A stretch of 64,000 nt of DNA from contig RXIF01000006.1 in assembly GCA_004212075.1 (NCBI GenBank), forward strand, positions 124,001 through 188,000. Reading direction: 5' to 3'. The stretch is from Candidatus Methanoliparum thermophilum (GTDB lineage Archaea; Halobacteriota; Methanoliparia; Methanoliparales; Methanoliparaceae). This document shows, one piece after another, positions 1-64,000 of the stretch (position 1 is the stretch's first letter; every line of letters starts with the position of its first letter). Position numbers and translations under genes: made by a program. Below the pieces are notes generated by a model. The model was not told where the DNA came from. It made no database searches and saw only the letters and a list, made by a program, of their open reading frames with translations.

Positions 1-578
1 TTATTAGATATTTTGTTTCCTACCGCAAAAACATTTTTTATACCTATATCACTTGCTAATTGTTTTACCCTTTCTGCTGTCTCAATTGCGCGTTTTCCTG
101 GTTCAACAACTACGATCATCGCATCGACACTCTCTGCCACCCCTCTCCCAAGATGTTCTATTCCAGCCTCCATATCCATAATAATTATCTCATCCCGTTT
201 AGTAACAGTATGCCGCATTAGGGCTCTTAAAAAGGCTGCCTCAGGACAATAACACCCAGAGCCTCCTTTTTTAACTGTCCCCATTACGAGGAGTCTTATA
301 TTATCTGGTCCTTCTGTACTGTATCTATCGATTATATCATCCACTTTGGGATTAAGTTTATAAATTCCTCCTTTTACACCCACTCTATCCTCTATAAGTT
401 TTTTATGTTCGATTATAGGCGTTGGTATATCTTTAATCCCTATTGAAGAGGCGAGATTCATATCAGGATCTGCATCTATCGCTATAACAGAGTATCCATC
501 CTCCCCGAATAATCTTGCCAAAACTCCTGCCAACGTAGTCTTTCCAACACCACCCTTACCTGCTATTGCAATCTTCAA
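1..578 (-). CDS. cooC: CooC/AcsF-type nickel-insertion ATPase, partial (C-terminus beyond left edge)
   Basis: MinD-like P-loop ATPase that matures the nickel-containing clusters of CODH/ACS. About 192 codons are visible and the frame is still open at base 1. The N-terminus carries a deviant Walker A (GKGGVGKTT) at residues 7-15, then an IDADPDMN switch and a later GCYCPEA segment whose CxC pair is the metal-binding site of the CooC family. The start is a TTG preceded by AGGGGTGA. It lies about 50 bp downstream of cdhE on the same strand and is probably the next gene of the operon. It is a second copy: another CooC-like gene lies at 3439-4197. Confidence 0.88.
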   Translation of the reverse strand, partial: MKIAIAGKGGVGKTTLAGVLARLFGEDGYSVIAIDADPDMNLASSIGIKDIPTPIIEHKKLIEDRVGVKGGIYKLNPKVDDIIDRYSTEGPDNIRLLVMGTVKKGGSGCYCPEAAFLRALMRHTVTKRDEIIIMDMEAGIEHLGRGVAESVDAMIVVVEPGKRAIETAERVKQLASDIGIKNVFAVGNKISN

Positions 579-625
579 AAATTCACCCCTATATTAAAAG
601 ATAAAAAATTAAAATAGATAAAAGA

Positions 626-2032
626 TCATTTATCTGATTCCCAGTGATCTTCCATCCATTTGGCTATTCTACCAGAATCAGTCGGACCTACCAAAACTTT
701 CATACCTGTTTCGTCCTCCGTTGCACCAGATAATCTAGCAGCAAGCCCTGGGAGTACCAAAGTATTATGTTTTATCACCTCTTTTGCTTTCGTAGTCTCT
801 ATAGCATCTTTTATCTTGCCAGTATTCAACTGGCCACCAGCAACCGATGCCTCCACGCCGATACCGTCTGTGTTTACTACTAGAAGATAAGAATCTATAT
901 TATTAGACTCCAGATCGCTCTTCACTGTAAAGTATGTAAGTGCAAAGTTTGTTGTCAGGAAGAGAGGAGAATTCTCGTCTGGATTGCCCATCTTGAATAA
1001 ACCAGCATCAACCTGTACAGGAGATCTCGGGTCTGTGTATATGTTAAATCTTAGATGGATAGCCGGTAGGATGGCGTAAGGTGCGATATTATGAAATACC
1101 AATAGATCGCCATACTTTAAAATCTCTAATATCGTCAATATTGATTCGGAGACAGCCTGTTCAAACTCATCTTTATCCTTGCTTATCAATGAAGAGATCG
1201 CCGGTATGCCTATGAGTGGAAACGCCACATCTTTGTTACCATCTTTGATAGCACTTCGTCTTAGTTTGATAAACCTCTCAAATGTGCCCATTAACTGTTT
1301 TCCAGAAGGATAAGTACCTGGATCAAGTACAAGCTCATCCATCCCCATTTCAACAAACGTTTTCGCTAGAGACGATAGTTTGTCTAGATCTGGCGAGAAC
1401 AATACGACCGGTACTTTATATTTATCTATAAGTTCTGCAACCTTCTGCCAGTTATCCTCGTTTGCTGCATATACAAGAGGTCTTCTATCCTTAATAATCT
1501 CCAACCCAGCATCTAAAACATCCGGATTGAAAGACATAAGTATGATAGGTAACTCTGTCAGATCCTTTACCTTTTTAACGCATTCTTTAAACTTTTCAGG
1601 ATCATCTGAGACACTACGTATTGCAATCATATCCAGTCTTAAAAAATTGCCAACGTAGAATTTTTTGTAATTGTTAACAAAATTTACTCGTTCTGTGATC
1701 TCTTTCTCACTCATTACATCTGTTACGTCATATGCAAACGGTGGTTGATTATAAAAGGTTAACTGGTGCCTGTATAAGACATCTTCACCACCAACCTTCA
1801 CAGCTTTATCCCCAACACCAATAATTATCTCCTTTATCTCAGGAGAAAGCATATCTTCTAATTTTTCATACTCTTCTTTATAAGCCTCGTCTAAGATCTC
1901 TTTACACATATCTAACGTTTTAGAACGATCAATAAGCTTAGAAGCGAATGCCATGCATGTCTCCTCTCCACACTCCTTACAGTTGGTACCTGGAAGATAA
2001 TTATAAACCTCTAACGGACTCTGTACCTTCAT
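626..2032 (-). CDS. cdhE: CODH/ACS corrinoid/iron-sulfur protein large (gamma) subunit CdhE
   Basis: Methyl carrier of the acetyl-CoA decarbonylase/synthase complex; passes the methyl group between tetrahydrosarcinapterin/H4MPT and the A-cluster of CdhC. The N-terminal 4Fe-4S domain has cysteines at about residues 18, 21, 26 and 43 (NCKECGEETC then DMC), followed by the TIM-barrel and corrinoid-binding regions. The frame opens at 2053, but I prefer the ATG at 2032: AGGAGGT lies 6 nt upstream and this start falls 3 bp beyond the cdhD stop. The 468-residue length is normal for the family. Confidence 0.96.
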   Translation of the reverse strand: MKVQSPLEVYNYLPGTNCKECGEETCMAFASKLIDRSKTLDMCKEILDEAYKEEYEKLEDMLSPEIKEIIIGVGDKAVKVGGEDVLYRHQLTFYNQPPFAYDVTDVMSEKEITERVNFVNNYKKFYVGNFLRLDMIAIRSVSDDPEKFKECVKKVKDLTELPIILMSFNPDVLDAGLEIIKDRRPLVYAANEDNWQKVAELIDKYKVPVVLFSPDLDKLSSLAKTFVEMGMDELVLDPGTYPSGKQLMGTFERFIKLRRSAIKDGNKDVAFPLIGIPAISSLISKDKDEFEQAVSESILTILEILKYGDLLVFHNIAPYAILPAIHLRFNIYTDPRSPVQVDAGLFKMGNPDENSPLFLTTNFALTYFTVKSDLESNNIDSYLLVVNTDGIGVEASVAGGQLNTGKIKDAIETTKAKEVIKHNTLVLPGLAARLSGATEDETGMKVLVGPTDSGRIAKWMEDHWESDK

Positions 2033-2034
2033 CT

Positions 2035-3393
2035 TTATACCTCCTTTATCCAATTTGAGATATCTACTTTTTCGCCCTCTATCATACCAAGAAGCGTCTG
2101 TGTTGTCTCCTTAAGAACACGGACGGATAAAGGATGCATCATCATAAACAAATCAACCCCTGCAATGGCAAGAGGCAGCCCTGTATATATCTCCCACAAA
2201 GGACCTCTGAACTCTCTCGGACCCCAATCAGAATCTTCAGGCATTGGCGAATTTATCATCCATGCCTCTCTTGCCCCCCAAGCGTTGGTCGTTCCTGAAG
2301 ACATTGGGAAACTTAACTCATCATCGCCGCCTAATGCAGCAAGACGTATCCTCTCCATATTTGTATAAGCATAATCAAGACCATAACCAAGCGCAGCAGT
2401 TGTTGGATCGATCACAATCCGATCTCTAGGCATTTCAACCACTTTTAATAATTTTCTGTTCAGTTCTCGCTGGTTGTTCATATCTAGTTGCGTCCATGAT
2501 AGGATATTATGACCGTATTTCTTGGCAGCGTTCCCAATCCTCTCCCAATCCATATCCAAGTTTGCCGAGGCAATTAGACACCTTTCTCCCTCTGCTACTT
2601 CTGCAGCTTTTTCTAAGACTTCTGGATCTTTATCTGGATTTCCAGACCCCCCTATCACAATTGGAACATCTACAGCCTGTAAAACCTCCTCAACAGCCTT
2701 AGCAGCCTCTTTTGCCGGTGTATCTTTTATAAGAGGATCTGTACTGATAAGATGGATCGTCACCATATCCGCTTTGTAGTCTTTGACGGCTTTTCTAGCC
2801 CAATCCCCTGGATCATGCACAACATCTTCATAATGAACTTTTACAGCTTTAGCAAGAGAAATAGGCATATCGAACACGTCTAAAGCTACTACGGGTCTGT
2901 TGGGAATATTGCCATCCCAACAATAGAACGGCATTGCCTGCTCTCCGCCTATCTTTATAACGTTGCCTCTTGTCCCGCCATCTGTCTTTGTTGCACCTAA
3001 CGTTATCTCTTCTACCTTTAATCTCCATTCGTCTTTGCTAACATTGAATTTTTTCGCTATTAGGTTTTCTAACGGCTTAAACCTTGGTTTTAGGACTTCT
3101 TCTGTAACAGGGGCTTGAACAGGCGTTGGTATCGTAGATATATCTTGAAATGATAGAGATAATCCAAACATTTTAAAGAGATTGGATATATGATAAACTG
3201 CCTGTTTAGCCTCGTTTGCAACGACCATCGATTGTAGCATCTCAGGTGTGATACTAACCCCTCCTGATAATGGCTCTACCTCGATCTCCAGATCCCCTTC
3301 TATCTTAATATCTTTTAATTCTTCTACCCCATAGTTATCCAGCATATTTTGGATATCTTTAAGGCTTAAACTTAGATCTTTATTCTCTGACAT
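2035..3393 (-). CDS. cdhD: CODH/ACS corrinoid/iron-sulfur protein small (delta) subunit CdhD
   Basis: Partner of CdhE in the corrinoid/iron-sulfur protein; a TIM-barrel protein (452 aa) that docks on CdhE and helps position cobalamin for methyl transfer. The archaeal-type N-terminal extension (about 1-110) precedes the barrel, which begins near the segment [18 protein letters not shown]. An AGAGGGAA stretch lies upstream of the ATG. The gene is immediately upstream of cdhE (start of cdhE at 2032) and about 45 bp downstream of a cooC-like gene, matching the cdhC-cooC-cdhD-cdhE order known from methanogens. Confidence 0.96.
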
Positions 3394-3438
3394 TTATTTT
3401 CCCTCTTTATAAAATAATTTTTATACATAATCAATAAA

Positions 3439-4197
3439 TTATGGCAATCCGATCTTTTTTGCAATCTGTATGACCTCTTTGTATATAGGAGACTCTTTTG
3501 GTATCTCAAATATCGTCTTACCATTTAGATCTATATTAACGATGTTGTCATCTAAAGGTAATGCTCCAATAAGTTCTAAAGAAATCTCAGATGCATATTT
3601 CTTGATCAAATCAACGACACTTTTGTTAGATACTTTATTTGCAACAATGTATATATTTTTTATATTCAAATTTAGCTCATCACTAATCTCTTTTATACTT
3701 CGTGCGGTATTAATACTATTTTTGGATTGATCCGTTATTATCAAAAGAGTATCGATATCTTTTATTACCTGCCTGCTAAAATGTTCCAATCCTGCACCTG
3801 TATCTATAACTACATAGTCATAGTTATCTACTAAATTAGAGATAGCCTCTCTAAGAAGATTGTTTACATAACAATAACATCCAGGACCTTCAGACCTGCC
3901 CATAACGAGAAAATCAAAATTTTTCTCTTCTACCAAAGACTCCATTACCTTAGCTTCGAAATGTAACATCTTATCTCCAGGAATATCGATCTTATTTCGC
4001 TCCATATACTCTTTTATGTCACCAATAGTCTTATCTACTTTAACACCTAATTCGTTAGATAAATTAGCATCAGGATCGGCATCTACTGCCAAAATACTCT
4101 TATTATTTCTAGTATCAATAAGATATCTTATCAGCATGGCAGATAATATCGTTTTACCCGTCCCACCTTTCCCTGATATAGCAACTATCTTCGTCAT
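3439..4197 (-). CDS. cooC: CooC-like accessory ATPase of the CODH/ACS operon
   Basis: MinD/ParA-type ATPase, 252 aa, predicted to load or mature nickel at the CODH or ACS clusters. It shows the deviant Walker A GKGGTGKT (residues 10-17), VDADPDANL (38-46), and a GPGCYCY segment with the family CxC motif at C107 and C109. It sits between the small protein at 4251 and cdhD in one transcription unit, the position of the 'nifH-like' ORF in Methanosarcina cdh operons. It is a paralog of the partial gene at 1-578; one may serve CODH and the other ACS, which is inference. Confidence 0.9.
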   Translation of the reverse strand: MTKIVAISGKGGTGKTILSAMLIRYLIDTRNNKSILAVDADPDANLSNELGVKVDKTIGDIKEYMERNKIDIPGDKMLHFEAKVMESLVEEKNFDFLVMGRSEGPGCYCYVNNLLREAISNLVDNYDYVVIDTGAGLEHFSRQVIKDIDTLLIITDQSKNSINTARSIKEISDELNLNIKNIYIVANKVSNKSVVDLIKKYASEISLELIGALPLDDNIVNIDLNGKTIFEIPKESPIYKEVIQIAKKIGLP

Positions 4198-4250
4198 GTA
4201 ATCTACCTATCAACAATTTAAACAGTATAAATAAAGGAAAAGAGGAAAGA

Positions 4251-4496
4251 TTATTCCTCTTCTTTCTCCTCTTTTTTGCCTTTTAAGATTACCTGACCTA
4301 TTTCTATCTTAGCATTCTTTAGAATGATCTTAATGCCTCCCTCAACAGCCTGCGATTGGGGCATACTAAACCCGCCCATCGGTGCTATAGGAGCTGGTTG
4401 TTGAGTTGCAGCTTGTTGCGTTGTACTTGTGGGGGGCTCAGTCTTTTTCTCCTTACTAGGCGTTTTAAGTTTTAATTTTAACTTTTTTTTCTCCAT
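4251..4496 (-). CDS. small lysine-rich protein encoded between cdhC and cooC
   Basis: 81-residue protein with three parts: a basic N-terminus rich in KLKLK (residues 1-20), a Thr/Gln/Ala/Pro-rich low-complexity linker with a GGFSMP segment, and a C-terminal strand-like stretch around GGIKIILKNAKIEI followed by a Lys/Glu tail. I do not recognise a named family. The C-terminal part resembles, from memory only, the terminal tail of some archaeal CdhC proteins, so it may be a separately encoded CdhC tail or assembly peptide. It lies 22 bp after cdhC with a GGAGGTG motif just upstream, so translation looks real. Confidence 0.72.
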   Translation of the reverse strand: MEKKKLKLKLKTPSKEKKTEPPTSTTQQAATQQPAPIAPMGGFSMPQSQAVEGGIKIILKNAKIEIGQVILKGKKEEKEEE

Positions 4497-4518
4497 TATT
4501 TTTCACCTCCAAGTTCAA

Positions 4519-5925
4519 TTACATCTCTATATATCCTTCTTCAACCAATTTATCTACAACCTGCATGAACTGTTTTTCGCTCAATGCCAATTTATCTGCC
4601 ACATCATCTAGATCTATATCCCCGCCGGACTCTTCTATGTATTTTAAAACATCGTTTTTGATTTTTCCTGTTATCTTTTTAAGTGTCCATCCTTCGGTAA
4701 TCTGTTTATTATCCACCTTTCTTATAACACCGGTAACGACAGGATGATTCACTTTCAATAAAAACTTCTTTAGTGAATCAATGTCTGGTATGCTCTCATC
4801 GGCAATTTTATCTTTTAGATCTTCTGGTATATTCTCTTCTATTCTTTTTCTAAGTGTGGAAGCCAACCATACAGTCCTGTATAACCCACCATCTGCCTGT
4901 ATAAATTTTTCAGAACCAAAATAACCAATACCAACACCAAGGAAACCAACTATCTGTTTACCACCACCAGCTTGTCCTGCCATGTTAGCAAAGGTTAGAC
5001 CGTTTGGTGCTTTTCCTGGAAAATCTCTATCCACCCAGCCGATACCATCTACTTCCGGAATATAGAACCCTATAACTTCAAAACAACCACAAGAAGTATG
5101 TGGCGCATCAAAGAATGAGTGTAAAGTCATACGATCATAAGCACCACCAGATTTCTCTTTAACCATATCGCTAACACCAGTATATTCTCCAGTTATCGGA
5201 TTAATACATTCTCCTTTAGGTATAGCAAAATTTGGTCCTTCAGGATCAATTTTAGCTGCAGCTCTTCCATCAGCCCAAGTTATCGCTCCACAAAGGGATA
5301 TTCTGTCTGGAGATACACAACAGCAGCTTGTCGGTGCAAATGATTGGCATAAAGTACATCCATAAAATGTATCGACATCCTCATCATGAAGTCCTTTTGT
5401 TCTCTCATCCCTCTTTTTATATATCTCTTTTGCTTCATGTATCTGTTCATTTACTTTTTCTTCGTCTGTAATATAAATTGCTTCCATTTTTTCTATAAAT
5501 GGTAATTCGTTTCGGAACAACATCATAGTAGCATCTGCAATCGTCTTAAACGTTACTCCTTTTTTAACATCCTCTTTACTTAATCTTAGCCATATATCGT
5601 ATCTCTGGTTCAAATGCATGAATCCCTGAATATAATTCTGGAAATCATGAACTCTCCTCTCTAAAACGCCTTCTAATGCCTCTTCTAATTTTTCTCCAGC
5701 GACTTTATATATCTGTGCAAAAGCGATACTGGATCCTTCAGGTATATCCGGTACGTCTGGACCTATTAAAGTAAATTTTCCATCTTCCACTTCGTCCATC
5801 GGTGCAACTCGTACAAGTTCGAATCCTGGTTTCTTAGGCCCACCCAATTCCACATAGAAGTCTTTTCCTCTTATTCTTTCCCCTTCATACATCGGACTTA
5901 TATCAAAGGGAAACTCTTCAGCCAT
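4519..5925 (-). CDS. cdhC: acetyl-CoA synthase (CODH/ACS beta subunit) CdhC
   Basis: Catalyses C-C bond formation or cleavage of acetyl-CoA at the nickel A-cluster. Visible cysteines C190, C193, C202 and C212 (GCTLCQ ... SCCCVS ... LCG) and C279/C281 (SCGCF) match, offset by one, the A-cluster ligands reported for Methanosarcina CdhC. As in archaea generally, the bacterial N-terminal CO-channel domain is absent. The last 65 residues (from about 405) look like a small winged-helix domain ending LVEEGYIEM. AGGTGA precedes the ATG. First visible gene of the minus-strand cdh operon; cdhA/cdhB are not adjacent upstream. Confidence 0.96.
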   Translation of the reverse strand: MAEEFPFDISPMYEGERIRGKDFYVELGGPKKPGFELVRVAPMDEVEDGKFTLIGPDVPDIPEGSSIAFAQIYKVAGEKLEEALEGVLERRVHDFQNYIQGFMHLNQRYDIWLRLSKEDVKKGVTFKTIADATMMLFRNELPFIEKMEAIYITDEEKVNEQIHEAKEIYKKRDERTKGLHDEDVDTFYGCTLCQSFAPTSCCCVSPDRISLCGAITWADGRAAAKIDPEGPNFAIPKGECINPITGEYTGVSDMVKEKSGGAYDRMTLHSFFDAPHTSCGCFEVIGFYIPEVDGIGWVDRDFPGKAPNGLTFANMAGQAGGGKQIVGFLGVGIGYFGSEKFIQADGGLYRTVWLASTLRKRIEENIPEDLKDKIADESIPDIDSLKKFLLKVNHPVVTGVIRKVDNKQITEGWTLKKITGKIKNDVLKYIEESGGDIDLDDVADKLALSEKQFMQVVDKLVEEGYIEM

Positions 5926-5974
5926 CTTTTAATCACCTTTTTATTTTTATTTTAGATACGTTGTTATATAACAC

Positions 5975-5986
5975 TATAAAAACCTT
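5975..5986 (-). promoter_or_regulatory. probable BRE/TATA element of the cdhC operon
   Basis: Read on the minus strand this is AAGG followed by TTTTTATA, 50 bp before the cdhC ATG, within the 103-bp gap separating it from the VTT membrane gene. The spacing would put transcription start about 25 nt before the ATG. It is a weak-consensus call from position and composition only. Confidence 0.4.
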
Positions 5987-6028
5987 ATCATTTCAATCAC
6001 ATAAAAAGCTATAAATAAAATTATCTTT

Positions 6029-6664
6029 TTACCATCCGAATATAGATGCAACGGATAACCCGATATAAACGAAAAAATACGAACCCCAAAAACTATTAAA
6101 TAATACTATTGGTGTAAAATAACATAATCTGAATCTAAATAATCCACAGATCAATGCAACAAGGTCAAGAGGAGAACCAGGCCAGATGGCAAAGATTATG
6201 AGAAGAGCAAAACCCCATTTATTCCACCAATTTGTAATCTCGTTATACGTCTCTTCTGACACTCTTTTTATAACAAAAGGTTCTCCAAGCAGTTTAGCCA
6301 AGAAATAATCGATATGTATACCGATGGTATACCCAAACCCAGCACAAAAGACTGTTGGTATCTTTTCCATACCGAGCATTCCAGCCATTCCAATTGCAAT
6401 AGGACTTCCCATCGGAATAAAAGTCCCTGCAATCAGTGTAATTAAAAAAAGACCAGGATATCCATACTGTAACAATCTTTCAAAATCTATCCCTAAACTG
6501 GAAATGCTATCGGATATCGTCGCACCCTCTGGCATAAAAACCCAGAGCAGGATAAGACCTATAACAACAATAACTAGACCTATTAAAGTAAGGATCAATA
6601 TCGATCTAAGCAACTTGTTAGATTGCATAACTTTGAATATCTTTAATTCTTTAAATCTCTTCAA
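6029..6664 (-). CDS. VTT/DedA-family (SNARE-associated Golgi) membrane protein
   Basis: 211-residue integral membrane protein. A transmembrane helix at about 20-45 is followed by the VTT core: GTFIPMGSPIAIGMAGMLG (about 80-100), a re-entrant-like GFGYTIGIHIDYFLAKLLG, and FAIWPGSPLDLVALICGLFRF (about 158-178), which carries the family's conserved P and G residues. Members are lipid scramblases or transporters; the substrate here is unknown. It starts 6 bp after the cofH stop on the same strand, so it is probably co-transcribed with cofGH, although no functional link to F420 is known to me. Confidence 0.75.
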   Translation of the reverse strand: MKRFKELKIFKVMQSNKLLRSILILTLIGLVIVVIGLILLWVFMPEGATISDSISSLGIDFERLLQYGYPGLFLITLIAGTFIPMGSPIAIGMAGMLGMEKIPTVFCAGFGYTIGIHIDYFLAKLLGEPFVIKRVSEETYNEITNWWNKWGFALLIIFAIWPGSPLDLVALICGLFRFRLCYFTPIVLFNSFWGSYFFVYIGLSVASIFGW

Positions 6665-6669
6665 AATTA

Positions 6670-7758
6670 TTAAACCATAAAATAGAGTGTATCTCGTCTA
6701 CGAGGTATCCTACCAGCTTTTAATATAAGTTTTTCCATATCTTCCGGTGAGAGATACTCACCTACCTCGGATCCAGAAGATTTCGATATTTTTTCCTCCA
6801 TTAAAGTACCACCCAAATCATTTACACCAAACAAAAGGCTTAATTGAGCCATATCAAGACCCAATTTAACCCATGACGCCTGAATATTATTTATAACATT
6901 ATATAAAAGAACTCTTGATATTGCATGCATCTTCATGTCATCTATTCCACTTCTTTTATCTGCTATTCTGCCTAAAGCGTTGTTTTTACTCATAAAAGGA
7001 AGTAAGACAAATTCGGTAAACCCACCGGTCTCTTTTTGAATCCTTTTTATCCTAAGAATATGATCGATCCTATCTTCTATAGACTCTATATGTCCATACA
7101 TTATAGTAGAAGTGGTAGGTATCCCGTATCTATGAGCTTCTTTAATAATCTCCTCCCATTTATCCGATGATATCTTATGTGGACAAATTTTTGATCTTAC
7201 ACTATCGACGAGTATCTCGGCAGCAGTTCCAGGCATAGATCCAAGCCCGGCTTTTTTAAGTTCTTTTAATACATCTCTAAAATCCATTTCGGATGTTCTT
7301 GCAGCATGATAGACCTCCATCGGCGAGAATGCATGTATATGTAACGAAGGGAACCTATCTTTTATCGATGTAACGATCAGTTTATAATCTTCCAATCCCA
7401 TACCTTCCAACAATCCACCCTGTATGCAGACCTCCGTTGCACCACGTTCTACTGCTTCATCTGCTTTTGCAAGAATCTCCTCGATAGATAGTATGTATCC
7501 TTCGTTATATCTGAACGAGCAGAAAGCACAATCATCTATACAGATATCGGTAAAATTTATGTTTCGGTTAATAACGTACGTTACATAATCTCCTACTACT
7601 TTTTTCCTCATAGAATCGGCTAATTGAAACAAAATTATTGGATTTACATTATACAGGGCAATAACGTTGTTACGTTCTAAATTGCCTTTCCAAGCTTTAT
7701 CAATGAGTTCATCTATCTCATTTTTTTTTAAACCCATCTTTGTCTGCATAGTTTTCAA
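6670..7758 (-). CDS. cofH: FO synthase subunit 2, CofH (radical SAM)
   Basis: Radical SAM enzyme joining 5-amino-6-ribitylaminouracil to the 4-hydroxybenzyl part of tyrosine, the first half of F420 deazaflavin (FO) synthesis. The SAM cluster motif CIDDCAFC is near residues 73-80 after the typical YVINRNINFT lead-in, and the C-terminus has the family signature GRIPRRRDTLY. The first ~7 residues may be extra: an ATG at 7737 (MGLKKNEI) is an alternative start. The 5' end overlaps the 3' end of cofG by 20-41 bp, indicating translational coupling. Confidence 0.94.
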   Translation of the reverse strand: MKTMQTKMGLKKNEIDELIDKAWKGNLERNNVIALYNVNPIILFQLADSMRKKVVGDYVTYVINRNINFTDICIDDCAFCSFRYNEGYILSIEEILAKADEAVERGATEVCIQGGLLEGMGLEDYKLIVTSIKDRFPSLHIHAFSPMEVYHAARTSEMDFRDVLKELKKAGLGSMPGTAAEILVDSVRSKICPHKISSDKWEEIIKEAHRYGIPTTSTIMYGHIESIEDRIDHILRIKRIQKETGGFTEFVLLPFMSKNNALGRIADKRSGIDDMKMHAISRVLLYNVINNIQASWVKLGLDMAQLSLLFGVNDLGGTLMEEKISKSSGSEVGEYLSPEDMEKLILKAGRIPRRRDTLYFMV

Positions 7759-8710
7759 TTACCCTCCCTACTTTTTTGCTATACCATCCATACTTTACAA
7801 ATTTAGGATATATCGGTAATCTCTCTTTTAATATAAAATCTTTTAATATATACTTTAATTCTTTCTCGGTCGGCCAGCGTGATTCTGGGTTTATATAATC
7901 TAAAGTAACTGTTGAGATCCCGCCTAGATCATTTGCACCATATCTCATCAATTCAGGTAATAAATTAAGCGAGATAAGGTTTGGTGGTATCTGAATCGAG
8001 ATATCATCTGGAAGAATACCTCTTGCAATCCTTAAAATCTCTTTTATCTCTTCCACGGATGGTGAATTATAATACTCCATAAAGGTTCCCTTTTTAGGTA
8101 TAAAATTCTGAATGATCACTTCCTGAATATGGTTGTACCTGTCATGTAAATCTCTGATTATCTTTAAAGACCTTATTCGATCCTCTTTACTCTCACCAAT
8201 CCCGATAAGAATACCAGTAGTAAAAGGTATCTTTAACATTCCTGCATCTTTTATAGTTTTTATTCTAAGCGTAGGATCTTTACCAGGGCTGTTTTTGTGT
8301 ACCTTGAGCATGGCCGCTTCTTCTAACATAAGACCCATGCTCGCGTTCACATCTTTTAATATATCAAGTTCATCAAAAGATATAGATCCAGGGTTGGTAT
8401 GCGGAAGCATATTCGTATCTAACGCAAGAAGGCAGAGGTCTTTGACATATTTTATAAAGTCATCGTATCCTTCCTTTTCGAGCAGATTTTTAAAACCGTC
8501 CACCTCGTTGGGATACTCGCCAAATGTGAACATCGCTTCTATACATCCTTCTTTCAGACCTTTTTTTAAGATCTTTTCAACGTTGCCAAAACTAAGTAAA
8601 AAAGCACCTTTATCGTTTATATTCTTTTTAAATCCACAGTATAAACAATTATTTCTACAGATATTCGTTACTGGAATGAATACATTTTTGGAAAAAGTTA
8701 CATATTTCAT
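7718..8710 (-). CDS. cofG: FO synthase subunit 1, CofG (radical SAM)
   Basis: 7,8-didemethyl-8-hydroxy-5-deazariboflavin synthase subunit that closes the deazaflavin ring on the CofH product. The radical SAM motif CRNNCLYC is at residues 18-25 (VTNICRNNCLYCGF), followed by a TIM-barrel with LGGISTVTLDYINPE near residues 255-270, a typical CofG segment. 330 aa is the usual length for separate archaeal CofG. It overlaps cofH downstream and is divergent from cofC across a 62-bp promoter region. Confidence 0.94.
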   Translation of the reverse strand: MKYVTFSKNVFIPVTNICRNNCLYCGFKKNINDKGAFLLSFGNVEKILKKGLKEGCIEAMFTFGEYPNEVDGFKNLLEKEGYDDFIKYVKDLCLLALDTNMLPHTNPGSISFDELDILKDVNASMGLMLEEAAMLKVHKNSPGKDPTLRIKTIKDAGMLKIPFTTGILIGIGESKEDRIRSLKIIRDLHDRYNHIQEVIIQNFIPKKGTFMEYYNSPSVEEIKEILRIARGILPDDISIQIPPNLISLNLLPELMRYGANDLGGISTVTLDYINPESRWPTEKELKYILKDFILKERLPIYPKFVKYGWYSKKVGRVIENYADKDGFKKK

Positions 8711-8772
8711 CGATACGAAAAGAGTATTAAAGAGGATATATTTATTTTTTATTATTTAGAAGCGCATTCAAA

Positions 8773-9459
8773 ATGGATAAATTAGATATAATAATACCAT
8801 TTAAATGGAAAGGGGCTAAATCAAGGCTTTCTAATATAATGACCTTAGAAGAAAGGGAAGAGTTTGCATTAAAAATGCTTTATGACGTGTTAACCACGCT
8901 TGAAGAACTTCATAAGGATGAATATTCTAACCTGCAAAGAAGATTTAGAGATATTAATATATCCATCTTAACGACGACCAACGACCTCCCTGATTTTATC
9001 TATAAACGATTTGAAATAATTATCAATACAAAAAAACTGAACGAGGCACTTAATGAGATTATATCTATTAAAAGCTCGAAAAACAACCCTTTGTTGATAT
9101 TAATGTCCGATTTACCTTTGATAAATGTTACCGTGGTTCAAGAGATAATAAATAGAAAAGAAGATATTGTTATCACTCCAGGACGAAAAGGAGGAACGAA
9201 CATACTTTTTATTAAAAATCCTTCTAAATTTAAGGTAGATTACTATGGTATAAGTTTTAAAAACCACGAGAAAATCGCTATAGACAATGGATTATCGTAT
9301 CATCTATACGATTCCCTACTTGCAGGTACGGATATAGATGAAAAAGAGGATCTTCTCGATTTATTGGTTTTTGGAGACGGGGAATCAAAAAAATACTTGG
9401 AAAAATTGGGATTTATGGCTGTTAGTAAAGGAGAAAAGATCACCTTGATGAGAGAATAA
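8773..9459 (+). CDS. cofC: 2-phospho-L-lactate (or PEP) guanylyltransferase CofC
   Basis: Activates phospholactate or phosphoenolpyruvate with GTP for attachment to FO in F420 synthesis. The N-terminus DIIIPFKWKGAKSRLS is the nucleotidyltransferase signature of CofC (PFK..AKSRL), and LMSDLPLIN and TPGRKGGTN follow. 228 aa is standard. It is divergent from cofGH; the intergenic stretch contains GATATATTTAT at about 8734-8744, a plausible TATA box that would give a short leader. Confidence 0.92.
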   Translation: MDKLDIIIPFKWKGAKSRLSNIMTLEEREEFALKMLYDVLTTLEELHKDEYSNLQRRFRDINISILTTTNDLPDFIYKRFEIIINTKKLNEALNEIISIKSSKNNPLLILMSDLPLINVTVVQEIINRKEDIVITPGRKGGTNILFIKNPSKFKVDYYGISFKNHEKIAIDNGLSYHLYDSLLAGTDIDEKEDLLDLLVFGDGESKKYLEKLGFMAVSKGEKITLMRE

Positions 9460-9561
9460 CGTTGTCATAATAATATATATTTATTAAGTATCTTTTTAAA
9501 TTATAAGTATAGTTACCTTAATATAATTATATGATTTGATGTAAAAGGTGTACCTTCCTTG

Positions 9562-10764
9562 ATGAGAAGAATAGAATATAGAGCATATAGCGTTAAGGAT
9601 TTGATAAAGAAGATGAAAGATACATCCGAATTGATGATAGATTTGGCATATTACTCGATGTTGTATCATAGTAAAGATATAGCAAAAGAGGTCTTACATC
9701 TCGAAGAGATAATGGATTGTTATACATACCACGTACGAATATCTGCAACACTAGGAGCCAGAAACGTAAGTGAGGCGGAAGAGATGGCTGGTGTGTTACA
9801 GGTTGCTAATTCTGCAGAAATAATATCCAACGCGGCAGGAGATATAGCAAAACTAGTATTAAAAGATATGAAGATACCTAAAAGTATTATTTCTTCGCTT
9901 AAAGAGACAAAAGAGACGGTAACGAGAGTAGATATCAATGAAAAATCTCCTTTGGCTGGAAAAACTTTAGAAGAATTGAGACTAGAAACAGAGACTGGAA
10001 TGAAGGTTATCGCATTAAGAAGGAATAATAAATGGATATTTAACGTAGATAAAAATACCAGATTACTACCAAACGATATAATAATTTCAGAAGGACCAGA
10101 TGATGGTGTTCCAATATTATATGAACTTGCAACATGCGTTCCTTATACAACAGATGAGATAATAGAGGAATATGTGAACGATGGACTTGATGACATGACT
10201 GAACTTATAACAGAGATGAAGAATCTCTTTGAGTTAGCCGTCAGCCTTGCATATGGAGCATTGTTGTTTAACAGTAAAGATTTGGCTTATGAGGTCAGAA
10301 AGATAGAATCTAAAATGGATGAGATGCACTACGAGTTAGAATTGCTCACACTTAAAAATGCGAAAAATACAGACAATTACGATGGATTGAGATGCCTACT
10401 TGGTTTTTCAAACTCTGCAGAGATCATATCTGATGCTGCTAACGAGATGGTAGATATCCTCTTCAGGGAAATAGATACCCATCCTGCATTGATATTGGCT
10501 TTAAAAGAAGCAGATGAGATAATAACTGCTGTAATGGTAGAAAACGGATCAGAATTAGATGGTAGAATACTTGATGATCTTAATTTGGAGACGGATATTG
10601 GTATGGATGTTATTGCTATAAGAAGAGATAAATTATGGATATTTTATCCATCCAATTATTTAAACTTTGTAATAAAAGAGGGAGATATAATAATTGCTAA
10701 AGGGACTAGAGAAGGGGAAAAAGAGTTAAAAAAGATGAGTATTAATAAAAAAGGAGGAGATTAA
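9562..10764 (+). CDS. tandem PhoU / TrkA-C (RCK_C) regulatory protein
   Basis: 400-residue cytoplasmic protein built as a duplicated unit: a PhoU-like helical bundle (about 1-95), a TrkA-C domain (about 120-190: SPLAGKTLEELRLETETGMKVIALRR), a second PhoU-like bundle (about 215-305) and a second TrkA-C domain (about 318-395). Such proteins are thought to gate potassium or other cation channels or transporters in response to ligands. No channel gene is adjacent. An in-frame TTG three bases upstream (9559) could also start it; GGTG at 9547-9550 suits either. Function beyond the domains is inferred. Confidence 0.8.
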   Translation: MRRIEYRAYSVKDLIKKMKDTSELMIDLAYYSMLYHSKDIAKEVLHLEEIMDCYTYHVRISATLGARNVSEAEEMAGVLQVANSAEIISNAAGDIAKLVLKDMKIPKSIISSLKETKETVTRVDINEKSPLAGKTLEELRLETETGMKVIALRRNNKWIFNVDKNTRLLPNDIIISEGPDDGVPILYELATCVPYTTDEIIEEYVNDGLDDMTELITEMKNLFELAVSLAYGALLFNSKDLAYEVRKIESKMDEMHYELELLTLKNAKNTDNYDGLRCLLGFSNSAEIISDAANEMVDILFREIDTHPALILALKEADEIITAVMVENGSELDGRILDDLNLETDIGMDVIAIRRDKLWIFYPSNYLNFVIKEGDIIIAKGTREGEKELKKMSINKKGGD

Positions 10765-10768
10765 AAAG

Positions 10769-12577
10769 TCAAATATTTTTAATAAATTCATCAATCTTTC
10801 TCTTTAATATATCGCTAATCTTTTTTCCATCTACCTTTCCTCTAAACTCTTTCATAACTACACCCATAAGTGGAGAAAAGGATAAATCTCTCTTATTAAT
10901 CAATAAATCGCGCTTTTCTTCTATTATTTTATCAATATACTCCTCAATATCTGCCAGATCTACGGTATTTAGGCCTATATATTTTATCGCATCTTCCACA
11001 GATTTATCAGGATTTTTTGCTAAAAATTCTAAAATTTGCGGTATTCCCTCTTTAGCAATCTCTTTTGACTGAATTATCCTGAAAAGAGAGATAAAATGAT
11101 TCTTAGTTATATTTTCCACAGGAATATTATTTCTTTTTAATTCTTGAGGTATTATCTCCAACGTTCGTATTACTAGGGTCGGAGGGAGGTTATACTTATT
11201 TACGACATCTTCAAAAAACCTGTAGTTTTTCGATCTCGAAATGAGTGATGCCAATTCTTCGCTAATTAGATAATCCTTAATATATCTCTCGGTTCTATGA
11301 TCGATCAATTCAGGTAAATTCTCTTTTATTCTTTCTATCTTGTCCCGATCTATTATTATCGGCTCAACATCCGTCTCAGGATACATTCGTGCGGCTCCAG
11401 GTAGAGGCCTCATATATTCAGAAGTGTTGTCAGGAAGAGCTCTCCTCGTCTCTTCAGGAACGCCTATTAAAAAATAATCTGCCCGTTCAAGAATAGAATT
11501 AAGTATAGATATAGCTTTTTTCCTTTTGTCCCGTACAACAATTGCTAAATCTCCGTTTTTATAGTCTATCTCCTCCTTTAATCCTATTAATTTAGCATCT
11601 TTATCGTTAGATATGATGGCATAATAATCTGGATTAAATTTCTTTAACCGAGTATCAAATTCTCTTTCTATCTCAGGAAGATTACCAAATTTTTTTAAAT
11701 TTATCGCAAAGGTATCATCTCCTGAAACATTAAATATTTTTTTATTAACGGTTGCACATCTTTCTTTAAGCGTTTTTTTTATGTTTAATAAGTTAATTTG
11801 TCTAATAACCTCATTTTTAGCCACCTCTTCTAAAGATCTGAGGTCTTGTACTCCTTTTATCTCTACTCTCGCACCATCCTTTATAGAGATATTTACATCC
11901 TGTCTTATTGTCCCTAGACCCCGCTTAACCTTTTCAGTAGATCTTAATATCATCCCTATCTTCTCTGCAACCTCCCTTAACTGTTTCAATGACTTTATAT
12001 CTGCTGCGGTACTGATCTCTACAAGAGGAATACCCAATCTATCAAGAGAGTATGTATCCTCATTCTTATCGGCATTATCTATCTTTTGTGCTGCATCTTC
12101 TTCTAAACAAAGAGAAGATATCGAGACATTTCCAAAATTGGATTTTATCATCCCATTTGAAGATATGTAAGCCGTTCTTTGAAAACCAGATGTATTTGAT
12201 CCGTCCAATACTATCTTTCTCATCGTAAATACTTTATCTACAGGATGCATATTCATAAGAAGAGATATGACTAACGCTATATCGAGTGCTTCGGTATTTA
12301 ACGGACCTGGAGGCTCTTCATCCGCCTCTACCAAACAGGTGGTATCGTAGCCGATATATCTTATCTTTTTCTCCTTTTTCTCCTCCTCTATTGCAGCTTT
12401 GTCTTTTTCTCCTAACTCGCTCTCAGATAGTCTTAGATACCTACTAAAGCTATATTTTGCATCTTTAACATCCTTTAAAATAGGTGGGCATCTACAGAAT
12501 AATTTTTCTGTAGTATCTAACTGTTGATGAATCTCCAAACCTGCTTTAAATCCTAACAATTCATAATCCAGTTGCAT
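10769..12577 (-). CDS. gatE: glutamyl-tRNA(Gln) amidotransferase subunit E
   Basis: Archaeal tRNA-dependent amidotransferase subunit that works with GatD to convert Glu-tRNA(Gln) to Gln-tRNA(Gln). The N-terminus LGFKAGLEIHQQLDT and the cluster LFCRCPP are GatE/GatB hallmarks. The YPETDVEP segment and the long C-terminal helical YqeY-like tail are present, and the inserted AspRS-like domain fits the 602-aa length. gatD is not in the window. The gene is convergent with the preceding plus-strand gene, with only 4 bp between the stops. Confidence 0.96.
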   Translation of the reverse strand: MQLDYELLGFKAGLEIHQQLDTTEKLFCRCPPILKDVKDAKYSFSRYLRLSESELGEKDKAAIEEEKKEKKIRYIGYDTTCLVEADEEPPGPLNTEALDIALVISLLMNMHPVDKVFTMRKIVLDGSNTSGFQRTAYISSNGMIKSNFGNVSISSLCLEEDAAQKIDNADKNEDTYSLDRLGIPLVEISTAADIKSLKQLREVAEKIGMILRSTEKVKRGLGTIRQDVNISIKDGARVEIKGVQDLRSLEEVAKNEVIRQINLLNIKKTLKERCATVNKKIFNVSGDDTFAINLKKFGNLPEIEREFDTRLKKFNPDYYAIISNDKDAKLIGLKEEIDYKNGDLAIVVRDKRKKAISILNSILERADYFLIGVPEETRRALPDNTSEYMRPLPGAARMYPETDVEPIIIDRDKIERIKENLPELIDHRTERYIKDYLISEELASLISRSKNYRFFEDVVNKYNLPPTLVIRTLEIIPQELKRNNIPVENITKNHFISLFRIIQSKEIAKEGIPQILEFLAKNPDKSVEDAIKYIGLNTVDLADIEEYIDKIIEEKRDLLINKRDLSFSPLMGVVMKEFRGKVDGKKISDILKRKIDEFIKNI

Positions 12578-12781
12578 AAATATAACACCTAGAAATTTTA
12601 AAATTAGTATTTAAATATATATCCAACTATGTTGATCATAAAACGTTAATTGCTAGTCAGACATTATTACATTATTATAATAGTTTCTTATAATATGATT
12701 TTGTAATATGATCACTTATATTCTTATAATAAAATAAAAACAGATATATCTACTAAAAATTTAAATTTATAATAAAAAGAT

Positions 12782-13483
12782 TTAATGATTATTTAAACTT
12801 TTTCTTCCATCAGCCCTTGCTATAACCTCTAATTTATCATTATCCGCTATATTTTGAGGGGCAATCGCATAACCACAGATCGGCGGAGTGATCTTAAACT
12901 CGGGATAAGCATTGATATCTATATTACCTGCAACTTTATATGCAGCCCAGACAAGCTCGCTACAGTAGTATTTGTCATTCTCGATCTTTTTAGCCGATGG
13001 ATAAAATATGGGAATTACAAACATCCAGTTGTAATTGTAAGGTAATCCTATCTTACTCTCACAAAACTTCACTGCTTTCTTCTTGATATCTTCTGTGGTA
13101 TTGACCCTACGAACCTCTACATCATCCGCCGTCCTCAATATTTCTGCATCAACCTTTCTTACACAGGGTGCCCATGCTTCTATTATCTCTCCATTCCCTG
13201 CATATATTGCAGTGTGACACCAGTGAGAACCGGACATAAATCCTAAGATCAACTTTGTAATTGGTCGTAATAATCCAGCAACCTCTGGTGAATTGATTCC
13301 ATGCACACTTATTATATCTCCTACCTCCAAAAGACTCAGGTCAAGATCATTCCCAACTCCGGCATAAGTCGGTTTTTTATCCGGGTTTATAGCATAATAA
13401 GTTTTAGCGATTGCACTGACCGTGTGATTAGCAAAATCATTTATTACATCGGAAATTTTTTCAATAGGTGTTTTATCACTCAT
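12782..13483 (-). CDS. permuted NlpC/P60 (YiiX-like) papain-fold enzyme
   Basis: 233-residue protein with the circularly permuted NlpC/P60 arrangement: LEVGDIISVHG (about 51-61), the histidine block GSHWCHTAIYAGNGEIIEAW (about 84-103), and the cysteine block YYCSELVWAAYK (about 167-178). In relatives the order His-then-Cys forms the catalytic dyad of amidases, peptidases or acyltransferases. It has no signal peptide. AGGAGGT precedes the ATG. It is 14 bp downstream of the amphipathic protein gene 13498-13929, and both proteins begin MSD. Substrate unknown. Confidence 0.7.
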   Translation of the reverse strand: MSDKTPIEKISDVINDFANHTVSAIAKTYYAINPDKKPTYAGVGNDLDLSLLEVGDIISVHGINSPEVAGLLRPITKLILGFMSGSHWCHTAIYAGNGEIIEAWAPCVRKVDAEILRTADDVEVRRVNTTEDIKKKAVKFCESKIGLPYNYNWMFVIPIFYPSAKKIENDKYYCSELVWAAYKVAGNIDINAYPEFKITPPICGYAIAPQNIADNDKLEVIARADGRKSLNNH

Positions 13484-13497
13484 TTTTTACCTCCTGA

Positions 13498-13929
13498 TCA
13501 TGGTACGGGTCCAAAAATTGCTTCTAATCCGCTTACAAATTTATCTAATATCTCACCGATCGGTCTAGCCAGAAAATAGATAACCGGGCTTAAAAAATCT
13601 ATAAAACGATATATTATCTGGAAAAACGGATTCATAAGATCTAAAAACCTACTTATCATCGAGCCGAATAAATCAAGCACAAAATCAGAGATTCCTTTAA
13701 CAAAGGGAACCAAAGTACTCATAATATATGGAATATTGATCGATGACAGAATTTTTCTCACATCCATCGCTTTTAGTGCATTTGAAAATATATTTATGGT
13801 CGATTTTAGCATTTCTGGAGAAATAATAGACTTTGCCATGTTTAGCATCATTGGCATTATATTTTCGGAAATTTTACCGATTATATCTAAAAAAATGTTC
13901 GGAGATTCTATATTGCTATAGTCACTCAT
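13498..13929 (-). CDS. amphipathic, membrane-associating protein of unknown function
   Basis: 143 residues rich in Ile, Leu, Phe and Met with regularly spaced charges. It looks like a series of amphipathic helices (for example IMPMMLNMAKSIISPEMLK and ISDFVLDLFGSMISRFLDL) rather than clean transmembrane spans. No family recognised. It is the promoter-proximal gene of a two-gene unit with the permuted NlpC/P60 enzyme. A lipid-surface or granule-coating role, or membrane anchoring of the enzyme, would fit but is inference. Confidence 0.6.
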   Translation of the reverse strand: MSDYSNIESPNIFLDIIGKISENIMPMMLNMAKSIISPEMLKSTINIFSNALKAMDVRKILSSINIPYIMSTLVPFVKGISDFVLDLFGSMISRFLDLMNPFFQIIYRFIDFLSPVIYFLARPIGEILDKFVSGLEAIFGPVP

Positions 13930-14034
13930 GATAATTTTTATGATTATTCTATAATATATAATTTTTGTTATTAAAATAAAACGAGTTGATCTTTAACCAA
14001 AAAGTTTAATATAGAGAGGAAAGAATTTTTTAAT

Positions 14035-14841
14035 GTGAAAAATTTTATAAAAATATCAATAATTAGTTGCTTTGTATTGTTGATCGTTGCGCTTCCCGGA
14101 ACTGCTGCATCTATAGAGTATATATCAAAATTTCCAGAAAGTACGTTATATCCGTCAGAACAGGTAAATCTGGAATTTTGTATACGAGATTTATCATTTA
14201 ACGAAAAATTAGAACTTAATACTCAATTGATAGATCCGGTATGGACTATAGAGATTAAGGATGGCGGAGAAACGATTTTACTAAACGGTAAAGGTCCTAC
14301 TTTCATTCTTCCAAAATTAGATAGCAAGACTGTTACTGTACATTTAAGTGGTAAAACTCCTATTGATATTTCTGATAAGACGATATCTCTGATTTATATT
14401 ATCGATAAAGAATCTAACAGAGTAATAGATAGTAGGTTATCCAAAGTCTACGGAACAAGTAGTATTCTTCAAATAATTTATAAAAATGATGAGATTATAA
14501 ACGATATGAAACTTACAGCAAAAACACTTGAAAAAGACGGTGTTAATGTCACAGATATACAAAATAAATTAAATGAGGCTACCAAGCTCAATACGGAGGC
14601 AAATAATTTATATAATAAAGGGGATTTTATATCTGTTAAACGTAACATACAAAATGTTGAACAGATAATATCTGATATAGATGCAACGCTTGAAAAGGCA
14701 GAAGGTGAGAGGCAGAGCATTAAACAGGATAAAACAAGAACTCAGGCAATCGTTTCTATAGTTGTTGTATTAGTAATAATAGTTATTGTAATAGTACTAT
14801 CCATCAGAAGAAAAAGAGTGCCTCCACGAAAAAAATTGTAA
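14035..14841 (+). CDS. secreted, C-terminally membrane-anchored protein with coiled-coil region
   Basis: 268-residue extracytoplasmic protein. The signal peptide is residues 1-25 (FIKISIISCFVLLIVALPGTAA). It is followed by a beta-rich domain (about 27-145), a helical coiled-coil-like region (about 155-235), a transmembrane helix (about 240-258, AIVSIVVVLVIIVIVIVL) and a basic tail RRKRVPPRKKL. This is the topology of a cell-surface protein held by a C-terminal anchor. The start is GTG. I do not recognise the ectodomain. It stands alone upstream of the chaperone operon. Confidence 0.7.
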   Translation: MKNFIKISIISCFVLLIVALPGTAASIEYISKFPESTLYPSEQVNLEFCIRDLSFNEKLELNTQLIDPVWTIEIKDGGETILLNGKGPTFILPKLDSKTVTVHLSGKTPIDISDKTISLIYIIDKESNRVIDSRLSKVYGTSSILQIIYKNDEIINDMKLTAKTLEKDGVNVTDIQNKLNEATKLNTEANNLYNKGDFISVKRNIQNVEQIISDIDATLEKAEGERQSIKQDKTRTQAIVSIVVVLVIIVIVIVLSIRRKRVPPRKKL

Positions 14842-14944
14842 ATAAAGTTAATATCACTTATTTTTATTCAATCTTTTTATTTTTGGTTTTTTATAGAGCA
14901 TCTTGGCTTAAAATTTAGAGTATATTCGACATTAACAAAATTAA

Positions 14945-14959
14945 CGAAAGTTTTATATA
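14945..14959 (+). promoter_or_regulatory. BRE/TATA promoter of the grpE-dnaK operon
   Basis: CGAAAG followed by TTTTATATA is a good archaeal BRE plus TATA box, 64 bp before the grpE ATG. A transcript starting about 25 nt downstream would have a leader of roughly 40 nt containing the AAGGGAG ribosome-binding site at 15008. A short inverted repeat, CTAAC-TATTT-GTTAG (14971-14985), lies near the expected start site and could bind a heat-shock regulator; that is speculative. Confidence 0.6.
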
Positions 14960-15022
14960 TAATAATATCACTAACTATTTGTTAGGGTCTTTGCAAGTAG
15001 GATGATAAGGGAGAAATAACGT

Positions 15023-15595
15023 ATGAATAAAGATGATAAAAAACAGGAAGCAACAATAGATCATAACAAGGACGATTTAGTCTCTAATACAGATGCAGAG
15101 GTAGAGATCCACTCATTGAGGAAGGAATTGGAGGAAGAAAAAGCGAAATCCTTGGAATATTTAAAAAAACTAAAATATTTACAGGCAGAATTCGATAATT
15201 ACAAGAAAGCTATAGATAAAAAGGTAGATGATTATCGAAAAGTCGCGGCAGAGTCGTTGGTTTTGGAATTGATCGATGTTCATGAGAATTTGGAAAAATG
15301 TATAAAAGATTGGATAAATACTAAAGAAGAAGAGAGATTAAAAGGTATTAAACTTATCTATGATCAACTTAGTAAGATATTAGAGAGCTATGGAGTAACT
15401 GAAATAGAGTGTATAGGACAAAAATACGATCCTTTCATTCACGAAGTTGCTTCTGTTATAGAAGATGATCAAAAAGAAGAGGATATCATCGTTGATATAG
15501 TAAGAAAAGGCTATAAACTAAATTCAAAGGTTATACGATATCCTCTTGTTGTAGTATCAAAAAAAAGAGATAAAGAGGTGAATAAAAATGTCTGA
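15023..15595 (+). CDS. grpE: GrpE nucleotide exchange factor
   Basis: Nucleotide exchange factor for DnaK. 190 aa: an acidic N-terminus, a long coiled-coil helix (about 28-75, [31 protein letters not shown]) with the GrpE family AEFDNYKK motif, then the beta domain with [10 protein letters not shown] near residue 138 (the family's F/NP..HEAV equivalent). It overlaps dnaK by 8 bp, indicating coupled translation. This is the chaperone system shared by bacteria and mesophilic or moderately thermophilic euryarchaea. Confidence 0.95.
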
Positions 15596-17447
15596 AAAAA
15601 AAGCTAAAAAAGAAAAGATTATTGGAATAGATTTAGGGACTACTAATTCCGCTGCGGCAGTGATTCTTGGTGGAAAACCAACTATTATTCCGGCAGAGGA
15701 AGGTATGACCCCTTATGGTAAAGCTGTCCCATCCTATGTAGCTTTTACAAAAGATGGGCAGGTATTAGTTGGTGAGCCTGCAAGAAGGCAGGCAATAAAA
15801 AATCCAGAAGGTACGGTCTATGGTATTAAAAGAAAGATGGGGCTCGACTATAAAGTAAAGATATATGGTAAAGAGTACACTCCACAGGAGATATCTGCTT
15901 TTATTCTGAGAAAGATTAAAAAAGATGCGGAAGCATTTTTAGGAGAACCTGTTAATGATGCGGTTATAACTGTACCTGCTTACTTTAATGATAATCAGAG
16001 ACAGGCAACAAAAGATGCGGGAAAGATTGCAGGATTTAACGTAAGACGTTTAGTGAACGAGCCAACAGCTGCAGCATTGGCTTACGGTATAGATAAAGAA
16101 GAAAAAGAGAATCTCAACATATTAGTATTCGATTTTGGTTCAGGTACTCTTGATTGTACAATAATGGAATACGGAGAGGGAGTATTTAATGTAAAATCTA
16201 CCAGTGGTGATACCAATCTTGGCGGAACAGATATGGATGAAGCATTGATGAACTATTGCTTGGAAGAATTTAAAAAAGAGGAAGGGATCGATCTAAGAAA
16301 CGATAAAAGTGCTATGATAAGGCTTAAAGATGCGGTAGAGCGAGCAAAGATTGAATTAAGCAGCACGCTTGAGACTGAGATAAATTTACCTTATATAACT
16401 GCTGATAACACAGGACCAAAACATCTTATAATGAAGATAACGAGATCTAAATTAGAATCGCTTGTAGAGCCGATCGTAGAGAGATGTAGAAATCCTGTTG
16501 AACAGGCTATAAAAGATGCAAAGATCGATAAGGTGGATAAGGTTATACTTGTGGGCGGTCCGACCAGAATGCCTATTGTAAGAAAGTTTGTTGAGGATAT
16601 CACAAAAGTACCACCTGAAGGTGGAATAGATCCTATGGAATGTGTCGCAATTGGTGCTGCCATCCAAGGTGGAATTTTAGCAGGAGAGGTCAAAGATGTT
16701 CTGCTATTGGATGTTATTCCGCTCTCTTTAGGTATAGAAACCCTTGGAGGAGTATTTACAAAATTAATTGAGCGTAATACTACTATTCCTACCAAAAAGA
16801 GCCAGATATTTACTACCGCTGAAGATAATCAGAGTACCGTCGAGATACATGTTCTCCAAGGTGAACGAGCAATGGCTAAAGATAATACATCTTTAGGTAG
16901 GTTTACCTTGTCAGGTATCCCTCCAGCGCCTAGAGGTGTTCCTCAGATAGAAGTTACTTTTGATATAGATGAGAATGGTATATTACATGTATCTGCTAAA
17001 GATTTAGGTACCGGGAAAGAGAAATCGATAACCATTACGGCTCCTCAAAAATTAGATGAGAAAGAGATAAATGAGAAGATAAAAGAGGCTGAACGGTTTG
17101 CAGAAGAAGATAAAAAAAGAAGAGAGGAGATAGAGCTCATAAATAATGCTGACTCTCTTGTTTATACAACGGAGAAGACTTTGCGAGAGTACGGTGATAA
17201 GATAGATTCAGAATCTCGTGGTAAGATTGAGATTATAAAGAATGAGCTCAAAGAGGCGGTAGAACAAAGGGATATCGCTAAGATACGAGAGAAACAGAAG
17301 GAGCTTATAGAGGCGTCTCAGAAGATTGGGGAGATTATTTATCAACAACAACAGCAAGCAACTGGTAGTAGTAAATCAGAGGAGAAAGAAGATACTGGTA
17401 AAAGCGAAGAAGATGTTATAGATGCGGATTACAAAATAAAAGATTAA
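15588..17447 (+). CDS. dnaK: Hsp70 chaperone DnaK
   Basis: ATP-dependent Hsp70. 619 aa with the phosphate-binding loop [15 protein letters not shown] (11-25), the ATPase signature [10 protein letters not shown] (about 181-190), [11 protein letters not shown], the substrate domain from about 385, and a C-terminal helical lid ending in a disordered Gln/Glu/Lys tail with [11 protein letters not shown]. The signature reads FGSGT where most DnaKs have FGGGT. The gene is overlapped by grpE upstream and followed by a hairpin terminator, then dnaJ. Confidence 0.97.
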
Positions 17448-17475
17448 ATTTACTTTTTTCAAAAAATAAGAATGA

Positions 17476-17521
17476 AAGAGGAGATATTATGTGAAATACA
17501 AAATATTATTTATCTCCTCTT
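17476..17521 (+). terminator. hairpin with U-run after dnaK
   Basis: Perfect 11-bp inverted repeat AAGAGGAGATA / TATCTCCTCTT with a 24-nt AT-rich loop, followed directly by ATTTTTT. It begins 29 bp after the dnaK stop, so it probably ends or attenuates the grpE-dnaK transcript before dnaJ. Archaeal termination usually relies on the U-run, so the stem may instead stabilise the 3' end. Confidence 0.5.
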
Positions 17522-17664
17522 ATTTTTTACTAATGTATGTTGATATCGTTTTCTTGTATCGTAGATAAATAATAAATTTAAAAATCTTGTTATTATCCAA
17601 AAGTTATAAAAGATAAGATAATTTTTATAGATTAAAAGATTCTTGAAATAATGGTGATATGGTA

Positions 17665-18822
17665 ATGGCAAAGGATTACTATGAGATATTAGGTGTATCA
17701 AGAGACGCAAGTATAGACGAGATAAAAAAAGCGTACAGAAATCTTGCAAAAAAGTATCATCCCGATATTAATAAAGAGCCCGGTGCAGCTGATAAATTTA
17801 AAAAGATATCTGAAGCGTATGCTGTCCTCTCAGATGAGGAGAAAAGAAGAAAATACGATATGTATGGAGAAGAGGGTATGAGAGGATATTCTACAGAAGA
17901 TATATTTAGAGGAGCAGATTTCAGTGATATCTTTAGAGACCTTGGCTTAGGAGACATAATATCCGATTTCTTCGGTTTTGGATCTTTTAGTAGCCGAGGA
18001 AGAGGTAGTAACCTATTTGAAGATTTATTTACTCAGCATTTTGAAGATAGAAGCCCGAGAGCGAGACAGAGAAGGGGCGCTGATTTAATCTATCATCTTG
18101 AGATAGATCTTAAAGAGGCCGTTTTTGGTGCAGAAAAAAAAATAAGTGTACAAAAAAACGAACTGTGTCCAGAATGTAATGGTACAAAGACCAAGGCAGG
18201 CGTACCTCCTCAGACCTGTCCTAGATGTAATGGTACGGGACAGGTTCAAAATATCCGAAGGACTGCTTATGGTCGGATTGTAAATATTATAACCTGTCCG
18301 GATTGTGGCGGGAGGGGGGATATCATTACGGATCCCTGTCCAACATGTAAAGGAGAAGGAAAGATAACTCGATCCAAAACGATAGAGATAAAGATACCTC
18401 CAGGTGTAGACAACGGGGTACGGTTAAAAATTCCAAGAGAAGGCGAGGTTGGGGATGGTCCAGGATTGGAAGGGGATCTTTATGTCGAAATACATGTTAA
18501 AGAAGATAAATTTTTCAAACGAAAAGGGGACGATTTATACTGTGAAATTCCTGTGAGTTTTGGCCAACTGGCACTCGGTGATAAGATAGAGGTACCTACT
18601 CTAGATGGCAAAAAAGCCGAGTTAAAGATACCGCCAGGAACTCAATCTCATACTACTTTTGTTTTAAAAGGGTTGGGCGTATCGAGATTAGGAGATATGT
18701 ATGTCAAAGTAAAGGTAAAAATACCTAAAAAATTGACACAAAAAGAGAAAGAGCTTATTGAAGAATTTGACTCTGCTGTATCTAAGAATAAAAAACAAAT
18801 ATTTGGAAGGATATTCAAGTAA
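17665..18822 (+). CDS. dnaJ: Hsp40 co-chaperone DnaJ (type I)
   Basis: Stimulates DnaK ATPase and delivers unfolded clients. The J domain has the KKYHPDI tripeptide near residues 31-37; a Gly/Phe-rich stretch follows ([12 protein letters not shown]). The zinc domain has four CxxC motifs ([31 protein letters not shown]), then two beta-barrel domains. The frame opens at 17659, but the ATG at 17665 is better placed 8 nt after GGTGAT. It has its own upstream region, separated from dnaK by about 200 bp with a terminator. Confidence 0.96.
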
Positions 18823-18828
18823 TCTGCG

Positions 18829-20004
18829 ATGAAAGCCTGTATATTATGTGGAGGTAAAGGAACCAGATTAAGACCGCTTACATTTGATAGACCGAAACCA
18901 ATGGTTCCTTTATTAAATAAACCAACAATACAACATTTGGTGGAAAGCTTGGTGGCGAGCGGTTTTGATGATATAGTTATAACACTTGGGTATCAAGGAG
19001 AACAGATAAAAGAATATTTGAATGACGGGGCTTTATTTGGGGCACATATAACTTATAGTTTTGAGGATAAAAAACTCGGGACGGCTGGTAGCGTAAAAAA
19101 TGCAAAAAAATATCTGGATGACGGTGCTTTTTTGGTTATGGGTGGAGATATAGCTTTAGATTTTAATTTAAAGGAAATTTATAATTTTCATAAAAAAAAT
19201 ACGTCCATTGCTACCATAGCTATTACCTGTACGGATGATCCAACCGATTTTGGTATAGTCGAGATAGATGTATCGAACGATATTAAAAAGTTTAAAGAGA
19301 AGCCAAAACCGGGTGAGATATTTAGCAATCTGGCAAGTACCGGGATTTATGTCTGTGATCCTGAGATATTTGATTGGATACCCAGTAACAAAAAATATGA
19401 TTTTGCTAAAGATTTATTCCCAACCTTTCTCGAGAATGGTAAGAAGCTGATTGGCTGGCTTTCACCTGGAAAATGGAGCGATATAGGCAGTATTAAAATG
19501 TATAAAGATGCAAACTCATGGAAATTACGAGATATGAACAGAACAGAGATAACAGGTGATTTTTTATCCAATGGAAACATAAGGGGGCCTATAACTGTAA
19601 AAAATGGAGTAAGAATCGGTTATAATACTTCTATCGTAGGACCAACGATTATAGGCGAGAGAACGGTCATAGGTAACGATGTCCTGATCTCTCCATTCAC
19701 TTCTATCGGATCTAATTGCATAATAGAGAGTGACTCACGGATACTCTCTACGATATTCTATGATCATATTATAATCAAGAGCGGCTCAGTCGTCTCAAGT
19801 ACAATAATTGATAACAATACGACAATAGGCAGAGACTGCGTGGTAGAGACGGGTGTTGTGATAGGGCCGAGGGTGGTAGTAGGTGATAAATCAAAGATAA
19901 AATCGTATGTTAAGATATGGCCCGATGTAGAAATACCACCTGGATCTGTCGTATCAGAGGATATATTAAACGATAATTATGATACATCTGTCAATGGGTC
20001 ATAA
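18829..20004 (+). CDS. sugar-1-phosphate nucleotidyltransferase with hexapeptide C-domain (mannose-1-P guanylyltransferase-like)
   Basis: Makes an NDP-sugar from sugar-1-phosphate for glycoconjugate synthesis. The N-terminal pyrophosphorylase signature ILCGGKGTRLRPLTFDRPKPM covers residues 4-24. MGGDIALDF is the metal/substrate loop (about 104-112), and GKWSDIGSIKMY closes the catalytic domain near residue 220. From about 245 a left-handed beta-helix of hexapeptide repeats follows (TIIGERTVIGNDV). The archaeal two-domain GDP-mannose/UDP-glucose type is likely; the exact sugar cannot be read from sequence. It lies 6 bp after dnaJ. Confidence 0.85.
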   Translation: MKACILCGGKGTRLRPLTFDRPKPMVPLLNKPTIQHLVESLVASGFDDIVITLGYQGEQIKEYLNDGALFGAHITYSFEDKKLGTAGSVKNAKKYLDDGAFLVMGGDIALDFNLKEIYNFHKKNTSIATIAITCTDDPTDFGIVEIDVSNDIKKFKEKPKPGEIFSNLASTGIYVCDPEIFDWIPSNKKYDFAKDLFPTFLENGKKLIGWLSPGKWSDIGSIKMYKDANSWKLRDMNRTEITGDFLSNGNIRGPITVKNGVRIGYNTSIVGPTIIGERTVIGNDVLISPFTSIGSNCIIESDSRILSTIFYDHIIIKSGSVVSSTIIDNNTTIGRDCVVETGVVIGPRVVVGDKSKIKSYVKIWPDVEIPPGSVVSEDILNDNYDTSVNGS

Positions 20005-20012
20005 ATAATCTT

Positions 20013-20097
20013 GCTGGGGTGGCTGAGCGGACTAAAGCGACGAGCTCGAGACTCGTTGTTCCTTTGGAATGCAAGGGTTCGAATCCCTTCCCCAGCG
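20013..20097 (+). tRNA. tRNA-Ser (anticodon CGA)
   Basis: 85-nt class II tRNA. The acceptor stem GCTGGGG pairs with CCCCAGC, with discriminator G. Anticodon stem ACGAG/CTCGT encloses loop CTCGAGA, giving anticodon CGA for UCG. A long variable arm (about TGTTCCTTTGGAATGC) and T arm with GGTTCGAATCC follow. The long variable arm and G73 agree with serine identity. No intron; CCA is not encoded. Confidence 0.95.
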
Positions 20098-20215
20098 TTT
20101 TTGTATCGAATATAACAACGAAAAGTTTATAAGTTGATATAGGAATTCAGCATTAAAATTAAAAGATAGCTGATATCATCGTTAAAAATTTAAAAAACAA
20201 TAGGAGGAAGGATAA

Positions 20216-20278
20216 GTGGGGTATATATACTCGATATTGGGTGTTATCTTCTCACCATTACAGAATGTAATGAAATAA
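20216..20278 (+). CDS. possible 20-residue membrane microprotein
   Basis: A GTG-initiated frame of 20 codons plus stop begins 6 nt after a strong AGGAGGAAGG motif. The peptide has a hydrophobic core (IYSILGVIFSPL) and ends QNVMK. The 239-bp region between tRNA-Ser and the next gene otherwise holds only another short frame (20293-20349, MREKDPKVRD...) that runs into the end of the convergent gene. The ribosome-binding site is the main support; the frame is short enough to be chance. Confidence 0.3.
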   Translation: MGYIYSILGVIFSPLQNVMK

Positions 20279-20336
20279 TTGAGAGATTATTGATGAGAGA
20301 AAAAGATCCAAAAGTTCGGGATGGGCTAAGGATCGT

Positions 20337-20819
20337 TCAGAGCTTATAACCGATATCTCTTAAAAATTTTTTTCTTTCTTCCACCTCCTCCATTCCTTCA
20401 ATCCCTTTCGGAGTATATCCATCTATTATTCCTAATATGCCACGGCCAAGATTTGTTTCAACGATTATTACTTCTATCGGGTTTGCTGTAGCACAGTATA
20501 TATTACATACCTCTGGAACCTCTTTTATCGACCTCATAATGTTTATCGGATATGCATCTTTCAAATATATAATAAAAGAATGACCTGCACCTATTTCAAA
20601 CGCTTTATTCATAGCGAGTTTTTCTAAATCTGAATCGTTACCAGAATGTCGGATCAACCTTTTAGCAGAGGCTTCACAAAATCCTATTCCAAATTTCACT
20701 CCCGGAACAGTACCCACTATAGCCTCATGCAGGTCTTCTACCGTCTTTATAAAATGCGCTTGGCCTAATATTATGTTTACCCCATCGATCGGTTCTATTT
20801 TTACTATTTTTAAATCCAT
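20337..20819 (-). CDS. adenosine-specific kinase family protein (DUF355)
   Basis: 160-residue protein of the archaeal/bacterial 'adenosine-specific kinase' family (Pfam Adenosine_kin). Family-typical stretches are visible: NIILGQAHFIKTVEDLHEAI (about 15-34), KFGIGFCEASAKRLIRHSGND (about 43-63), GAGHSFIIYLKDAYPINI and the C-terminal CNIYCATANPIEVIIVETNLGRGILGIIDG. The family name derives from ligand binding in structural work; the physiological role is unsettled. It stands alone, upstream of S8e in the same direction. Confidence 0.85.
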   Translation of the reverse strand: MDLKIVKIEPIDGVNIILGQAHFIKTVEDLHEAIVGTVPGVKFGIGFCEASAKRLIRHSGNDSDLEKLAMNKAFEIGAGHSFIIYLKDAYPINIMRSIKEVPEVCNIYCATANPIEVIIVETNLGRGILGIIDGYTPKGIEGMEEVEERKKFLRDIGYKL

Positions 20820-20947
20820 ACTTATATTAATAATACTTTCTTATAAATTAAAATTATGAACGTCCGTAAAAAACAAAACAGAAACAGTATTGATCTTTCA
20901 GTAAAATTTACAAGATTATAAAGATTTACTCGGCTTTTTTACATTCT

Positions 20948-21325
20948 TTATTCGATTAAGATACCATTTAAAACTCCATTTTGTCCTGGACGGCTTGTTA
21001 CTTTTGCCTTACCTAACTCCGTCTCAATTATCGCTCCTTTCGTGATAATATTCCTACGAACAAAATGTGGGTTTGCTGAATTTTCTGTTACAGTCTTTAT
21101 CTCCACATTTTTAGTGATACCTGTCTTTAAATCTGTCACATTTATTTTATTATGCGAAAGAAGGATCAATTTTTCTCCGCCACCACGAACTCTATTTTTT
21201 TTCCTCTTAACCTCACCTATAACCAACGGTAAGAAATCTCTACCTTTTTCATAGATTCTTCTCTTCCTATTTTTCTTATGCTTCCCACCAGTATATTTCC
21301 TTTTAGATCTACCTTGCCAACTCAT
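20948..21325 (-). CDS. rps8e: 30S ribosomal protein S8e
   Basis: Archaeal/eukaryotic-type small-subunit protein. The N-terminus WQGRSKRKYTGGKHKKNRKRRIYEKGRD matches the conserved basic start of S8e, and the C-terminus TSRPGQNGVLNGILIE is diagnostic. 125 aa is the usual archaeal length. Monocistronic, between the adenosine-kinase-like gene and AdoHcy hydrolase. Confidence 0.97.
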   Translation of the reverse strand: MSWQGRSKRKYTGGKHKKNRKRRIYEKGRDFLPLVIGEVKRKKNRVRGGGEKLILLSHNKINVTDLKTGITKNVEIKTVTENSANPHFVRRNIITKGAIIETELGKAKVTSRPGQNGVLNGILIE

Positions 21326-21405
21326 TTTATATAACCTAAAAATAAAGTGTTATTCTTCTATATAAATATTTTTACATCTCATATCTTCAAATAAAGAATA
21401 AGATA

Positions 21406-22659
21406 TTATGTCCCAGCACGCCATGATCTCAGATAATTTTTCTGTTCTTCTGTCAGTCTTTCTATTTTTATATTCATTGCATCGAGTTTCAGTCGTGCAA
21501 CCCGTTCGTCTATCTCGCCAGGTGTAGAATATACTTTATTATCCAGTTTTTCTCTATTCTCAACGATATATCTGACCGATAGAGCCTGATCTGCAAAACT
21601 CATATCCATAACTTCTGGAGGATGACCATACGCAGACGATAAATTAATCAACCTGCCCTCTGCAAGTAGATATATTCTCCGTCCATCGTTCATCGTGTAT
21701 TCTTTAACGCTCTCTTTTACATCTTTTACCTTGTTTGCCATCTTTTCTAGATCTTTTATGTTTATTTCTACGTTAAAATGCCCTGTATTTGAAAGGATGG
21801 CCCCGTCTTTCATAACTTCAAAATGTTCACCACGTATTACAGAGATGTTTCCTGTAGCCGTGATAAAGAGATCTCCTATTTTGGCAGCCTCTATCATTGG
21901 CATAACTCTAAATCCATCCATTACAGCTTCTAAAGATTTAATAGGATCCATTTCTACCACGATCACGTTTGATCCTAATCCACGTGCTCTAGATGCAACA
22001 CCTTTACCACACCAGCCATATCCTACAACTACAACATTTTTTCCGGCAAAAAGAAGATTAGTAGCGTTCATTATTCCATGAAGAGACGATTGGCCTGTGC
22101 CGTATCTATTATCAAACATATTTTTTGTCTTTGCATCGTTTACTGCAATAATAGGAAACTTTAATGCTCCTTCTTTCTCAAGTGATTTTAACCGTATTAC
22201 ACCCGTTGTTGTCTCTTCGCAGCCCCCATATATCTCTGGGATCAGCTCTTTACGTTTTGAGTGTATAGTTGCTATAGTATCCGCCCCATCATCTAGAACT
22301 ATGTTAGGCTTGATATCCAAAATACTAGATATACATCTGTAATACGTGTCCTGATCCTCTCCACGGATTGCAAATACTTCTATACCATCATCAACCATTG
22401 CGGCAGCAACATCGTTCTGTGTACTTAACGGATTTGAACCTGCCAGCCGTATCATTGCACCGCCAGATTTTAATGTTAGTATAAGATTAGCCGTCTCTAC
22501 AGTAACGTGAAGACAAGCAGCAATTTTGATACCCTCTAATGGTCTCTCCCTCTTAAATTCATCCTGTATCAAGGAGAGTACCGGCATGTTTTTTTTAGCC
22601 CATTCTATCCTTCTTTTGCCCTCTTCAGCCAAATTTATATCTTTTATAATGTAATCCAT
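21406..22659 (-). CDS. ahcY: adenosylhomocysteinase (or S-inosylhomocysteine hydrolase)
   Basis: Hydrolyses S-adenosylhomocysteine after methyl transfer; in some methanogens the enzyme acts on S-inosylhomocysteine after a deaminase. The NAD-binding loop [18 protein letters not shown], the [13 protein letters not shown] segment, the substrate-binding HVTVETANL and DDGAD motifs, and the C-terminal [15 protein letters not shown] are all present. The frame opens with a TTG at 22701, but the ATG at 22659 ([15 protein letters not shown]) matches the family start. Length from there is 417 aa. Confidence 0.93.
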
Positions 22660-22729
22660 ACTGGTTTTATCTTTTTTAATACTATTTATAATTAATTTCA
22701 AATAAATAGTAGATTATGCCTTATTCTTT

Positions 22730-23611
22730 TTATCTATGATTAAAAATAGGTGTCCCGTCTGTTATCACATTCTTAAACTCATCGATCAATTGTTTTGTAA
22801 TTCTTCCAGGGCGTCCATCGCCTATTATCCTGCCATCTACTGATACAATAGGTGCTACTTCAGCAGCAGTACCTGTTATAAAGACTTCATCCGCAGTATA
22901 TAGCTCAAATAAACTAAAAAACTCCTCTTTTACAGTATAACCCAACTTCTCTTCTGCAATCTTTATAATTGTTTCTCTTGTTATACCTTTTAGATTTGTA
23001 GTCGTTTTTGGTGTATATATGATACCATTTTTGATGATAAAGATGTTCTCTCCCGACCCTTCTGCAATATTTCCATTGACATCCAAGATAATTGCCTCAT
23101 CTCCTCCTTTAATCTTCGACTCGATCTTTGCAAGGATATTATTCAGATAATTCAAAGATTTGATACCAGGAGGCATCGCTTCGTAAGAGTTTCGTCTGAT
23201 AGAAACAGTAACAGCATTTAACCCCTTCTCATACAGATTCCCAAATAATGCGTCCCATTCTTCTGCTATAATTACAATGCTTGCCCTTTTGCAACTACTT
23301 GGGTCTATTCCAAGATCACCTTTTCCCCTCGTTACAATCACTCGTATATAAGCATTGCTCAGGTTGTTTTTTCTAATACAATCGAGTATATTCTCAATCA
23401 TCTCCTCTTTCTTTAATGGGATGTCGAGAATTATTGCCTTAGCAGAATCGTATAATCGGTCAATATGCTCCTGTAATTTAAAAACTTTGCCGTTGTATGC
23501 TCTTATTCCTTCAAATACTCCGTCACCGTAGAGAAATCCGTGATCTAACACCGATATTTTTGCATCATTATCTTCATAATATTCTCCATCTATAAAAACT
23601 AAATTTTTCAT
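22730..23611 (-). CDS. ilvE: branched-chain amino acid aminotransferase
   Basis: Class IV PLP aminotransferase interconverting Leu/Ile/Val and their 2-oxo acids. From the preferred start ([12 protein letters not shown]) the protein is about 293 aa. [21 protein letters not shown] (about 19-39) is the family N-signature, [16 protein letters not shown] carries the PLP lysine, and [12 protein letters not shown] plus [18 protein letters not shown] complete it. An upstream TTG/ATG frame to 23662 adds 17 residues that relatives lack; AGGGTAAG precedes the chosen ATG. Confidence 0.93.
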
Positions 23612-23811
23612 ACACTTACCCTGAAAACAATAAATAAGGTATCTATTATTAAGAGTTTTCATCGGATATTATTGTTTATCTTTATTTATGATAAAAAACG
23701 ATTATTTTTGATTTTGAATTTTATTATCTGTTGTCATAAATGAAGCATAATCAAATAAATATACCAAACAATAAATAATAGTAGACATGAACATTAGTAA
23801 AGGTTGTAAAT

Positions 23812-24642
23812 ATGATTAAAAAGATGATCATTCCCAACGATACAAGTATAAACGATGATGTTATTATATGTAATAGGGATATGATTATTTGTAGTTATTC
23901 AGAGATCCATCGTGGTTTAATCGGTGAAAATATATTTATAGGTGATATGGTAAATATAAAAGGAGGAATAAGAACATATAATGATTTAAGGGTGGGTTAT
24001 TTCTCGATTTTATCTGGGGATGTGTATGTAGATGGGGATGCATATCTCTCAGATAGAATAAAGATAAATGGCAAACTCGTCTTGGGAGGAAACTTGGATA
24101 TCGGGGATGATGTACGGATTGATGGAGGTTTTGAGTCTAAAGGATGGATAATTATAAGAGATCCCATACCTTTTATACTATTTATATTTCTATACCTATC
24201 CGTAATTTTAAGAATCCACAGAAAAAGTATCGATATCGATCTTTCCTTGAACGGCAATTCGTATAAAGATGCTGATGATATTAAAGAATTAAGTTCTTTA
24301 GATTTTACAGATGTTGATAAAAATTCATCAAGATTAGACATCTTTTTATGTCCTGAATCTACTTACATAGGAGAGAAAAACCTGATAGTCGATACTTCTT
24401 TAGAGATTGGAGAAAGATGTAGTATCTATTGTAGTATCGATGCAGATAATGTCTTTGTTAAAAAAGGATCGGTTATAGATGGAGATATAGTATCACATAA
24501 CGATATAATTATCGAAGAAGATTCCAAAGTAAGGGGAAACCTTAAAGCATCAGGTAGAGTAATAATAAATAAAAATGCAACAATTTTTGGAAAGATAAAA
24601 GCAAAAGAGATAATCATAAATCCTGATTTTGTTGAATCATAA
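23812..24642 (+). CDS. bactofilin-like beta-helix protein with an internal membrane segment
   Basis: 276 aa. Repeated short strands with I/V-G-D periodicity (ENIFIGDMVNIKGG, LRVGYFSILSGDVYVDGDAYLS, LVLGGNLDIGDDVRIDGG) form a bactofilin/polymer-forming beta-helix, residues 25-105. One hydrophobic helix (about 110-132, IPFILFIFLYLSVIL) interrupts it, and a second beta-helix half (about 175-270, GDIVSHNDIIIEEDSKVRGNLKASGRV) follows. Bactofilins form cytoskeletal filaments at membranes. The stop codon is separated from the NMD3 ATG by one base, so the two are co-translated. Confidence 0.75.
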   Translation: MIKKMIIPNDTSINDDVIICNRDMIICSYSEIHRGLIGENIFIGDMVNIKGGIRTYNDLRVGYFSILSGDVYVDGDAYLSDRIKINGKLVLGGNLDIGDDVRIDGGFESKGWIIIRDPIPFILFIFLYLSVILRIHRKSIDIDLSLNGNSYKDADDIKELSSLDFTDVDKNSSRLDIFLCPESTYIGEKNLIVDTSLEIGERCSIYCSIDADNVFVKKGSVIDGDIVSHNDIIIEEDSKVRGNLKASGRVIINKNATIFGKIKAKEIIINPDFVES

Positions 24643-24643
24643 T

Positions 24644-25732
24644 ATGTCAAATATTAAACAAAATTTCTGTCCCGCATGCGGTAAAGATGTCAATATATAT
24701 GATACAATCGACGGGATATGCGTAGACTGTTTTATAAAAAATGCTGATCTTATAGAATATCATGAGAATGAAGAAGTAGTCATTTGTAGAATATGTGGTG
24801 CTTTTTACGATAGAGAATGGAAGAATTCGGTAAATGAAGAAGATGCTGTTTTAAGATATCTTTCATCGCGTATTAAAACATCTAACAAGTTAGATGAGCA
24901 AGATATAGATATGACAACCGAGAGGATGGATTCTAACAGAATACGAGTTGATGGTGTATTAAACGGAGAAATAAAAGGAAGACTTATAGAGAAAAAGTTT
25001 AGTTGTATTGTACATATAAGATATAGCGTATGTTATAGCTGTAGCAGGATTTCAGGAGGGTATTATGAGTCTATTCTCCAGATTCGGACAGACAAAAGAG
25101 CTTTAGACTATAGAGTAAAACAGGATATAAGAAAAATCGTCAATGATTATGTTATTAAAAGATATGAAGCAGGAGATAAAAGATCATTTATAACAAAAAT
25201 AGAAGAATTGGATGAAGGAATTGATTTTTATCTAGGGTCTAAAAGCGTGTCTAAGCAAATATGCAATACTATCAGGTTAAAATATGGAGGAGAGATACAG
25301 CGATCATCAAAGTTGGTAGGTATGGATGATGGTAGGAATTTGTACAGGATAACTTACTCTTTGAGATTTTTTAAGATATCTCCAGGTGATGTAATCTCTT
25401 TCAAAGAAAAATTTATACATGTTATAAAAGTAACAAAAGATATAGAGGGAAGAGACTTAAAAAGTGGAAAAACCGTGCTCATTAAGGGAAATAAGAGCAA
25501 TATCGATGATATAAAGATATTTGGTAATATAAAAAATGTTGTAAATACAGATCTGTTATCTATAGGTAAGGAGCAGATAGAAGTGGTAGATCCATATACA
25601 AATAAAAATGTGGAGATACAAAAACCGTATTTTATAGACAGAATCAAGGATAATAGAGTACCAGTGATCAAGACAAGTGTTGGATTGCTTGCTATTCCAC
25701 CAGAATTTTATAATATATCTATCAAAAGATGA
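24644..25732 (+). CDS. NMD3-family zinc protein
   Basis: Archaeal homolog of NMD3, the eukaryotic 60S export adaptor; the archaeal role is presumed to be in large-subunit maturation. Two N-terminal zinc knuckles, FCPACG...CVDCF (about 8-33) and ICRICGAFYDREW (about 50-62), are followed by a third CYSCSR near 133. A C-terminal SH3/OB-like region follows (HVIKVTKDIEGRDLKSGKTVLI). The ATG at 24644 is chosen over 24629 because the latter overlaps the bactofilin stop and adds no family residues. Confidence 0.85.
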   Translation: MSNIKQNFCPACGKDVNIYDTIDGICVDCFIKNADLIEYHENEEVVICRICGAFYDREWKNSVNEEDAVLRYLSSRIKTSNKLDEQDIDMTTERMDSNRIRVDGVLNGEIKGRLIEKKFSCIVHIRYSVCYSCSRISGGYYESILQIRTDKRALDYRVKQDIRKIVNDYVIKRYEAGDKRSFITKIEELDEGIDFYLGSKSVSKQICNTIRLKYGGEIQRSSKLVGMDDGRNLYRITYSLRFFKISPGDVISFKEKFIHVIKVTKDIEGRDLKSGKTVLIKGNKSNIDDIKIFGNIKNVVNTDLLSIGKEQIEVVDPYTNKNVEIQKPYFIDRIKDNRVPVIKTSVGLLAIPPEFYNISIKR

Positions 25733-25928
25733 CATTTTTTTAAAATTTAAATATCAAATATAATACTTCTTAAAAATCTATCATATCACCCATTATTACA
25801 TATAATCTGTATAATTAGTATTAAAAGATATCTAAAAATAACACAATGAGATAATAAAATAGTATAAATCGAAAATTTATATAAACTATTAAACAACAAA
25901 TAGGATACGGTATAATAGGTTTTTCCTT

Positions 25929-26543
25929 ATGGCGATCTCAAATATAAGCGGGGATATAGTATTATGGGATTTTATCTTTGCATCGTTATTGCTTATTTTA
26001 GGCACGATATTGAGAGCCCGGATAAAGTTATTTCAAAAATGGCTTATACCCAATGCGATAATATCCGGAGTTATTGGCTTAATCCTGAGCAACGGTCTTT
26101 TATACATACCATTTTCTGAAAACATGGTATTTTATCCTTATCATCTTCTAAACCTCTGTTACTGTTCAATTCTATTAAGCGCCGTTAAGATATCGTGGAA
26201 AGAGTTTAAAACTAGTGGATTGTCAACAGGTTTGTGTATTAGTTTTACACAGGCAATGCAGGCGGCTTTTGGGGTAGGATTGGCACTTATGAGAGTTGTA
26301 GATCCTGATTTTAAGTCTCCTTCATTGTTAGATTTTATAATGGGGTCGCCATTAATACTTATTGTCCAATTTATCATTGCGTTAGGCGGTCTCGTAATCT
26401 ATATTGACCCCTTCGCAATATGGACAAGGGTACTATACTTTTTAATATTGATCGTAATGTGTATAGTAATCTGGCTGATTGGTCCTGCTTTTGGACTTTG
26501 GAAAAAATATAAACCATTCTGGAGACTTTGGCCTAAAGATTAA
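25929..26543 (+). CDS. short GltS-like membrane protein (truncated paralog of 60740-62074)
   Basis: 204 residues, about six hydrophobic helices. Residues 10-60 (WDFIFASLLLILGTILRAR...QKWLIPNAIISGVIGLILS) align clearly with the N-terminus of the 444-aa GltS-like transporter at 60740-62074. The substrate-core half of that protein is missing; only a final helix ending near a Trp-rich tail (WKKYKPFWRLWPKD) remains comparable. It is an uninterrupted frame, so either a functional short derivative or a fixed deletion. It stands alone with about 200 bp of AT-rich upstream sequence. Confidence 0.65.
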   Translation: MAISNISGDIVLWDFIFASLLLILGTILRARIKLFQKWLIPNAIISGVIGLILSNGLLYIPFSENMVFYPYHLLNLCYCSILLSAVKISWKEFKTSGLSTGLCISFTQAMQAAFGVGLALMRVVDPDFKSPSLLDFIMGSPLILIVQFIIALGGLVIYIDPFAIWTRVLYFLILIVMCIVIWLIGPAFGLWKKYKPFWRLWPKD

Positions 26544-26648
26544 TACCCTTGGATCCTTTATCATAGATGTTGCAAAGTGTTTTAATACGAAGATTATCTC
26601 AACAATAGAAGTTATAAAAATAATAAAGGGAAAAATATTTAAAACTGA

Positions 26649-27842
26649 TTAAAGCCCGAGAATAGATATAGCCGCAACACTGTAGAATGGGAATCCTCCA
26701 AGATTATGTGTCAGCCCTATTTGAGGATTAGGGATCTGCCTTTTTTCTGCTTTCCCCTGCAGCTGTTTGTACATCTCATAGATCATTCTCAAACCAGACG
26801 CAGCGATAGGATGACCAAAACATTTAAGACCACCGTCAGGCTGAGCAGGAATTCTTCCATCGAGATCAAAGAACCCTGACTCGATATCTTTTTTTGCCTT
26901 GCCTCTTTTCGAGATACCTAAATCTTCATAGGTTACCGCCTCGGTGATGGAGAAACAATCATGAAGCTCCATCATGCTTATCTCTTTGCGAGGATCTGTT
27001 ATACCTGCCTCTTTGTATGCTCTTTGTGCAGCCTGAAGAGTCGTTTCTACGTGAACACCATCCCAGTTTAATAGCATCTCTTCACCTGAGGAGACCGCAA
27101 CCTGGAGTGATTTTATATAAACAGGGTCTTCTCTGTATTTTTTAGCATCTTCTGCTCTGACAACAATGGCTGCAGCTGCTCCATCGCTCACTCCGCAACA
27201 ATCGAACAATCCTAAAGGCCAGGCAATGATAGGAGCATTGATAATCTGGTCTATGCTTGCTTCTTTGCGAAGATGTGCTTTAGGGTTTAACGTACCGTTA
27301 TGATGGCTCTTACTCGATACATGAGCGAGCATTCTTTTCCCCTCGTCAGGGCTTAAACCGTATTTGTTAAAGTATTTTGTTGCCATCATAGCAAAACCTC
27401 CAGGTGCGGTCATATTAGGCATTATGAGCCTATTTTTGCTCCCCATTGCAGATCCGAAATCGGGTAATCCTCCATATCCTGTATCTTTCAATTTTTCCAC
27501 ACCGAGTGCTAAAGCCATATCATACGCGCCAGACGCAACAGCATAGACTGCACCTCTTAATGCTTCTGTTCCTGTAGCGCAGAAATTTTCTACACGTGTA
27601 ACAGGTATAAAAGGCAATTTGAGCGTTGTAGATAAAGGGAGAGCACTTTTCCCTACATTAACCTCATCAAAACAAGATCCAATCCAAGCAGCCTGTATTT
27701 CTTCTTTTTCTACCCCTGCATCTTTGATACATTCTAAAAACGCTTCTACCATTAAATCTTCACTGCCTTTATCCCATAGTTCGCCAAACTTTGTACATCC
27801 CATTCCTATAATTGCTACTTTATCTTTTATTCCTTTAGACAT
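26649..27842 (-). CDS. thiolase (acetyl-CoA acetyltransferase, SCP2/archaeal type)
   Basis: Thiolase-superfamily enzyme, 397 aa from the chosen ATG (MSKGIKDKVAIIGMG). GGTGAT lies just upstream; the frame opens earlier at 27884. Catalytic residues are visible: the nucleophile in RVENFCATGTEALRG, the ELHDCFSITEAV segment, and CFGHPIAASGLRM. It is encoded directly downstream of the HMGCS-like/DUF35 fusion (17 bp apart), the arrangement in which archaeal thiolases need a DUF35 protein. It could supply acetoacetyl-CoA for mevalonate, or act in beta-oxidation-like chemistry. Confidence 0.88.
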   Translation of the reverse strand: MSKGIKDKVAIIGMGCTKFGELWDKGSEDLMVEAFLECIKDAGVEKEEIQAAWIGSCFDEVNVGKSALPLSTTLKLPFIPVTRVENFCATGTEALRGAVYAVASGAYDMALALGVEKLKDTGYGGLPDFGSAMGSKNRLIMPNMTAPGGFAMMATKYFNKYGLSPDEGKRMLAHVSSKSHHNGTLNPKAHLRKEASIDQIINAPIIAWPLGLFDCCGVSDGAAAAIVVRAEDAKKYREDPVYIKSLQVAVSSGEEMLLNWDGVHVETTLQAAQRAYKEAGITDPRKEISMMELHDCFSITEAVTYEDLGISKRGKAKKDIESGFFDLDGRIPAQPDGGLKCFGHPIAASGLRMIYEMYKQLQGKAEKRQIPNPQIGLTHNLGGFPFYSVAAISILGL

Positions 27843-27859
27843 AATATCACCTTTCTTAT

Positions 27860-29302
27860 TTAACGTATTGGTACTGCCTTCCAAAAATAACCGTAAATAC
27901 CTCTATTCTCATCAGCATACTTTCTTCTAAAACTCATTTTTACCGGCATACCTACTTTTAGAGAATCGAGTTCACAATCCGTAAAATCAAACAAATACCG
28001 CCCTCCACCATCAAAATCAACCAATCCATATATTGCAGGGGGATTAGGACTAAATGCTAAATTATCTCCTGTATATGTAAAAATCGTTCCTTTTTTATCC
28101 GAAAAAGGATACTCTTCCATATCATCGATAGCACCACAATCTGGGTTTACACAGATTCTCTGAGGCGGATATTGAGGAGTACCACATTCTCTGCATTTTG
28201 ATCCAACAAGACCCAAAACGGTCTTTCTTTCTCTCCATAATGTTGACAGAGACGTAAATGCCTCCTCACCTCGCCCTCCTTTATCTATATCTAATAGATT
28301 TTTAAATACAGCATATTTTTCGTAAGTATCTATCATCTGTTTAGATTCTATCATATTTTTCACCCCTTTTACTCTGCCTTTTGCATCTTCTATACCATCG
28401 GTTACTTCAAAGTATACCGCATCACTACCGTTTCCATAACTTGCTAAAAGGATTCTATCTCCCGGTTTTGCCTCTTCAAGAGCAGAAATAAGGATAAGAA
28501 ACGGATAAGATGTTCCTGTATTCCCAATATTCGTAAATAATGGTTCTTGTATCTGCTCAAGCCTAAAACCCATCTTTGTACATATGAAAGCATGTGCTCG
28601 TTCATATATACAGGGATAACATACTTTAGAAAAATCGTCGGGTTTAAGATCGTATTTTCTTAATAATCCAGATATAGACTCTATTATAAATCTACCGTAT
28701 CCTTCATCTCTAATCCATCTATCTTCCCAGCTTCGATTATATTCATCCTTTTTTGTCCTCCAATGGTCTACAAAATCGTAAGAGATGGAAAAACTACCTT
28801 TTATCTCTGCTATCTCGTTGTTTTTACCTATAAGCAATGATGCAGCGCTATCCCCGTACATCTCTTCCAAATAACCACCAGGTTTCCCTAATCTACAATC
28901 TGATGTACAAATCAAGATGTTATCAGACGTTCCTGCCTCGATAGAATCATATGCAGAGATTAAAGCACTTGTTCCTGCTTTTATAGAATTTGTAAAGTCT
29001 CCTGTCTTTATATTAGGAGAAAGATTTAATGCAGTAGAGATAATACTAGAGTTCTGTCTCTCTATAAAAGGTGGTGTTGTAGTAGCAAAATATAAACCAT
29101 CTACCGTATCTCTTCTAAACCCAGTTAAACACTCGGCACCTGCATTGACGGCCATTGTTATACTATCTTCATCATAATTTGCAACGGCTTTCTCTCCAGG
29201 AAGCATAGATGCAGGATTAAGCCATCCCATTGCCATATATATATTCATTCGGTCGATCCTATATGAAGGAATATATGCTCCATAAGATACAATTCCAACC
29301 AT
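27860..29302 (-). CDS. HMG-CoA synthase-like protein fused to a DUF35 zinc-ribbon/OB domain
   Basis: 480 aa. Residues 1-330 are a ketoacyl-synthase/HMGCS-like fold (MVGIVSYGAYIPSYRI, EKAVANYDEDSITMAV, SAASLLIG). Residues 345-480 are DUF35, with rubredoxin-like zinc ligands CRECG...CVNPDCG (about 382-402) followed by the OB fold (IYGLVDFDGGGRYLFDF). At the nucleophile position the sequence reads TNSIKAGT, where active archaeal HMGCS has a Cys just before KAGT, so this domain looks non-catalytic. Probably a scaffold or CoA-binding partner of the adjacent thiolase. Confidence 0.82.
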   Translation of the reverse strand: MVGIVSYGAYIPSYRIDRMNIYMAMGWLNPASMLPGEKAVANYDEDSITMAVNAGAECLTGFRRDTVDGLYFATTTPPFIERQNSSIISTALNLSPNIKTGDFTNSIKAGTSALISAYDSIEAGTSDNILICTSDCRLGKPGGYLEEMYGDSAASLLIGKNNEIAEIKGSFSISYDFVDHWRTKKDEYNRSWEDRWIRDEGYGRFIIESISGLLRKYDLKPDDFSKVCYPCIYERAHAFICTKMGFRLEQIQEPLFTNIGNTGTSYPFLILISALEEAKPGDRILLASYGNGSDAVYFEVTDGIEDAKGRVKGVKNMIESKQMIDTYEKYAVFKNLLDIDKGGRGEEAFTSLSTLWRERKTVLGLVGSKCRECGTPQYPPQRICVNPDCGAIDDMEEYPFSDKKGTIFTYTGDNLAFSPNPPAIYGLVDFDGGGRYLFDFTDCELDSLKVGMPVKMSFRRKYADENRGIYGYFWKAVPIR

Positions 29303-29500
29303 ACTTAATCATCTTTATATATCATAACTAATAATATAGTATATAAATTTAATTGTTGTTTTTATAATGTTATCTTAATTTTAAATATATCAAGGATAAA
29401 ATATCAAGAATAAAAATATATTACGTAGAATATTATATTAATTATAAGATAGTTAATTATAAGATAGTTAAACGGATAGAAGAATAATAGTAGAAAGGAT

Positions 29501-30466
29501 GTGATACATATCGGATTATCTAATTTATTAGAAGATACATATGCAGAAGCATTTAAGGGTATTTTTATAAGAATATTGGTTACAAGGTGGATCCAAATAG
29601 ACGAAAAAGACAGAATAAGTCAATATATCGAAAAAGATCCTCTTAGGTTGGCAGCATATAAGGCAACTGCTACACCATCCGTTGTTATGAATAGGGTAGA
29701 AGGAGGCATAGAGGGATGGATAGATGAAAAAGACACGCCAGATGGCAACGAGGGAGTGATACTTCAATTTTGGAAGAGTTACGATAAAAAAAAGGATCTA
29801 GAAAACCAAATAAATGATTTTTTTCGCGAAGTCTCGATAAGAATAAGACAAGACATCCTATCGGTCCCGTTTACCAGAATCTTTGATTGGAATAAGGAGG
29901 ATAGTATTCTTGAAGATGTCGCTCTTATAGACACGGAAGAGTTCGTAGGTAGATGTGGTGGAGGTTACGAGTATTTTTCAGAAGAGTATGGACGAGAGGT
30001 TATAAATATACCGCTTATGATGGGCTACGATTTTAAGATAGATCGTTATTTAAGATGTGGTATAGGTGTCTCTGGCGGGAACTTATGGTATTTTTGCGAC
30101 TCTCTTAAATCAGGATGGGATATAGCGTTAAGTAGCATAGAAGCTATAAAAGATGTAGAAGGTGTTATAACTCCTTTCTATGTCTGTCCTAGTGGATCTA
30201 TGCCTGCAAATTATCCACCAATCGGTCCTCCCACAAATTATCCTTATTGTCCTACTTTGAAGGATAAGTGTAAGAGCAACGTACCGGATGGGGTAAGATC
30301 TATCCCAGAGATAGTTATCAATGGAATTACCGAAGAGGCAGTAAAAGAGGCTATGAAGAAGGCAATAATATCTACAAATGATAAAAAAGGATTGTTGAAG
30401 ATCTCAGCAGGAAACTACGACGGAAAATTAGGAGATTATAAGATCTACCTAAAAGATCTAATCTAA
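29501..30466 (+). CDS. ftr: formylmethanofuran:tetrahydromethanopterin formyltransferase
   Basis: Transfers the formyl group between methanofuran and H4MPT in archaeal C1 metabolism. The N-terminus has the EDTYAEAF motif of Ftr and the C-terminus the signature EIVINGITEEAVKEAM...KISAGNYDGKLGDYKIYLKDL. The middle keeps GVSGGNLWYFCDSL and YCPTLKDK. At 321 aa it is about 25 longer than typical Ftr and has extra residues around 60-75 and 215-235, so it is a divergent member. Starts GTG. No other C1-branch genes adjoin. Confidence 0.88.
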   Translation: MIHIGLSNLLEDTYAEAFKGIFIRILVTRWIQIDEKDRISQYIEKDPLRLAAYKATATPSVVMNRVEGGIEGWIDEKDTPDGNEGVILQFWKSYDKKKDLENQINDFFREVSIRIRQDILSVPFTRIFDWNKEDSILEDVALIDTEEFVGRCGGGYEYFSEEYGREVINIPLMMGYDFKIDRYLRCGIGVSGGNLWYFCDSLKSGWDIALSSIEAIKDVEGVITPFYVCPSGSMPANYPPIGPPTNYPYCPTLKDKCKSNVPDGVRSIPEIVINGITEEAVKEAMKKAIISTNDKKGLLKISAGNYDGKLGDYKIYLKDLI

Positions 30467-30473
30467 AAATAGA

Positions 30474-30548
30474 TAGCGGGGAGTGGATTTGAACCACTGA
30501 TCTACGGGTTATGAGCCCGTCGGGATATCCTGACTACCCCACCCCGCT
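30474..30548 (-). tRNA. initiator tRNA-Met (anticodon CAT)
   Basis: 75-nt tRNA read on the minus strand. The acceptor stem AGCGGGG pairs with CCCCGCT, giving the A1-U72 pair typical of archaeal initiators. The anticodon stem ends in GGG/CCC around loop CTCATAA (anticodon CAT), another initiator hallmark. T arm GGTTCAAATCC; discriminator A. No intron. Confidence 0.93.
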
Positions 30549-30884
30549 AAAACAGAAGATACCTGTTATAAATATTTACTATAACCTCTATTTAAAACTT
30601 TCTTATAATTAAAAAACAACTTTTTCATTATACTTTTGAACTTTGCTATGTATCCGTATTCATCTTAATGGTAATCTCATTATTCAATAAATCCGGGAGT
30701 CTCGTCATTAATAATAGTAACAGGATATGATACTTTACTGATATTATCGACATCTTTATCTATCAATCAATCATCGTAGTTCGCACATGACATTTAAATT
30801 TAATCGATTTTATCGTGTTTATCATATAAAATTAAACGACTATTTGATAGAATAGATGATCTTTAAAATGTGAGGTTTATTATT
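30549..30884. other. AT-rich intergenic region, no confident gene
   Basis: 336 bp between the initiator tRNA and the moaA-like gene. On the minus strand there is a short stretch reading like protein (about 30680-30750, ...YPVTIINDETPGFIE) that soon meets three stop codons, perhaps a dead gene fragment, but I cannot assign it. The right end must hold the promoter of the next gene: TTTATCATATAAAATT at about 30819-30834 is a candidate TATA region. Confidence 0.4.
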
Positions 30885-31811
30885 ATGTTGATCGATCCAT
30901 ATGGAAGGAAGATAAGAAGTTTAAGAGCATCTATAACCAAAAGATGCAACTTAAATTGTATATATTGCCATATGGATGGACAGCTTGCCGGAGGAGAAGA
31001 ACTTTCATTAGACGAGATTAAAAGAATTTGTAATATCTTTCCAAGACTTGGTGTTAAAAAAATCAGGATAAGCGGGGGAGAACCGTTGGTGCGTAAAGAT
31101 TGCGTAGATATTATTGCAGGGCTAAAAAATTTTGATGAGATATCTATGACCACAAACGGGGTATTCCTTGCAGATAAAGCAGAAGATTTAAAACAGGCAG
31201 GATTAAAAAGGGTCAATATAAGCATAGATTCGTTGAAGGATGATTTATATTCTAGAATAACCGGTGGTGATAGAAAAACGCTTTTGTATGTTAAAGACAG
31301 TCTTGAAAAAGCTGTGGAAATAGGATTAACCCCTGTTAAGATAAATATGGTAGTATTAGATATAAATCAGGAAGAGATTCACGATTTTATAGATTATATA
31401 TTGAAGAAGGGATTGCAAAAAGAAGTAATACTTCAGTTAATCGAGTTGATCGATATTAGGAAAAAATACCCTGATCAGGCAGATTGGAAAAAAATTGAGG
31501 CTTTTTTAAATAACAATGGAATCTTAATTGGTGTTAGAAAGACACACAACAGGAAAAAATATCTATACCGTGGTGTTGAGGTTGAATTAGTCCGGCCTAT
31601 AGACGCAAAATTTTGTATGGGTTGTTCTAGATTGCGGCTTACTGCAGATGGATTTTTAAAACCGTGTCTTTTAAGAAATGATAATATCGTCGATCTAAAA
31701 GGCTGCTCATCAGAGGAAGAGATTGAAAGATTGGTAAAGGTAGCTGTTGCCAGGAGAGAACCGTATTATAAAGGAGTTGTGAAAAAACATTTTAGTATTA
31801 ATGATCTATAA
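30885..31811 (+). CDS. moaA: MoaA-like GTP 3',8-cyclase (radical SAM)
   Basis: First step of molybdopterin synthesis. The radical SAM cluster CNLNCIYC is at residues 22-29 (TKRCNLNCIYC), the SGGEPLVRKD loop follows, and the C-terminal second cluster is present: FCMGCSRLRLTADGFLKPCL. The C-terminus lacks the terminal Gly-Gly that bacterial MoaA uses for GTP cyclisation, ending KKHFSINDL. The ATG at 30885 is preferred to the GTG at 30870 because GAGGT sits 8 nt before it. 308 aa. Confidence 0.88.
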   Translation: MLIDPYGRKIRSLRASITKRCNLNCIYCHMDGQLAGGEELSLDEIKRICNIFPRLGVKKIRISGGEPLVRKDCVDIIAGLKNFDEISMTTNGVFLADKAEDLKQAGLKRVNISIDSLKDDLYSRITGGDRKTLLYVKDSLEKAVEIGLTPVKINMVVLDINQEEIHDFIDYILKKGLQKEVILQLIELIDIRKKYPDQADWKKIEAFLNNNGILIGVRKTHNRKKYLYRGVEVELVRPIDAKFCMGCSRLRLTADGFLKPCLLRNDNIVDLKGCSSEEEIERLVKVAVARREPYYKGVVKKHFSINDL

Positions 31812-31824
31812 CAAAGGATAAATC

Positions 31825-32172
31825 GTGATCAGAGAAGATATTGAAAAAGAACTATGGCTTTTATTAAAGACTAGAAAAAGGATAGATAAAGAGATAAGAG
31901 ATTTATTTGAGGAAATATACGGTAAAAAGGGAAAAAAAGCGATAGAATCTATCGAATCAAAAAGAATAAAAAAGTATAACGATTTCTATGTAGTAGTCGG
32001 CCAAGAAGAACATATCGTAGTAGAAGATTATTGTAACTGCAAAGACTTCTTTTTTAACGCATCACGAAAGGGGGAATACTGTTGGCATATCTTGGCAGTA
32101 AAGATAGCCGATATAATTGGTGGTTATGAGAGGATTGATGGATGGTATCATGAGATAGAGAAGATATTGTAA
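31825..32172 (+). CDS. SWIM zinc-finger protein
   Basis: 115 aa with a single SWIM motif near the C-terminus: YCNCKDFFFNASRKGEYCWHILAVKIA (CxC...CxH, about residues 68-94), preceded by a basic helical N-terminus. SWIM fingers bind DNA or proteins; archaeal stand-alone versions are uncharacterised. GTG start with AAGGAT upstream, 13 bp after moaA, so probably co-transcribed. Confidence 0.78.
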   Translation: MIREDIEKELWLLLKTRKRIDKEIRDLFEEIYGKKGKKAIESIESKRIKKYNDFYVVVGQEEHIVVEDYCNCKDFFFNASRKGEYCWHILAVKIADIIGGYERIDGWYHEIEKIL

Positions 32173-32334
32173 AATGTTAATTGGATTTGAGTCTAATTTA
32201 CCTTATAGATAAATCAAACCAAGTAGTATTCAGCTATAAAACTACTTATCTAAGAATGAATCAATCATTAGTTACCTCATAGCTTTAGTTACGTAACTAT
32301 TTTTACCCCCACCCCTGTGGTAGGTAACTGTACA

Positions 32335-32687
32335 ATTTCAATCCCTTATAGGTAATCTAAAACTAAAGCATCGTTCATTTCAATCCATTATATTTATCCC
32401 TTATAGCTGGTTTAATAACGAGCCAATAAACCAAAAACAACACGGCAGTACAGATATTAATAATTCTGACATGTCTATTAATCATATCAGGAGTGTTTGC
32501 TAAATACAACTGACATGTTTCCACAGCTAATATGCACATTAGTATTGCTATTAATGTAACGATCAGGATTTTTTTACGTGTCAACATAATCTATTTCAAT
32601 CCCTTATAGGTAATCTAAAAACCAGCATTCTGTAAGCAACGGGTGGAGGGATCCCTTATTTCAATCCCTTATAGGTAATACACTAAC
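32335..32687 (-). CRISPR. degenerate CRISPR array (type I-B-like repeat), interrupted
   Basis: Repeats read on the minus strand have the consensus 5' GTTTTTAGATTACC then TATAAGGGATTGAAAT (30 nt). Copies: 32658-32687 (leader-proximal, first nine bases different), 32593-32622 (perfect), 32335-32364 (near perfect), and one at 32377-32406 split by a 13-bp insertion. Only one normal spacer is present (32623-32657, 35 nt, period 65). Between the second and split copies lies a 70-codon frame instead of spacers. No cas genes are in the window, so the locus is an orphan or relic. Confidence 0.8.
32375..32587 (-). CDS. small two-helix membrane protein embedded in the CRISPR remnant
   Basis: 70 residues: basic MLTRKK, a transmembrane helix (IVTLIAILMCILAV), a polar middle, a second helix (ICTAVLFLVYWLVI) and a basic tail. 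The ATG is 5 bp after a CRISPR repeat, and the last codons (AIRDKYNGLK) are encoded by a repeat copy split by a 13-bp insertion. The hydrophobic pattern suggests a real membrane peptide, but there is no ribosome-binding site other than repeat sequence, and chance is possible. Family unknown. Confidence 0.4.
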   Translation of the reverse strand: MLTRKKILIVTLIAILMCILAVETCQLYLANTPDMINRHVRIINICTAVLFLVYWLVIKPAIRDKYNGLK

Positions 32688-32721
32688 AAAATATGTAAAC
32701 TTCTTCGTTAATAAACCTTTT
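32688..32721 (-). promoter_or_regulatory. CRISPR leader, copy 1
   Basis: Read on the minus strand, the sequence beginning AAAAGGTTTATTAACG and running into the first repeat matches the leader at 37154-37187 with three mismatches over 64 bp including the repeat. It contains the weak TATA-like AAGTTTACATA about 25 bp before the first repeat. The direction shows that the 32335-32687 array is transcribed leftwards. Confidence 0.75.
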
Positions 32722-32842
32722 ATCGATCTCTGAAAAAATAAGAGATTATATATATTAACACGGATCAAGTGATTTTTCCTATTTATTACCGTGTTTTTGC
32801 CAAATAATAGAGTCGTCGATCCCCTGACGAACTTTTTTATTG

Positions 32843-34063
32843 TTACGAACCTTTGTTCGTAGCATCTATCCCAAGTTTTGAAGTTGTCCCATTAGATGAT
32901 TGAGTCGGATCGAGTGATGACCCTCGAACGTTATTGATCAGCAAGATATCTCTATCCCATCGAACCCATAAAGATATAGCCTCTTCAACCTTTTTCATAT
33001 CATAAATGTCTACATCCTCATCAACCACTATCACATTCTTTAACGATGTATCAGCAGAAAAAGCAGCCATTATTGCATTCTTTGGATCGCCTTCTGTATG
33101 TTTTTTTATCTGAACGATTAGATTGAAGTAATGAAAACCTCCTTCCGTCAGATAGACATTCTTGACGTCTGCAGCATTTAGACATGCATTATATATGATC
33201 GGGAGATAAGGTATACCCATTAAAAGTTTGTGTTCTATACTTGCGGGTATTATGGCATGATAGATCGGGTCATCCTTAATATACATATTGGTAACCTCTA
33301 AAACTGGTTCGTTGCGTACTACGTCATACTTTCCCGTGATATCTAAAAAAGGTCCTTCTTTGGCTCTTTGTCCATTTTTAATGAAACCTTCAAGTATAAT
33401 TTCAGCTTCTGGTACGCATACTCCATTTTCTAACTCAAATATCTCAAGCCCACCTTTTAACGATGATGCAAACCGGTACTCTTCATTCGATGGCACCCTA
33501 CTGCATGCTGCAAAGAGAAACGATGGATCAACACCGATCAATACTGCCACAGGAAGATCTTTCCCATCGCTTTCCGCATTATTGAACAGAGTATAAGTGT
33601 GGCGTGGAGCAACAAGACGTATCGCCAACCTTTTTTCATCCAACAATAACATCCTATGCACAGACGCGTTTCTTATTCCGCCATATTCTGATACAACCAC
33701 TCCGCCAGTTATATACCGACCTGGATCGGCTGGAAAATATTTTAAGATAGGAAGATCGATCAGATTTGCTGGTTTTTTCTTCAAATAAGGCATATCTATC
33801 TTTCGAATCTTTGGCGCGTCCCCTCTTTTGAATAGGATATTATGGATCTCTTTTGTGAATCTCTCTTTTTTTAATAAAAGAGATAACCGATCCATCGAGT
33901 TGATCAAGTTGACGAGAACCTTTCCTTTTTTTTCTATGTTATGAAATAAAATAGTCTTGTTACCGTATCTATTTGCTATATCTACCACTTTATCATACCT
34001 TATTTCATCTTTTATCTCGATGATATCTTTATTTGTCCTCAGTCTTTCAATAGTATCTCTCAT
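32843..34063 (-). CDS. UbiD-family decarboxylase, probable trans-anhydromevalonate-5-phosphate decarboxylase
   Basis: 406-aa prenylated-FMN-dependent decarboxylase family member. Visible motifs: YITGGVVVSEYGGIRNASVHRM, LAIRLVAPRH (active-site Arg region) and EGPFLDITGKY, which carries the UbiD Glu. It lies 44 bp downstream of HMG-CoA synthase on the same strand. In archaea lacking mevalonate kinase-type decarboxylases, a UbiD homolog decarboxylates trans-anhydromevalonate phosphate, so that role is the best inference; an aromatic decarboxylase is the alternative. The last codons (TNKGS-stop) come from a small palindrome at 32844-32861. Confidence 0.8.
   Translation of the reverse strand: MRDTIERLRTNKDIIEIKDEIRYDKVVDIANRYGNKTILFHNIEKKGKVLVNLINSMDRLSLLLKKERFTKEIHNILFKRGDAPKIRKIDMPYLKKKPANLIDLPILKYFPADPGRYITGGVVVSEYGGIRNASVHRMLLLDEKRLAIRLVAPRHTYTLFNNAESDGKDLPVAVLIGVDPSFLFAACSRVPSNEEYRFASSLKGGLEIFELENGVCVPEAEIILEGFIKNGQRAKEGPFLDITGKYDVVRNEPVLEVTNMYIKDDPIYHAIIPASIEHKLLMGIPYLPIIYNACLNAADVKNVYLTEGGFHYFNLIVQIKKHTEGDPKNAIMAAFSADTSLKNVIVVDEDVDIYDMKKVEEAISLWVRWDRDILLINNVRGSSLDPTQSSNGTTSKLGIDATNKGS
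32844..32861. repeat. palindrome at the 3' end of the UbiD gene
   Basis: TACGAACC-TTT-GTTCGTA, a 7-8 bp stem with a 3-nt loop, overlapping the UbiD stop codon. Its stem starts TACGAA like the TACGAATC hairpin inside cofE, so it is probably a decayed single unit of the paired-palindrome family. Confidence 0.5.
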
Positions 34064-34074
34064 TTTATTTCAAT

Positions 34075-34126
34075 TGCAGAACTACGTTCCTGCATCACAA
34101 GTTTTCATCACAAATCTTTGATTTTT
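34075..34126. repeat. decayed paired palindrome between HMG-CoA synthase and UbiD genes
   Basis: Two imperfect hairpins: TGCAGAAC-TAC-GTTCCTGCA (34075-34094) and CACAAATC-TTT-GATTTTTA (34109-34126). The second starts with the same CACAAATC arm as the intact elements in cofE and iorA and encodes the final residues KIKDL and stop of HMG-CoA synthase. Spacing between the hairpins has grown to 14 bp. Confidence 0.5.
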
Positions 34127-35409
34127 AATTCCTCATATTCAGATATAGGCAGCTTTTCCTGATCTTCTATCTTTTTTATCAGACCGATCTTACTGACAAT
34201 GGATGCATATTCCTCAGCAAGAGTACCATAGAAGACCAACGAACCCGACCCACTACCATAAGCACCGAACCCTATCTTCTTGCCAATTTCTAATCTCTTT
34301 TTACGATACTGTAGCTCAAGCAGAGAAGATAATGATAAAAAAATAGATGCAGTATAAGTATTGCCTATATTTGTTGGAGCAAACAACGAAGATTCTACTT
34401 TATTTTTATATAAATCAGCAAATTCTGGCAGATTAAATAATTTTTTCCTTATCGCATAGTCTTCATCCATCAACTCTTTATTAGAAAAGACATCTTCTAT
34501 CTTGTCCTGCACATTCTCGACCAGCCCGTTCGATCTTATACCTAATTCTTTACAAATCCTTTCCCATCGTTCTGTTCCTCGTAACTCATGCCTGAAAAGG
34601 AATGCTAGCCCATGTTTTGTAATCTTGGGATAAGGGGTATGGAAGACCAAATAATCAAAAAAATCTATTAGGACAGAACTTCGGTCTTTTTCTTCGTATT
34701 TTTTCTTGAACCTATCAAACGCAGACCTCATCGCAAAAAGATAAGAGAAATTCGATAATTCTCCGTTGACTATAGGAGTTCTTTTACCAAAAGGACGGTA
34801 AAAATCGTTGTTATCTTGTGTAAAGACGCCAAGACATGAAAAATCAAGTCCTATCAGTCGTGGATTATCCTTGACAAGCATAGCTACTGCCCCAGCTCCT
34901 TGTGTAGGTTCTCCACTGCTATTAACATCGTATCTTGCCTCATCTGCACATACAACTATCCCCACTTTACCATCGTTCATGTCGGATAATATCCAGTTGC
35001 ATGTATCATAAAGCGAATAAGACCCGCCTATACATGCAAACTTGTTCTCTAATCCCTGAATATGGTTGAGCTTGAACTCCTGACCTAACTTTTCCTCCAT
35101 TCTACCAAGCACGAAACATACCAGGGGTTTTGATTCATCCATAGAACTCTCTGTGGCTGTATAAATTCGCCCTATATCCTTCGGGTTTAGATCGTTCTTA
35201 CGAATAAGATCAATTATAGCATCGGCTGCCAATGAGTCCACCGTCTCGTCTGTAAGAATGGCAATCCTCTTAACACCTATGCCTTCAGTATACTTTTCTG
35301 GTGGTATCCCACGAAGATCTGCCAATTCTCTCGTATCTATGTATCTCTTAGGGATGGCAATAGATATATCATCTATGCCAACAACACGCTTTTTATTATT
35401 GATAATCAT
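34108..35409 (-). CDS. mvaS: hydroxymethylglutaryl-CoA synthase (bacterial/eukaryotic MvaS type)
   Basis: Condenses acetyl-CoA with acetoacetyl-CoA for mevalonate synthesis. 433 aa with the catalytic triad in place: E87 in TATESS, C126 in ENKFACIGGS and H257 in VFHTPYPK, plus SGEPTQGAGAVAMLV (about 165-179) and GAYGSGSGSLVFYG near the C-terminus. It resembles MvaS-type enzymes rather than the short archaeal HMGCS, and has about 45 extra residues before the NIGNTYTAS segment. It is upstream of the UbiD gene, supporting an isoprenoid operon. Divergent from hicBA. Confidence 0.93.
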   Translation of the reverse strand: MIINNKKRVVGIDDISIAIPKRYIDTRELADLRGIPPEKYTEGIGVKRIAILTDETVDSLAADAIIDLIRKNDLNPKDIGRIYTATESSMDESKPLVCFVLGRMEEKLGQEFKLNHIQGLENKFACIGGSYSLYDTCNWILSDMNDGKVGIVVCADEARYDVNSSGEPTQGAGAVAMLVKDNPRLIGLDFSCLGVFTQDNNDFYRPFGKRTPIVNGELSNFSYLFAMRSAFDRFKKKYEEKDRSSVLIDFFDYLVFHTPYPKITKHGLAFLFRHELRGTERWERICKELGIRSNGLVENVQDKIEDVFSNKELMDEDYAIRKKLFNLPEFADLYKNKVESSLFAPTNIGNTYTASIFLSLSSLLELQYRKKRLEIGKKIGFGAYGSGSGSLVFYGTLAEEYASIVSKIGLIKKIEDQEKLPISEYEELKIKDL

Positions 35410-35457
35410 ATTTTAAAAATTTATTAATTGTAGTATGATTTTTTTAGAATATATAAA

Positions 35458-35482
35458 GGTATAGGTATATATACCATATACC
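35458..35482. promoter_or_regulatory. palindromic operator upstream of hicBA
   Basis: A 25-bp near-palindrome: the perfect core GGTATATATACC (35464-35475) flanked by GGTATA and TATACC. It directly follows a TATA-like AATATATAAAGG (35448-35459) and ends 20 bp before the HicB ATG. Position and symmetry suggest an autoregulatory site for the toxin-antitoxin pair, also placed to affect the divergent HMG-CoA synthase gene. Confidence 0.5.
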
Positions 35483-35502
35483 CCAACTATGAATCTCTCA
35501 AG

Positions 35503-35739
35503 ATGGGAGATATTAATGGTTTAACTTTCAAAGTTGTGGTTGAAGAAGATTTGGAGGACGAAGGATATATTGTCCATTGTCCAGCTTTTAAAGGGTGTTG
35601 GTCACAGGGAGACACGATAGAAGAAGCTTTGGAAAACATAAAAGAGGCAATTGTCGGGTATTTAAAAACATTAAACGAGAAAGTGATACAGGATGCTAAA
35701 AGCACTGATAAAGCTCTGATCAAAGAAGTGGTGGTATAA
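35503..35739 (+). CDS. hicB: HicB-family antitoxin
   Basis: 78 aa, the partial RNase-H-like fold of HicB: LTFKVVVEEDLEDEGYIVHCPAFKGCWSQGDTIEEALENIKEAIVGYL matches the family almost throughout. No C-terminal DNA-binding helix is evident, so repression, if any, would need dimer or complex contacts. Its stop is 3 bp before the GTG of the HicA-like gene. Confidence 0.88.
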   Translation: MGDINGLTFKVVVEEDLEDEGYIVHCPAFKGCWSQGDTIEEALENIKEAIVGYLKTLNEKVIQDAKSTDKALIKEVVV

Positions 35740-35742
35740 ATT

Positions 35743-35958
35743 GTGGATAAACTTCCTCGATGGTCAGGTAAAAAGATAATCAGTGTATTTAAAAAAGATG
35801 GTTGGACTGTGGATCGCATCGAGGGAAGAGAGAAAATCTTGGTTGTACCAGTGCATGAAAATAAGCCAATAAAAATTGGATTTCCAAAAGGGTTGATAAA
35901 AGATGCTGGACTTACAAACGAGAAGAGGAGGGGATGTAATGATATTGAGGATGAATGA
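35743..35958 (+). CDS. hicA: HicA-like toxin, apparently lacking the active-site His segment
   Basis: 71 aa. The N-terminus LPRWSGKKIISVFKKDGWTVDRIEG and the end VVPVHENKPIKIGFPKGLIKDAGLT align with HicA/YcfA mRNA interferases. Between them, where HicA normally has G-S-H followed by a beta strand, this protein has only REKIL, so the catalytic His and about eight residues are missing. It is probably inactive as an RNase. GTG start. After the stop, a 25-codon frame (35952-36029, MNEVLKGELR...) may be a scrap of further sequence. Confidence 0.72.
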   Translation: MDKLPRWSGKKIISVFKKDGWTVDRIEGREKILVVPVHENKPIKIGFPKGLIKDAGLTNEKRRGCNDIEDE

Positions 35959-36053
35959 AGTGCTGAAGGGAGAGTTGAGATATAATACGGGGAAAATAAT
36001 AGGAGCAATTGAATGCACAAAGAAATAAACCAAAAGTTTTGTTTTTATATAAA

Positions 36054-36989
36054 TTATGTAATATCAGATTGATTATTAAAAAAATCCTTGATTTTTGATA
36101 CCTTTTTTAGAGCTTTCTTTATATAATCGGTAGATTCATCCCGATATATTGTTTTTATTCCTCTTGCATCCTCTTTAAGGATAGATAATCCTCGGATCAA
36201 CACCGCAGGCGTCATCCAATCTCCTTCACCCATCAATATATTTGCCAAACCAGCCAGTTCATCAACGATAGCTTCTTCAGAGACTCTGAGTATTCTTCCG
36301 AAGATATCTTCCTTTCCCTTCCAATCTCTTATTGGATCGAGATTATATGCACCGATTGCAAAACCAACTTGTCCTCTTCTAAACGGTCTTCCGTTCGTGT
36401 CGGATATGATTACACCCACTTTTTTATCTTCTATTGCAGCTATCCGCTCCCCAATCTTTCTAGCACTTAAATCCGGATCCTTAGGGAGTAATATGACAGA
36501 ACCATCTTCTATATTAGATCTATCTACGCCAGCATTTATGCAGATATTGCCACATTTTGCCTTGACAAGAAAAATAGGCGGATATTCTATTATTATTTCT
36601 TCTGTCTCGTCTAATATTGCCTGTATAAATCTTGGATCGTCATCACAAATCTTCGATTTGTGAGCTACGAATCTTTGATTCGTAACATTTTTTTTTCTTG
36701 AAATCTCTATAGCCTTATCAGTAGGTTTGATATTTTTCAAAAGCCTGGTTCTTCCCTCAGATTTAGATACGGCAGTATGTGCTACGACTATTATGTCATT
36801 ATCCTCTATACCTGTACCCATCTTTTTAATCTCATCGACCAAAAGTTCTCCAATATCCATTCCTTCTTTTATTATTGGTAATTTTATAGAACTGGCATAA
36901 AGTGAAAACAGACGTTCTTCACTACTGGTTGAGAAATCGCAAGGAGGTGCAGGAACCTTGGTTCTGCGTTTTGATGCAAAGATCATCAT
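36054..36989 (-). CDS. cofE: coenzyme F420-0:L-glutamate ligase CofE
   Basis: Adds gamma-linked glutamates to F420-0. The core begins at about residue 32 (SIKLPIIKEGMDIGELLVDEI). Ligand segments: VVAHTAVSKSEGR, KAKCGNICINAGVDRSN, VIISDTNGRPFRRGQVGFAIG and ANILMGEGDW. Residues 102-116 (TNQRFVAHKSKICD region) are encoded by a 41-bp paired palindrome, an insertion relative to the family as I remember it. The first 30 residues (MMIFASKRRTKVPAPPCDF...) are also an unusual extension; a later start is possible. It is separate from the cofGHC locus. Confidence 0.9.
   Translation of the reverse strand: MMIFASKRRTKVPAPPCDFSTSSEERLFSLYASSIKLPIIKEGMDIGELLVDEIKKMGTGIEDNDIIVVAHTAVSKSEGRTRLLKNIKPTDKAIEISRKKNVTNQRFVAHKSKICDDDPRFIQAILDETEEIIIEYPPIFLVKAKCGNICINAGVDRSNIEDGSVILLPKDPDLSARKIGERIAAIEDKKVGVIISDTNGRPFRRGQVGFAIGAYNLDPIRDWKGKEDIFGRILRVSEEAIVDELAGLANILMGEGDWMTPAVLIRGLSILKEDARGIKTIYRDESTDYIKKALKKVSKIKDFFNNQSDIT
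36644..36684 (-). repeat. 41-bp paired-palindrome element inside cofE
   Basis: Two perfect 19-bp hairpins, each 8-bp stem and 3-nt loop, 3 bp apart: CACAAATC-TTC-GATTTGTG at 36644-36662 and TACGAATC-TTT-GATTCGTA at 36666-36684. On the coding strand the order is TACGAATC hairpin, GCT, CACAAATC hairpin, identical in layout to the copy in iorA (41032-41072). It is translated in frame as part of CofE. Confidence 0.8.
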
Positions 36990-37153
36990 GACACCTCGGT
37001 TTTTATCTTAAATAATAATTTTATATTTTCATCTATATTAATACATCTCCGTCATTAACATCATTAAATCGATATTTTAACTATGGTCCATATATGGTAG
37101 GATCGCATATAATTAGCGGTTAACAAAATGGACAAAAATTATTGTATCTCGAC

Positions 37154-37217
37154 AAAAGATTTATTAACGAAGAAGTTTATATACTTTGTTAGTGTATTAC
37201 CTATAAGGGATTGAAAT
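37154..37217 (+). CRISPR. CRISPR leader plus single repeat, copy 2 (inverted relative to copy 1)
   Basis: AAAAG at 37154 through ...GGGATTGAAAT at 37217. The 64 bp match the reverse complement of 32658-32721 with three substitutions. It includes a TATA-like AAGTTTATATAC (37173-37184) and one repeat (37188-37217) with the same deviant first nine bases as the leader-proximal repeat of copy 1. No second repeat follows before the end of the VWA gene, so this is an empty array. Confidence 0.75.
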
Positions 37218-37242
37218 TCTGTTGGGAAAGGCATAGATATTT

Positions 37243-38442
37243 TTAACTCTCACCTTTCAAAAACTCCACCATACCTTTTATGCCACCCAAGGTTAGGTCT
37301 TCCATATGAAAGATCTTTCTGATCTCTTGAAACGTTCTGCATCCATAACTCTCCCACCTGCTCTTTCTAATAGGGTTTAGCCAGACGCAATACCTGAACC
37401 TTTTACTAATCCGTTCTAACCAATAATATCCAGGCTTTGAGTCATCCACTCCGTATTCTATAGATCCCTGGGATAGAAAAAGCTCTTCAGGAGCCATAGA
37501 CGCATCGCCTATAATTATAATGCGTGTATCTGGTTTTTTAGCCAAAAGTTTCTCCGTAGGATATTTTTTAATCCTTTGCGGGTCTATAAACAGATCTCCA
37601 TATATACAGTTCCTGAAATAATAGGTAGATAGATCTTTAAACCGATCCTTCATCTTGGAGAATATGAGGCTTACAATCCTTGCATAAGGAGTCATCGAAT
37701 AACCACCGTTGTCTATCAAGATGACGACATTTATATCGTCTCTTAATTCAGATTTAAAGACAAACTCGATCTCACCGCCATTCTTTGCCGTTTGATATAC
37801 CGTCTCATCCAGATCGATCTCATCTTTTGGACCTTTAGGCACCATATTCTTTAAAAATCCCAGAGCTTGCCTGATATTCTCAGATTTAAGCCCTGAATCT
37901 GCAGAATAATCTATATACCTTCTTTCTCCTATAGTCTTTATTGCAGACATTCTTTCAGACTCACCATAGACTCTTATACCCCTGTAACTTCTACCAGAAT
38001 GACCGAAAGGGGACGTTCCATCCGTTCCAACCCACCTGTCTCCACCATGATGCTCCTCAGTTTGTCTCATCATCGTCTCGATAAACCGTTTAAAAAGTTC
38101 TTCAGGTGATATATTCCATCTTATATCCTCTAGTTTCAGGTCTCCCTTTTTGATCTCTGCATCCAGCCATTCTTTGAATGGTTTGTTCTCTAATAGTCTA
38201 TACAAATCGGATATATCCTCTATCTTGGGCAGATCTAACCCAAAAAAATACCAGGAAAACGCTCTATCAAAGTTATCGATATCTTCTATCTTTTTAACAA
38301 ATATAAGTTTCGATACGGTATATAATTCATCAATATTCGATATCAAACCTTTTTCCATCGCTTTTTCGAGTTCCAAAATATTCTCAATAGTAACAGGAAT
38401 CCCGTAATCTTTCAATATATAGAAAAAATTTAAAAATAGCAT
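37243..38442 (-). CDS. VWA-domain (CoxE/YehP-like) partner of MoxR ATPase
   Basis: 399 aa. The N-terminal 200 residues are helical; from about 225 a von Willebrand A fold follows (INVVILIDNGGYSM, ... RIIIIGDASMAPEELFLSQG, ... CVWLNPIRKSRWESYG). The metal-site motif usually DxSxS reads DNGGYS, so metal binding may differ. It follows the MoxR gene with no gap, the pairing in which the AAA+ protein and VWA protein act together in cofactor insertion or complex assembly. The client is unknown; no CODH or dehydrogenase gene adjoins. Confidence 0.8.
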   Translation of the reverse strand: MLFLNFFYILKDYGIPVTIENILELEKAMEKGLISNIDELYTVSKLIFVKKIEDIDNFDRAFSWYFFGLDLPKIEDISDLYRLLENKPFKEWLDAEIKKGDLKLEDIRWNISPEELFKRFIETMMRQTEEHHGGDRWVGTDGTSPFGHSGRSYRGIRVYGESERMSAIKTIGERRYIDYSADSGLKSENIRQALGFLKNMVPKGPKDEIDLDETVYQTAKNGGEIEFVFKSELRDDINVVILIDNGGYSMTPYARIVSLIFSKMKDRFKDLSTYYFRNCIYGDLFIDPQRIKKYPTEKLLAKKPDTRIIIIGDASMAPEELFLSQGSIEYGVDDSKPGYYWLERISKRFRYCVWLNPIRKSRWESYGCRTFQEIRKIFHMEDLTLGGIKGMVEFLKGES

Positions 38443-39342
38443 TTAAAGATGAATTCCTCTAAATTTTTTATTCTTCCCATCAAAATCGTTGTAGTATCTC
38501 TGTATATCCTCGCTCCTTTTAAGGAGTATTCCGATAAAAGGAAGATTATTCTCGTCTTTCATCTGATTAAGCTTAGATGCGGTTATCTCTTCCTTGGAAA
38601 GAGCACCGATCCAATCAAGTATCTCACTTGTCGCTGGAGCTTTCTCAAATCCTTGGTCTCGCAGATCATAAAAAATATTTATCGCTATATCGACCAAAGA
38701 CTTGTTTGCGTCTGGATAATGCAGATTAATGATCTTCTTCATCTCTTCTGGCGTTGGAAAAGAGATATAATGGCAGTAACATCTTCTTAAAAAAGGATCG
38801 GATAATTCTCGTTTAGCATTACTCGTTATTATAATAAAAGGTTTGTTCTTTGCCTTGATATTACGATCTATCTCTCTTATCTTGAACTCGTATGCTTCTA
38901 ATATATCCAAAAGGTTATCCTGAACATCCGATTCGGTCTTATCGATCTCATCCAGCAATAATACACATTTTTTTTCGGAGAGAAAAGCCTTTCCGATAGG
39001 TCCATAGTTGATATAATCGTCGAACCTTGCTGGGTTTCTGCCGGTTTCTTTAGATCCAAACCGCGACTCGTATAACCGCGCGACGGTATCATGATCGTAA
39101 CAGAGTTCTTCACCCTTCATCGTCGATTTACATCGTGCAACATAGATATCCATATCCAACGCACGGGCAACCTCGAAGGCAAGCTGGGTCTTACCCGTTC
39201 CTGCCTCACCCATGAGAAGCAAAGGTTTCTCCATAACAAGCGCAATGTTTACTATCGATTCGAGTTCAGGTGATAGATAGTATCTATCCGTGCCTACGAA
39301 CCGTTCTAACTTAATATCAGAATTAATTCTTACCCGATTCAT
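38443..39342 (-). CDS. MoxR-family AAA+ ATPase
   Basis: 299 aa chaperone-like ATPase. Walker A GEAGTGKT (about 45-52), Walker B CVLLLDEIDK (about 126-135), sensor 1 IIITSNAKRELSDPFLRRC with the arginine finger (about 169-187), and a MoxR lid domain with PATSEILDWI. Its stop abuts the VWA gene start. It likely remodels a metalloenzyme or membrane complex with the VWA partner. Confidence 0.88.
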   Translation of the reverse strand: MNRVRINSDIKLERFVGTDRYYLSPELESIVNIALVMEKPLLLMGEAGTGKTQLAFEVARALDMDIYVARCKSTMKGEELCYDHDTVARLYESRFGSKETGRNPARFDDYINYGPIGKAFLSEKKCVLLLDEIDKTESDVQDNLLDILEAYEFKIREIDRNIKAKNKPFIIITSNAKRELSDPFLRRCYCHYISFPTPEEMKKIINLHYPDANKSLVDIAINIFYDLRDQGFEKAPATSEILDWIGALSKEEITASKLNQMKDENNLPFIGILLKRSEDIQRYYNDFDGKNKKFRGIHL

Positions 39343-39395
39343 CTTCTGTGTCTCCTATTACTAATCTTGCTTATATTATTTTTGCATCACAAATA

Positions 39396-40067
39396 TCAGA
39401 ATATTAGTCTCTTAGAAAACTCTTTTAGACTCTTTACTTTAATATTATCTTCTATAAAGTCGTATTTGTCATCTCTGTCAAGGAGAAATGCTTTAATACC
39501 AAGTATTTTCGGTGTTTTATAATCGAATAGATAGTTATCACCAACATGATAAAAATTATCTGGCTTTGTGGAGATTTTTTTTAAAACGTTCAAGTAAAAC
39601 TCAGGATTTTTTTTAACCATCTTAAAATGAGACGTAGATGAAAATATATAATCAAATAGGTCTTTAACATCTTCTAATTGAGCATCCACAAACTCAATCG
39701 TGGCGTTGGTAGATAATACAAGAGTATATTTATCTTTAAGCTCTTCTAATACCTCTAAAGCGTCTGGAAATATTTTTATTACATCTTTGTACATACCGAA
39801 AAGTTTTTTGGGTTCTATACCCAATTTAAACCGATCCAACCAATAGTTTATATCGTACCATCGAATATCTCCGTTACCTATCCGATCGTACTCTCTCTTG
39901 AATAACGATACCGCATCATCGAGACCAACACCGTATTTTTCAGAATAAAGTCTTGGCAATCCCACTTCCCATATTATATCCACAAACCTTTTGTCGGTCA
40001 GTGTGCCATCCATATCGAAAGATATTACCGTATTTTTTTTATTTTTCATCATCTTCAGCTTTTTCAT
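39396..40067 (-). CDS. HAD-superfamily hydrolase
   Basis: 223 aa phosphatase-like protein. Motif I is FDMDGTLTD (about 18-26), motif II LVLSTNATIEF (about 112-122), motif III lysine in MVKKNPEFY, and motif IV HVGDNYLFDYKTPKILG (about 176-192). A helical cap lies between I and II. Specificity cannot be read. Starts may be ATG at 40067, 40052 or 40049. Confidence 0.82.
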   Translation of the reverse strand: MKKLKMMKNKKNTVISFDMDGTLTDKRFVDIIWEVGLPRLYSEKYGVGLDDAVSLFKREYDRIGNGDIRWYDINYWLDRFKLGIEPKKLFGMYKDVIKIFPDALEVLEELKDKYTLVLSTNATIEFVDAQLEDVKDLFDYIFSSTSHFKMVKKNPEFYLNVLKKISTKPDNFYHVGDNYLFDYKTPKILGIKAFLLDRDDKYDFIEDNIKVKSLKEFSKRLIF

Positions 40068-40484
40068 CTATAATATATAAATAATTCTGTAAAAGTAATC
40101 TTCAGTTTAAACTTTCATCATCTTAATCATTTAATAGCTTCGTTGAAGATTATAGCCAAATATTAAACGTTTTTATCTATGTCGAAAGTAGAAAGTTATC
40201 CTGAAGAACGCTTTATCTTACAAATCGACCAAGAAAATCCTCCATGGTTCTTGAATATGAATAGTAACGTAAAAAATGGCAAAATATTTAGCTAAAGAAA
40301 TAAGAATAAAAAATAAGATTTGCTTAAATGTTAAAAAAGCTCAAAAAATATAAGTTACACTATTCCATCTTTTTAATCTTAAGATATAAATCTAATAATA
40401 ACAAAACAAAAACATCTTTATCTATGATCTATTCGAGTATACAAAAACAGAATAATCGAAGATAAAGATCTATCATCTATTCTA
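40068..40484. other. intergenic region with one short open frame
   Basis: 417 bp, AT-rich. A 38-codon frame at 40179-40295 on the plus strand (MSKVESYPEERFILQIDQ...) has protein-like composition but no ribosome-binding site and no recognisable family; it could be a remnant. The right end supplies the promoter region of iorA. No repeat or RNA recognised. Confidence 0.35.
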
Positions 40485-42305
40485 TTGAAAAAGGAGGAGA
40501 TAATAATCAAAAAATTTCTTATGGGCAACGAAGCGATAGCACAGGGATGCTTGGAGGCTGGAATAGATTTCGCAACAGGATATCCTGGAACTCCATCATC
40601 CGAGATAATCACATCATTAAGCATCTCTAATGAGAGAAATGTATATGTGGAGTGGTCAGTTAATGAAAAAGTCGCATTAGAAAACGCTATAGGTGCCGCA
40701 TGGTGTGGATTAAGATCCATATGTGTAATGAAACACGTTGGATTGAATGTAGCCGCAGACCCGTTCATGTCATTGGCGTACACTGGAGTAAAAGGTGGTT
40801 TTGTTATTATAGTTACAGACGATCCGTTTCCACATAGTTCACAAAACGAGCAGGATTCTAGAAGGTATGCTCATGCAGCAAAAATTCCGTGTTTGGATCC
40901 TGCAACACCGCAAGAAGCGAAAGATATGGTAAAATACGCTTTTGAATTATCCGAAAAATACGAGATTCCTGTAATGTTGAGACCAACTACAAGGATTTGT
41001 CATGCTAGATCCGACATAGAGGTCGAGAAGTTTCAAATCGAAGATTTGAAGCCCACAAATCAAAGATTTGTGAAGATACCAAAAGAGAAAAGAGTAGGTA
41101 GATTCTTTAAAGATAGAGACCGGTGGGTGCTAGTACCATCAAACGCTAAGATACTCCATAGAGAACTTCAGATAAAACAGAAAAAGATAATAGAAGATCT
41201 AAACGGGACGCCATTTAATAAAAGAGTTAAAAATATAAAAGAGACCAAGATAGCAGTTGTATCTGGTGGCGTAGCAAGCTGTTATGTCAAAGAGCTTATT
41301 CCAAACGATATACCTTTCTTTAAAATTGGTACGTATCCCGTAGATATCGACCGATTGGGAGAATTTACTAAAAATTACGAAAAAATTCTCGTTATAGAAG
41401 AATTGGATCCCATTTTAGAAGAAATAGTAAAAATGTCCACATGTTCGACTGTGTTAGGAAAATATACGGGAGATGTACCGTTTTATGGTGAATTAAACCA
41501 AAATATAGTCTATGATATTCTTATTAAGAACGGTATAACCCCTGTTGTTAAATATGATCTTAAAAAACCAGTTGAGGGGCTACCTGCCAGGCCACCAATC
41601 CTCTGTGCAGGATGCCCTCATCGTTCGATATTATATCTAATCGAGAAAATTTTTAAAAATGGGATCTATACGAGTGATATAGGTTGTTATACTTTAAGCC
41701 CTTTCTCCGTGGATACATGCCTATGCATGGGTGCCTCAATAACAATCGGCAGTGGAATCAGCCATTGTGATAAAAGAGACGTAGTTGCAACGATAGGTGA
41801 CTCTACATTTATGCATACCGGGATACCAGGATTGATAAATGCGGTATATAATAATGCAAATATCTTGATAGTGATTCTTGATAATAGGACAACCGCAATG
41901 ACAGGGCATCAACCGACAGCGGGAACAGGACAAAATATACAGGGAGAGTCGAAGGAGTTATCATTAGAAAAAATTTGCCAAGCTTGCGGTGCGGATTTCG
42001 TTGAGACGGTAGATCCGTTCGATATCAACCTATCTAAAAAAATACTCGAGCGAGCCAAAAAAGAAAAAGGAGTAAGAGTGATAATCGCACGACATCCTTG
42101 CTATATGATAGAGAGAAAACAAAACGTCGAAAAAGCATATTATGAGATAGACGTAAAGAGATGCACTAAATGTGGAGATTGTTTGGATTACGGCTGCCCT
42201 GCTATTGAACTATACGATATAAAACCGATAATAAACGATCTATGCACAGGATGTGGTGTATGTTCTGATTTATGCAGAAATGGAGCAATAAGGAGGATAA
42301 AATGA
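40485..42305 (+). CDS. iorA: indolepyruvate:ferredoxin oxidoreductase alpha subunit
   Basis: Oxidatively decarboxylates aryl pyruvates (or runs in reverse) with CoA and ferredoxin. 606 aa: pyrimidine domain with FATGYPGTPSSEI, TPP motif GDSTFMHTGIPGLINAVYN, and two C-terminal ferredoxin clusters CTKCGDCLDYGCP and CTGCGVCSDLCR. The open frame begins with TTG at 40485, but GGAGG at 40493-40497 points to initiation at an ATC codon (40506), giving the family start (I/M)KKFLMGNEA. Residues 183-196 derive from a paired palindrome (41032-41072). Confidence 0.93.
   Translation: MKKEEIIIKKFLMGNEAIAQGCLEAGIDFATGYPGTPSSEIITSLSISNERNVYVEWSVNEKVALENAIGAAWCGLRSICVMKHVGLNVAADPFMSLAYTGVKGGFVIIVTDDPFPHSSQNEQDSRRYAHAAKIPCLDPATPQEAKDMVKYAFELSEKYEIPVMLRPTTRICHARSDIEVEKFQIEDLKPTNQRFVKIPKEKRVGRFFKDRDRWVLVPSNAKILHRELQIKQKKIIEDLNGTPFNKRVKNIKETKIAVVSGGVASCYVKELIPNDIPFFKIGTYPVDIDRLGEFTKNYEKILVIEELDPILEEIVKMSTCSTVLGKYTGDVPFYGELNQNIVYDILIKNGITPVVKYDLKKPVEGLPARPPILCAGCPHRSILYLIEKIFKNGIYTSDIGCYTLSPFSVDTCLCMGASITIGSGISHCDKRDVVATIGDSTFMHTGIPGLINAVYNNANILIVILDNRTTAMTGHQPTAGTGQNIQGESKELSLEKICQACGADFVETVDPFDINLSKKILERAKKEKGVRVIIARHPCYMIERKQNVEKAYYEIDVKRCTKCGDCLDYGCPAIELYDIKPIINDLCTGCGVCSDLCRNGAIRRIK
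41032..41072 (+). repeat. 41-bp paired-palindrome element inside iorA
   Basis: Two perfect 19-bp hairpins (8-3-8): TTCAAATC-GAA-GATTTGAA at 41032-41050 and CACAAATC-AAA-GATTTGTG at 41054-41072, separated by GCC. Same layout, same orientation to the gene and same second hairpin arm as the cofE copy. In frame, encoding FQIEDLKPTNQRFV; the peptide TNQRFV also occurs in CofE from its copy. Confidence 0.8.
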
Positions 42306-42874
42306 GTTTTGATCTCTTGATTGTAGGAGTAGGCGGGCAGGGAACCATTCTTGCATCAAGAATAATAGGTGAGGCATGCATAATAGAGAAACGGCATGTA
42401 ATCTCTGCGGAAACGCACGGTATGGCACAAAGAGGCGGATCTGTCGAGAATCATGTTAGGATAGACGGTACTATGGGACCTTTGATACCGATAGGCGGAG
42501 CCGATATGATCTTATCGCTAGAACCGTTGGAGACGGTCAGATATATTCATTACTTAAAGAACGATGGACTCGTAATATCGAACAATGTTAGGATTGTTCC
42601 TCAAAAAAGCAGGGTTCTATACCCTCCGGTAGAAAAAATTATACGTTCAAAGGTATCAAAACCAGAACAAGCGGTTATATGTAACGCAAACGCAATAGCA
42701 CGAAAGGCAGGAAACGAGTTGTCTTCAAATATAGTATTGATAGGTATAGCATCAAGATATCTACCGTTAAAAGAGGAAAGCTTGATAGAGTGTATAAAGA
42801 GGGTGGTTCCTTCTAAGGCAACCGATGTGAACCTAAAGGCGTTCGATTTAGGACGGCGTTGGAAGATATCATAA
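42302..42874 (+). CDS. iorB: indolepyruvate:ferredoxin oxidoreductase beta subunit
   Basis: Gamma-type subunit of the 2-oxoacid oxidoreductase. Starts MSFDLLIVGVGGQGTILASRIIGEA with the family GVGGQG loop, followed by AETHGMAQRGGSVENHVRI. 190 aa. The ATG overlaps the iorA stop by 4 bp (ATGA) and is preceded by AGGAGG, so translation is coupled. An earlier in-frame ATG at 42272 lies inside iorA and is unlikely. Confidence 0.94.
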   Translation: MSFDLLIVGVGGQGTILASRIIGEACIIEKRHVISAETHGMAQRGGSVENHVRIDGTMGPLIPIGGADMILSLEPLETVRYIHYLKNDGLVISNNVRIVPQKSRVLYPPVEKIIRSKVSKPEQAVICNANAIARKAGNELSSNIVLIGIASRYLPLKEESLIECIKRVVPSKATDVNLKAFDLGRRWKIS

Positions 42875-42914
42875 CGATCGTAGTCGACATCTGATCTTCT
42901 ACTCTTTTAAACTT

Positions 42915-43490
42915 TTAAGCCAGGTTTAATTCTCTCTCTATTTTTAAAAGCCTCTCTTGTACCAATCGGTCTACATCTGCATATATGTTCCTACCTTTCG
43001 TATCCATTGCAACGACCATCGGACCAAAATCCCTCACGTTAAATACCCACATCGCCTCAGGCATGCCAAGATCAAGCCAATATACTGCCTCTACTCGTTC
43101 TATAGATTTAACGGCTAAAAGCGCTGCCCCTCCTGTCATTGCAAGATAGACACATCCATATTTTTCCATAGCATTCAGGGTTTCTTCATCCATCCCTCCT
43201 TTTCCGATAATCCCTCTTATCTTGAACCTTTTGATAATTTCTGGCTCTAAAGAGTTCATTCTAGAACTCGTTGTAGGACCAGCAGCCACAACCTCCCAGC
43301 CTTCATCTGTTCTTCTTACAATAGGGCCACAATGGAATATGACAGCCCCTTCAAGATTTACAGGGCTACTTTCTTCGAGCAATCTTAAATGTGTCTCATC
43401 CCTTGCGGTATAGATAGTCCCTGTTATAGATACAATATCTCCCACCTTTAAGTCTCTTACATCTAACGGAGTTGTAAGTCTTTTAATCAT
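42915..43490 (-). CDS. fumB: class I fumarate hydratase beta (C-terminal) subunit
   Basis: Completes two-subunit iron-sulfur fumarase. 191 aa: LKVGDIVSITGTIYTARDETH, GAVIFHCGPIVRR, AGPTTSSRMNSLEPEII, IIGKGGM and VEAVYWLDLGMPEAMWVFNVRDFGP are the conserved blocks. It lies 10 bp downstream of the alpha subunit gene, and both follow malic enzyme. Could act as a related tartrate dehydratase, but the malic enzyme neighbour favours fumarase. Confidence 0.93.
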   Translation of the reverse strand: MIKRLTTPLDVRDLKVGDIVSITGTIYTARDETHLRLLEESSPVNLEGAVIFHCGPIVRRTDEGWEVVAAGPTTSSRMNSLEPEIIKRFKIRGIIGKGGMDEETLNAMEKYGCVYLAMTGGAALLAVKSIERVEAVYWLDLGMPEAMWVFNVRDFGPMVVAMDTKGRNIYADVDRLVQERLLKIERELNLA

Positions 43491-43500
43491 TTATCAACCC

Positions 43501-44373
43501 TCAAAATTCAATTCTACCATCCTGATATATCCGTCCCGTAGCCTGTCTCGCTGCCCAACACTGAAAATTTATCGCTACAGGTAGAGATGCCGTATGAGTA
43601 GATGCACACTCAATATGCACATCCAACATAGTCGTATTTCCGCCCAAACCCATTGCACCGATCCCTAAACTATTTATAGCGTCCAACATCTCATCTTCCA
43701 ATTTAGCAATCTCTGGTTCAGCATTGCGAGAACCTATCGGTCTTAATAATGCCTCTTTCGCAATCTTCATTGCAACATCTGCAGTACCTCCTATGCCAAC
43801 TCCAACAATCCCGGGTGGACATACATTCTTGGCTTTCTCTGCTGTCCATTCGAGTATAAATTTTTTAACACCGTTTTTTCCTTGAGAGGGATCTAACATA
43901 TTAAGAACGGACATATTTTCAGATCCAGCACCTTTAGGAAGTACCGTTATCTCCAAATAATCTTTTTGGGGGAGAATTTCGTAATAGATATGAGGCATGC
44001 CTATTCCCACGTTTGTGCCAGGGTTCTTTCGCGTCAAGGGATGGACCACGTTTGGACGAAGCGGAATTTTTTTTGTTGCTTCTAAAACGCCCTCTTTGAT
44101 AGCATCATCGATCAAAGCAAGATCTATCTTCATCTTACTACCTATCTTGACAAAGAAGATATGAACACCAGTATCCTGGCATATCGGCATTTGTGTTTCA
44201 TATGCTAATTTAATATCTTCAAGTATTGCCTCCAATTGGCTCTTTGTAATATCATTATCCTCTTTTTCGATAGCCTTTTCTAATGCATCCTTTACATCCT
44301 TCGGAAAATTTGTACATAATGCAAATTTGAGAAGATTGTAGGTTAGATTCTTTATAGTATCATTAAAATCCAA
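43501..44373 (-). CDS. fumA: class I fumarate hydratase alpha (N-terminal) subunit
   Basis: Catalytic iron-sulfur subunit, 290 aa. Cluster cysteines lie in PICQDTGVHIFF (about 63), NVCPPGIVGVGIGG (about 189) and HIECASTHTASLPV (about 259). LPKGAGSENMS is the substrate-binding loop. Start codon 4 bp beyond the malic enzyme stop. Together with malic enzyme it links fumarate, malate and pyruvate in an incomplete citric acid pathway. Confidence 0.94.
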   Translation of the reverse strand: MDFNDTIKNLTYNLLKFALCTNFPKDVKDALEKAIEKEDNDITKSQLEAILEDIKLAYETQMPICQDTGVHIFFVKIGSKMKIDLALIDDAIKEGVLEATKKIPLRPNVVHPLTRKNPGTNVGIGMPHIYYEILPQKDYLEITVLPKGAGSENMSVLNMLDPSQGKNGVKKFILEWTAEKAKNVCPPGIVGVGIGGTADVAMKIAKEALLRPIGSRNAEPEIAKLEDEMLDAINSLGIGAMGLGGNTTMLDVHIECASTHTASLPVAINFQCWAARQATGRIYQDGRIEF

Positions 44374-44377
44374 AATA

Positions 44378-45730
44378 TCACTCTTCTGGTATATTTTTTA
44401 TGATCCCGCTCTTCATTAATAACGAGATCGTATCTCTTGACCTTTTTATCATCTCTTTGGCTCTCTCGTAAAGCTCGTCTCTTGTCAATTTGATTTTTGC
44501 CACACCTTGTTTCATCGCAGTCATACCAACAGCAACAGCCTCTTTAGGATAAACATCCCATTCATCCATATCTGGTATTATGTAATCCTCAGTAAGACCT
44601 TTCTCCCTTGCAACCTCTGCAAGCCCTTCCGCTGCTGCAACACACATCTCATCCGTTATACTTTTTGCTCTAACGTCTAAAACACCTCTAAAAATACCTG
44701 GAAATCCAAGAGAATTGTTTATTTGGTTTGGAAAATCTGAACGACCTGTGGCTACAATCCTTGCTCCTGCATCCTTAGCTTCCCATGGCCAGATCTCAGG
44801 AATAGGATTCGCCATAGCAAAAACGATAGGATCATTGTTCATGCATTTGATCTCTTTTCTCTTGATCACACCAGGACCAGGCTTTGATAAGGAGATCAAA
44901 ACATCTGCACCATTTAACGCGTCTGATATCCCTCCAATGATTCCCTCTTTATTCGTAGTAACACAGAGATTCCATTTATATGGATTTTTATCTTTTTCGA
45001 TATAAAGATCCTCTCGGTTGGGATGTAGAGTACCTTTGCTATCCAGAACAATGATATTTTCAGGATTAATTCCTGCAAAAGTAATCAATCTTTCGGTTGC
45101 AATGTTTGCCGCGCCAGCCCCTACCATGACAACCTTGACATCGTTTATCCTCTTTCCAACCAGTTCTAAAGCATTGATCAATCCGGCTAAAACCACGGTT
45201 GCAGTTCCCTGTTGATCGTCATGCCATACTGGTATTTCAAACGTATCTCTCATCTTATCAAGGATGTAGAAACATTTTGGGTTTGCTATATCCTCTAAAT
45301 TGATACCTCCAAAAGACGGTTGCAACCACTTGCATACCTTTATTATCTCATCAGGATCTTTCGTATCGAGGCAGATTGGTACAGCATCTACTCCACCTAA
45401 ATATTTGAATAACATGGCTTTACCCTCCATTACAGGTAATCCTGCCTCCGGGCCGATATCTCCAAGACCTAAAACTCTCGTACCGTCGCTAACGACAGCA
45501 ATATTGTTCCATTTGTTTGTATATTCGTAAACTAACTCTTTTTCTTTATTTATTGCTCTGCAGGGTTCTGCCACACCAGGAGTATACCATACACTAAAAT
45601 CTTTTGAAGATTTTATAGGAACTTTGGGAACAATCTCAATCTTACCTTTGTAATAAGGATGTAGCCTCATTGAATCTTCTACCGGCTTTTTAGCCTTATC
45701 CAACAATTTTTTTACTGTATCTTCATCCAT
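44378..45730 (-). CDS. NAD(P)-dependent malic enzyme
   Basis: Oxidative decarboxylation of malate to pyruvate. 450 aa of the short bacterial/archaeal type: YTPGVAEPCRAI, VSDGTRVLGLGDIGPEAGLPVMEGKA, FGGINLEDIANPKCF, WHDDQQGTATVVLAGL, the nucleotide loop VMVGAGAANIAT, and AMANPIPEIWPWEA. First gene of the malic enzyme-fumA-fumB operon. Cofactor preference cannot be assigned. Confidence 0.95.
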   Translation of the reverse strand: MDEDTVKKLLDKAKKPVEDSMRLHPYYKGKIEIVPKVPIKSSKDFSVWYTPGVAEPCRAINKEKELVYEYTNKWNNIAVVSDGTRVLGLGDIGPEAGLPVMEGKAMLFKYLGGVDAVPICLDTKDPDEIIKVCKWLQPSFGGINLEDIANPKCFYILDKMRDTFEIPVWHDDQQGTATVVLAGLINALELVGKRINDVKVVMVGAGAANIATERLITFAGINPENIIVLDSKGTLHPNREDLYIEKDKNPYKWNLCVTTNKEGIIGGISDALNGADVLISLSKPGPGVIKRKEIKCMNNDPIVFAMANPIPEIWPWEAKDAGARIVATGRSDFPNQINNSLGFPGIFRGVLDVRAKSITDEMCVAAAEGLAEVAREKGLTEDYIIPDMDEWDVYPKEAVAVGMTAMKQGVAKIKLTRDELYERAKEMIKRSRDTISLLMKSGIIKNIPEE

Positions 45731-45803
45731 CTTTGTCGTTTCTCCAATATTTTTATAACTATTTAATCTTTTAAATCATCACTTAATTTCTCTCCTTTTC
45801 ATT

Positions 45804-46079
45804 TCATATAATAACGTGGTAAGGATGCTCATCCTTCTGAAACCGTCCATTATCGATCGCTAAACATGCTTTTTGGTTGCTTTTTAGTGCCCATTTATCT
45901 ATTTGCTCTCTACTAATCTTGTACTCCTTAGCTGCCGTCTCTGCCCAGTTCATCATTGTTGGTAAGATATCGTATCTTTCTTCTGGTTGAGACATAACTC
46001 TTGCCCGTTGTAATATCCTGGCAAATAAAGGAACCAACGATATCCATACTTTAATCTTAGGATCAGATATAACCGGCAT
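45804..46079 (-). pseudogene. thiolase fragment
   Basis: 91-codon remnant matching the central part of a bacterial-type acetyl-CoA acetyltransferase. The segment YDILPTMMNWAETAAKEYKISREQIDKWALKSNQKACLAI corresponds to the familiar ...TAE..A..Y.ISREEQD.FAL.S..KA... block. The N-terminal catalytic Cys region and the whole C-terminal domain are missing. It lies next to the decayed antiporter, suggesting a degraded tract. Confidence 0.7.
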
Positions 46080-46164
46080 ATCTGCCTTTACTCGAGAATA
46101 GGTAAGAATAAGTAGTTAAACAACAAATAAATAACAAAGAGAAAGGATTATAAAACAAGGATCG

Positions 46165-47077
46165 TTAATTACCATTCGATGCTATATTCTTATTCTGAAT
46201 AAACCGAGCAAGTAATGCAGTTATTAATGTGGTTACTATCATAACAACGGCACCGATGGATAAAAAGTCTGATGAGAGTGCTCCTATGCTTATTCTATAC
46301 CCTGCAACGATGATTGCCACCTATCCTTTTGGAGAAGGTAGATCCCTCTAGCGATTGCATTGTATATCGGTGCTTTTTTGATATATAATGGGACAAAACC
46401 ACCAAAGTAGATGCAAAAGATATCACTAATGCAATCGGAAGAATAGGCAAGATATTAGTGGGATCTACCATCATACCCATAGATACGAAGAATACCCCCA
46501 AAGAATAAGTTACTTAGCGGTTTTATATATAGAGAGACATCTGTATAATACTTTGTAGAAGCTATCATAGATCCTGCAAAGAATGCTCCCATATAATAAG
46601 AGAGGTTGAGCCAAGAGAATACAAATGCCAAGAGGAAGCACATACCTATTGAGAATAGTACTTCACTCCCAGGGGATACCATGTTAGTAACATTGTAGAT
46701 GTCGATACCAGCATAGCACCTAAAAAAGCCGCTGTCATCAAATTCCAGCCAAATAAAAGACCAAGCGATAATCCTACTATAAAAGATAATAGAGTACCAA
46801 GAATCAAAATGAGCGATGAGGTATATTTTACCTTCTTAAAGACGCTCAAATCCATCTATAGTCCTATGCTAAACATCAAAAAGACCGCCCAAGTTCAGCA
46901 AGATCTGCAATGTTTGCTGGATCGATGGATAATCCAGGAGTAAAAGGACCAAAAATGATACCTACAATAAACATTCTAAGAAATGGGGGAAAGTCTCAGT
47001 TTGTTGAATAATATACCGCCTATTTCTGCTGCTATTGTGATAACTGCAAGGTCCAAAAGAAGAGAATTGTATACCAT
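46165..47077 (-). pseudogene. Na+/H+ (CPA2/KefB-like) antiporter, multiple frameshifts
   Basis: Pieces in different frames read in order as one CPA2 exchanger: MVYNSLLLDLAVITIAAEIGGILFNKLRLSP, then RMFIVGIIFGPFTPGLSIDPANIADLAELG, FLMFSIGLDMDLSVFKKV, TAAFLGAMLVSTSTMLL, FSIGMCFLLAFVFSWLNLSYYMGAFFAGSMIAST and GVFFVSMGMMVDP. At least four frame changes separate them, so it is dead unless the sequence has errors. The remaining end reads ...TALLARFIQNKNIASNGN-stop at 46165. Confidence 0.82.
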
Positions 47078-47098
47078 TATCTTAAATGCTATCCTTTA

Positions 47099-48499
47099 TT
47101 AAATAAAATCAGATAACACTTTTTCTATTGAATTAGAATGTGTCTGAATACCCACAGTTTCGTAAGGATCTGCACCCATTGCCAAAGCTATTAATTGAGC
47201 ATGATTTAAATAAACCAACCCAAATTTTTCTTTGCTCTCTTCTTCTATCTTCTCTTGATTCCGATCAAAAGTTATTTGGCATCCAGGACATGCAGTTATC
47301 ACTACCTTGGCTCCAGCATCTCTAATCGATCTTAATTTTCTTTCTGCAATCTTTCTACTATCCCCTCTATTATTTAAGGTATGAGAAAAACCCATTCCAC
47401 AACACAGGTTCTTTTCAGAATAATCAACTGGAATGGCACCTGTAACAGATACGAGAGATTCGAGAGATCCGGGTATGGCAAGCTCTCTGAACATTTTAGT
47501 ATAATGGCAACCATAATGGACTGCAACATGTAGACCATCAAACCTGTTAACTATCTTCTTCTTTATTTTAGGGATTAAATAATAAAGAGTCTCAAATATG
47601 TGGTTTATATTTACATCACCCTTATATTTTAACCCCATCTCTTTCAAAATTTTATTGGACTCTTCTGCAGCTCCATCGTTCAACACTTTTTTACACTCAT
47701 TCAATACGCCATAAGAAGTAACACATGCCGTTGCAATGTTATTATACCCTTTTTCTTCTGCTATTGCGAAGTTTCTGGCATTGATATTGACTGTGGTCTC
47801 AAATGAAATGATACCAGAATAGTATCCAAAACCGGTACAGGTAGATTGGCAAGAATCATCTATATAATCCACACCTATCTTGTCAAGGATAAATCTGATC
47901 GATTCTGTAGCCCCAGGATAATGAGAGTCCATAAAACAACTTTTAAAAAAATAAATTTTATCTGTTTGTATCTTTTTTAAATATTGGACTTTGGCTTCTT
48001 CTCTCTTATTAAACTTTGTCTTTTTACTCATATCCACAATCTTCTGTATATCATTGATCGCGTCCTGTGGAATTATACGAGGAAGCTTAAGATTGAATTT
48101 TTTCACTTCTTGCCATGCTCTTTCATAACTACTTCCCCAATCCGGAAAATATTTAGGCTGAAGGATCTCTGGTGTTATACATAGACCTTTTTCATAAAAT
48201 GTCTTGTATATATCATGATCTTGGAAACCATTTATCTCTTCATTCATAATTTTTGCAATATTTGCTGGATTATTTTCTGATCTACATATATCTTTACATG
48301 AATAACAGTGAAAACATTTATCATAAGGATAATTTCTCTGATTTATACCGTTTAAGATTCTGTAAATCATTTCTCGAGGATTGTAGTCTGGATTAATAGA
48401 TGCAGCAGGGCATACTGCGGTACATGCGCCACACTGCATACAATATGAAAACTCTAAACGCGGATCCGATTTTAAATTATTCATTGTTGCTTGTACCAT
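47099..48499 (-). CDS. HdrC-HdrB fusion (heterodisulfide reductase-like Fe-S protein)
   Basis: 466-aa thiol/disulfide-type electron-transfer protein. The N-terminal HdrC part has two 4Fe-4S clusters: C20/C23/C26/C30 and C62/C65/C68/C72. Two HdrB CCG domains follow. The second is complete (C331, C366-C367, C404, C407: LCCGMG and CPGC). The first is degenerate: SCQSTCTG replaces CCG and ACVTS replaces CxxC. It is therefore likely to carry one non-cubane cluster, not two. No hdrA or hdrE gene adjoins; its partner and substrate are unknown. Confidence 0.85.
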   Translation of the reverse strand: MVQATMNNLKSDPRLEFSYCMQCGACTAVCPAASINPDYNPREMIYRILNGINQRNYPYDKCFHCYSCKDICRSENNPANIAKIMNEEINGFQDHDIYKTFYEKGLCITPEILQPKYFPDWGSSYERAWQEVKKFNLKLPRIIPQDAINDIQKIVDMSKKTKFNKREEAKVQYLKKIQTDKIYFFKSCFMDSHYPGATESIRFILDKIGVDYIDDSCQSTCTGFGYYSGIISFETTVNINARNFAIAEEKGYNNIATACVTSYGVLNECKKVLNDGAAEESNKILKEMGLKYKGDVNINHIFETLYYLIPKIKKKIVNRFDGLHVAVHYGCHYTKMFRELAIPGSLESLVSVTGAIPVDYSEKNLCCGMGFSHTLNNRGDSRKIAERKLRSIRDAGAKVVITACPGCQITFDRNQEKIEEESKEKFGLVYLNHAQLIALAMGADPYETVGIQTHSNSIEKVLSDFI

Positions 48500-48669
48500 A
48501 ATAAATTAATTAAGCACCCTTTCATATATATAGTTTCCTATTACAACACTATTTTATCCTTATTTTATAATTGTATGAATATTATTAACCTACAAAGGAT
48601 AATAATTTATACAATTTCTTTAAAACAGTAGGGTAAACCTACACTGTACAGTCCAGCCTTGTGCTGTTG

Positions 48670-48704
48670 CAAATCGAAGATTCGAAAAGAACCGAAAGGT
48701 TTTC
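48670..48704. repeat. decayed paired palindrome
   Basis: CAAATC-GAA-GATTCG (about 48670-48685) followed by GAAAAGAACC-GAA-AGGTTTTC (48684-48704). The AATC-GAA-GATT core and the tandem layout resemble the elements in cofE and iorA, but both stems are imperfect. It lies at the 3' end of the TctA-like gene. Confidence 0.35.
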
Positions 48705-49974
48705 AAAGTATGCCGAAATGCATCAAGATTACTGGGATGATAATACATGCCATGGCGTTTGTCTTCTTGACGTTCATCGATTGGATGATTAATCCGATGG
48801 ATATAGATAATATAAATAACAAAATTCCGTTTATTCCCGTAAAAAGGAAGATCATACCGCTTAAAAAGATTATAATGAAGTAGTTGAGCAAATTATAATT
48901 GATTTTTGTAAAAATGCTTGAAATAGAAGGGGATAAATAATATAAAAAGATAAAAGAGAGGATAGACACAATCACAGAAGATATCAATAGTAACAAGAAT
49001 TGGTCAAAAGAGATTAATCCTATCATATAATTCAAAGAGTTTATAGTACCACTCCTTGCTATTCCTAAGAGATAAAAGAAGAGGAGACAGTAGATCGCAT
49101 TGGCAGTATTGACGCTTGATAAAGAGATTATATAATCTTTATCTCCACCTTTTGTGAAGAGACTTGCAATGACTGTTGCAATACCAGAACTCATCCCAGG
49201 AAGCCAAGAGACTAAAGATCCCGATATGGTGCCTATGAACGAGTCTTTAAGTATCATACTCGGTTTGTGAGAGATCTCTCTAAAGGTTTGTTCAGGTATT
49301 TTTGGCTTTTTTTTAAGGCTAACTATGATAAGAGGAGTCCCAAATAACCCTGTCAGTAAAGGAAACAAAAAAGATGATGGTATGGGGATCAAAGGGATAA
49401 AAATATTCTGATATTTATATGCAAAAGTACCTAATAATCCAGAAAGGAGTATTGAGATCAATGCAAAGATCTTTTTTTTGTTTTTAGAGAAAGAAAACAT
49501 ACCTGATCCTGGTAACAGATCTTCTCGTTCAGTAAAGATCATAAATAGCAGTATCAAAACGAGTAAAAAAGGGGTTATCTCATCGACAGTTCTATATAAC
49601 ATTAAAAACAAGAGAGCGAAGATAGGCATAAGCAAAAACGATAAATGTATGGCTAAAGCGCTCCCAACCGCTGATAGTCTTATTACTTCGATGCTCCTCC
49701 CCTCTAAGAGTAATTTGTGTGAAGGAAGAACGGCTATGGCTGTCTCTTCGTCTGGTGCTCCTATAAAAACAGATGGGATTATATTAATGAAAGTGTTTGT
49801 TATGTAGCTGGAGAATAGAATTATTGCCGTGTAAAAAGTAGGTATTGGAAAAAGAGGGGAAAGACTTGAGAGAACCAGTGCGATACTATTTACGTGGATT
49901 CCTGGAAGCAATCCGGTAAATATTCCAAGTAGAAAACCTATCAAAATAGATATTAATAATAGGATGATATCCAC
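48703..49974 (-). CDS. TctA/DUF112-like polytopic membrane protein
   Basis: 423 aa with about 10-12 transmembrane helices. The N-terminal GFLLGIFTGLLPGIHVNSIALVL and the internal FIGTISGSLVSWLPGMSSGIATVIAS are the two inverted LPG repeats of the tripartite tricarboxylate transporter large subunit fold. Archaeal stand-alone members (COG1784) have no TctB/TctC partners, as here. Likely a carboxylate or other small-molecule carrier; substrate unknown. Divergent from endA with only 47 bp to its preferred start. Confidence 0.8.
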   Translation of the reverse strand: MDIILLLISILIGFLLGIFTGLLPGIHVNSIALVLSSLSPLFPIPTFYTAIILFSSYITNTFINIIPSVFIGAPDEETAIAVLPSHKLLLEGRSIEVIRLSAVGSALAIHLSFLLMPIFALLFLMLYRTVDEITPFLLVLILLFMIFTEREDLLPGSGMFSFSKNKKKIFALISILLSGLLGTFAYKYQNIFIPLIPIPSSFLFPLLTGLFGTPLIIVSLKKKPKIPEQTFREISHKPSMILKDSFIGTISGSLVSWLPGMSSGIATVIASLFTKGGDKDYIISLSSVNTANAIYCLLFFYLLGIARSGTINSLNYMIGLISFDQFLLLLISSVIVSILSFIFLYYLSPSISSIFTKINYNLLNYFIIIFLSGMIFLFTGINGILLFILSISIGLIIQSMNVKKTNAMACIIIPVILMHFGIL

Positions 49975-50021
49975 ATTTTATGCCTGATCTCTTTTTATTT
50001 ATAATAATATTTATACAATAT

Positions 50022-51065
50022 ATGGTTGCAGTAATAGATAATAATGGAAAGATAACAGTGAAAGATAGTGGGAAAACCATCCTATCATCCCCAGTAGAGG
50101 TATTGTTCTTGATGGAGAAAGAGAGATTAGAAGTTTTTTCGGCAGACGGTAATAGTCTATCTAAGAAAAATTTTTTAACTATTGCGTCTAAATTCGATAA
50201 AAAATTCGAGATAAAGTTTATCGTTTATAAAGACCTAAGAGAGCGGGGATATAGGATAAAAACAGGAGTGATGGGACTTAGGTTATACCCAAGAGGAAAA
50301 AAGCCTGGAGAGAGTGAGTCTACTCATTACATAATCACTATATCGGAAAGGGACGTGTTATCGGTAAAATATATAAAAGAGCAAGTAAATTTAGCCAGAA
50401 ATTTAAGAAAAAAACTAATAATAGGCGTGGTTGATGAAGATGGGGAGGTGACGTACTACAATATCAAAGAGATAGAGTTTGATACAAAACCATCAAAAAA
50501 AAATAGACCGAAAAAACCGTATCATGCTGATTTTTTAGAAGAGAATGTTTTTATATGGGATAAAGATGCGGTAGATGATCTCTTCTTGGAAGAATATTAT
50601 GGGAAGCAATTTTTAGGTGATAGTCTACAATTGTCATTGACCGAGGCAGCGTATCTATCTGAACAAGGGATAATAGATCTGTACAAAGATAACGTTAAAT
50701 TAACTCTTGATGATTTTATAGATTTATGCACAAGAAAGGTCGAGAATTTTTATAATATATTCTTAGTATACAGAGATCTTAAAGAGAAAGGGTTGACTCT
50801 TAAAACGGGCTACAAATTTGGTATCGATTTTAGAGTATATGATAATAAAGATCTATCTTGGGCCACAGATCGAGTATCCACAACCAAGATTGAACATTCA
50901 AAATATCTTTTACAGGTCTTTCATATTTCATATGCATTTAAGATACCTGATATGGCAAGATCGGTTAGAATGGCTAATAGCGTAAGAAAGAGGATGATAT
51001 TTGCTGGTGTTGATACAGCGACAGGAAATATATCTTATATCAATATAAGCTGGACAAAACTTTGA
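50022..51065 (+). CDS. endA: tRNA-splicing endonuclease, tandem-repeat (alpha2) form
   Basis: Cuts bulge-helix-bulge introns from pre-tRNA. 347 aa in two endonuclease-like repeats, the Archaeoglobus-type homodimeric form. The second repeat holds the probable catalytic residues: GYKFGIDFRVY (Tyr), KIEHSKYLLQVF (His) and VRKRMIFAG (Lys). The first repeat retains parallel positions (LRLYPRG, STHYIITIS, LRKKLIIGV). The frame opens at 49980 but MVAVIDNNGKIT at 50022 is the likelier start. Confidence 0.92.
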   Translation: MVAVIDNNGKITVKDSGKTILSSPVEVLFLMEKERLEVFSADGNSLSKKNFLTIASKFDKKFEIKFIVYKDLRERGYRIKTGVMGLRLYPRGKKPGESESTHYIITISERDVLSVKYIKEQVNLARNLRKKLIIGVVDEDGEVTYYNIKEIEFDTKPSKKNRPKKPYHADFLEENVFIWDKDAVDDLFLEEYYGKQFLGDSLQLSLTEAAYLSEQGIIDLYKDNVKLTLDDFIDLCTRKVENFYNIFLVYRDLKEKGLTLKTGYKFGIDFRVYDNKDLSWATDRVSTTKIEHSKYLLQVFHISYAFKIPDMARSVRMANSVRKRMIFAGVDTATGNISYINISWTKL

Positions 51066-51076
51066 CGCAATGATTA

Positions 51077-51748
51077 TCACATCAATACTCTTCCAGTCTG
51101 CATATACCATAGGTAGAGGTCCAACTCACCAAGACTTAGTCTTACGATATCAGATATATCTTCTAATATAGATTCTAAACCTAAATAACTTTTTCGTGTA
51201 AGACTTTTTGGAATCGATTCTATGATATTATAACTATTCAATACTCGTAAGATATGCCTATCGAGGATAGCAAGATTCATATAACCGACATTTCTTAAAA
51301 AATGGCTTGATTCTTTATATCCGATACCTTTAATATTTGATACTAGCCATTCCCTTGCCTCTTTTTTGTCTTCATACCCAATTAACAGATCTTTGATTTT
51401 TTTATACCGCCTAGCCTCAACTATATATTCTGCCCGTTTGTTATAAAATCTATGCCCTTCCTCCTTTAAAATCCTTTTTAAATCGTTTAAAGAGAGATTT
51501 AAGAATCCATCAGCCCCAATCTTGTTCTTTATTTTGATACCAAGCGATGCAGAAGAGTTTGCAGTCAAAATACAAAAACATAATTCTGAAAACCAACATT
51601 CGTTATCTTTTTTCTGGTTCTTTTTAAATAGATCTACCCTTGAATTGACTAAACTTACAACTTTGTTATCTCTCTTTAATCTATATATATTATCGATCAA
51701 TCCGTTTTTATTCAGTTTTATAGCCAAATTCTGCCTCCACTGCTTCAC
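51077..51748 (-). CDS. ogg2: 8-oxoguanine DNA glycosylase/AP lyase (Ogg2 type)
   Basis: Base-excision repair enzyme of the helix-hairpin-helix GPD family. 223 aa: ELCFCILTANSSASLGIKIKNKIG, HRFYNKRAEYIVEARR, then the hairpin with catalytic lysine and aspartate IKGIGYKESSHFLRNVGYMNLAILDRHILRVL. The N-terminus overlaps the upstream DUF166 gene by up to 41 bp; a later start within the overlap is possible. Confidence 0.9.
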   Translation of the reverse strand: MKQWRQNLAIKLNKNGLIDNIYRLKRDNKVVSLVNSRVDLFKKNQKKDNECWFSELCFCILTANSSASLGIKIKNKIGADGFLNLSLNDLKRILKEEGHRFYNKRAEYIVEARRYKKIKDLLIGYEDKKEAREWLVSNIKGIGYKESSHFLRNVGYMNLAILDRHILRVLNSYNIIESIPKSLTRKSYLGLESILEDISDIVRLSLGELDLYLWYMQTGRVLM

Positions 51749-52472
51749 GTATTATATACCCTGCCTTATGCAAGATCGTATCACCGAGTTCTATATCTCT
51801 ATCCATACTTGCAGTGCATGGATAAGAATGATGCGCTTCGGATATTATTCCCCTGATCTCATCTTTATTGAGTCTTACACCCTCTAATTTTCTAGCTACA
51901 AACCAAGTAGAGCCACAAGGAGCACTTTGATCTACAGATACTCTTACAATAATATCCTTCATAGTCTTTATTTTAACTATCGGCATTCCTATCTTGAATT
52001 CATCGATAAATTCTTTTATTACCCCTTTACTTGATGTCAAACTGCAAAAAGGTTTTGGAAAAGATGTCTCGATATTTAATCCCTTACAGATAGTCTCAAT
52101 TTGTTTTTTAAGGCCTAATGAAATATCATGAGGATCTTCTATAGGAAAAATTAGCCCTTTTATTCCAATGTCTTTAAGTTTATATGGCAATTCTAACAGG
52201 ATATCTTGATGTATTCCATGTATTATAGCAATATCTGCTGATGGAATATCTTTTGGAATATGTTCTTCAGGATTTTCTATAAATAAAGGAAACGATTCTA
52301 TACTTTTAAATCGTATTACAGATGTAATATTTTTAGAATAATCATATTTGCCATATCTACAGTCTATACAAGAGATACAAGATGTACAAAAATCTTTATA
52401 ATTAAGGAGATTACCAACTATTCTTTCTCCAAAATTACTTCCGTATATAATTAATAAATTCAAAAGGCTCAT
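51708..52472 (-). CDS. DUF166 family protein
   Basis: 254-aa archaeal protein of the DUF166 family, sometimes labelled thymidylate synthase without firm basis. A cysteine cluster CTSCISCIDC (about 29-38) follows an N-terminal nucleotide-like strand LLIIYGSNFGERI. Near the C-terminus the block VDQSAPCGSTWFVARKLEGV...EAHHSYPCTASM is the most conserved part of the family. Cluster or metal binding is likely; activity unknown. Overlaps ogg2 downstream. Confidence 0.78.
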   Translation of the reverse strand: MSLLNLLIIYGSNFGERIVGNLLNYKDFCTSCISCIDCRYGKYDYSKNITSVIRFKSIESFPLFIENPEEHIPKDIPSADIAIIHGIHQDILLELPYKLKDIGIKGLIFPIEDPHDISLGLKKQIETICKGLNIETSFPKPFCSLTSSKGVIKEFIDEFKIGMPIVKIKTMKDIIVRVSVDQSAPCGSTWFVARKLEGVRLNKDEIRGIISEAHHSYPCTASMDRDIELGDTILHKAGYIIREAVEAEFGYKTE

Positions 52473-52530
52473 TTATTAAATATCTAATCATTTATAATAC
52501 TAATTGATAATATTTTTGAGAGAGAGTTAT

Positions 52531-53412
52531 ATGTTTGAACGATCGATACATTTATTAAAAGGATTCTGGAGACTGACCAGATTAGAACATGGCATAATCT
52601 TGATAATTGCCGTATTTATCGGAGCAATCATTACGTCCAAGAATCTTGTCCCGTTAGATACATTTATTTATGCATCTTTATCTGTATTATGTATTGAGGT
52701 AGGGACATTTGCTTTAAACGATTATTTCGATCTAGATGTAGACATTAAGAACAAAAGGATAGATCGACCGCTTGTTAGTGGTGACTTAAAACCACGTACC
52801 GCTTTTTATTTATCCTGTTTCTCAATTCCGTTAGGAGTGTTTTTTTCTATCTTTTTAAATTGGATTTGTTTTCTTATAGCAATGGTAAATGCTATAATCT
52901 CTGTTTTTTATGATTTTAAGTTTAAAAAGTTTAAATTTGTTGGAAATTTTTATATCGCATTTACAATGGCAATCCCTTTTATATTTGGTAGTGCAATGAT
53001 AACTACTGAGATACCTGCCATAATTTATTTTATATCGTTAATCGCATTTCTTTCCGGTATTGGAAGGGAAATAATGAAAGATGTGATGGATATAGAAGGA
53101 GATATATTACGAGATACCCGATCTTTTCCTATGATAATCGGTAAAAAAAGATCCATAAAATTGTCCGTTCTGTTCTATCTGGCTGCAGTAATACTCAGCT
53201 TGGTACCATTTATAGTGAATATAGATGAAGTTTTTTTCAATAATCTTGGATACCTGATTATAGTTGCGATATCCGACACTTTATTTATCTACATCTCTCT
53301 AAGAATGCTTTTTAAACCAGATTTCAAAAATCTGGAATTTGAGCGGAGATATTCGCTTGTTGCTATGTCTATCGGACTTTTAGCCTTCTTAGTAGGGCCA
53401 TTTCTTGGATAA
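52531..53412 (+). CDS. UbiA-family prenyltransferase (digeranylgeranylglyceryl phosphate synthase-like)
   Basis: Membrane prenyltransferase, about 293 aa and 8-9 helices. The two Mg-diphosphate motifs are NDYFDLDVDIKNKRIDRP (about 64-81) and KDVMDIEGDILRDTRSFP (about 185-202), a pattern typical of archaeal DGGGP synthase, which adds the second geranylgeranyl chain to membrane lipids. ATG at 52531 chosen over the TTG at 52504. The cytoplasmic C-terminal loop KPDFKNLEF is encoded by a perfect 8-3-8 palindrome (53317-53335). Confidence 0.85.
   Translation: MFERSIHLLKGFWRLTRLEHGIILIIAVFIGAIITSKNLVPLDTFIYASLSVLCIEVGTFALNDYFDLDVDIKNKRIDRPLVSGDLKPRTAFYLSCFSIPLGVFFSIFLNWICFLIAMVNAIISVFYDFKFKKFKFVGNFYIAFTMAIPFIFGSAMITTEIPAIIYFISLIAFLSGIGREIMKDVMDIEGDILRDTRSFPMIIGKKRSIKLSVLFYLAAVILSLVPFIVNIDEVFFNNLGYLIIVAISDTLFIYISLRMLFKPDFKNLEFERRYSLVAMSIGLLAFLVGPFLG
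53317..53335. repeat. 19-bp 8-3-8 palindrome within the UbiA-type gene
   Basis: CCAGATTT-CAA-AAATCTGG, a perfect stem of 8 and loop of 3, the same geometry as the hairpins in cofE and iorA, translated in frame. A weaker AGCG...CGCT pair follows. Membership of the same family is uncertain because the arm sequence differs. Confidence 0.35.
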
Positions 53413-53688
53413 ATTTTTTAATTAATCTAAAATAAAAAAAGAGAATTAACCATAATAGGATTATAATACATAAAATAAAACAAATATATGGAAAATTGAT
53501 GATCGAACGACCTTTGTTTTTTTATAAAGGCACTATCGATTTTTCTAGTGATTTTCAACTTTTTCACATTTTTCAATAGCCATTTTTTGCATGTTAGAAG
53601 ATTTTAAAAGAGAATGTGCTTCAATAACATTTAGAGCTAGGTTTTTTCAGGTTGTTTGAGCATTTTAGATTTGTATTTCATCTCCCGT
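53413..53688. other. intergenic region, no gene seen
   Basis: 276 bp between two convergent units. It contains a CACTA...TAGTG hairpin near 53530-53550 with flanking T/A runs that could terminate either transcript. The base composition shifts here: the sequence to the right looks richer in G and C than that to the left. Confidence 0.35.
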
Positions 53689-54242
53689 TCAGAGCATTGT
53701 CACCAGAAGATCAAATACATATCCTGCTATAATCGCGATGCAAAAAATCGTGATAACATATGCAGCCAGAAACTTCTTTTTAAACATCGCGGAAAGGAGA
53801 GACACTTCCGGGACGCTCGCCCCAGCACCGCCTATAACGAGAGCCATTACGGCACCGGTGCTTAAACCCTTCTCTATCAGCGCAAAACCGATTGGAATGA
53901 GCGTCTCTGCCCGTATATACATCGGAACACCGATAACAGCAGCAATTGGAACGACAAATGGATTATCCGCACCAGCAAACCCGGCAAGAAATCCTTCTGG
54001 AACGAATCCATAGATGAAGGCACCGATCCCGGCACCGATGAGAAGGTATGGAATCAGTTGTTTGAAGAGCGACCATGCGAATCCTGCTCCAAGCTTTTCT
54101 TTATCCGCTCTGCGGGAAGATACTCCTGAATCATCCCGACGATAAATGTTATAACGATGAACAGAATCGTCAATTCTGCTGCTATCTGAATAAAGAACCA
54201 GCCAGCAGTGGTTAAATTCTCTACAAACGTCGTATTACTCAC
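53689..54242 (-). pseudogene. COG0701-type permease with internal deletion and frameshift
   Basis: Membrane permease of the family containing ArsP and other metal/metalloid exporters. The N-terminal 45 residues (FVENLTTAGWFFIQIAAELTILFIVITFIVGMIQEYLPAERIKKS) run directly, through a frame change near 54095, into the second half (LGAGFAWSLFKQLIPYLLIGAGIGAFIYGFVPEGFLAGF...GVPMYIRAETLIPIGFALI). The central helices with the family FCSCS motif are absent. It overlaps the ArsR-type regulator upstream, so an expelled-metal operon existed. Confidence 0.8.
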
Positions 54243-54471
54243 CCACCAACAACTTCACCTGGTTTATTATCTCGATTACCGCCCCCTCAGATAACCGATA
54301 ATACGACCACTTTCCATCCTTCCGCTCCTTTACCAACCCGGCATCCTTTAAAATGGAGAGGTGATGAGATATAGAAGATTGGGGCCTGTTCAATGCGATC
54401 ATTATCTCGCAAACGCAGTGCTCCCCCTCTCTCAAAAACTTCAGGATCGCAAGGCGACACGGGTCCCCCAT
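54235..54471 (-). CDS. ArsR-family winged-helix repressor
   Basis: Metal- or stress-sensing repressor, 78 aa or slightly longer. DPCRLAILKFLREGEHCVCEIMIALNRPQSSISHHLSILKDAGLVKERKDGKWSYYRL is the full ArsR winged helix, with CVCE at the ArsR-type metal-site position in helix 3. The ATG (54471) is 17 nt from the only GGAGG; an in-frame ATT at 54483 is 5 nt from it and would add the usual ILKTMGDP start. Its stop overlaps the permease remnant. Confidence 0.88.
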   Translation of the reverse strand: MGDPCRLAILKFLREGEHCVCEIMIALNRPQSSISHHLSILKDAGLVKERKDGKWSYYRLSEGAVIEIINQVKLLVGE

Positions 54472-54538
54472 CGTCTTTAAAATATTGACCTCCGCATGCT
54501 AAAAATTATAAGAAGAATCGCAGACTTTCAATTTTCCG

Positions 54539-54922
54539 ATGGTGCTGGGGATACTCTTCCCGGATGAGACAAAGATCGTATTTTCCACGAACGGGAAACC
54601 GAGACAGATGCTCTTAAATGACAGAAGAGTGGCAACACTCAGACCAAAGGATGGATTTTTAACGCTTGGCATATTAGGGGCGGAATCATTGAGGAAAAAT
54701 TTTCCTTACCCGAGATTCAGGGTGTGCGTGATGAGTGATGTCTCGGAATTCATCGCGGAAGGTAGAAATGTCTTTGCCAAACACGTCATAGAAGTGGATG
54801 AGAGGATACAGGCGGGAAACGAGGTGATCGTTGTTAATAAGGATGATGAGCTCTTGGGAACTGGGAGATCCATATTGAGTGGAAATGAGATGCTCTTATT
54901 TGAGAGGGGGTATAGCAGTTAA
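54539..54922 (+). CDS. PUA-domain RNA-binding protein
   Basis: 127 aa. The C-terminal half is a PUA domain (VFAKHVIEVDERIQAGNEVIVVNKDDELLGTGRSILSGNEML, about 77-118), preceded by a small alpha/beta domain with a TLGILGAESL segment, as in the C-terminal part of archaeal tRNA-guanine transglycosylase-like proteins. No catalytic domain. Probably tRNA or rRNA binding; role unknown. Convergent and divergent neighbours leave it monocistronic. Confidence 0.75.
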   Translation: MVLGILFPDETKIVFSTNGKPRQMLLNDRRVATLRPKDGFLTLGILGAESLRKNFPYPRFRVCVMSDVSEFIAEGRNVFAKHVIEVDERIQAGNEVIVVNKDDELLGTGRSILSGNEMLLFERGYSS

Positions 54923-55070
54923 GATCAGGCATGGGAACGAAGCTTCAGAGGATTGATTTTACATCTTACATATCCCTATTCTACAGATCAAAATAATTTA
55001 GAAAACAAAATATCTGAATATTCCTCAGAGCGTCCTTCTCCTCAATCTGTATCATAAAAAGAGAAAAAGA

Positions 55071-55550
55071 TTAGGCGGGAACCACGTACGTATCCGCTAT
55101 CTTGTCGTGCCATCCCTGGTTGTCCTTATCAATCACGATCCAAAGGTAGCCTATACCTATCACCAAAGCCGAAATCATCATTCCCACATATCTTAAAAGT
55201 CCTCGTGTATATCCTATTGGATAGGTGCCGTCCGTTCTTGTGAGTTTTATCTTCATCGCCATCATGCCCAACGTCTGTCCCCTGCCGAATAAATATGTGA
55301 AATATGCTGCGGATATTATGACATTCATCACACTGGTCAGACTTAAGACGAATCCGACTATCCCCAGTATTATCGCGTCTATTAGGTATGATACAAATCT
55401 CTTACCGACGCCCGCCTTCTCAATGATTCCTTCTTCGAAAATATCTGTTATTATCTTAACTCTAACCCCACATTTTGGGCATATCTCAGCGTTTTTATCT
55501 ATTTCCGCACCGCAGTTCGAGCAAAATTTGTTTCTTCTTTCTTCCACCAT
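55071..55550 (-). CDS. zinc-ribbon plus RDD-family membrane protein
   Basis: 159 aa. The N-terminal zinc ribbon is CSNCGAEIDKNAEICPKCG (about 9-27), followed by an RDD domain: GKRFVSYLIDAIILGIVGFVL (about 49-69), then GRGQTLGMMAMKIKLTRTDG and a final helix ending WHDKIADTYVV. RDD proteins have been linked to ion exchange, but this one is uncharacterised. Confidence 0.82.
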   Translation of the reverse strand: MVEERRNKFCSNCGAEIDKNAEICPKCGVRVKIITDIFEEGIIEKAGVGKRFVSYLIDAIILGIVGFVLSLTSVMNVIISAAYFTYLFGRGQTLGMMAMKIKLTRTDGTYPIGYTRGLLRYVGMMISALVIGIGYLWIVIDKDNQGWHDKIADTYVVPA

Positions 55551-55720
55551 TTTTATCTTTCCCTTTTTATTTTCTCGACGACCATATCACAGTTTAATAT
55601 CACAGTTTATCTTCTTTATTCTCTATCACTCTTTTTCTTTTAAATTTTATTTTATATAGTCTTTCTCTTCCCCTATAGGAAATTATTTTAAATGATATAT
55701 AAAAGTTTTGACGTTTCTTT

Positions 55721-56126
55721 GCTCTGTTGAATAATTCTGTTTAATCTATCTTCCTTTATTCAATTTGGATCAAAGTATTTGAGACCTTCACACCTGAAGA
55801 ATCCAACTATCACATCTGCCCTCTTTCATCGTACTCGAGCTATTTTTGTTTCTGAACATGTATAATCGGTTATCTTCATTTTCGGGCTGATTTTCTTTTC
55901 CTCTATCGGCTGAAGATCACATAGATGATCATTAAGTATGGTGGAGGAAACTCAAAGGGCCTTCCCTTCTTTTCTCTATTCATTACTTCCAGTTCTCTAT
56001 TCCAATAAAAAGTTTAGATCTAAGCTAAGTAAAATTCTCCTCTTCTTACTAACTTCTCGTTATACTCTTTCCAATCCCTGATCCTTTGAATTACAATGGA
56101 AGTTTTAATACTTATTCAACACAGCA
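55721..56126. mobile_element. MITE-like transposon derivative, copy A
   Basis: About 406 bp. The left end GCTCTGTTGAATAATTC and right end TTATTCAACACAGCA form terminal inverted repeats shared with copies at 59641-60120 and 62305-62781. Internal blocks shared by all three include the tract around AACTCAAAGGGCCTTCCC. No complete transposase frame survives in this copy. It interrupts the region between the RDD gene and a secreted-protein gene, and is part of a longer duplication with copy B (flanks match on both sides). Confidence 0.75.
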
Positions 56127-56161
56127 GAGTGGATAATATATTTATATTGGATGAGTTATAA

Positions 56162-56674
56162 TTGAGATGTACGAATAAAAAATTTGTATTGCTAATTATT
56201 GGCATTTTGGTTGTAGCAGGATCTTGCTATGCCTATTACAGTGCCTATTACAGGGGCGACTCCAAAAGTGAGGATCAAGTCATAAACTGGACTTCAAAAA
56301 GTGATGATCAACAATTTCTAGACTGGATGATAAGGACTGTAGAAAAATTGATGATAGACGGTGAATTTATATTAAGTGCGCTTAAGGAACATGATCTTGA
56401 TGGTATTGCGATGGCTGGTAAATGGCTGTATGATGATTGTGATAAGGCATTGAGCGAGATAGATCGCTATCATGTATCTCCAGCATTAGAGCCTTTAAAA
56501 AACGAATTTAAGTTATACTTACAAGACCTTAAGCAGGCCGGATATTACTATAACAGATCAGCAAGAAATATCAATCCCGATGATATAAAAAAGGGTAATA
56601 ATTATCTTGAATCTGCTTTGGGGCATTTTAAAAAAGTTAAGAGATATCTGGAAGAATATTACCAAACGAGATGA
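56162..56674 (+). CDS. secreted helical protein of unknown function
   Basis: 170 aa. Signal peptide or N-terminal anchor KKFVLLIIGILVVAGSCYAYYSA (about 5-27), then a Ser/Asp-rich linker and a four-helix-like mature domain (about 50-168). No family recognised. The N-terminal 25 codons and upstream promoter are duplicated at 60165. Compared with that copy, the original ATG has become ACG here, so initiation would have to use the TTG at 56162; an out-of-frame ATG (56166) ends after three codons. Expression is therefore doubtful. Confidence 0.55.
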   Translation: MRCTNKKFVLLIIGILVVAGSCYAYYSAYYRGDSKSEDQVINWTSKSDDQQFLDWMIRTVEKLMIDGEFILSALKEHDLDGIAMAGKWLYDDCDKALSEIDRYHVSPALEPLKNEFKLYLQDLKQAGYYYNRSARNINPDDIKKGNNYLESALGHFKKVKRYLEEYYQTR

Positions 56675-56690
56675 ATGCTCAAATGTATGG

Positions 56691-56865
56691 TTAACACCGA
56701 GAGATACCCCGGATGGTAGGAGAACAATGATGGATTACTACGAGAAGAGAGAGATTCTAAAGGAAGATATTGAGAGGCTATTGGATTATTATTACGAGAC
56801 GAGGAGGTGGAATGGAGAGGGGGATACCGAATGAGAAAAAATTGAGAGAACTTGGGCTAAAATGA
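56691..56865 (+). pseudogene. C-terminal remnant of an aldehyde:ferredoxin oxidoreductase
   Basis: In one frame the sequence reads ...DYYEKREILKEDIERLLDYYYETRRWNGEG, then after a one-base shift IPNEKKLRELGLK-stop. This matches the AOR family C-terminus (LDEYYELRGWDENGIPT..KL.ELGL). The tungstopterin domains are absent. It directly follows the secreted-protein gene. Confidence 0.7.
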
Positions 56866-56976
56866 ATGATCGATCTAATCCAAATCTTTTGGTGCGATTA
56901 GTGGCTCGGTGGGGTTCTCAGTAAATCTTCTATCTCCTTGTAAGGCACTGTTATTTTTATTGTTGTCTCATTAAAA

Positions 56977-58368
56977 TCAAAGGGGAGGCTTCCCCGGATT
57001 CATTATGGCATTTGGGTCGATCAATTCCTTTATCTTCCGCCACATCTCCCCATATCTCCCGAGCTTTGAGGTATCGACCACGGACGGAAATGGTCTAAAC
57101 CAGCCGTAGATTCCTATATCTACCAGAGATCTCTTTATCTCTTCATGAATTTCTCTGATCTCTTTAACCTGTTCTGTATCGCTCGCATCCCAGAATATAC
57201 AGGGATCGTTGTATGTGAGTTGCCCATGGAAAGGAGCCACGGGAACAGATTCGTAGTGAAACGCATCGAATCCATGCCTCTTGCTTATCTCACGTGTTAC
57301 CTCGTAATACCTTGTAACCGACTTCATCACACCGTAAAATGAGCAGCCATACATATTTCCTCCCTTCCATCCCTTAACGGAGGTTCTCTCCCATATCTGA
57401 TCCTTTATCATCGTATCCCTATCTAACATGGGCACCTCTGGGAGAAAGAACCCATTATATCTCTCCGTTATCTTCTCAACCGCTTCTTTATCCCTCTCCA
57501 CCTGTCCCCTATCCCCCTCCAAGTATAACCACATCATATAGATGTCTTCCTCCATAAAATCCGTGAGTATCTTCATTGCCGCACCGGTAAACATCATCGG
57601 CCAGCAGGAGGCAACAAGATTTCTCCTTGTCATCTCTATGGAGGGCTCGACCATCGATGCATAATCCGGATATAAGGCGATCAGAGGCTCGATAACTTCA
57701 GGCATCTCATAAAGTCTGATCACACCCTTTGTTACGACTCCTAATGTTCCTGGGTTCGCTTGGAAAAGCTTGCATAAGTCTGGTCCATTAACGATATTAC
57801 AGTATGGCAGAGATTGGTTGAAAGCCGCCGAGCCCGTTTGGAGGATCGCTCCATCTGGGAGTACGACCTCTATGTTGATCAGATGATCTATTCCATATCG
57901 AGTCGCAGTGCCATAGATACCTCTCAACATATAATTTGCCAAAACTGATGCCGTCGATGGTGCATACGGTGTTATGACCCTAAACCCTTTTTTTCTTGCC
58001 TCCTTGACCAACTGTCCAAAACTAACTCCCGGTTCGATGGTGGCAGTCATCATCTCCTCGTTTATCTCGAGGATACGATTCATCCGCCTCAAATCTAATA
58101 AAATGCCCCCTTTTGAGGCTATACAGAGACCTTTCCTATTGATCCCCGAGGCAAGCGGCACGACCGGAACCTTATGTCTATTTGCCAATTTTAGAATCTC
58201 TTGAACCTCCTCCCTCGTAGAAGGCATGACTACGATATCCGGCCGATGAGGGGGAACGAGCGCAAATTGATCATCCCGCTCAAACGGGATGAGATCGCCC
58301 ACGTCCGAAGAAACATTCTCTTCTCCGAGAATTTGCACCAATTCTCTCTCTATTTTTTTCGCCCTCAC
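56977..58368 (-). CDS. FAD-linked oxidase (GlcD/VAO-PCMH family)
   Basis: 463-aa flavoprotein dehydrogenase. The FAD-binding PCMH domain is in the N-terminal half (RPDIVVMPSTREEVQEILKLANRHKVPVVPLASG, ATIEPGVSFGQLVKEARKKG, NPGTLGVVTKGVIRL) and the C-terminal cap ends LIDPNAIMNPGKPPL. Its ATG overlaps the stop of the HdrD-like gene by 4 bp. Such pairs oxidise a hydroxy acid or other substrate and pass electrons to the Fe-S partner; lactate/glycolate are typical, but residues do not fix the substrate. Composition differs from the left part of the window. Confidence 0.88.
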   Translation of the reverse strand: MRAKKIERELVQILGEENVSSDVGDLIPFERDDQFALVPPHRPDIVVMPSTREEVQEILKLANRHKVPVVPLASGINRKGLCIASKGGILLDLRRMNRILEINEEMMTATIEPGVSFGQLVKEARKKGFRVITPYAPSTASVLANYMLRGIYGTATRYGIDHLINIEVVLPDGAILQTGSAAFNQSLPYCNIVNGPDLCKLFQANPGTLGVVTKGVIRLYEMPEVIEPLIALYPDYASMVEPSIEMTRRNLVASCWPMMFTGAAMKILTDFMEEDIYMMWLYLEGDRGQVERDKEAVEKITERYNGFFLPEVPMLDRDTMIKDQIWERTSVKGWKGGNMYGCSFYGVMKSVTRYYEVTREISKRHGFDAFHYESVPVAPFHGQLTYNDPCIFWDASDTEQVKEIREIHEEIKRSLVDIGIYGWFRPFPSVVDTSKLGRYGEMWRKIKELIDPNAIMNPGKPPL

Positions 58369-59600
58369 TTTAAAGCCTCCGAAAGGATTTCACTTAAATC
58401 ATAGACCTTGAAAGGCTTACCAGATTCCTCAACCGCATCCGTGAGATTTCGTACGCAGAACGGGCAGGAGGTAACTATCGTATCGACACCAACGCTCTCC
58501 GCCTCCTTTACCCTTTCACCGGCAGTCCATAGCGAGAAATCTGGAAATGCAGATTTAACTCCTCCACCTGACCCACAACACCATGCGTTCTCTCTGTTTC
58601 TTGGCATCTCGACGATATCCACCCCTATTTCTTCAAGAACCTTTCTCGGTTCTTCATATACAGGTTCTCCATATACCCCCATGTGCCTTCCGATGTGGCA
58701 CGGATCGTGATACGTTGCGGTCATATCGATCTTATCATCGAACTTCACCTTCCCTTCATCGATCAACGATGTGAAGAACTGAGAACTGTGAACGACATCG
58801 AATGCCAACCTTCTCAATCCCAATAGCTTCGGATAATCGCTTTTGAGCACGCGATAACATCCTGCGCAAGAAGTTATGACCGTCTTTGCACCCGTCTTCT
58901 TTATCGCCTCGACGTTGTGTCTTGCCGTCTCCTTTGCCTTCTCCCGCTGTCCTGTTCTCAACAATGGGGATCCACAGCACCATTCATCTTCTTCCAAGAC
59001 TCTAAACGGTATATCTGCCGCATCTAATGACCTAACGGTCGACTTAGCGATCTGTTGTTCTCTATAAGAGGAGGTGCATCCCGCAAAATAGACCACCCCT
59101 TCGTCTTTTGCCAGTCCCTCTTCCAACCACTCAAATCTCGCTTCGTGTGGCTCGTAATATGGATTGTGATTCTCTTCGATGCTCTTCGCAAATCCTATAT
59201 GCTTTGGTAGTGCGTGGCCCCGTTCCACCAAATTTTCTTTTAAATCCTCAAAAATTTCCGTGTGATTTGCCTTAAACCCGGTTAACTCCCGACATTGCTC
59301 GAAACAAGCCCCACATCCAGTACAACTGAATATTATTTGAGCTATACGTGGTGTAACATCATTTATTTCTCTCTCGACGAGCGCCCTGGCGATCTCCACC
59401 TTTCCCGCCGCCGAAAACGATTCAAATCCATAATAGGCGAAGGTTGGACAGATCGGCAACCACCTATCCAAGCTATGCCAGTCGGCCACGGTGCACAAGT
59501 GGCAGTGGAAACAATGATAAAACTCCCCCAAATAGTCGCTCAGCATCATCTCTCTCACCCTTTTTTTCTCGTCATTTTTCATGATTTTTACTTCCTTCAT
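58365..59600 (-). CDS. HdrD/GlpC-like Fe-S oxidoreductase with two CCG domains
   Basis: 411 aa. The N-terminal ferredoxin part has a modified first cluster (CFHCHLC...ICP, with about 14 residues inserted before the last Cys) and a second CTGCGACFEQC. Two complete CCG domains follow: YFAGC..WCCGSP..CAGC and HDPCH..WCCGSG..CPFC. Unlike the fusion at 47099-48499, both CCG sites look intact. It precedes the FAD oxidase in one operon and probably carries electrons from the flavin to a membrane carrier or thiol. A TATA-like TTTTATATATCC lies just upstream (about 59612-59623, minus strand). Confidence 0.88.
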   Translation of the reverse strand: MKEVKIMKNDEKKRVREMMLSDYLGEFYHCFHCHLCTVADWHSLDRWLPICPTFAYYGFESFSAAGKVEIARALVEREINDVTPRIAQIIFSCTGCGACFEQCRELTGFKANHTEIFEDLKENLVERGHALPKHIGFAKSIEENHNPYYEPHEARFEWLEEGLAKDEGVVYFAGCTSSYREQQIAKSTVRSLDAADIPFRVLEEDEWCCGSPLLRTGQREKAKETARHNVEAIKKTGAKTVITSCAGCYRVLKSDYPKLLGLRRLAFDVVHSSQFFTSLIDEGKVKFDDKIDMTATYHDPCHIGRHMGVYGEPVYEEPRKVLEEIGVDIVEMPRNRENAWCCGSGGGVKSAFPDFSLWTAGERVKEAESVGVDTIVTSCPFCVRNLTDAVEESGKPFKVYDLSEILSEALK

Positions 59601-59640
59601 ATGGATGAACTTGGATATATAAAAGTTTTGACGTTTCTTT

Positions 59641-60120
59641 GCTCTGTTGAATAATTCTGTTTAATCTATCTTCCTTTATTCGATTTGGATCAAAGTATTT
59701 GAGACCTTCACACCTGAAGAATCCAACTATCACATCTGCTCTCTTTCATCGTACTCGATAGTGGGATCTCTATTTTTGTTCCCCCTCTGATTGTTCCCCC
59801 TCTGAATATGTTTGTATAATCGGTTATCTTCACTTCTGGAACGAGCTGAGAAAGTTTTCTTAAAAATCCCTTATGGGTTGAAGATCACATGGATGATCAT
59901 TAAGAATTGTATGAACTGTAGAGGAAACTCAAAGGGCCTTCCCTTCTTTTCTCTATTCATTACTTCCAGTTCTCTATCCCAAGATCTTAAAAGTTTAGAT
60001 CTAAGTAAAATTCTCCCCTTCTTACTAATCGTTATACTCTTTCCAATCCCTGTCATACCTATATCTCATCCCTGATCCTTTGAACTACAATGGAATTTTT
60101 AATACTTATTCAACACAGCA
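59641..60120. mobile_element. MITE-like transposon derivative, copy B
   Basis: 480 bp with ends GCTCTGTTGAATAATTC and TTATTCAACACAGCA. On the minus strand a short frame (59871-60056) reads RSKLLRSWDRELEVMNREKKGRPFEFP, the N-terminal portion of an IS4/IS5-like DDE transposase. A 13-bp tandem duplication (GTTCCCCCTCTGA twice, near 59779-59805) is unique to this copy. Flanks on both sides match those of copy A. Confidence 0.78.
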
Positions 60121-60164
60121 GAGCGGATAATATATTTATATTGGATAAGTTATAATTAAAATAT

Positions 60165-60299
60165 ATGAATAAAAAATTTGTATTGCTAATTATTGGCATT
60201 TTGGTTGTAGCGATAGTCGGTGCGACCGGGAGTTATTTATTCAAAGAAACTACAAACGTAGCACAACCCAGTAGTGGGCTGGAGATAGAAAATTGGTGA
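60165..60299 (+). CDS. 44-residue secreted peptide, truncated duplicate of the 56162 protein
   Basis: ATG AAT AAA AAA start, hydrophobic signal KKFVLLIIGILVVAIVGATGSYLF and a short polar tail ending GLEIENW. The first 16 codons and about 40 bp of upstream promoter (GATAATATATTTATATTGGATAAG) match the 56162 locus. The mature domain is missing; the frame ends just as NifB-like sequence begins. A fragment from duplication or rearrangement, possibly still expressed. Confidence 0.5.
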   Translation: MNKKFVLLIIGILVVAIVGATGSYLFKETTNVAQPSSGLEIENW

Positions 60300-60592
60300 T
60301 GGAATATGATATGATCGTCAAGGTGAATACAGTATATATCCCCGGAATAAATGATGAACACATAATAGAGATCACTAAACGCATAAAAGAGCTCGGTATC
60401 TATATGCAGAATCTAATACCACTCATCCCGCAGTACAAATTTGAAGAAATAGAACCACCAACACCTGAAGATGTGGAGAAGAAGCAGGAGGAATTAGGGG
60501 AAGTTTTGAAGCAGATGACGCATTGCAGACGGTGTAGGGCAGATGCTATTGGAAGATTAGAGCATGATGTGCAGGATAAAATACAGTTATAG
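60300..60592 (+). pseudogene. NifB C-terminal fragment
   Basis: About 97 codons matching the second half of the NifB radical SAM domain: MIVKVNTVYIPGINDEHIIEITKRIKELGIY, NLIPLIPQYKFEEIEPPTPEDVE and TH..CRRCRADAIG are near-diagnostic for NifB. The N-terminal half with the SAM cluster cysteines is missing, so it cannot make FeMo-co precursor. It joins directly to the truncated secreted-peptide frame. Confidence 0.82.
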
Positions 60593-60739
60593 AGTATTGA
60601 GTTTACATTTGTAGCAAAGATTCTCCTAAAGCGCTTTTATTAATACAAATGTATAAATAAACTGCTAAAATATGCATTATTGGATAAAAAATTTTATATT
60701 TAAAAAGATTATTATAAAAAAAGAACTTAGGGGTTACAC

Positions 60740-62074
60740 GTGCTATCACCTACGATCTGGAACGTGATATGGGATTTTTTGATTCTGAGCATACTTTTGC
60801 TGACTGCATCAATAATTAGATCCCGCGTCCCTATTGTTCAGAGAACATTGATGCCAAACGCGCTCATCGCAGGCATGATCGGGCTCATATTCTCATGGCC
60901 AGGGATTATACATTTCAGCGCTTATCTGTCCGATTATGTCTTCCACCTTCTAAACATAACCTTCGCGTCAATAGCGCTCTTTTCGCCTCTGCCTTCAAAA
61001 GATGATCTCAAAGGAGGGGTGCTGAGCACGATGATCTATATGAATTTTATTTTAGGAATTCAGATTTTGGTCGGATCATTAGCCACGATTCTGTTCTTCA
61101 AACGATTGCATCCAACCTTCGGCATCCTGATGGGGATAGGATACGCGGCAGGTCCGGGTCAGGCGTACGCGATTGGAAGCTCTTTGGAGCAATATGGACT
61201 GACAAAGGGGGGAAATATAGGAATAATATTTGGAAGTATCGGCTTCTTATGGGCATACTTCGCCGGAATGGCTTTGATACACTGGGGAATACGGAAAAGG
61301 AAGGCTACTTTTATATCATCTTTAGATGGTGTTCCAGATGATGTATGGACCGGGATTCTTAAAAGAAAGGAGATAGCAGGATATAAAACCACTGCGGATG
61401 AAGCGATAGATTCTCTCGCGATCCAACTCTCCTTCATCGGATTAATATATCTGATCACGATCTTCCTGATCGGTAAGATCACAAGTCTATTTCCTTCTCT
61501 TGAAGTTCTCTGGGGTCTAACATTTGCTTTTACGGTCTTCATAGGAGCAATCGTCAGATATTTATTAGAAGGAGTAAAGATGATGAACATCGTCGATTCG
61601 GGTCTTCAAAGAAGAATCGCTGGAACGAGCACGGACTACCTCATAGTTGCGGCATTGTGCTCGATACAGTTGCCCGTTGTAAGAGCGTATATCACGCCGA
61701 TAATCATTATCGCATTGCTGGGCGGAATTGCAACGTTATTCTTCTCGATCTGGTTAGCACCAAGGATATGGGATCACACTTTCGAGAGGATGGTCATCTG
61801 TTTCGGGGTGCTCACGGGAACGATGTCCTCGGGCATAATGCTCGGAAGAATCGTAGATCCATTGCACAGGAGCAGAGCAGTCGTGGATTATGCTTGTGGA
61901 ATGATACCGGGTTTGTTATTCTTCTGGGTACCACTCTTTATAGTTGTTTATATGCTAATATTGAAAGAAAGCATTCTTATCTACTTGATCATCGTAGCTA
62001 TATTCACGTTTGCCTCGTTCTTAATGTGGAGGATCTTTGGGATATGGACAGGTAAAAATTGGAACGATTTATGA
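60740..62074 (+). CDS. GltS-like sodium/carboxylate (glutamate) symporter
   Basis: 444 aa, about 10-12 transmembrane helices, with the inverted-repeat layout of GltS. Residues 15-60 (IIRSRVPIVQRTLMPNALIAGMIGLIF), the re-entrant GIGYAAGPGQAYAIGSSLEQYGL (about 131-153) and the later GTMSSGIMLGRIVDP (about 356-370) are the conserved loops. GTG start 7 nt after AGGGGT. Substrate is probably an anionic amino acid or carboxylate; unproven. A shortened paralog lies at 25929-26543. Confidence 0.83.
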   Translation: MLSPTIWNVIWDFLILSILLLTASIIRSRVPIVQRTLMPNALIAGMIGLIFSWPGIIHFSAYLSDYVFHLLNITFASIALFSPLPSKDDLKGGVLSTMIYMNFILGIQILVGSLATILFFKRLHPTFGILMGIGYAAGPGQAYAIGSSLEQYGLTKGGNIGIIFGSIGFLWAYFAGMALIHWGIRKRKATFISSLDGVPDDVWTGILKRKEIAGYKTTADEAIDSLAIQLSFIGLIYLITIFLIGKITSLFPSLEVLWGLTFAFTVFIGAIVRYLLEGVKMMNIVDSGLQRRIAGTSTDYLIVAALCSIQLPVVRAYITPIIIIALLGGIATLFFSIWLAPRIWDHTFERMVICFGVLTGTMSSGIMLGRIVDPLHRSRAVVDYACGMIPGLLFFWVPLFIVVYMLILKESILIYLIIVAIFTFASFLMWRIFGIWTGKNWNDL

Positions 62075-62166
62075 TGATAAAACCAACAATAAAAAAGAAA
62101 AAATGAAGAGGATTACAAACACGGGGTCTATTTTATCCGTTAGTATTTATGTTTTAGTATTTACGT

Positions 62167-62180
62167 GCTCTGTTGAATAA
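62167..62180. repeat. solitary transposon end
   Basis: GCTCTGTTGAATAA, identical to the left terminal repeat of copies A and B, followed by unrelated sequence. Probably the remaining end of a deleted fourth copy, 125 bp from copy C. Confidence 0.45.
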
Positions 62181-62304
62181 ATCGTAACTTTTTCATACTG
62201 ACTAAATATATATTGAGAGTTTTGCAAAACCTCCTCAAATGACTATAAATATAAACACATAAGCAATAATTGTATGATCCCAAGATCGACCATCCGCATT
62301 ATAT

Positions 62305-62781
62305 TGCTGTGTTGAATAATTCTGTTTGTTAATCTATCTTCCTTTATTCAATTTGGATCAAAGTATTTGAGACCTTCACACCTGAAGAATCCAACGCAAT
62401 TATCACATCTTCATTGCTCTCTTTCATCGTACTCGATAGTGGGATCTCTATTTTTGTTTCTGAATATGTTTGTATAATCGGTTATCTTCACTTCTGGAAC
62501 GAGCTGAGAAAGTTTTCTTAAAAATCCCTTGTCGGTAGGGAAGTCTGAAGATCACATGGATGATCATTAAGTATGATGGAGGAAACTCAAAGGGCCTTCC
62601 CTTCTTTTCTCTATTCATTACTTCCAGTTCTCTATCCCAAGATCTTAAAAGTTTAGATCTAAGTAAAATTCTCCCCTTCTTACTAATCGTTATACTCTTT
62701 CCAATTCTCATCTTTATATCCCATCCCTGATCTCTTGAACTAGATCGCAATGGAAGTTTTTAATACTTATTCAACACAGCA
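62305..62781. mobile_element. MITE-like transposon derivative, copy C
   Basis: 477 bp with perfect 15-bp terminal inverted repeats TGCTGTGTTGAATAA / TTATTCAACACAGCA. It has the longest surviving transposase piece on the minus strand (62448-62750): ISKKGRILLRSKLLRSWDRELEVMNREKKGRPFEFP..., then LPYRQGIFKKTFSARS, an IS4/IS5-like N-terminus; the DDE domain is gone. A complete relative elsewhere would have to supply transposase. No clear target-site duplication seen. Confidence 0.8.
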
Positions 62782-63196
62782 GAATAATCTCTACGGTAAG
62801 CATTATACCGTAAAAGAGATGATCTTAAAAACACAGAAAAGCTTAAGAAGAGTCATGAATTGTAATAAGCATTGATCTCATTTATTATAGCTAAGCTTTT
62901 TTCGCTTTATCTTTGCTCTGCAAAGATCTACAGAACGCAGTAAGCAACAATCCTCAACGATAGAATAGATCAACAGATGCTCTTCTAGCCCCTTCCGTCC
63001 ATCAACGTTTCCTCATCGATCGGTTGTTTCTATTCCTACATTTTTCAACAGCTTTAGATATATATACTAGAGCTAAACCTTAACCCCAGACACAGGTTAA
63101 TGTGCAATAATTATTATTTAAACTCTGGAGATTTGTCGGCTAGGAAAAAAGGAATAGTAAATTATAAATAGGAAAAATGGCGCACAGGAAAACTAT
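62782..63196. other. intergenic region with small inverted repeats, no gene seen
   Basis: 415 bp. An imperfect hairpin, CTCTACGGTA...TACCGTAAAAGAG (about 62790-62820), lies beside the transposon end. The rest has no convincing frame. The right part provides the promoter of the DUF2330-like gene. Confidence 0.35.
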
Positions 63197-64000
63197 ATGT
63201 TTCCAGAGAATAATAGGAAAATTTTGATAAAGAGTATAATCGCAACTATTATAGCCGTTTTGCTAATATCTTCTTCAGCTTTTGCAGATAGAGGAATGAT
63301 AGCCGCCTATCCAGACATTTCGGTATATGAACCGGGACAAAAAGCTATTTTGGCGTGGAATGGAGAAAGGGAGGCGATGATACTCTCAACAGATGTAAGG
63401 GCCAGTGGAGATACGAAAGTTTTAGAGATCATACCTTTTTATTCAGAACCAGAGATTGAGAAGGGATCTTTTGAATCGTTTAGTGCTTTAGAATGGATAT
63501 TTATGAAAAATGCACCGATGTTCAGGGGACTCGAATCGAGTGGGCTTGGAATTGAGATTGTAGCTCATAAACGCATCGGCCCGCATGATCTTACCACGAT
63601 ATTTGTCAACTTTTCCGAGACACCAGCTATAGAGTCTCAACATGCTAGGGAGGAAAGATATGCCAAGGAATTCAAAGAATTTGTTACTCCATATCTGGAA
63701 GGAATTGGAATGAGCTCCATAACATTTCCTGATGAGCTCGGCGCGATACTGGATCACTATTCTACCGGTGGCTACCGTTACACCGGCAGTACTAACAGGG
63801 GTTTTTATTGCGTTCTCGATGTTATAGACATTGGTGATAAAGAAAAAAGTGTAACTCCACTGGTCTATACATTTGAAACAGATATGCTTTACTACCCTCT
63901 CGAGATATCCAGGCTTGCAAATGGTGAGACAAATATTCAGCTCTATTTGATTATGGAAGGTATTCCGGATTTATTTCATGTGTTAGAGTTCTATTATAAG
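63197..64000 (+). CDS. secreted DUF2330-like protein, partial (runs off right edge)
   Basis: 268 codons visible, no stop. Signal peptide at about 9-31 (ILIKSIIATIIAVLLISSSAFA), then DRGMIAAYPDISVYEPGQKAILAWNGEREAMILSTDV, which matches the start of the DUF2330 family of exported proteins. AGGA 7 nt before the ATG. Function unknown; members are extracytoplasmic. Not related to neighbours as far as can be seen. Confidence 0.7.
   Translation, partial: MFPENNRKILIKSIIATIIAVLLISSSAFADRGMIAAYPDISVYEPGQKAILAWNGEREAMILSTDVRASGDTKVLEIIPFYSEPEIEKGSFESFSALEWIFMKNAPMFRGLESSGLGIEIVAHKRIGPHDLTTIFVNFSETPAIESQHAREERYAKEFKEFVTPYLEGIGMSSITFPDELGAILDHYSTGGYRYTGSTNRGFYCVLDVIDIGDKEKSVTPLVYTFETDMLYYPLEISRLANGETNIQLYLIMEGIPDLFHVLEFYYK

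Follow-up and report, generated by a model that had tools for sequence, protein, structure and literature searches.

Introduction

The palindromic elements of Rickettsia (RPE) and Wolbachia are short, occur both in and between genes, including conserved metabolic genes, and are inserted in frame so that a conserved peptide is added in exposed or unstructured segments of the host protein (PMC3767692, PMC10969869, PMC2229807). The target duplication of RPE is given as '?' (PMC2229807), and how coding palindromes spread and are maintained is a long-standing question from Rickettsia. Palindromic repeats with coding potential, some of them fused into protein genes, have also been described in the archaeon Methanocaldococcus jannaschii (Suyama et al. 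2005, as cited in PMC2229807 and PMC2996958).

Here we describe a 43-bp twin-hairpin element in cofE of an oil-degrading archaeon, many of whose genes carry the same kind of insert. The cofE feature is interpreted as a member of a family of palindromic elements that are very short, non-autonomous and transposon-like (probability ca. 0.9). The evidence for mobility is unusually complete for coding palindromes.

Results

Twin-hairpin elements in cofE and iorA

The genome analysed (G000; 1.26 Mb, 12 contigs) belongs to a member of Ca. Methanoliparia, and the window was a stretch of 64,000 nucleotides, C2:124001-188000, to which coordinates without a contig name refer. As a first-pass annotation had stated, cofE contains two perfect hairpins 3 bp apart, CACAAATC-TTC-GATTTGTG (36644-36662) and TACGAATC-TTT-GATTCGTA (36666-36684), which are joined by the linker AGC and traversed by the open reading frame (ORF) without a stop (Table 1). 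The interval that it had given, 36644-36684, holds both hairpins but is slightly too narrow, the true unit being 43 bp plus a 2-bp duplication. On the coding strand the element reads TTACGAATC AAA GATTCGTA GC TCACAAATC GAA GATTTGTGA, and the duplicated dinucleotide is TG.

When CofE was aligned with that of a genome of the same genus (G001) and 10 other relatives, 15 extra residues, NVTNQRFVAHKSKIC, were present in G000 only, with colinear flanks; G001 (83-84% identical) lacked them. The insertion that had been predicted is therefore present, with a length of 15 residues (43-bp element plus 2-bp duplication) instead of about 14. Since the net gain is 45 bp, the reading frame is preserved. In a model of CofE (closest solved structure, 2phn), the insert fell between two helices (91-107 and 119-127), where model confidence was lower (pLDDT ca. 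57-62). The added residues would form a loop that is probably flexible and tolerated by the enzyme.

The first 30 residues of the model, derived from another repeat, were also of low confidence. At 36903-36967, a longer intergenic-type repeat (the GGAGGTGCAGGAACC...GTTCTGC family), which was also found at G000:C3:70259-70323, encodes the N terminus predicted for CofE, RRTKVPAPPCDFSTSSEERLFSL. Which codon is the true start of cofE is uncertain.

A second hairpin pair was located in iorA at 41032-41072 (+), where the element is read as KFQIEDLKPTNQRFV. The recurrence in iorA had been noted in the first-pass annotation, and the layout, the orientation to the coding strand and the CACAAATC arm were indeed common to both copies; however, the reading frames differ, the element starting at the second codon position in cofE and at the first in iorA. 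The shared orientation did not extend to the family, in which genic copies face both ways.

Table 1 Features of the two element-bearing genes in the window.
Feature	Position	Strand	Remarks
Twin-hairpin element in cofE (43 bp)	36643..36685	-	Missing from G001 and all other aligned relatives; net +45 bp
Target-site duplication at cofE, left copy (CA on + strand)	36641..36642	.	
Target-site duplication at cofE, right copy (CA on + strand)	36686..36687	.	
cofE, coenzyme F420-0:L-glutamate ligase (host gene)	36054..36989	-	NCBIfam NF009809 and TIGR01916 above cut-off
Twin-hairpin element in iorA (43 bp, second copy, forward)	41031..41073	+	15 residues missing from five relatives
Target-site duplication at iorA, left copy (AG)	41029..41030	.	
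Target-site duplication at iorA, right copy (AG)	41074..41075	.	
iorA, indolepyruvate ferredoxin oxidoreductase alpha subunit (host gene)	40485..42305	+	TIGR03336, 768.5 bits

Size and architecture of the family

The core AATCNNNGATT occurred 129 times in the genome versus 25 times for the reversed control, that is, about five times more often. Of the 114 perfect hairpins whose loop was 3 nt and whose arms measured 8 bp or more, 41 carried this core, and adjacent double hairpins numbered 65 as compared with 15 in a Markov control. A chance origin of the hairpin pairs is excluded. The further copies for which a genome search had been proposed were found with a family profile built from 39 double hairpins, which returned ca. 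54 non-overlapping family loci, 44 of them full-length.

The unit is [T-8-3-8]-GC-[T-8-3-8]-A, a 43-bp sequence of two tandem hairpins spaced 22 bp apart, with the consensus T(T/C)ACRAATC-nnn-GATTYGTR-GC-T(C/T)ACRAATC-nnn-GATTYGTGA. Its ends are 9-bp terminal inverted repeats, TYACRAATC ... GATTYGTRA. The arms varied among copies (TACGAATC, CACAAATC, TTCAAATC, TGCAAATC, CTCGAATC, TACGAAGC, CACAAACC and others), and Watson-Crick pairing was kept at 525 of 544 arm positions, an upper estimate because the copies were chosen partly by pairing. Two or three pair types occurred at many positions, and the selection of the set does not account for the change of both pairing partners.

Single-hairpin derivatives of 20 bp with mismatched arms were observed at G000:C6:58406, C1:280570 and C7:49732. 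These single-unit derivatives, situated between CAT repeats, look like the outcome of recombination between the two hairpins with loss of one 22-bp unit.

Related fragments were seen at two sites of the window. At 34077-34126, part of the longer repeat together with a half palindrome lies at the 3' end of an HMG-CoA synthase-like ORF (34108-35409, -) and supplies its last residues, ELKIKDL; at 48640-48710, a half palindrome belongs to another composite repeat fragment (CAAATCGAAGATTCGAAAAGAACC). An isolated sequence at 37188-37217 resembled the CRISPR direct repeat family RF01315, with a score of 29.5 bits against a cut-off of 37 bits. Lone GGGATTGAAA motifs similar to it occur elsewhere in the genome, two of them near the element C3:167597.

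Target-site duplication and empty sites

Exact 2-bp direct repeats flanked 29 of 34 intact copies, a set picked by hairpin quality, while 2000 shuffles gave a mean of 8.8 and a maximum of 16. Outside the longer repeats the figure was 22 of 26 (shuffles: mean 7.3, maximum 14). The duplicated dinucleotides were TG, TA, CA, AG, CT, AC and TT, mostly of the YR type (TA, TG, CA). In an offset scan, the flanking 2-mers agreed best at an element length of 43 bp. A 42-bp element with a 3-bp duplication was also considered and rejected, as a position-wise test showed that the first base was always A; because this invariant A at the element end carries no information, the unit was defined as 43 bp with a 2-bp duplication.

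DNA comparison with G001 revealed empty sites that were shorter by a net 45 bp, for example GAAGAGATAATTAAA in G001 versus GAAGAGATA[43 bp]TAATTAAA at C3:77006. Within the genome itself, a longer intergenic repeat was found both empty and filled at two positions, again with a difference of 45 bp (GAGGTGCAGG versus GAGGTG[43 bp]TGCAGG, and AACAAATGTTCTTC versus CAAATG[43 bp]TGTTCTTC). Copies have thus inserted, with a 2-bp target duplication, where close relatives or paralogous repeats have an empty site.

Insertions in other genes

Apart from CofE and IorA, which were assigned with NCBIfam, host proteins were named by reading their sequences and not by family search. Alignment with relatives showed exact gains of 15 residues in a thymidylate kinase (at two places), a Mut7-C family protein, IorA, a secretion-type ATPase and a CobN-like protein. 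A ThyA-like protein gained 16 residues instead of 15 and an RqcH-like protein showed a net gain of ca. 12 residues in the alignment, so the length of some copies has changed. An element was also found near the N terminus of the HMG-CoA reductase of Ca. Methanolliviera. One twin-hairpin element forms part of a larger, composite in-frame insertion of ca. 50 residues in the mevalonate kinase of G001 (L180 433-1656).

These alignments bear on the possibility that the extra peptide of CofE is ancestral, or a functional insertion specific to the lineage, that relatives have lost it and that the palindrome is a coincidence. A length difference of 15 residues would by itself be compatible with loss. 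However, the peptide is missing from the same-genus genome as well as from all 10 other aligned relatives, the elements in mevalonate kinase occupy two different positions in G001 and Ca. Methanolliviera, and the DNA unit recurs, with target duplications, at intergenic sites and in unrelated genes. The unrelated host genes already speak against this reading, which is refuted and retains practically no probability.

Reading frame and position in genes

On each strand of the consensus, one of the three frames is free of stops. All 14 copies judged gene-internal lay in an open frame (random-phase probability ca. 3e-5, open frames being counted per copy), and none of the family loci clearly broke the frame of a validated gene. 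From this conservation of frame, the host genes are probably translated through the insert, which would add 15 residues. Copies in other phases or positions were probably purged by selection.

The frame argues against an insert that stays in the gene but is kept out of the protein, either excised from the RNA like an intron or passed over by the ribosome. The twin hairpin could plausibly fold in RNA, and mobile, hairpin-rich inserts that are bypassed are known in coding genes, namely the 'byp' elements of Magnusiomyces mitochondrial genes (PMC6649704). Bypass or splicing would require neither an open frame nor a length that is a multiple of three, yet the 14 genic copies are all open. Moreover, when the 45 bp were removed in silico, the ORFs that the copies interrupt proved to be cut mostly within ca. 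10 codons of their end. To our knowledge, no archaeal bypass system of such a kind exists, and we regard this explanation as highly improbable. More of the ORF extended beyond the site at C2:3986, where the copy lies in a longer repeat, and at C7:1960, where it is degenerate; both host ORFs are putative.

Many copies on C2, C3 and C5 (e.g. C3:66820, C3:77012, C3:79691 and C5:88395) are situated close to ORF 3' ends, at a distance of at most ca. 10 codons, and contribute a new stop codon.

The majority of copies fall between genes, and several are found at gene 3' ends, where terminators act, as would be expected if the elements were domesticated signals (REP-like binding, termination or nucleoid sites) and the genic copies by-products. 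Against such a role, neither a GTAG-type REP signature nor a Y1/RAYT transposase was found in the host genome, the element matched no Rfam family, and the positions are not conserved for the copies checked against G001. A signalling function is accordingly given little credence, and insertion as a mobile element remains the preferred reading.

Distribution and age

In a scan of 60 relatives, the double-hairpin pattern was present in the five genomes of the own family and in none beyond it. When one genome per species was scanned (85,462 species), matches were obtained in Ca. Methanolliviera hydrocarbonicum, Ca. Methanolliviera sp. GoM_oil and the MAG UBA8915. A looser linker pattern retrieved eight Methanoliparia contigs and three bacterial singletons that were unrelated in sequence, and a strict linker pattern gave zero matches across the genome collection. 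Among the genomes scanned, the family was found in Methanoliparia MAGs only. A viral contig with a similar twin hairpin was set aside (51% G+C, no other similarity seen).

No orthologous copy was shared by G000 and G001 when the G000 copies were sought in G001 and the placeable G001 copies in G000, which argues for recent activity.

Discussion

Proposed mode of mobilisation

The simplest reading of the boundaries and duplications is that a transposase acting in trans recognises the hairpin ends and makes a 2-bp staggered cut. The element would most likely confer no benefit on its host and persist as selfish DNA. No Y1, DDE_Tnp_1 or rve transposase was found in the host genome when these three Pfam families were searched (genome 86% complete). 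DDE_Tnp_1 proteins occur in four relatives, and the ends were not matched.

If copies spread as hairpins of single-stranded DNA, or through template switching when DNA is replicated, none of these transposases would be needed, and hairpin-templated correction would explain how the arms vary widely between copies and are still paired; the 20-bp derivatives also fit the loss of one 22-bp unit between repeats. On the other hand, the exact and varied 2-bp duplications together with the precise empty sites point to integration at a staggered cut, and we consider this mode of spread unlikely. A variant of the transposase reading holds that the elements form a minimal class of transposable DNA adapted to coding sequence, whose mobilising enzyme reads the double-hairpin shape and not a fixed sequence. 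One third of genic insertions would then be survivable, because the total is 45 bp and each strand has one open frame, and shape would be what the enzyme reads, because the arms vary freely yet are always paired. This variant is speculative, and we lean against it.

CofE, Tmk, mevalonate kinase and other Methanoliparia enzymes probably carry extra loops that automated annotation would take as real features. In Methanoliparia the element boundaries and the duplication can be seen, as can empty sites, both within one genome and in relatives, and independent insertions that struck the same essential genes repeatedly; both the transposition mechanism and the tolerance of the proteins thereby become directly testable.

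Comparison with known systems

The first-pass annotation had regarded the family as undescribed and as an archaeal instance of palindromes inserted in coding sequence. The idea is not new for archaea: the M. jannaschii palindromes are likewise archaeal and protein-coding. As far as the pattern scan goes, they would belong to a different sequence family, M. jannaschii giving no match to the twin-hairpin pattern in the whole-collection scan. As for the sequence family, no description was found in the literature covered, including the Methanoliparia genome paper (PMC6703427), which is weak evidence given that subscription papers mostly fell outside that coverage.

Unlike REP/RAYT elements, which are extragenic and associated with a Y1 transposase, the Methanoliparia element has copies inside genes, and no Y1_Tnp was found in G000-G002. 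It resembles miniature inverted-repeat elements (MITEs) in having terminal inverted repeats, a target-site duplication, many copies and no coding capacity of its own, and differs from typical MITEs in being shorter, in being a tandem of two hairpins and in that an autonomous parent was not found. In the double-hairpin elements of fungal mitochondrial DNA, the mobile unit likewise consists of two adjacent hairpins; those elements, however, reside in organelle genomes and are unrelated in sequence.

RPE, single palindromes of ca. 100-150 bp in Rickettsiales, differ from the Methanoliparia element, which is 43 bp long, comprises two hairpins, occurs in Ca. Methanoliparia only and has a clear 2-bp target duplication; no Rickettsia or Wolbachia match to the twin-hairpin pattern was obtained in the whole-collection scan. 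As with RPE, genic and intergenic copies coexist in one genome (14 copies judged gene-internal among the 54 loci, 44 of them full-length), and the elements are inserted in frame in conserved genes relative to their orthologues. The analogy with in-frame selfish palindromes in Rickettsia housekeeping genes, drawn at the outset, thus suits the behaviour of the family, and the comparison largely holds: the Methanoliparia element appears to work like the Rickettsia palindromic elements, as non-autonomous, MITE-like selfish DNA whose product is probably a tolerated loop.

Follow-up and report, generated by a model that had tools for sequence, protein, structure and literature searches.

A 42-nt double hairpin in the iorA gene of Candidatus Methanoliparum thermophilum as a probable copy of a short mobile DNA family

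The iorA gene of the oil-seep archaeon Candidatus Methanoliparum thermophilum carries a short double-hairpin segment which, on comparison of genes and genomes, is very probably (probability about 0.87) a copy of a short mobile element of the non-autonomous kind. The element is a dispersed multi-copy family, with about 45 copies in this Methanoliparia-lineage genome. Alignment with homologous genes shows the iorA copy to be an insertion, and a 3-nt target duplication flanks it.

The host gene, encoding the indolepyruvate ferredoxin oxidoreductase alpha subunit (TIGR03336, E 3.9e-231), occupies 40485..42305 on the plus strand of the window, by which we mean the whole 64,000-nt stretch of DNA that was analysed. 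The mobile unit of 42 nt (41031..41072, plus strand), delimited by the flanking 3-nt repeat and by homologues without it, begins with a T; two 19-nt palindromes follow, separated by a 3-nt spacer. Hairpin 1, TTCAAATC-GAA-GATTTGAA (41032..41050, plus strand), and hairpin 2, CACAAATC-AAA-GATTTGTG (41054..41072, plus strand), both form perfect 8-bp stems with 3-nt loops, and the left and right copies of the target duplication AAG lie at 41028..41030 and 41073..41075 on the same strand. Re-reading of the sequence and a stem scan reproduced exactly the coordinates, stems, loops and sequence that the initial annotation had given for 41032-41072; the unit itself starts one base earlier, at 41031.

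A second copy in the window, of the TACG/GCT/CACA type, lies on the minus strand at 36644..36685 within cofE (coenzyme F420-0:L-glutamate ligase; 36054..36989, minus strand; NF009809, E 1.7e-84), between ATG repeats read on the minus strand (downstream copy 36641..36643, upstream copy 36686..36688). These two were the only adjacent 8-bp/3-nt hairpin pairs found by the stem scan in the 64 kb; ten first-order Markov shuffles together yielded a single pair of this kind. The initial annotation had taken the iorA segment for the second copy of a paired palindrome and had ascribed its identity with cofE to the element rather than to the host gene. The repeat is real and its dispersal through the genome bears out the second statement, the total being about 45 copies and not two.

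We read 42 copies in the organism's own genome (G000, a MAG of 1.26 Mb, 86% complete) and estimate about 45 in all. All genomes compared are incomplete MAGs, and the relatives were sampled by stretches rather than whole; among named organisms IorA is most like that of Ca. Methanolliviera (70-71%), which places the host in the Methanoliparia lineage. We count about 7 related pairs in the one genus-mate (G001), and three genomes of the Ca. Methanolliviera type have at least 50 each. The strict motif AATCNNNGATT..AATCNNNGATT occurs at 17 sites in the own genome (two of the counted sites sharing a hairpin), at none in a reversed control, at 2 in the genus-mate and at 49-85 in three other family members; beyond the family, where matches are near zero, only 2 of another 55 genomes from the phylum contain it. 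A mismatch-tolerant search added the cores AACC/GGTT and AAGC/GCTT, which represent matched changes in both arms. A family covariance model made from 27 copies returned, counting matches on both strands, at least 89 in the own genome, at least 14 in the genus-mate and more than 100 in each of the other family members. Across 464 kb of the own genome true copies scored 40 bits or more and the next match 18.7; the iorA copy, itself among the training copies, scored 60.9 bits. Searches of IMG/VR returned nothing relevant.

Single hairpins are rare (L199 17724-17746, L207 about 18405, L307 9619-9643), and two of them join an arm of one hairpin to an arm of its partner, as a deletion between the two would produce. 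In Methanolliviera, arrays of three to six different hairpins recur at separate loci, partly in the same order (in G002, L216 8119-8209, L217 14124-14271 and L222 1916-2064), as if elements had inserted into or beside one another.

Homologous genes lacking the element show that it is an insertion. The 15 residues in IorA are absent from G002-G004 and from the other aligned members of the phylum: as the initial annotation had proposed, IorA relatives were compared for the insertion, and none in the alignment has the segment, with or without the palindrome. Subtracting T+41+AAG leaves GACATAGAGGTCGAGAAGATACCAAAA, the length of the Methanolliviera gene. In cofE the 15 residues correspond to a gap in all relatives shown (G001-G004 and others aligned), and exact removal of 45 nt restores colinearity there and at both sites in the thymidylate kinase gene, whose two 15-aa insertions are both empty in the genus-mate G001. 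The protein at L313 likewise has one 15-aa insertion relative to G001.

An exact 3-nt duplication of the form XXX-T-[about 41]-XXX flanks 30 of the 42 copies, compared with a mean of 8.9 and a maximum of 18 in permutations, a result that is indicative only, orientation and boundary having been picked for the best duplication match, which biases towards matching. More telling are identical 42-mers with different flanks, ATG/ATG in cofE and ATA/ATA at L305. The flank pairs comprise 12 ATA and 11 ATG, never mixed; duplications of AAG, GCA, ACA, GAA and CGT also occur, and most are ATA or ATG. The duplication was independently confirmed within the genome, where uninterrupted copies of a longer repeat family, B, serve as empty sites: one nested insertion reads GTTCCTGCA-T[41]-GCACCTCCT against an intact B copy GTTCCTGCACCTCCT, and a second reads AAACAAATG-T[41]-ATGTTCTTCAC against AAACAAATGTTCTTCAC. 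Twelve of the 42 copies are without an exact duplication, and eight of these still have ATA or ATG on the 3' side, for which simple duplication does not account; a thymidylate kinase copy, for instance, is flanked by TCG/ATG and its empty site in G001 reads TCG.

Family B itself, whose consensus is close to TGCAGAACCAAGGTTCCTGCACCTCCTTG...AAGAGTGAAGAACATTTGTTTTCA, contains interchangeable hairpin modules; its copies include L307 7260-7324 and L203 17735-17807, with others at L204, L208 and L316. The window copy of this family, into which double hairpins have inserted at other places in the genome, lies at 36903..36967 on the minus strand. It forms the N-terminal region of CofE as predicted, and the start assigned to cofE may therefore be wrong. 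CRISPR-like repeats (ATTTCAATCCCTTATAGGTAATCTAAAA) lie at 32335-32726 and 37149-37217 of the window, and a degenerate one adjoins the double hairpin in a GHMP kinase gene (L311, about 4097). A block of about 145 nt also recurs in the window, at 55694, 59614 and 62282; its three copies have other stretches in common as well, and two of them are 99% identical.

Differences between near relatives argue for recent movement, as far as presence and absence in genomes can tell. G003 lacks a 48-nt element that G002 carries in a 456-aa ORF; a 51-nt element in a 194-aa ORF of Methanolliviera-type genomes is missing from G003 as well as from G004; and in G004 an existing array contains an additional 48-nt hairpin unit. 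The 48-nt and 51-nt differences are in frame, and the Methanolliviera-type stretches compared are 85-96% alike.

Sixteen of the 42 copies lie inside long ORFs, a set biased by the search for internal copies, which demanded an open frame. By Pfam, the hosts are RNA polymerase Rpb2 (near the N-terminus), thymidylate synthase, thymidylate kinase (two copies), CobN, a GHMP kinase (probably mevalonate), NFACT, T2SSE ATPase, Mut7-C, DUF92, an ABC ATPase and a PHP protein; cofE and iorA were named by NCBIfam. About 10 further copies close an ORF: they sit at its 3' end and provide its stop codon. Of the six frames, one on the plus strand lacks stops in 24 of 27 copies and one on the minus strand in 23 of 27; for the remaining four this holds in 4-8 copies. 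The 42 nt plus the 3-nt duplication make 45 nt, so a full-length copy causes no frameshift; and since copies in genes sit nearly all in the stop-free frame (15 of the 16 internal ones), the protein gains 15 residues and is not truncated.

In most internal copies the usual open frame yields roughly [IV]TNxxFVxHxSxIxD. The iorA copy is the one that uses another frame: the usual stop, TAG, has become AAG through a change of A-T to T-A, which opens that frame. The peptide TNQRFV, which the initial annotation had seen in both IorA and CofE, is indeed common to the two; it derives from hairpin 2 in iorA and from hairpin 1 in cofE, so that two parts of the element are read in two different frames. 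We had considered the peptide as a sign of protein-level selection and dropped this idea, given its origin from different hairpins in the two genes. In the AlphaFold model of IorA (pTM 0.83) the insert corresponds to residues 183-197, and its second half overlaps a segment, residues 190-201, with pLDDT below 50. The model fits an insert that would form a flexible loop; low confidence is expected anyway for an insert without homologues in the alignment.

The hairpins are well preserved. In the 27-copy alignment 98.3% of cells are paired, and both-sided changes occur in 10 of 16 pairs (56 cells versus 15.8 in shuffles), so the arms do change together, as the initial annotation had noted. Its further step, from compensating changes to selection on hairpin structure, does not follow: homogenisation of the two arms of palindromic DNA, or amplification by way of a hairpin intermediate, accounts for the covariation as well as selection on RNA structure does. 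The copies share a common ancestry, so covariation measures preservation of the palindrome and not its cause; and G.U pairs occur in 5 of 400 cells and other departures in 7, a balance that gives no preference for RNA over DNA. We consider it very improbable that the palindromes are functional RNA or regulatory structures under selection rather than mobile DNA. The covarying stems are what such structures would show, whereas the copies lie in unrelated genes with target duplications, the sites compared are not common to two genomes of the same genus, empty sites speak against it and an Rfam search gave no matching or relevant family. Short hairpins within essential genes also have the look of mitochondrial translational-bypass elements, and the segment might be cut out of the message as archaeal introns are, or the ribosome might pass over it. 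Frame and stops would then be irrelevant, yet the internal copies keep to the stop-free frame (in a search that required an open one), and the closed-frame copies checked lie at natural gene ends, with the HisRS, endonuclease V and flavoprotein domains complete before the element. We give this explanation very little credence.

For the mobile element, we propose that a protein would recognise the hairpin, as the core AAnC...GnTT, invariant in each hairpin, suggests, and would insert a copy at a new site through a staggered cut, to which the 3-nt duplication points. Insertion would probably proceed from a DNA hairpin intermediate and leave a duplication, mostly of ATA or ATG, and matched changes in the arms would result if one arm served as template for the other. 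Three transposase families were searched genome-wide, DDE_Tnp_1, Y1_Tnp and OrfB_IS605, and sampled stretches of G000 contained no longer relative or autonomous partner with matching ends. Paired short palindromes recall REP/BIME elements, which a RAYT (Y1) transposase mobilises, or derivatives of IS200/IS605 ends, and IS605-type Y1 and OrfB genes are present in G003 and G004 and OrfB in G000. Y1_Tnp has no match, however, in G000, G001 or G002, all carriers of the element (and all incomplete MAGs), the IS605 gene ends in the sampled stretches have no such double hairpin, and IS605 makes no target duplication, whereas the element has one; an origin of this type seems quite improbable. That the element is a miniaturised form of a classical DDE insertion sequence is unlikely, but the idea carries some weight, as a target-site duplication is found here as in MITEs, and one of 3 nt is typical of some DDE families. 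Against this, DDE_Tnp_1 is absent from G000 (an incomplete MAG), 42 nt is far below the length of usual MITEs, and no longer element sharing the ends appeared in the sampled G000 stretches. One double-hairpin copy (L327 1541-1584, G004:C7) is situated in sequence that matches a DDE transposase gene; transposase genes, too, are therefore among the hosts. A reverse transcriptase (RVT_1), expected of a retrotransposed element, was not detected in G000, G001, G002 or G004, again incomplete MAGs.

Tentatively, and at slightly less than even odds, we suggest a lineage-wide archaeal system in which double-hairpin DNA elements of 42-51 nt spread through coding sequence by an undescribed mechanism, leaving 3-nt duplications and, in genes, multiples of three bases, and thus act as a steady source of in-frame peptides in essential proteins. 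Similar selfish palindromes are found in Rickettsia and in yeast mitochondria; from the open-access literature we know of no selfish palindrome of this kind described in archaea, and a paper on Methanoliparia genomes mentions neither transposons nor palindromes. To our knowledge, in-frame palindromic selfish DNA has so far been a Rickettsia speciality whose mode of movement has not been described. The archaeal counterpart is smaller and comes with clean empty sites and target duplications; these, together with presence and absence in near relatives, make the insertion chemistry and the cost to host proteins testable. Short lineage-specific insertions in Methanoliparia enzymes may thus be mobile DNA and not adaptation.

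Among known systems, the element appears to work like the Rickettsia palindromic elements (RPEs) and the yeast GC42 cluster, a likeness of behaviour that need not mean kinship. RPEs are multi-copy palindromic repeats found in frame inside unrelated metabolic genes with a consistent peptide (PMC10969869), and here too the in-frame palindromic repeat is absent from homologues; RPEs are about 150 bp long and fall into ten families, whereas the archaeal unit is 42 nt, has two separate hairpins and shows a clear 3-nt duplication. Bacterial REP/BIME are likewise short (14-40 nt), often paired palindromes, which seldom overlap coding regions (PMC12306157), whereas the archaeal element enters genes and duplicates its target, and RAYT was not found in the genome. 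The double-hairpin elements of Allomyces and the RHEs of sponge mitochondria are also short tandem hairpins, the latter sometimes inside genes; the Allomyces elements are without flanking duplications (PMC2800124), unlike the archaeal ones. Yeast mitochondrial GC42 resembles the element in structure, duplication and modular merging (PMC4478555). As in GC clusters, direct repeats of 2-3 nt surround a short palindrome that is present or absent in relatives; the clusters are mostly intergenic, GC-rich and organellar, whereas the copies described here have a GC content of 27-45% and reside in archaeal genomes.
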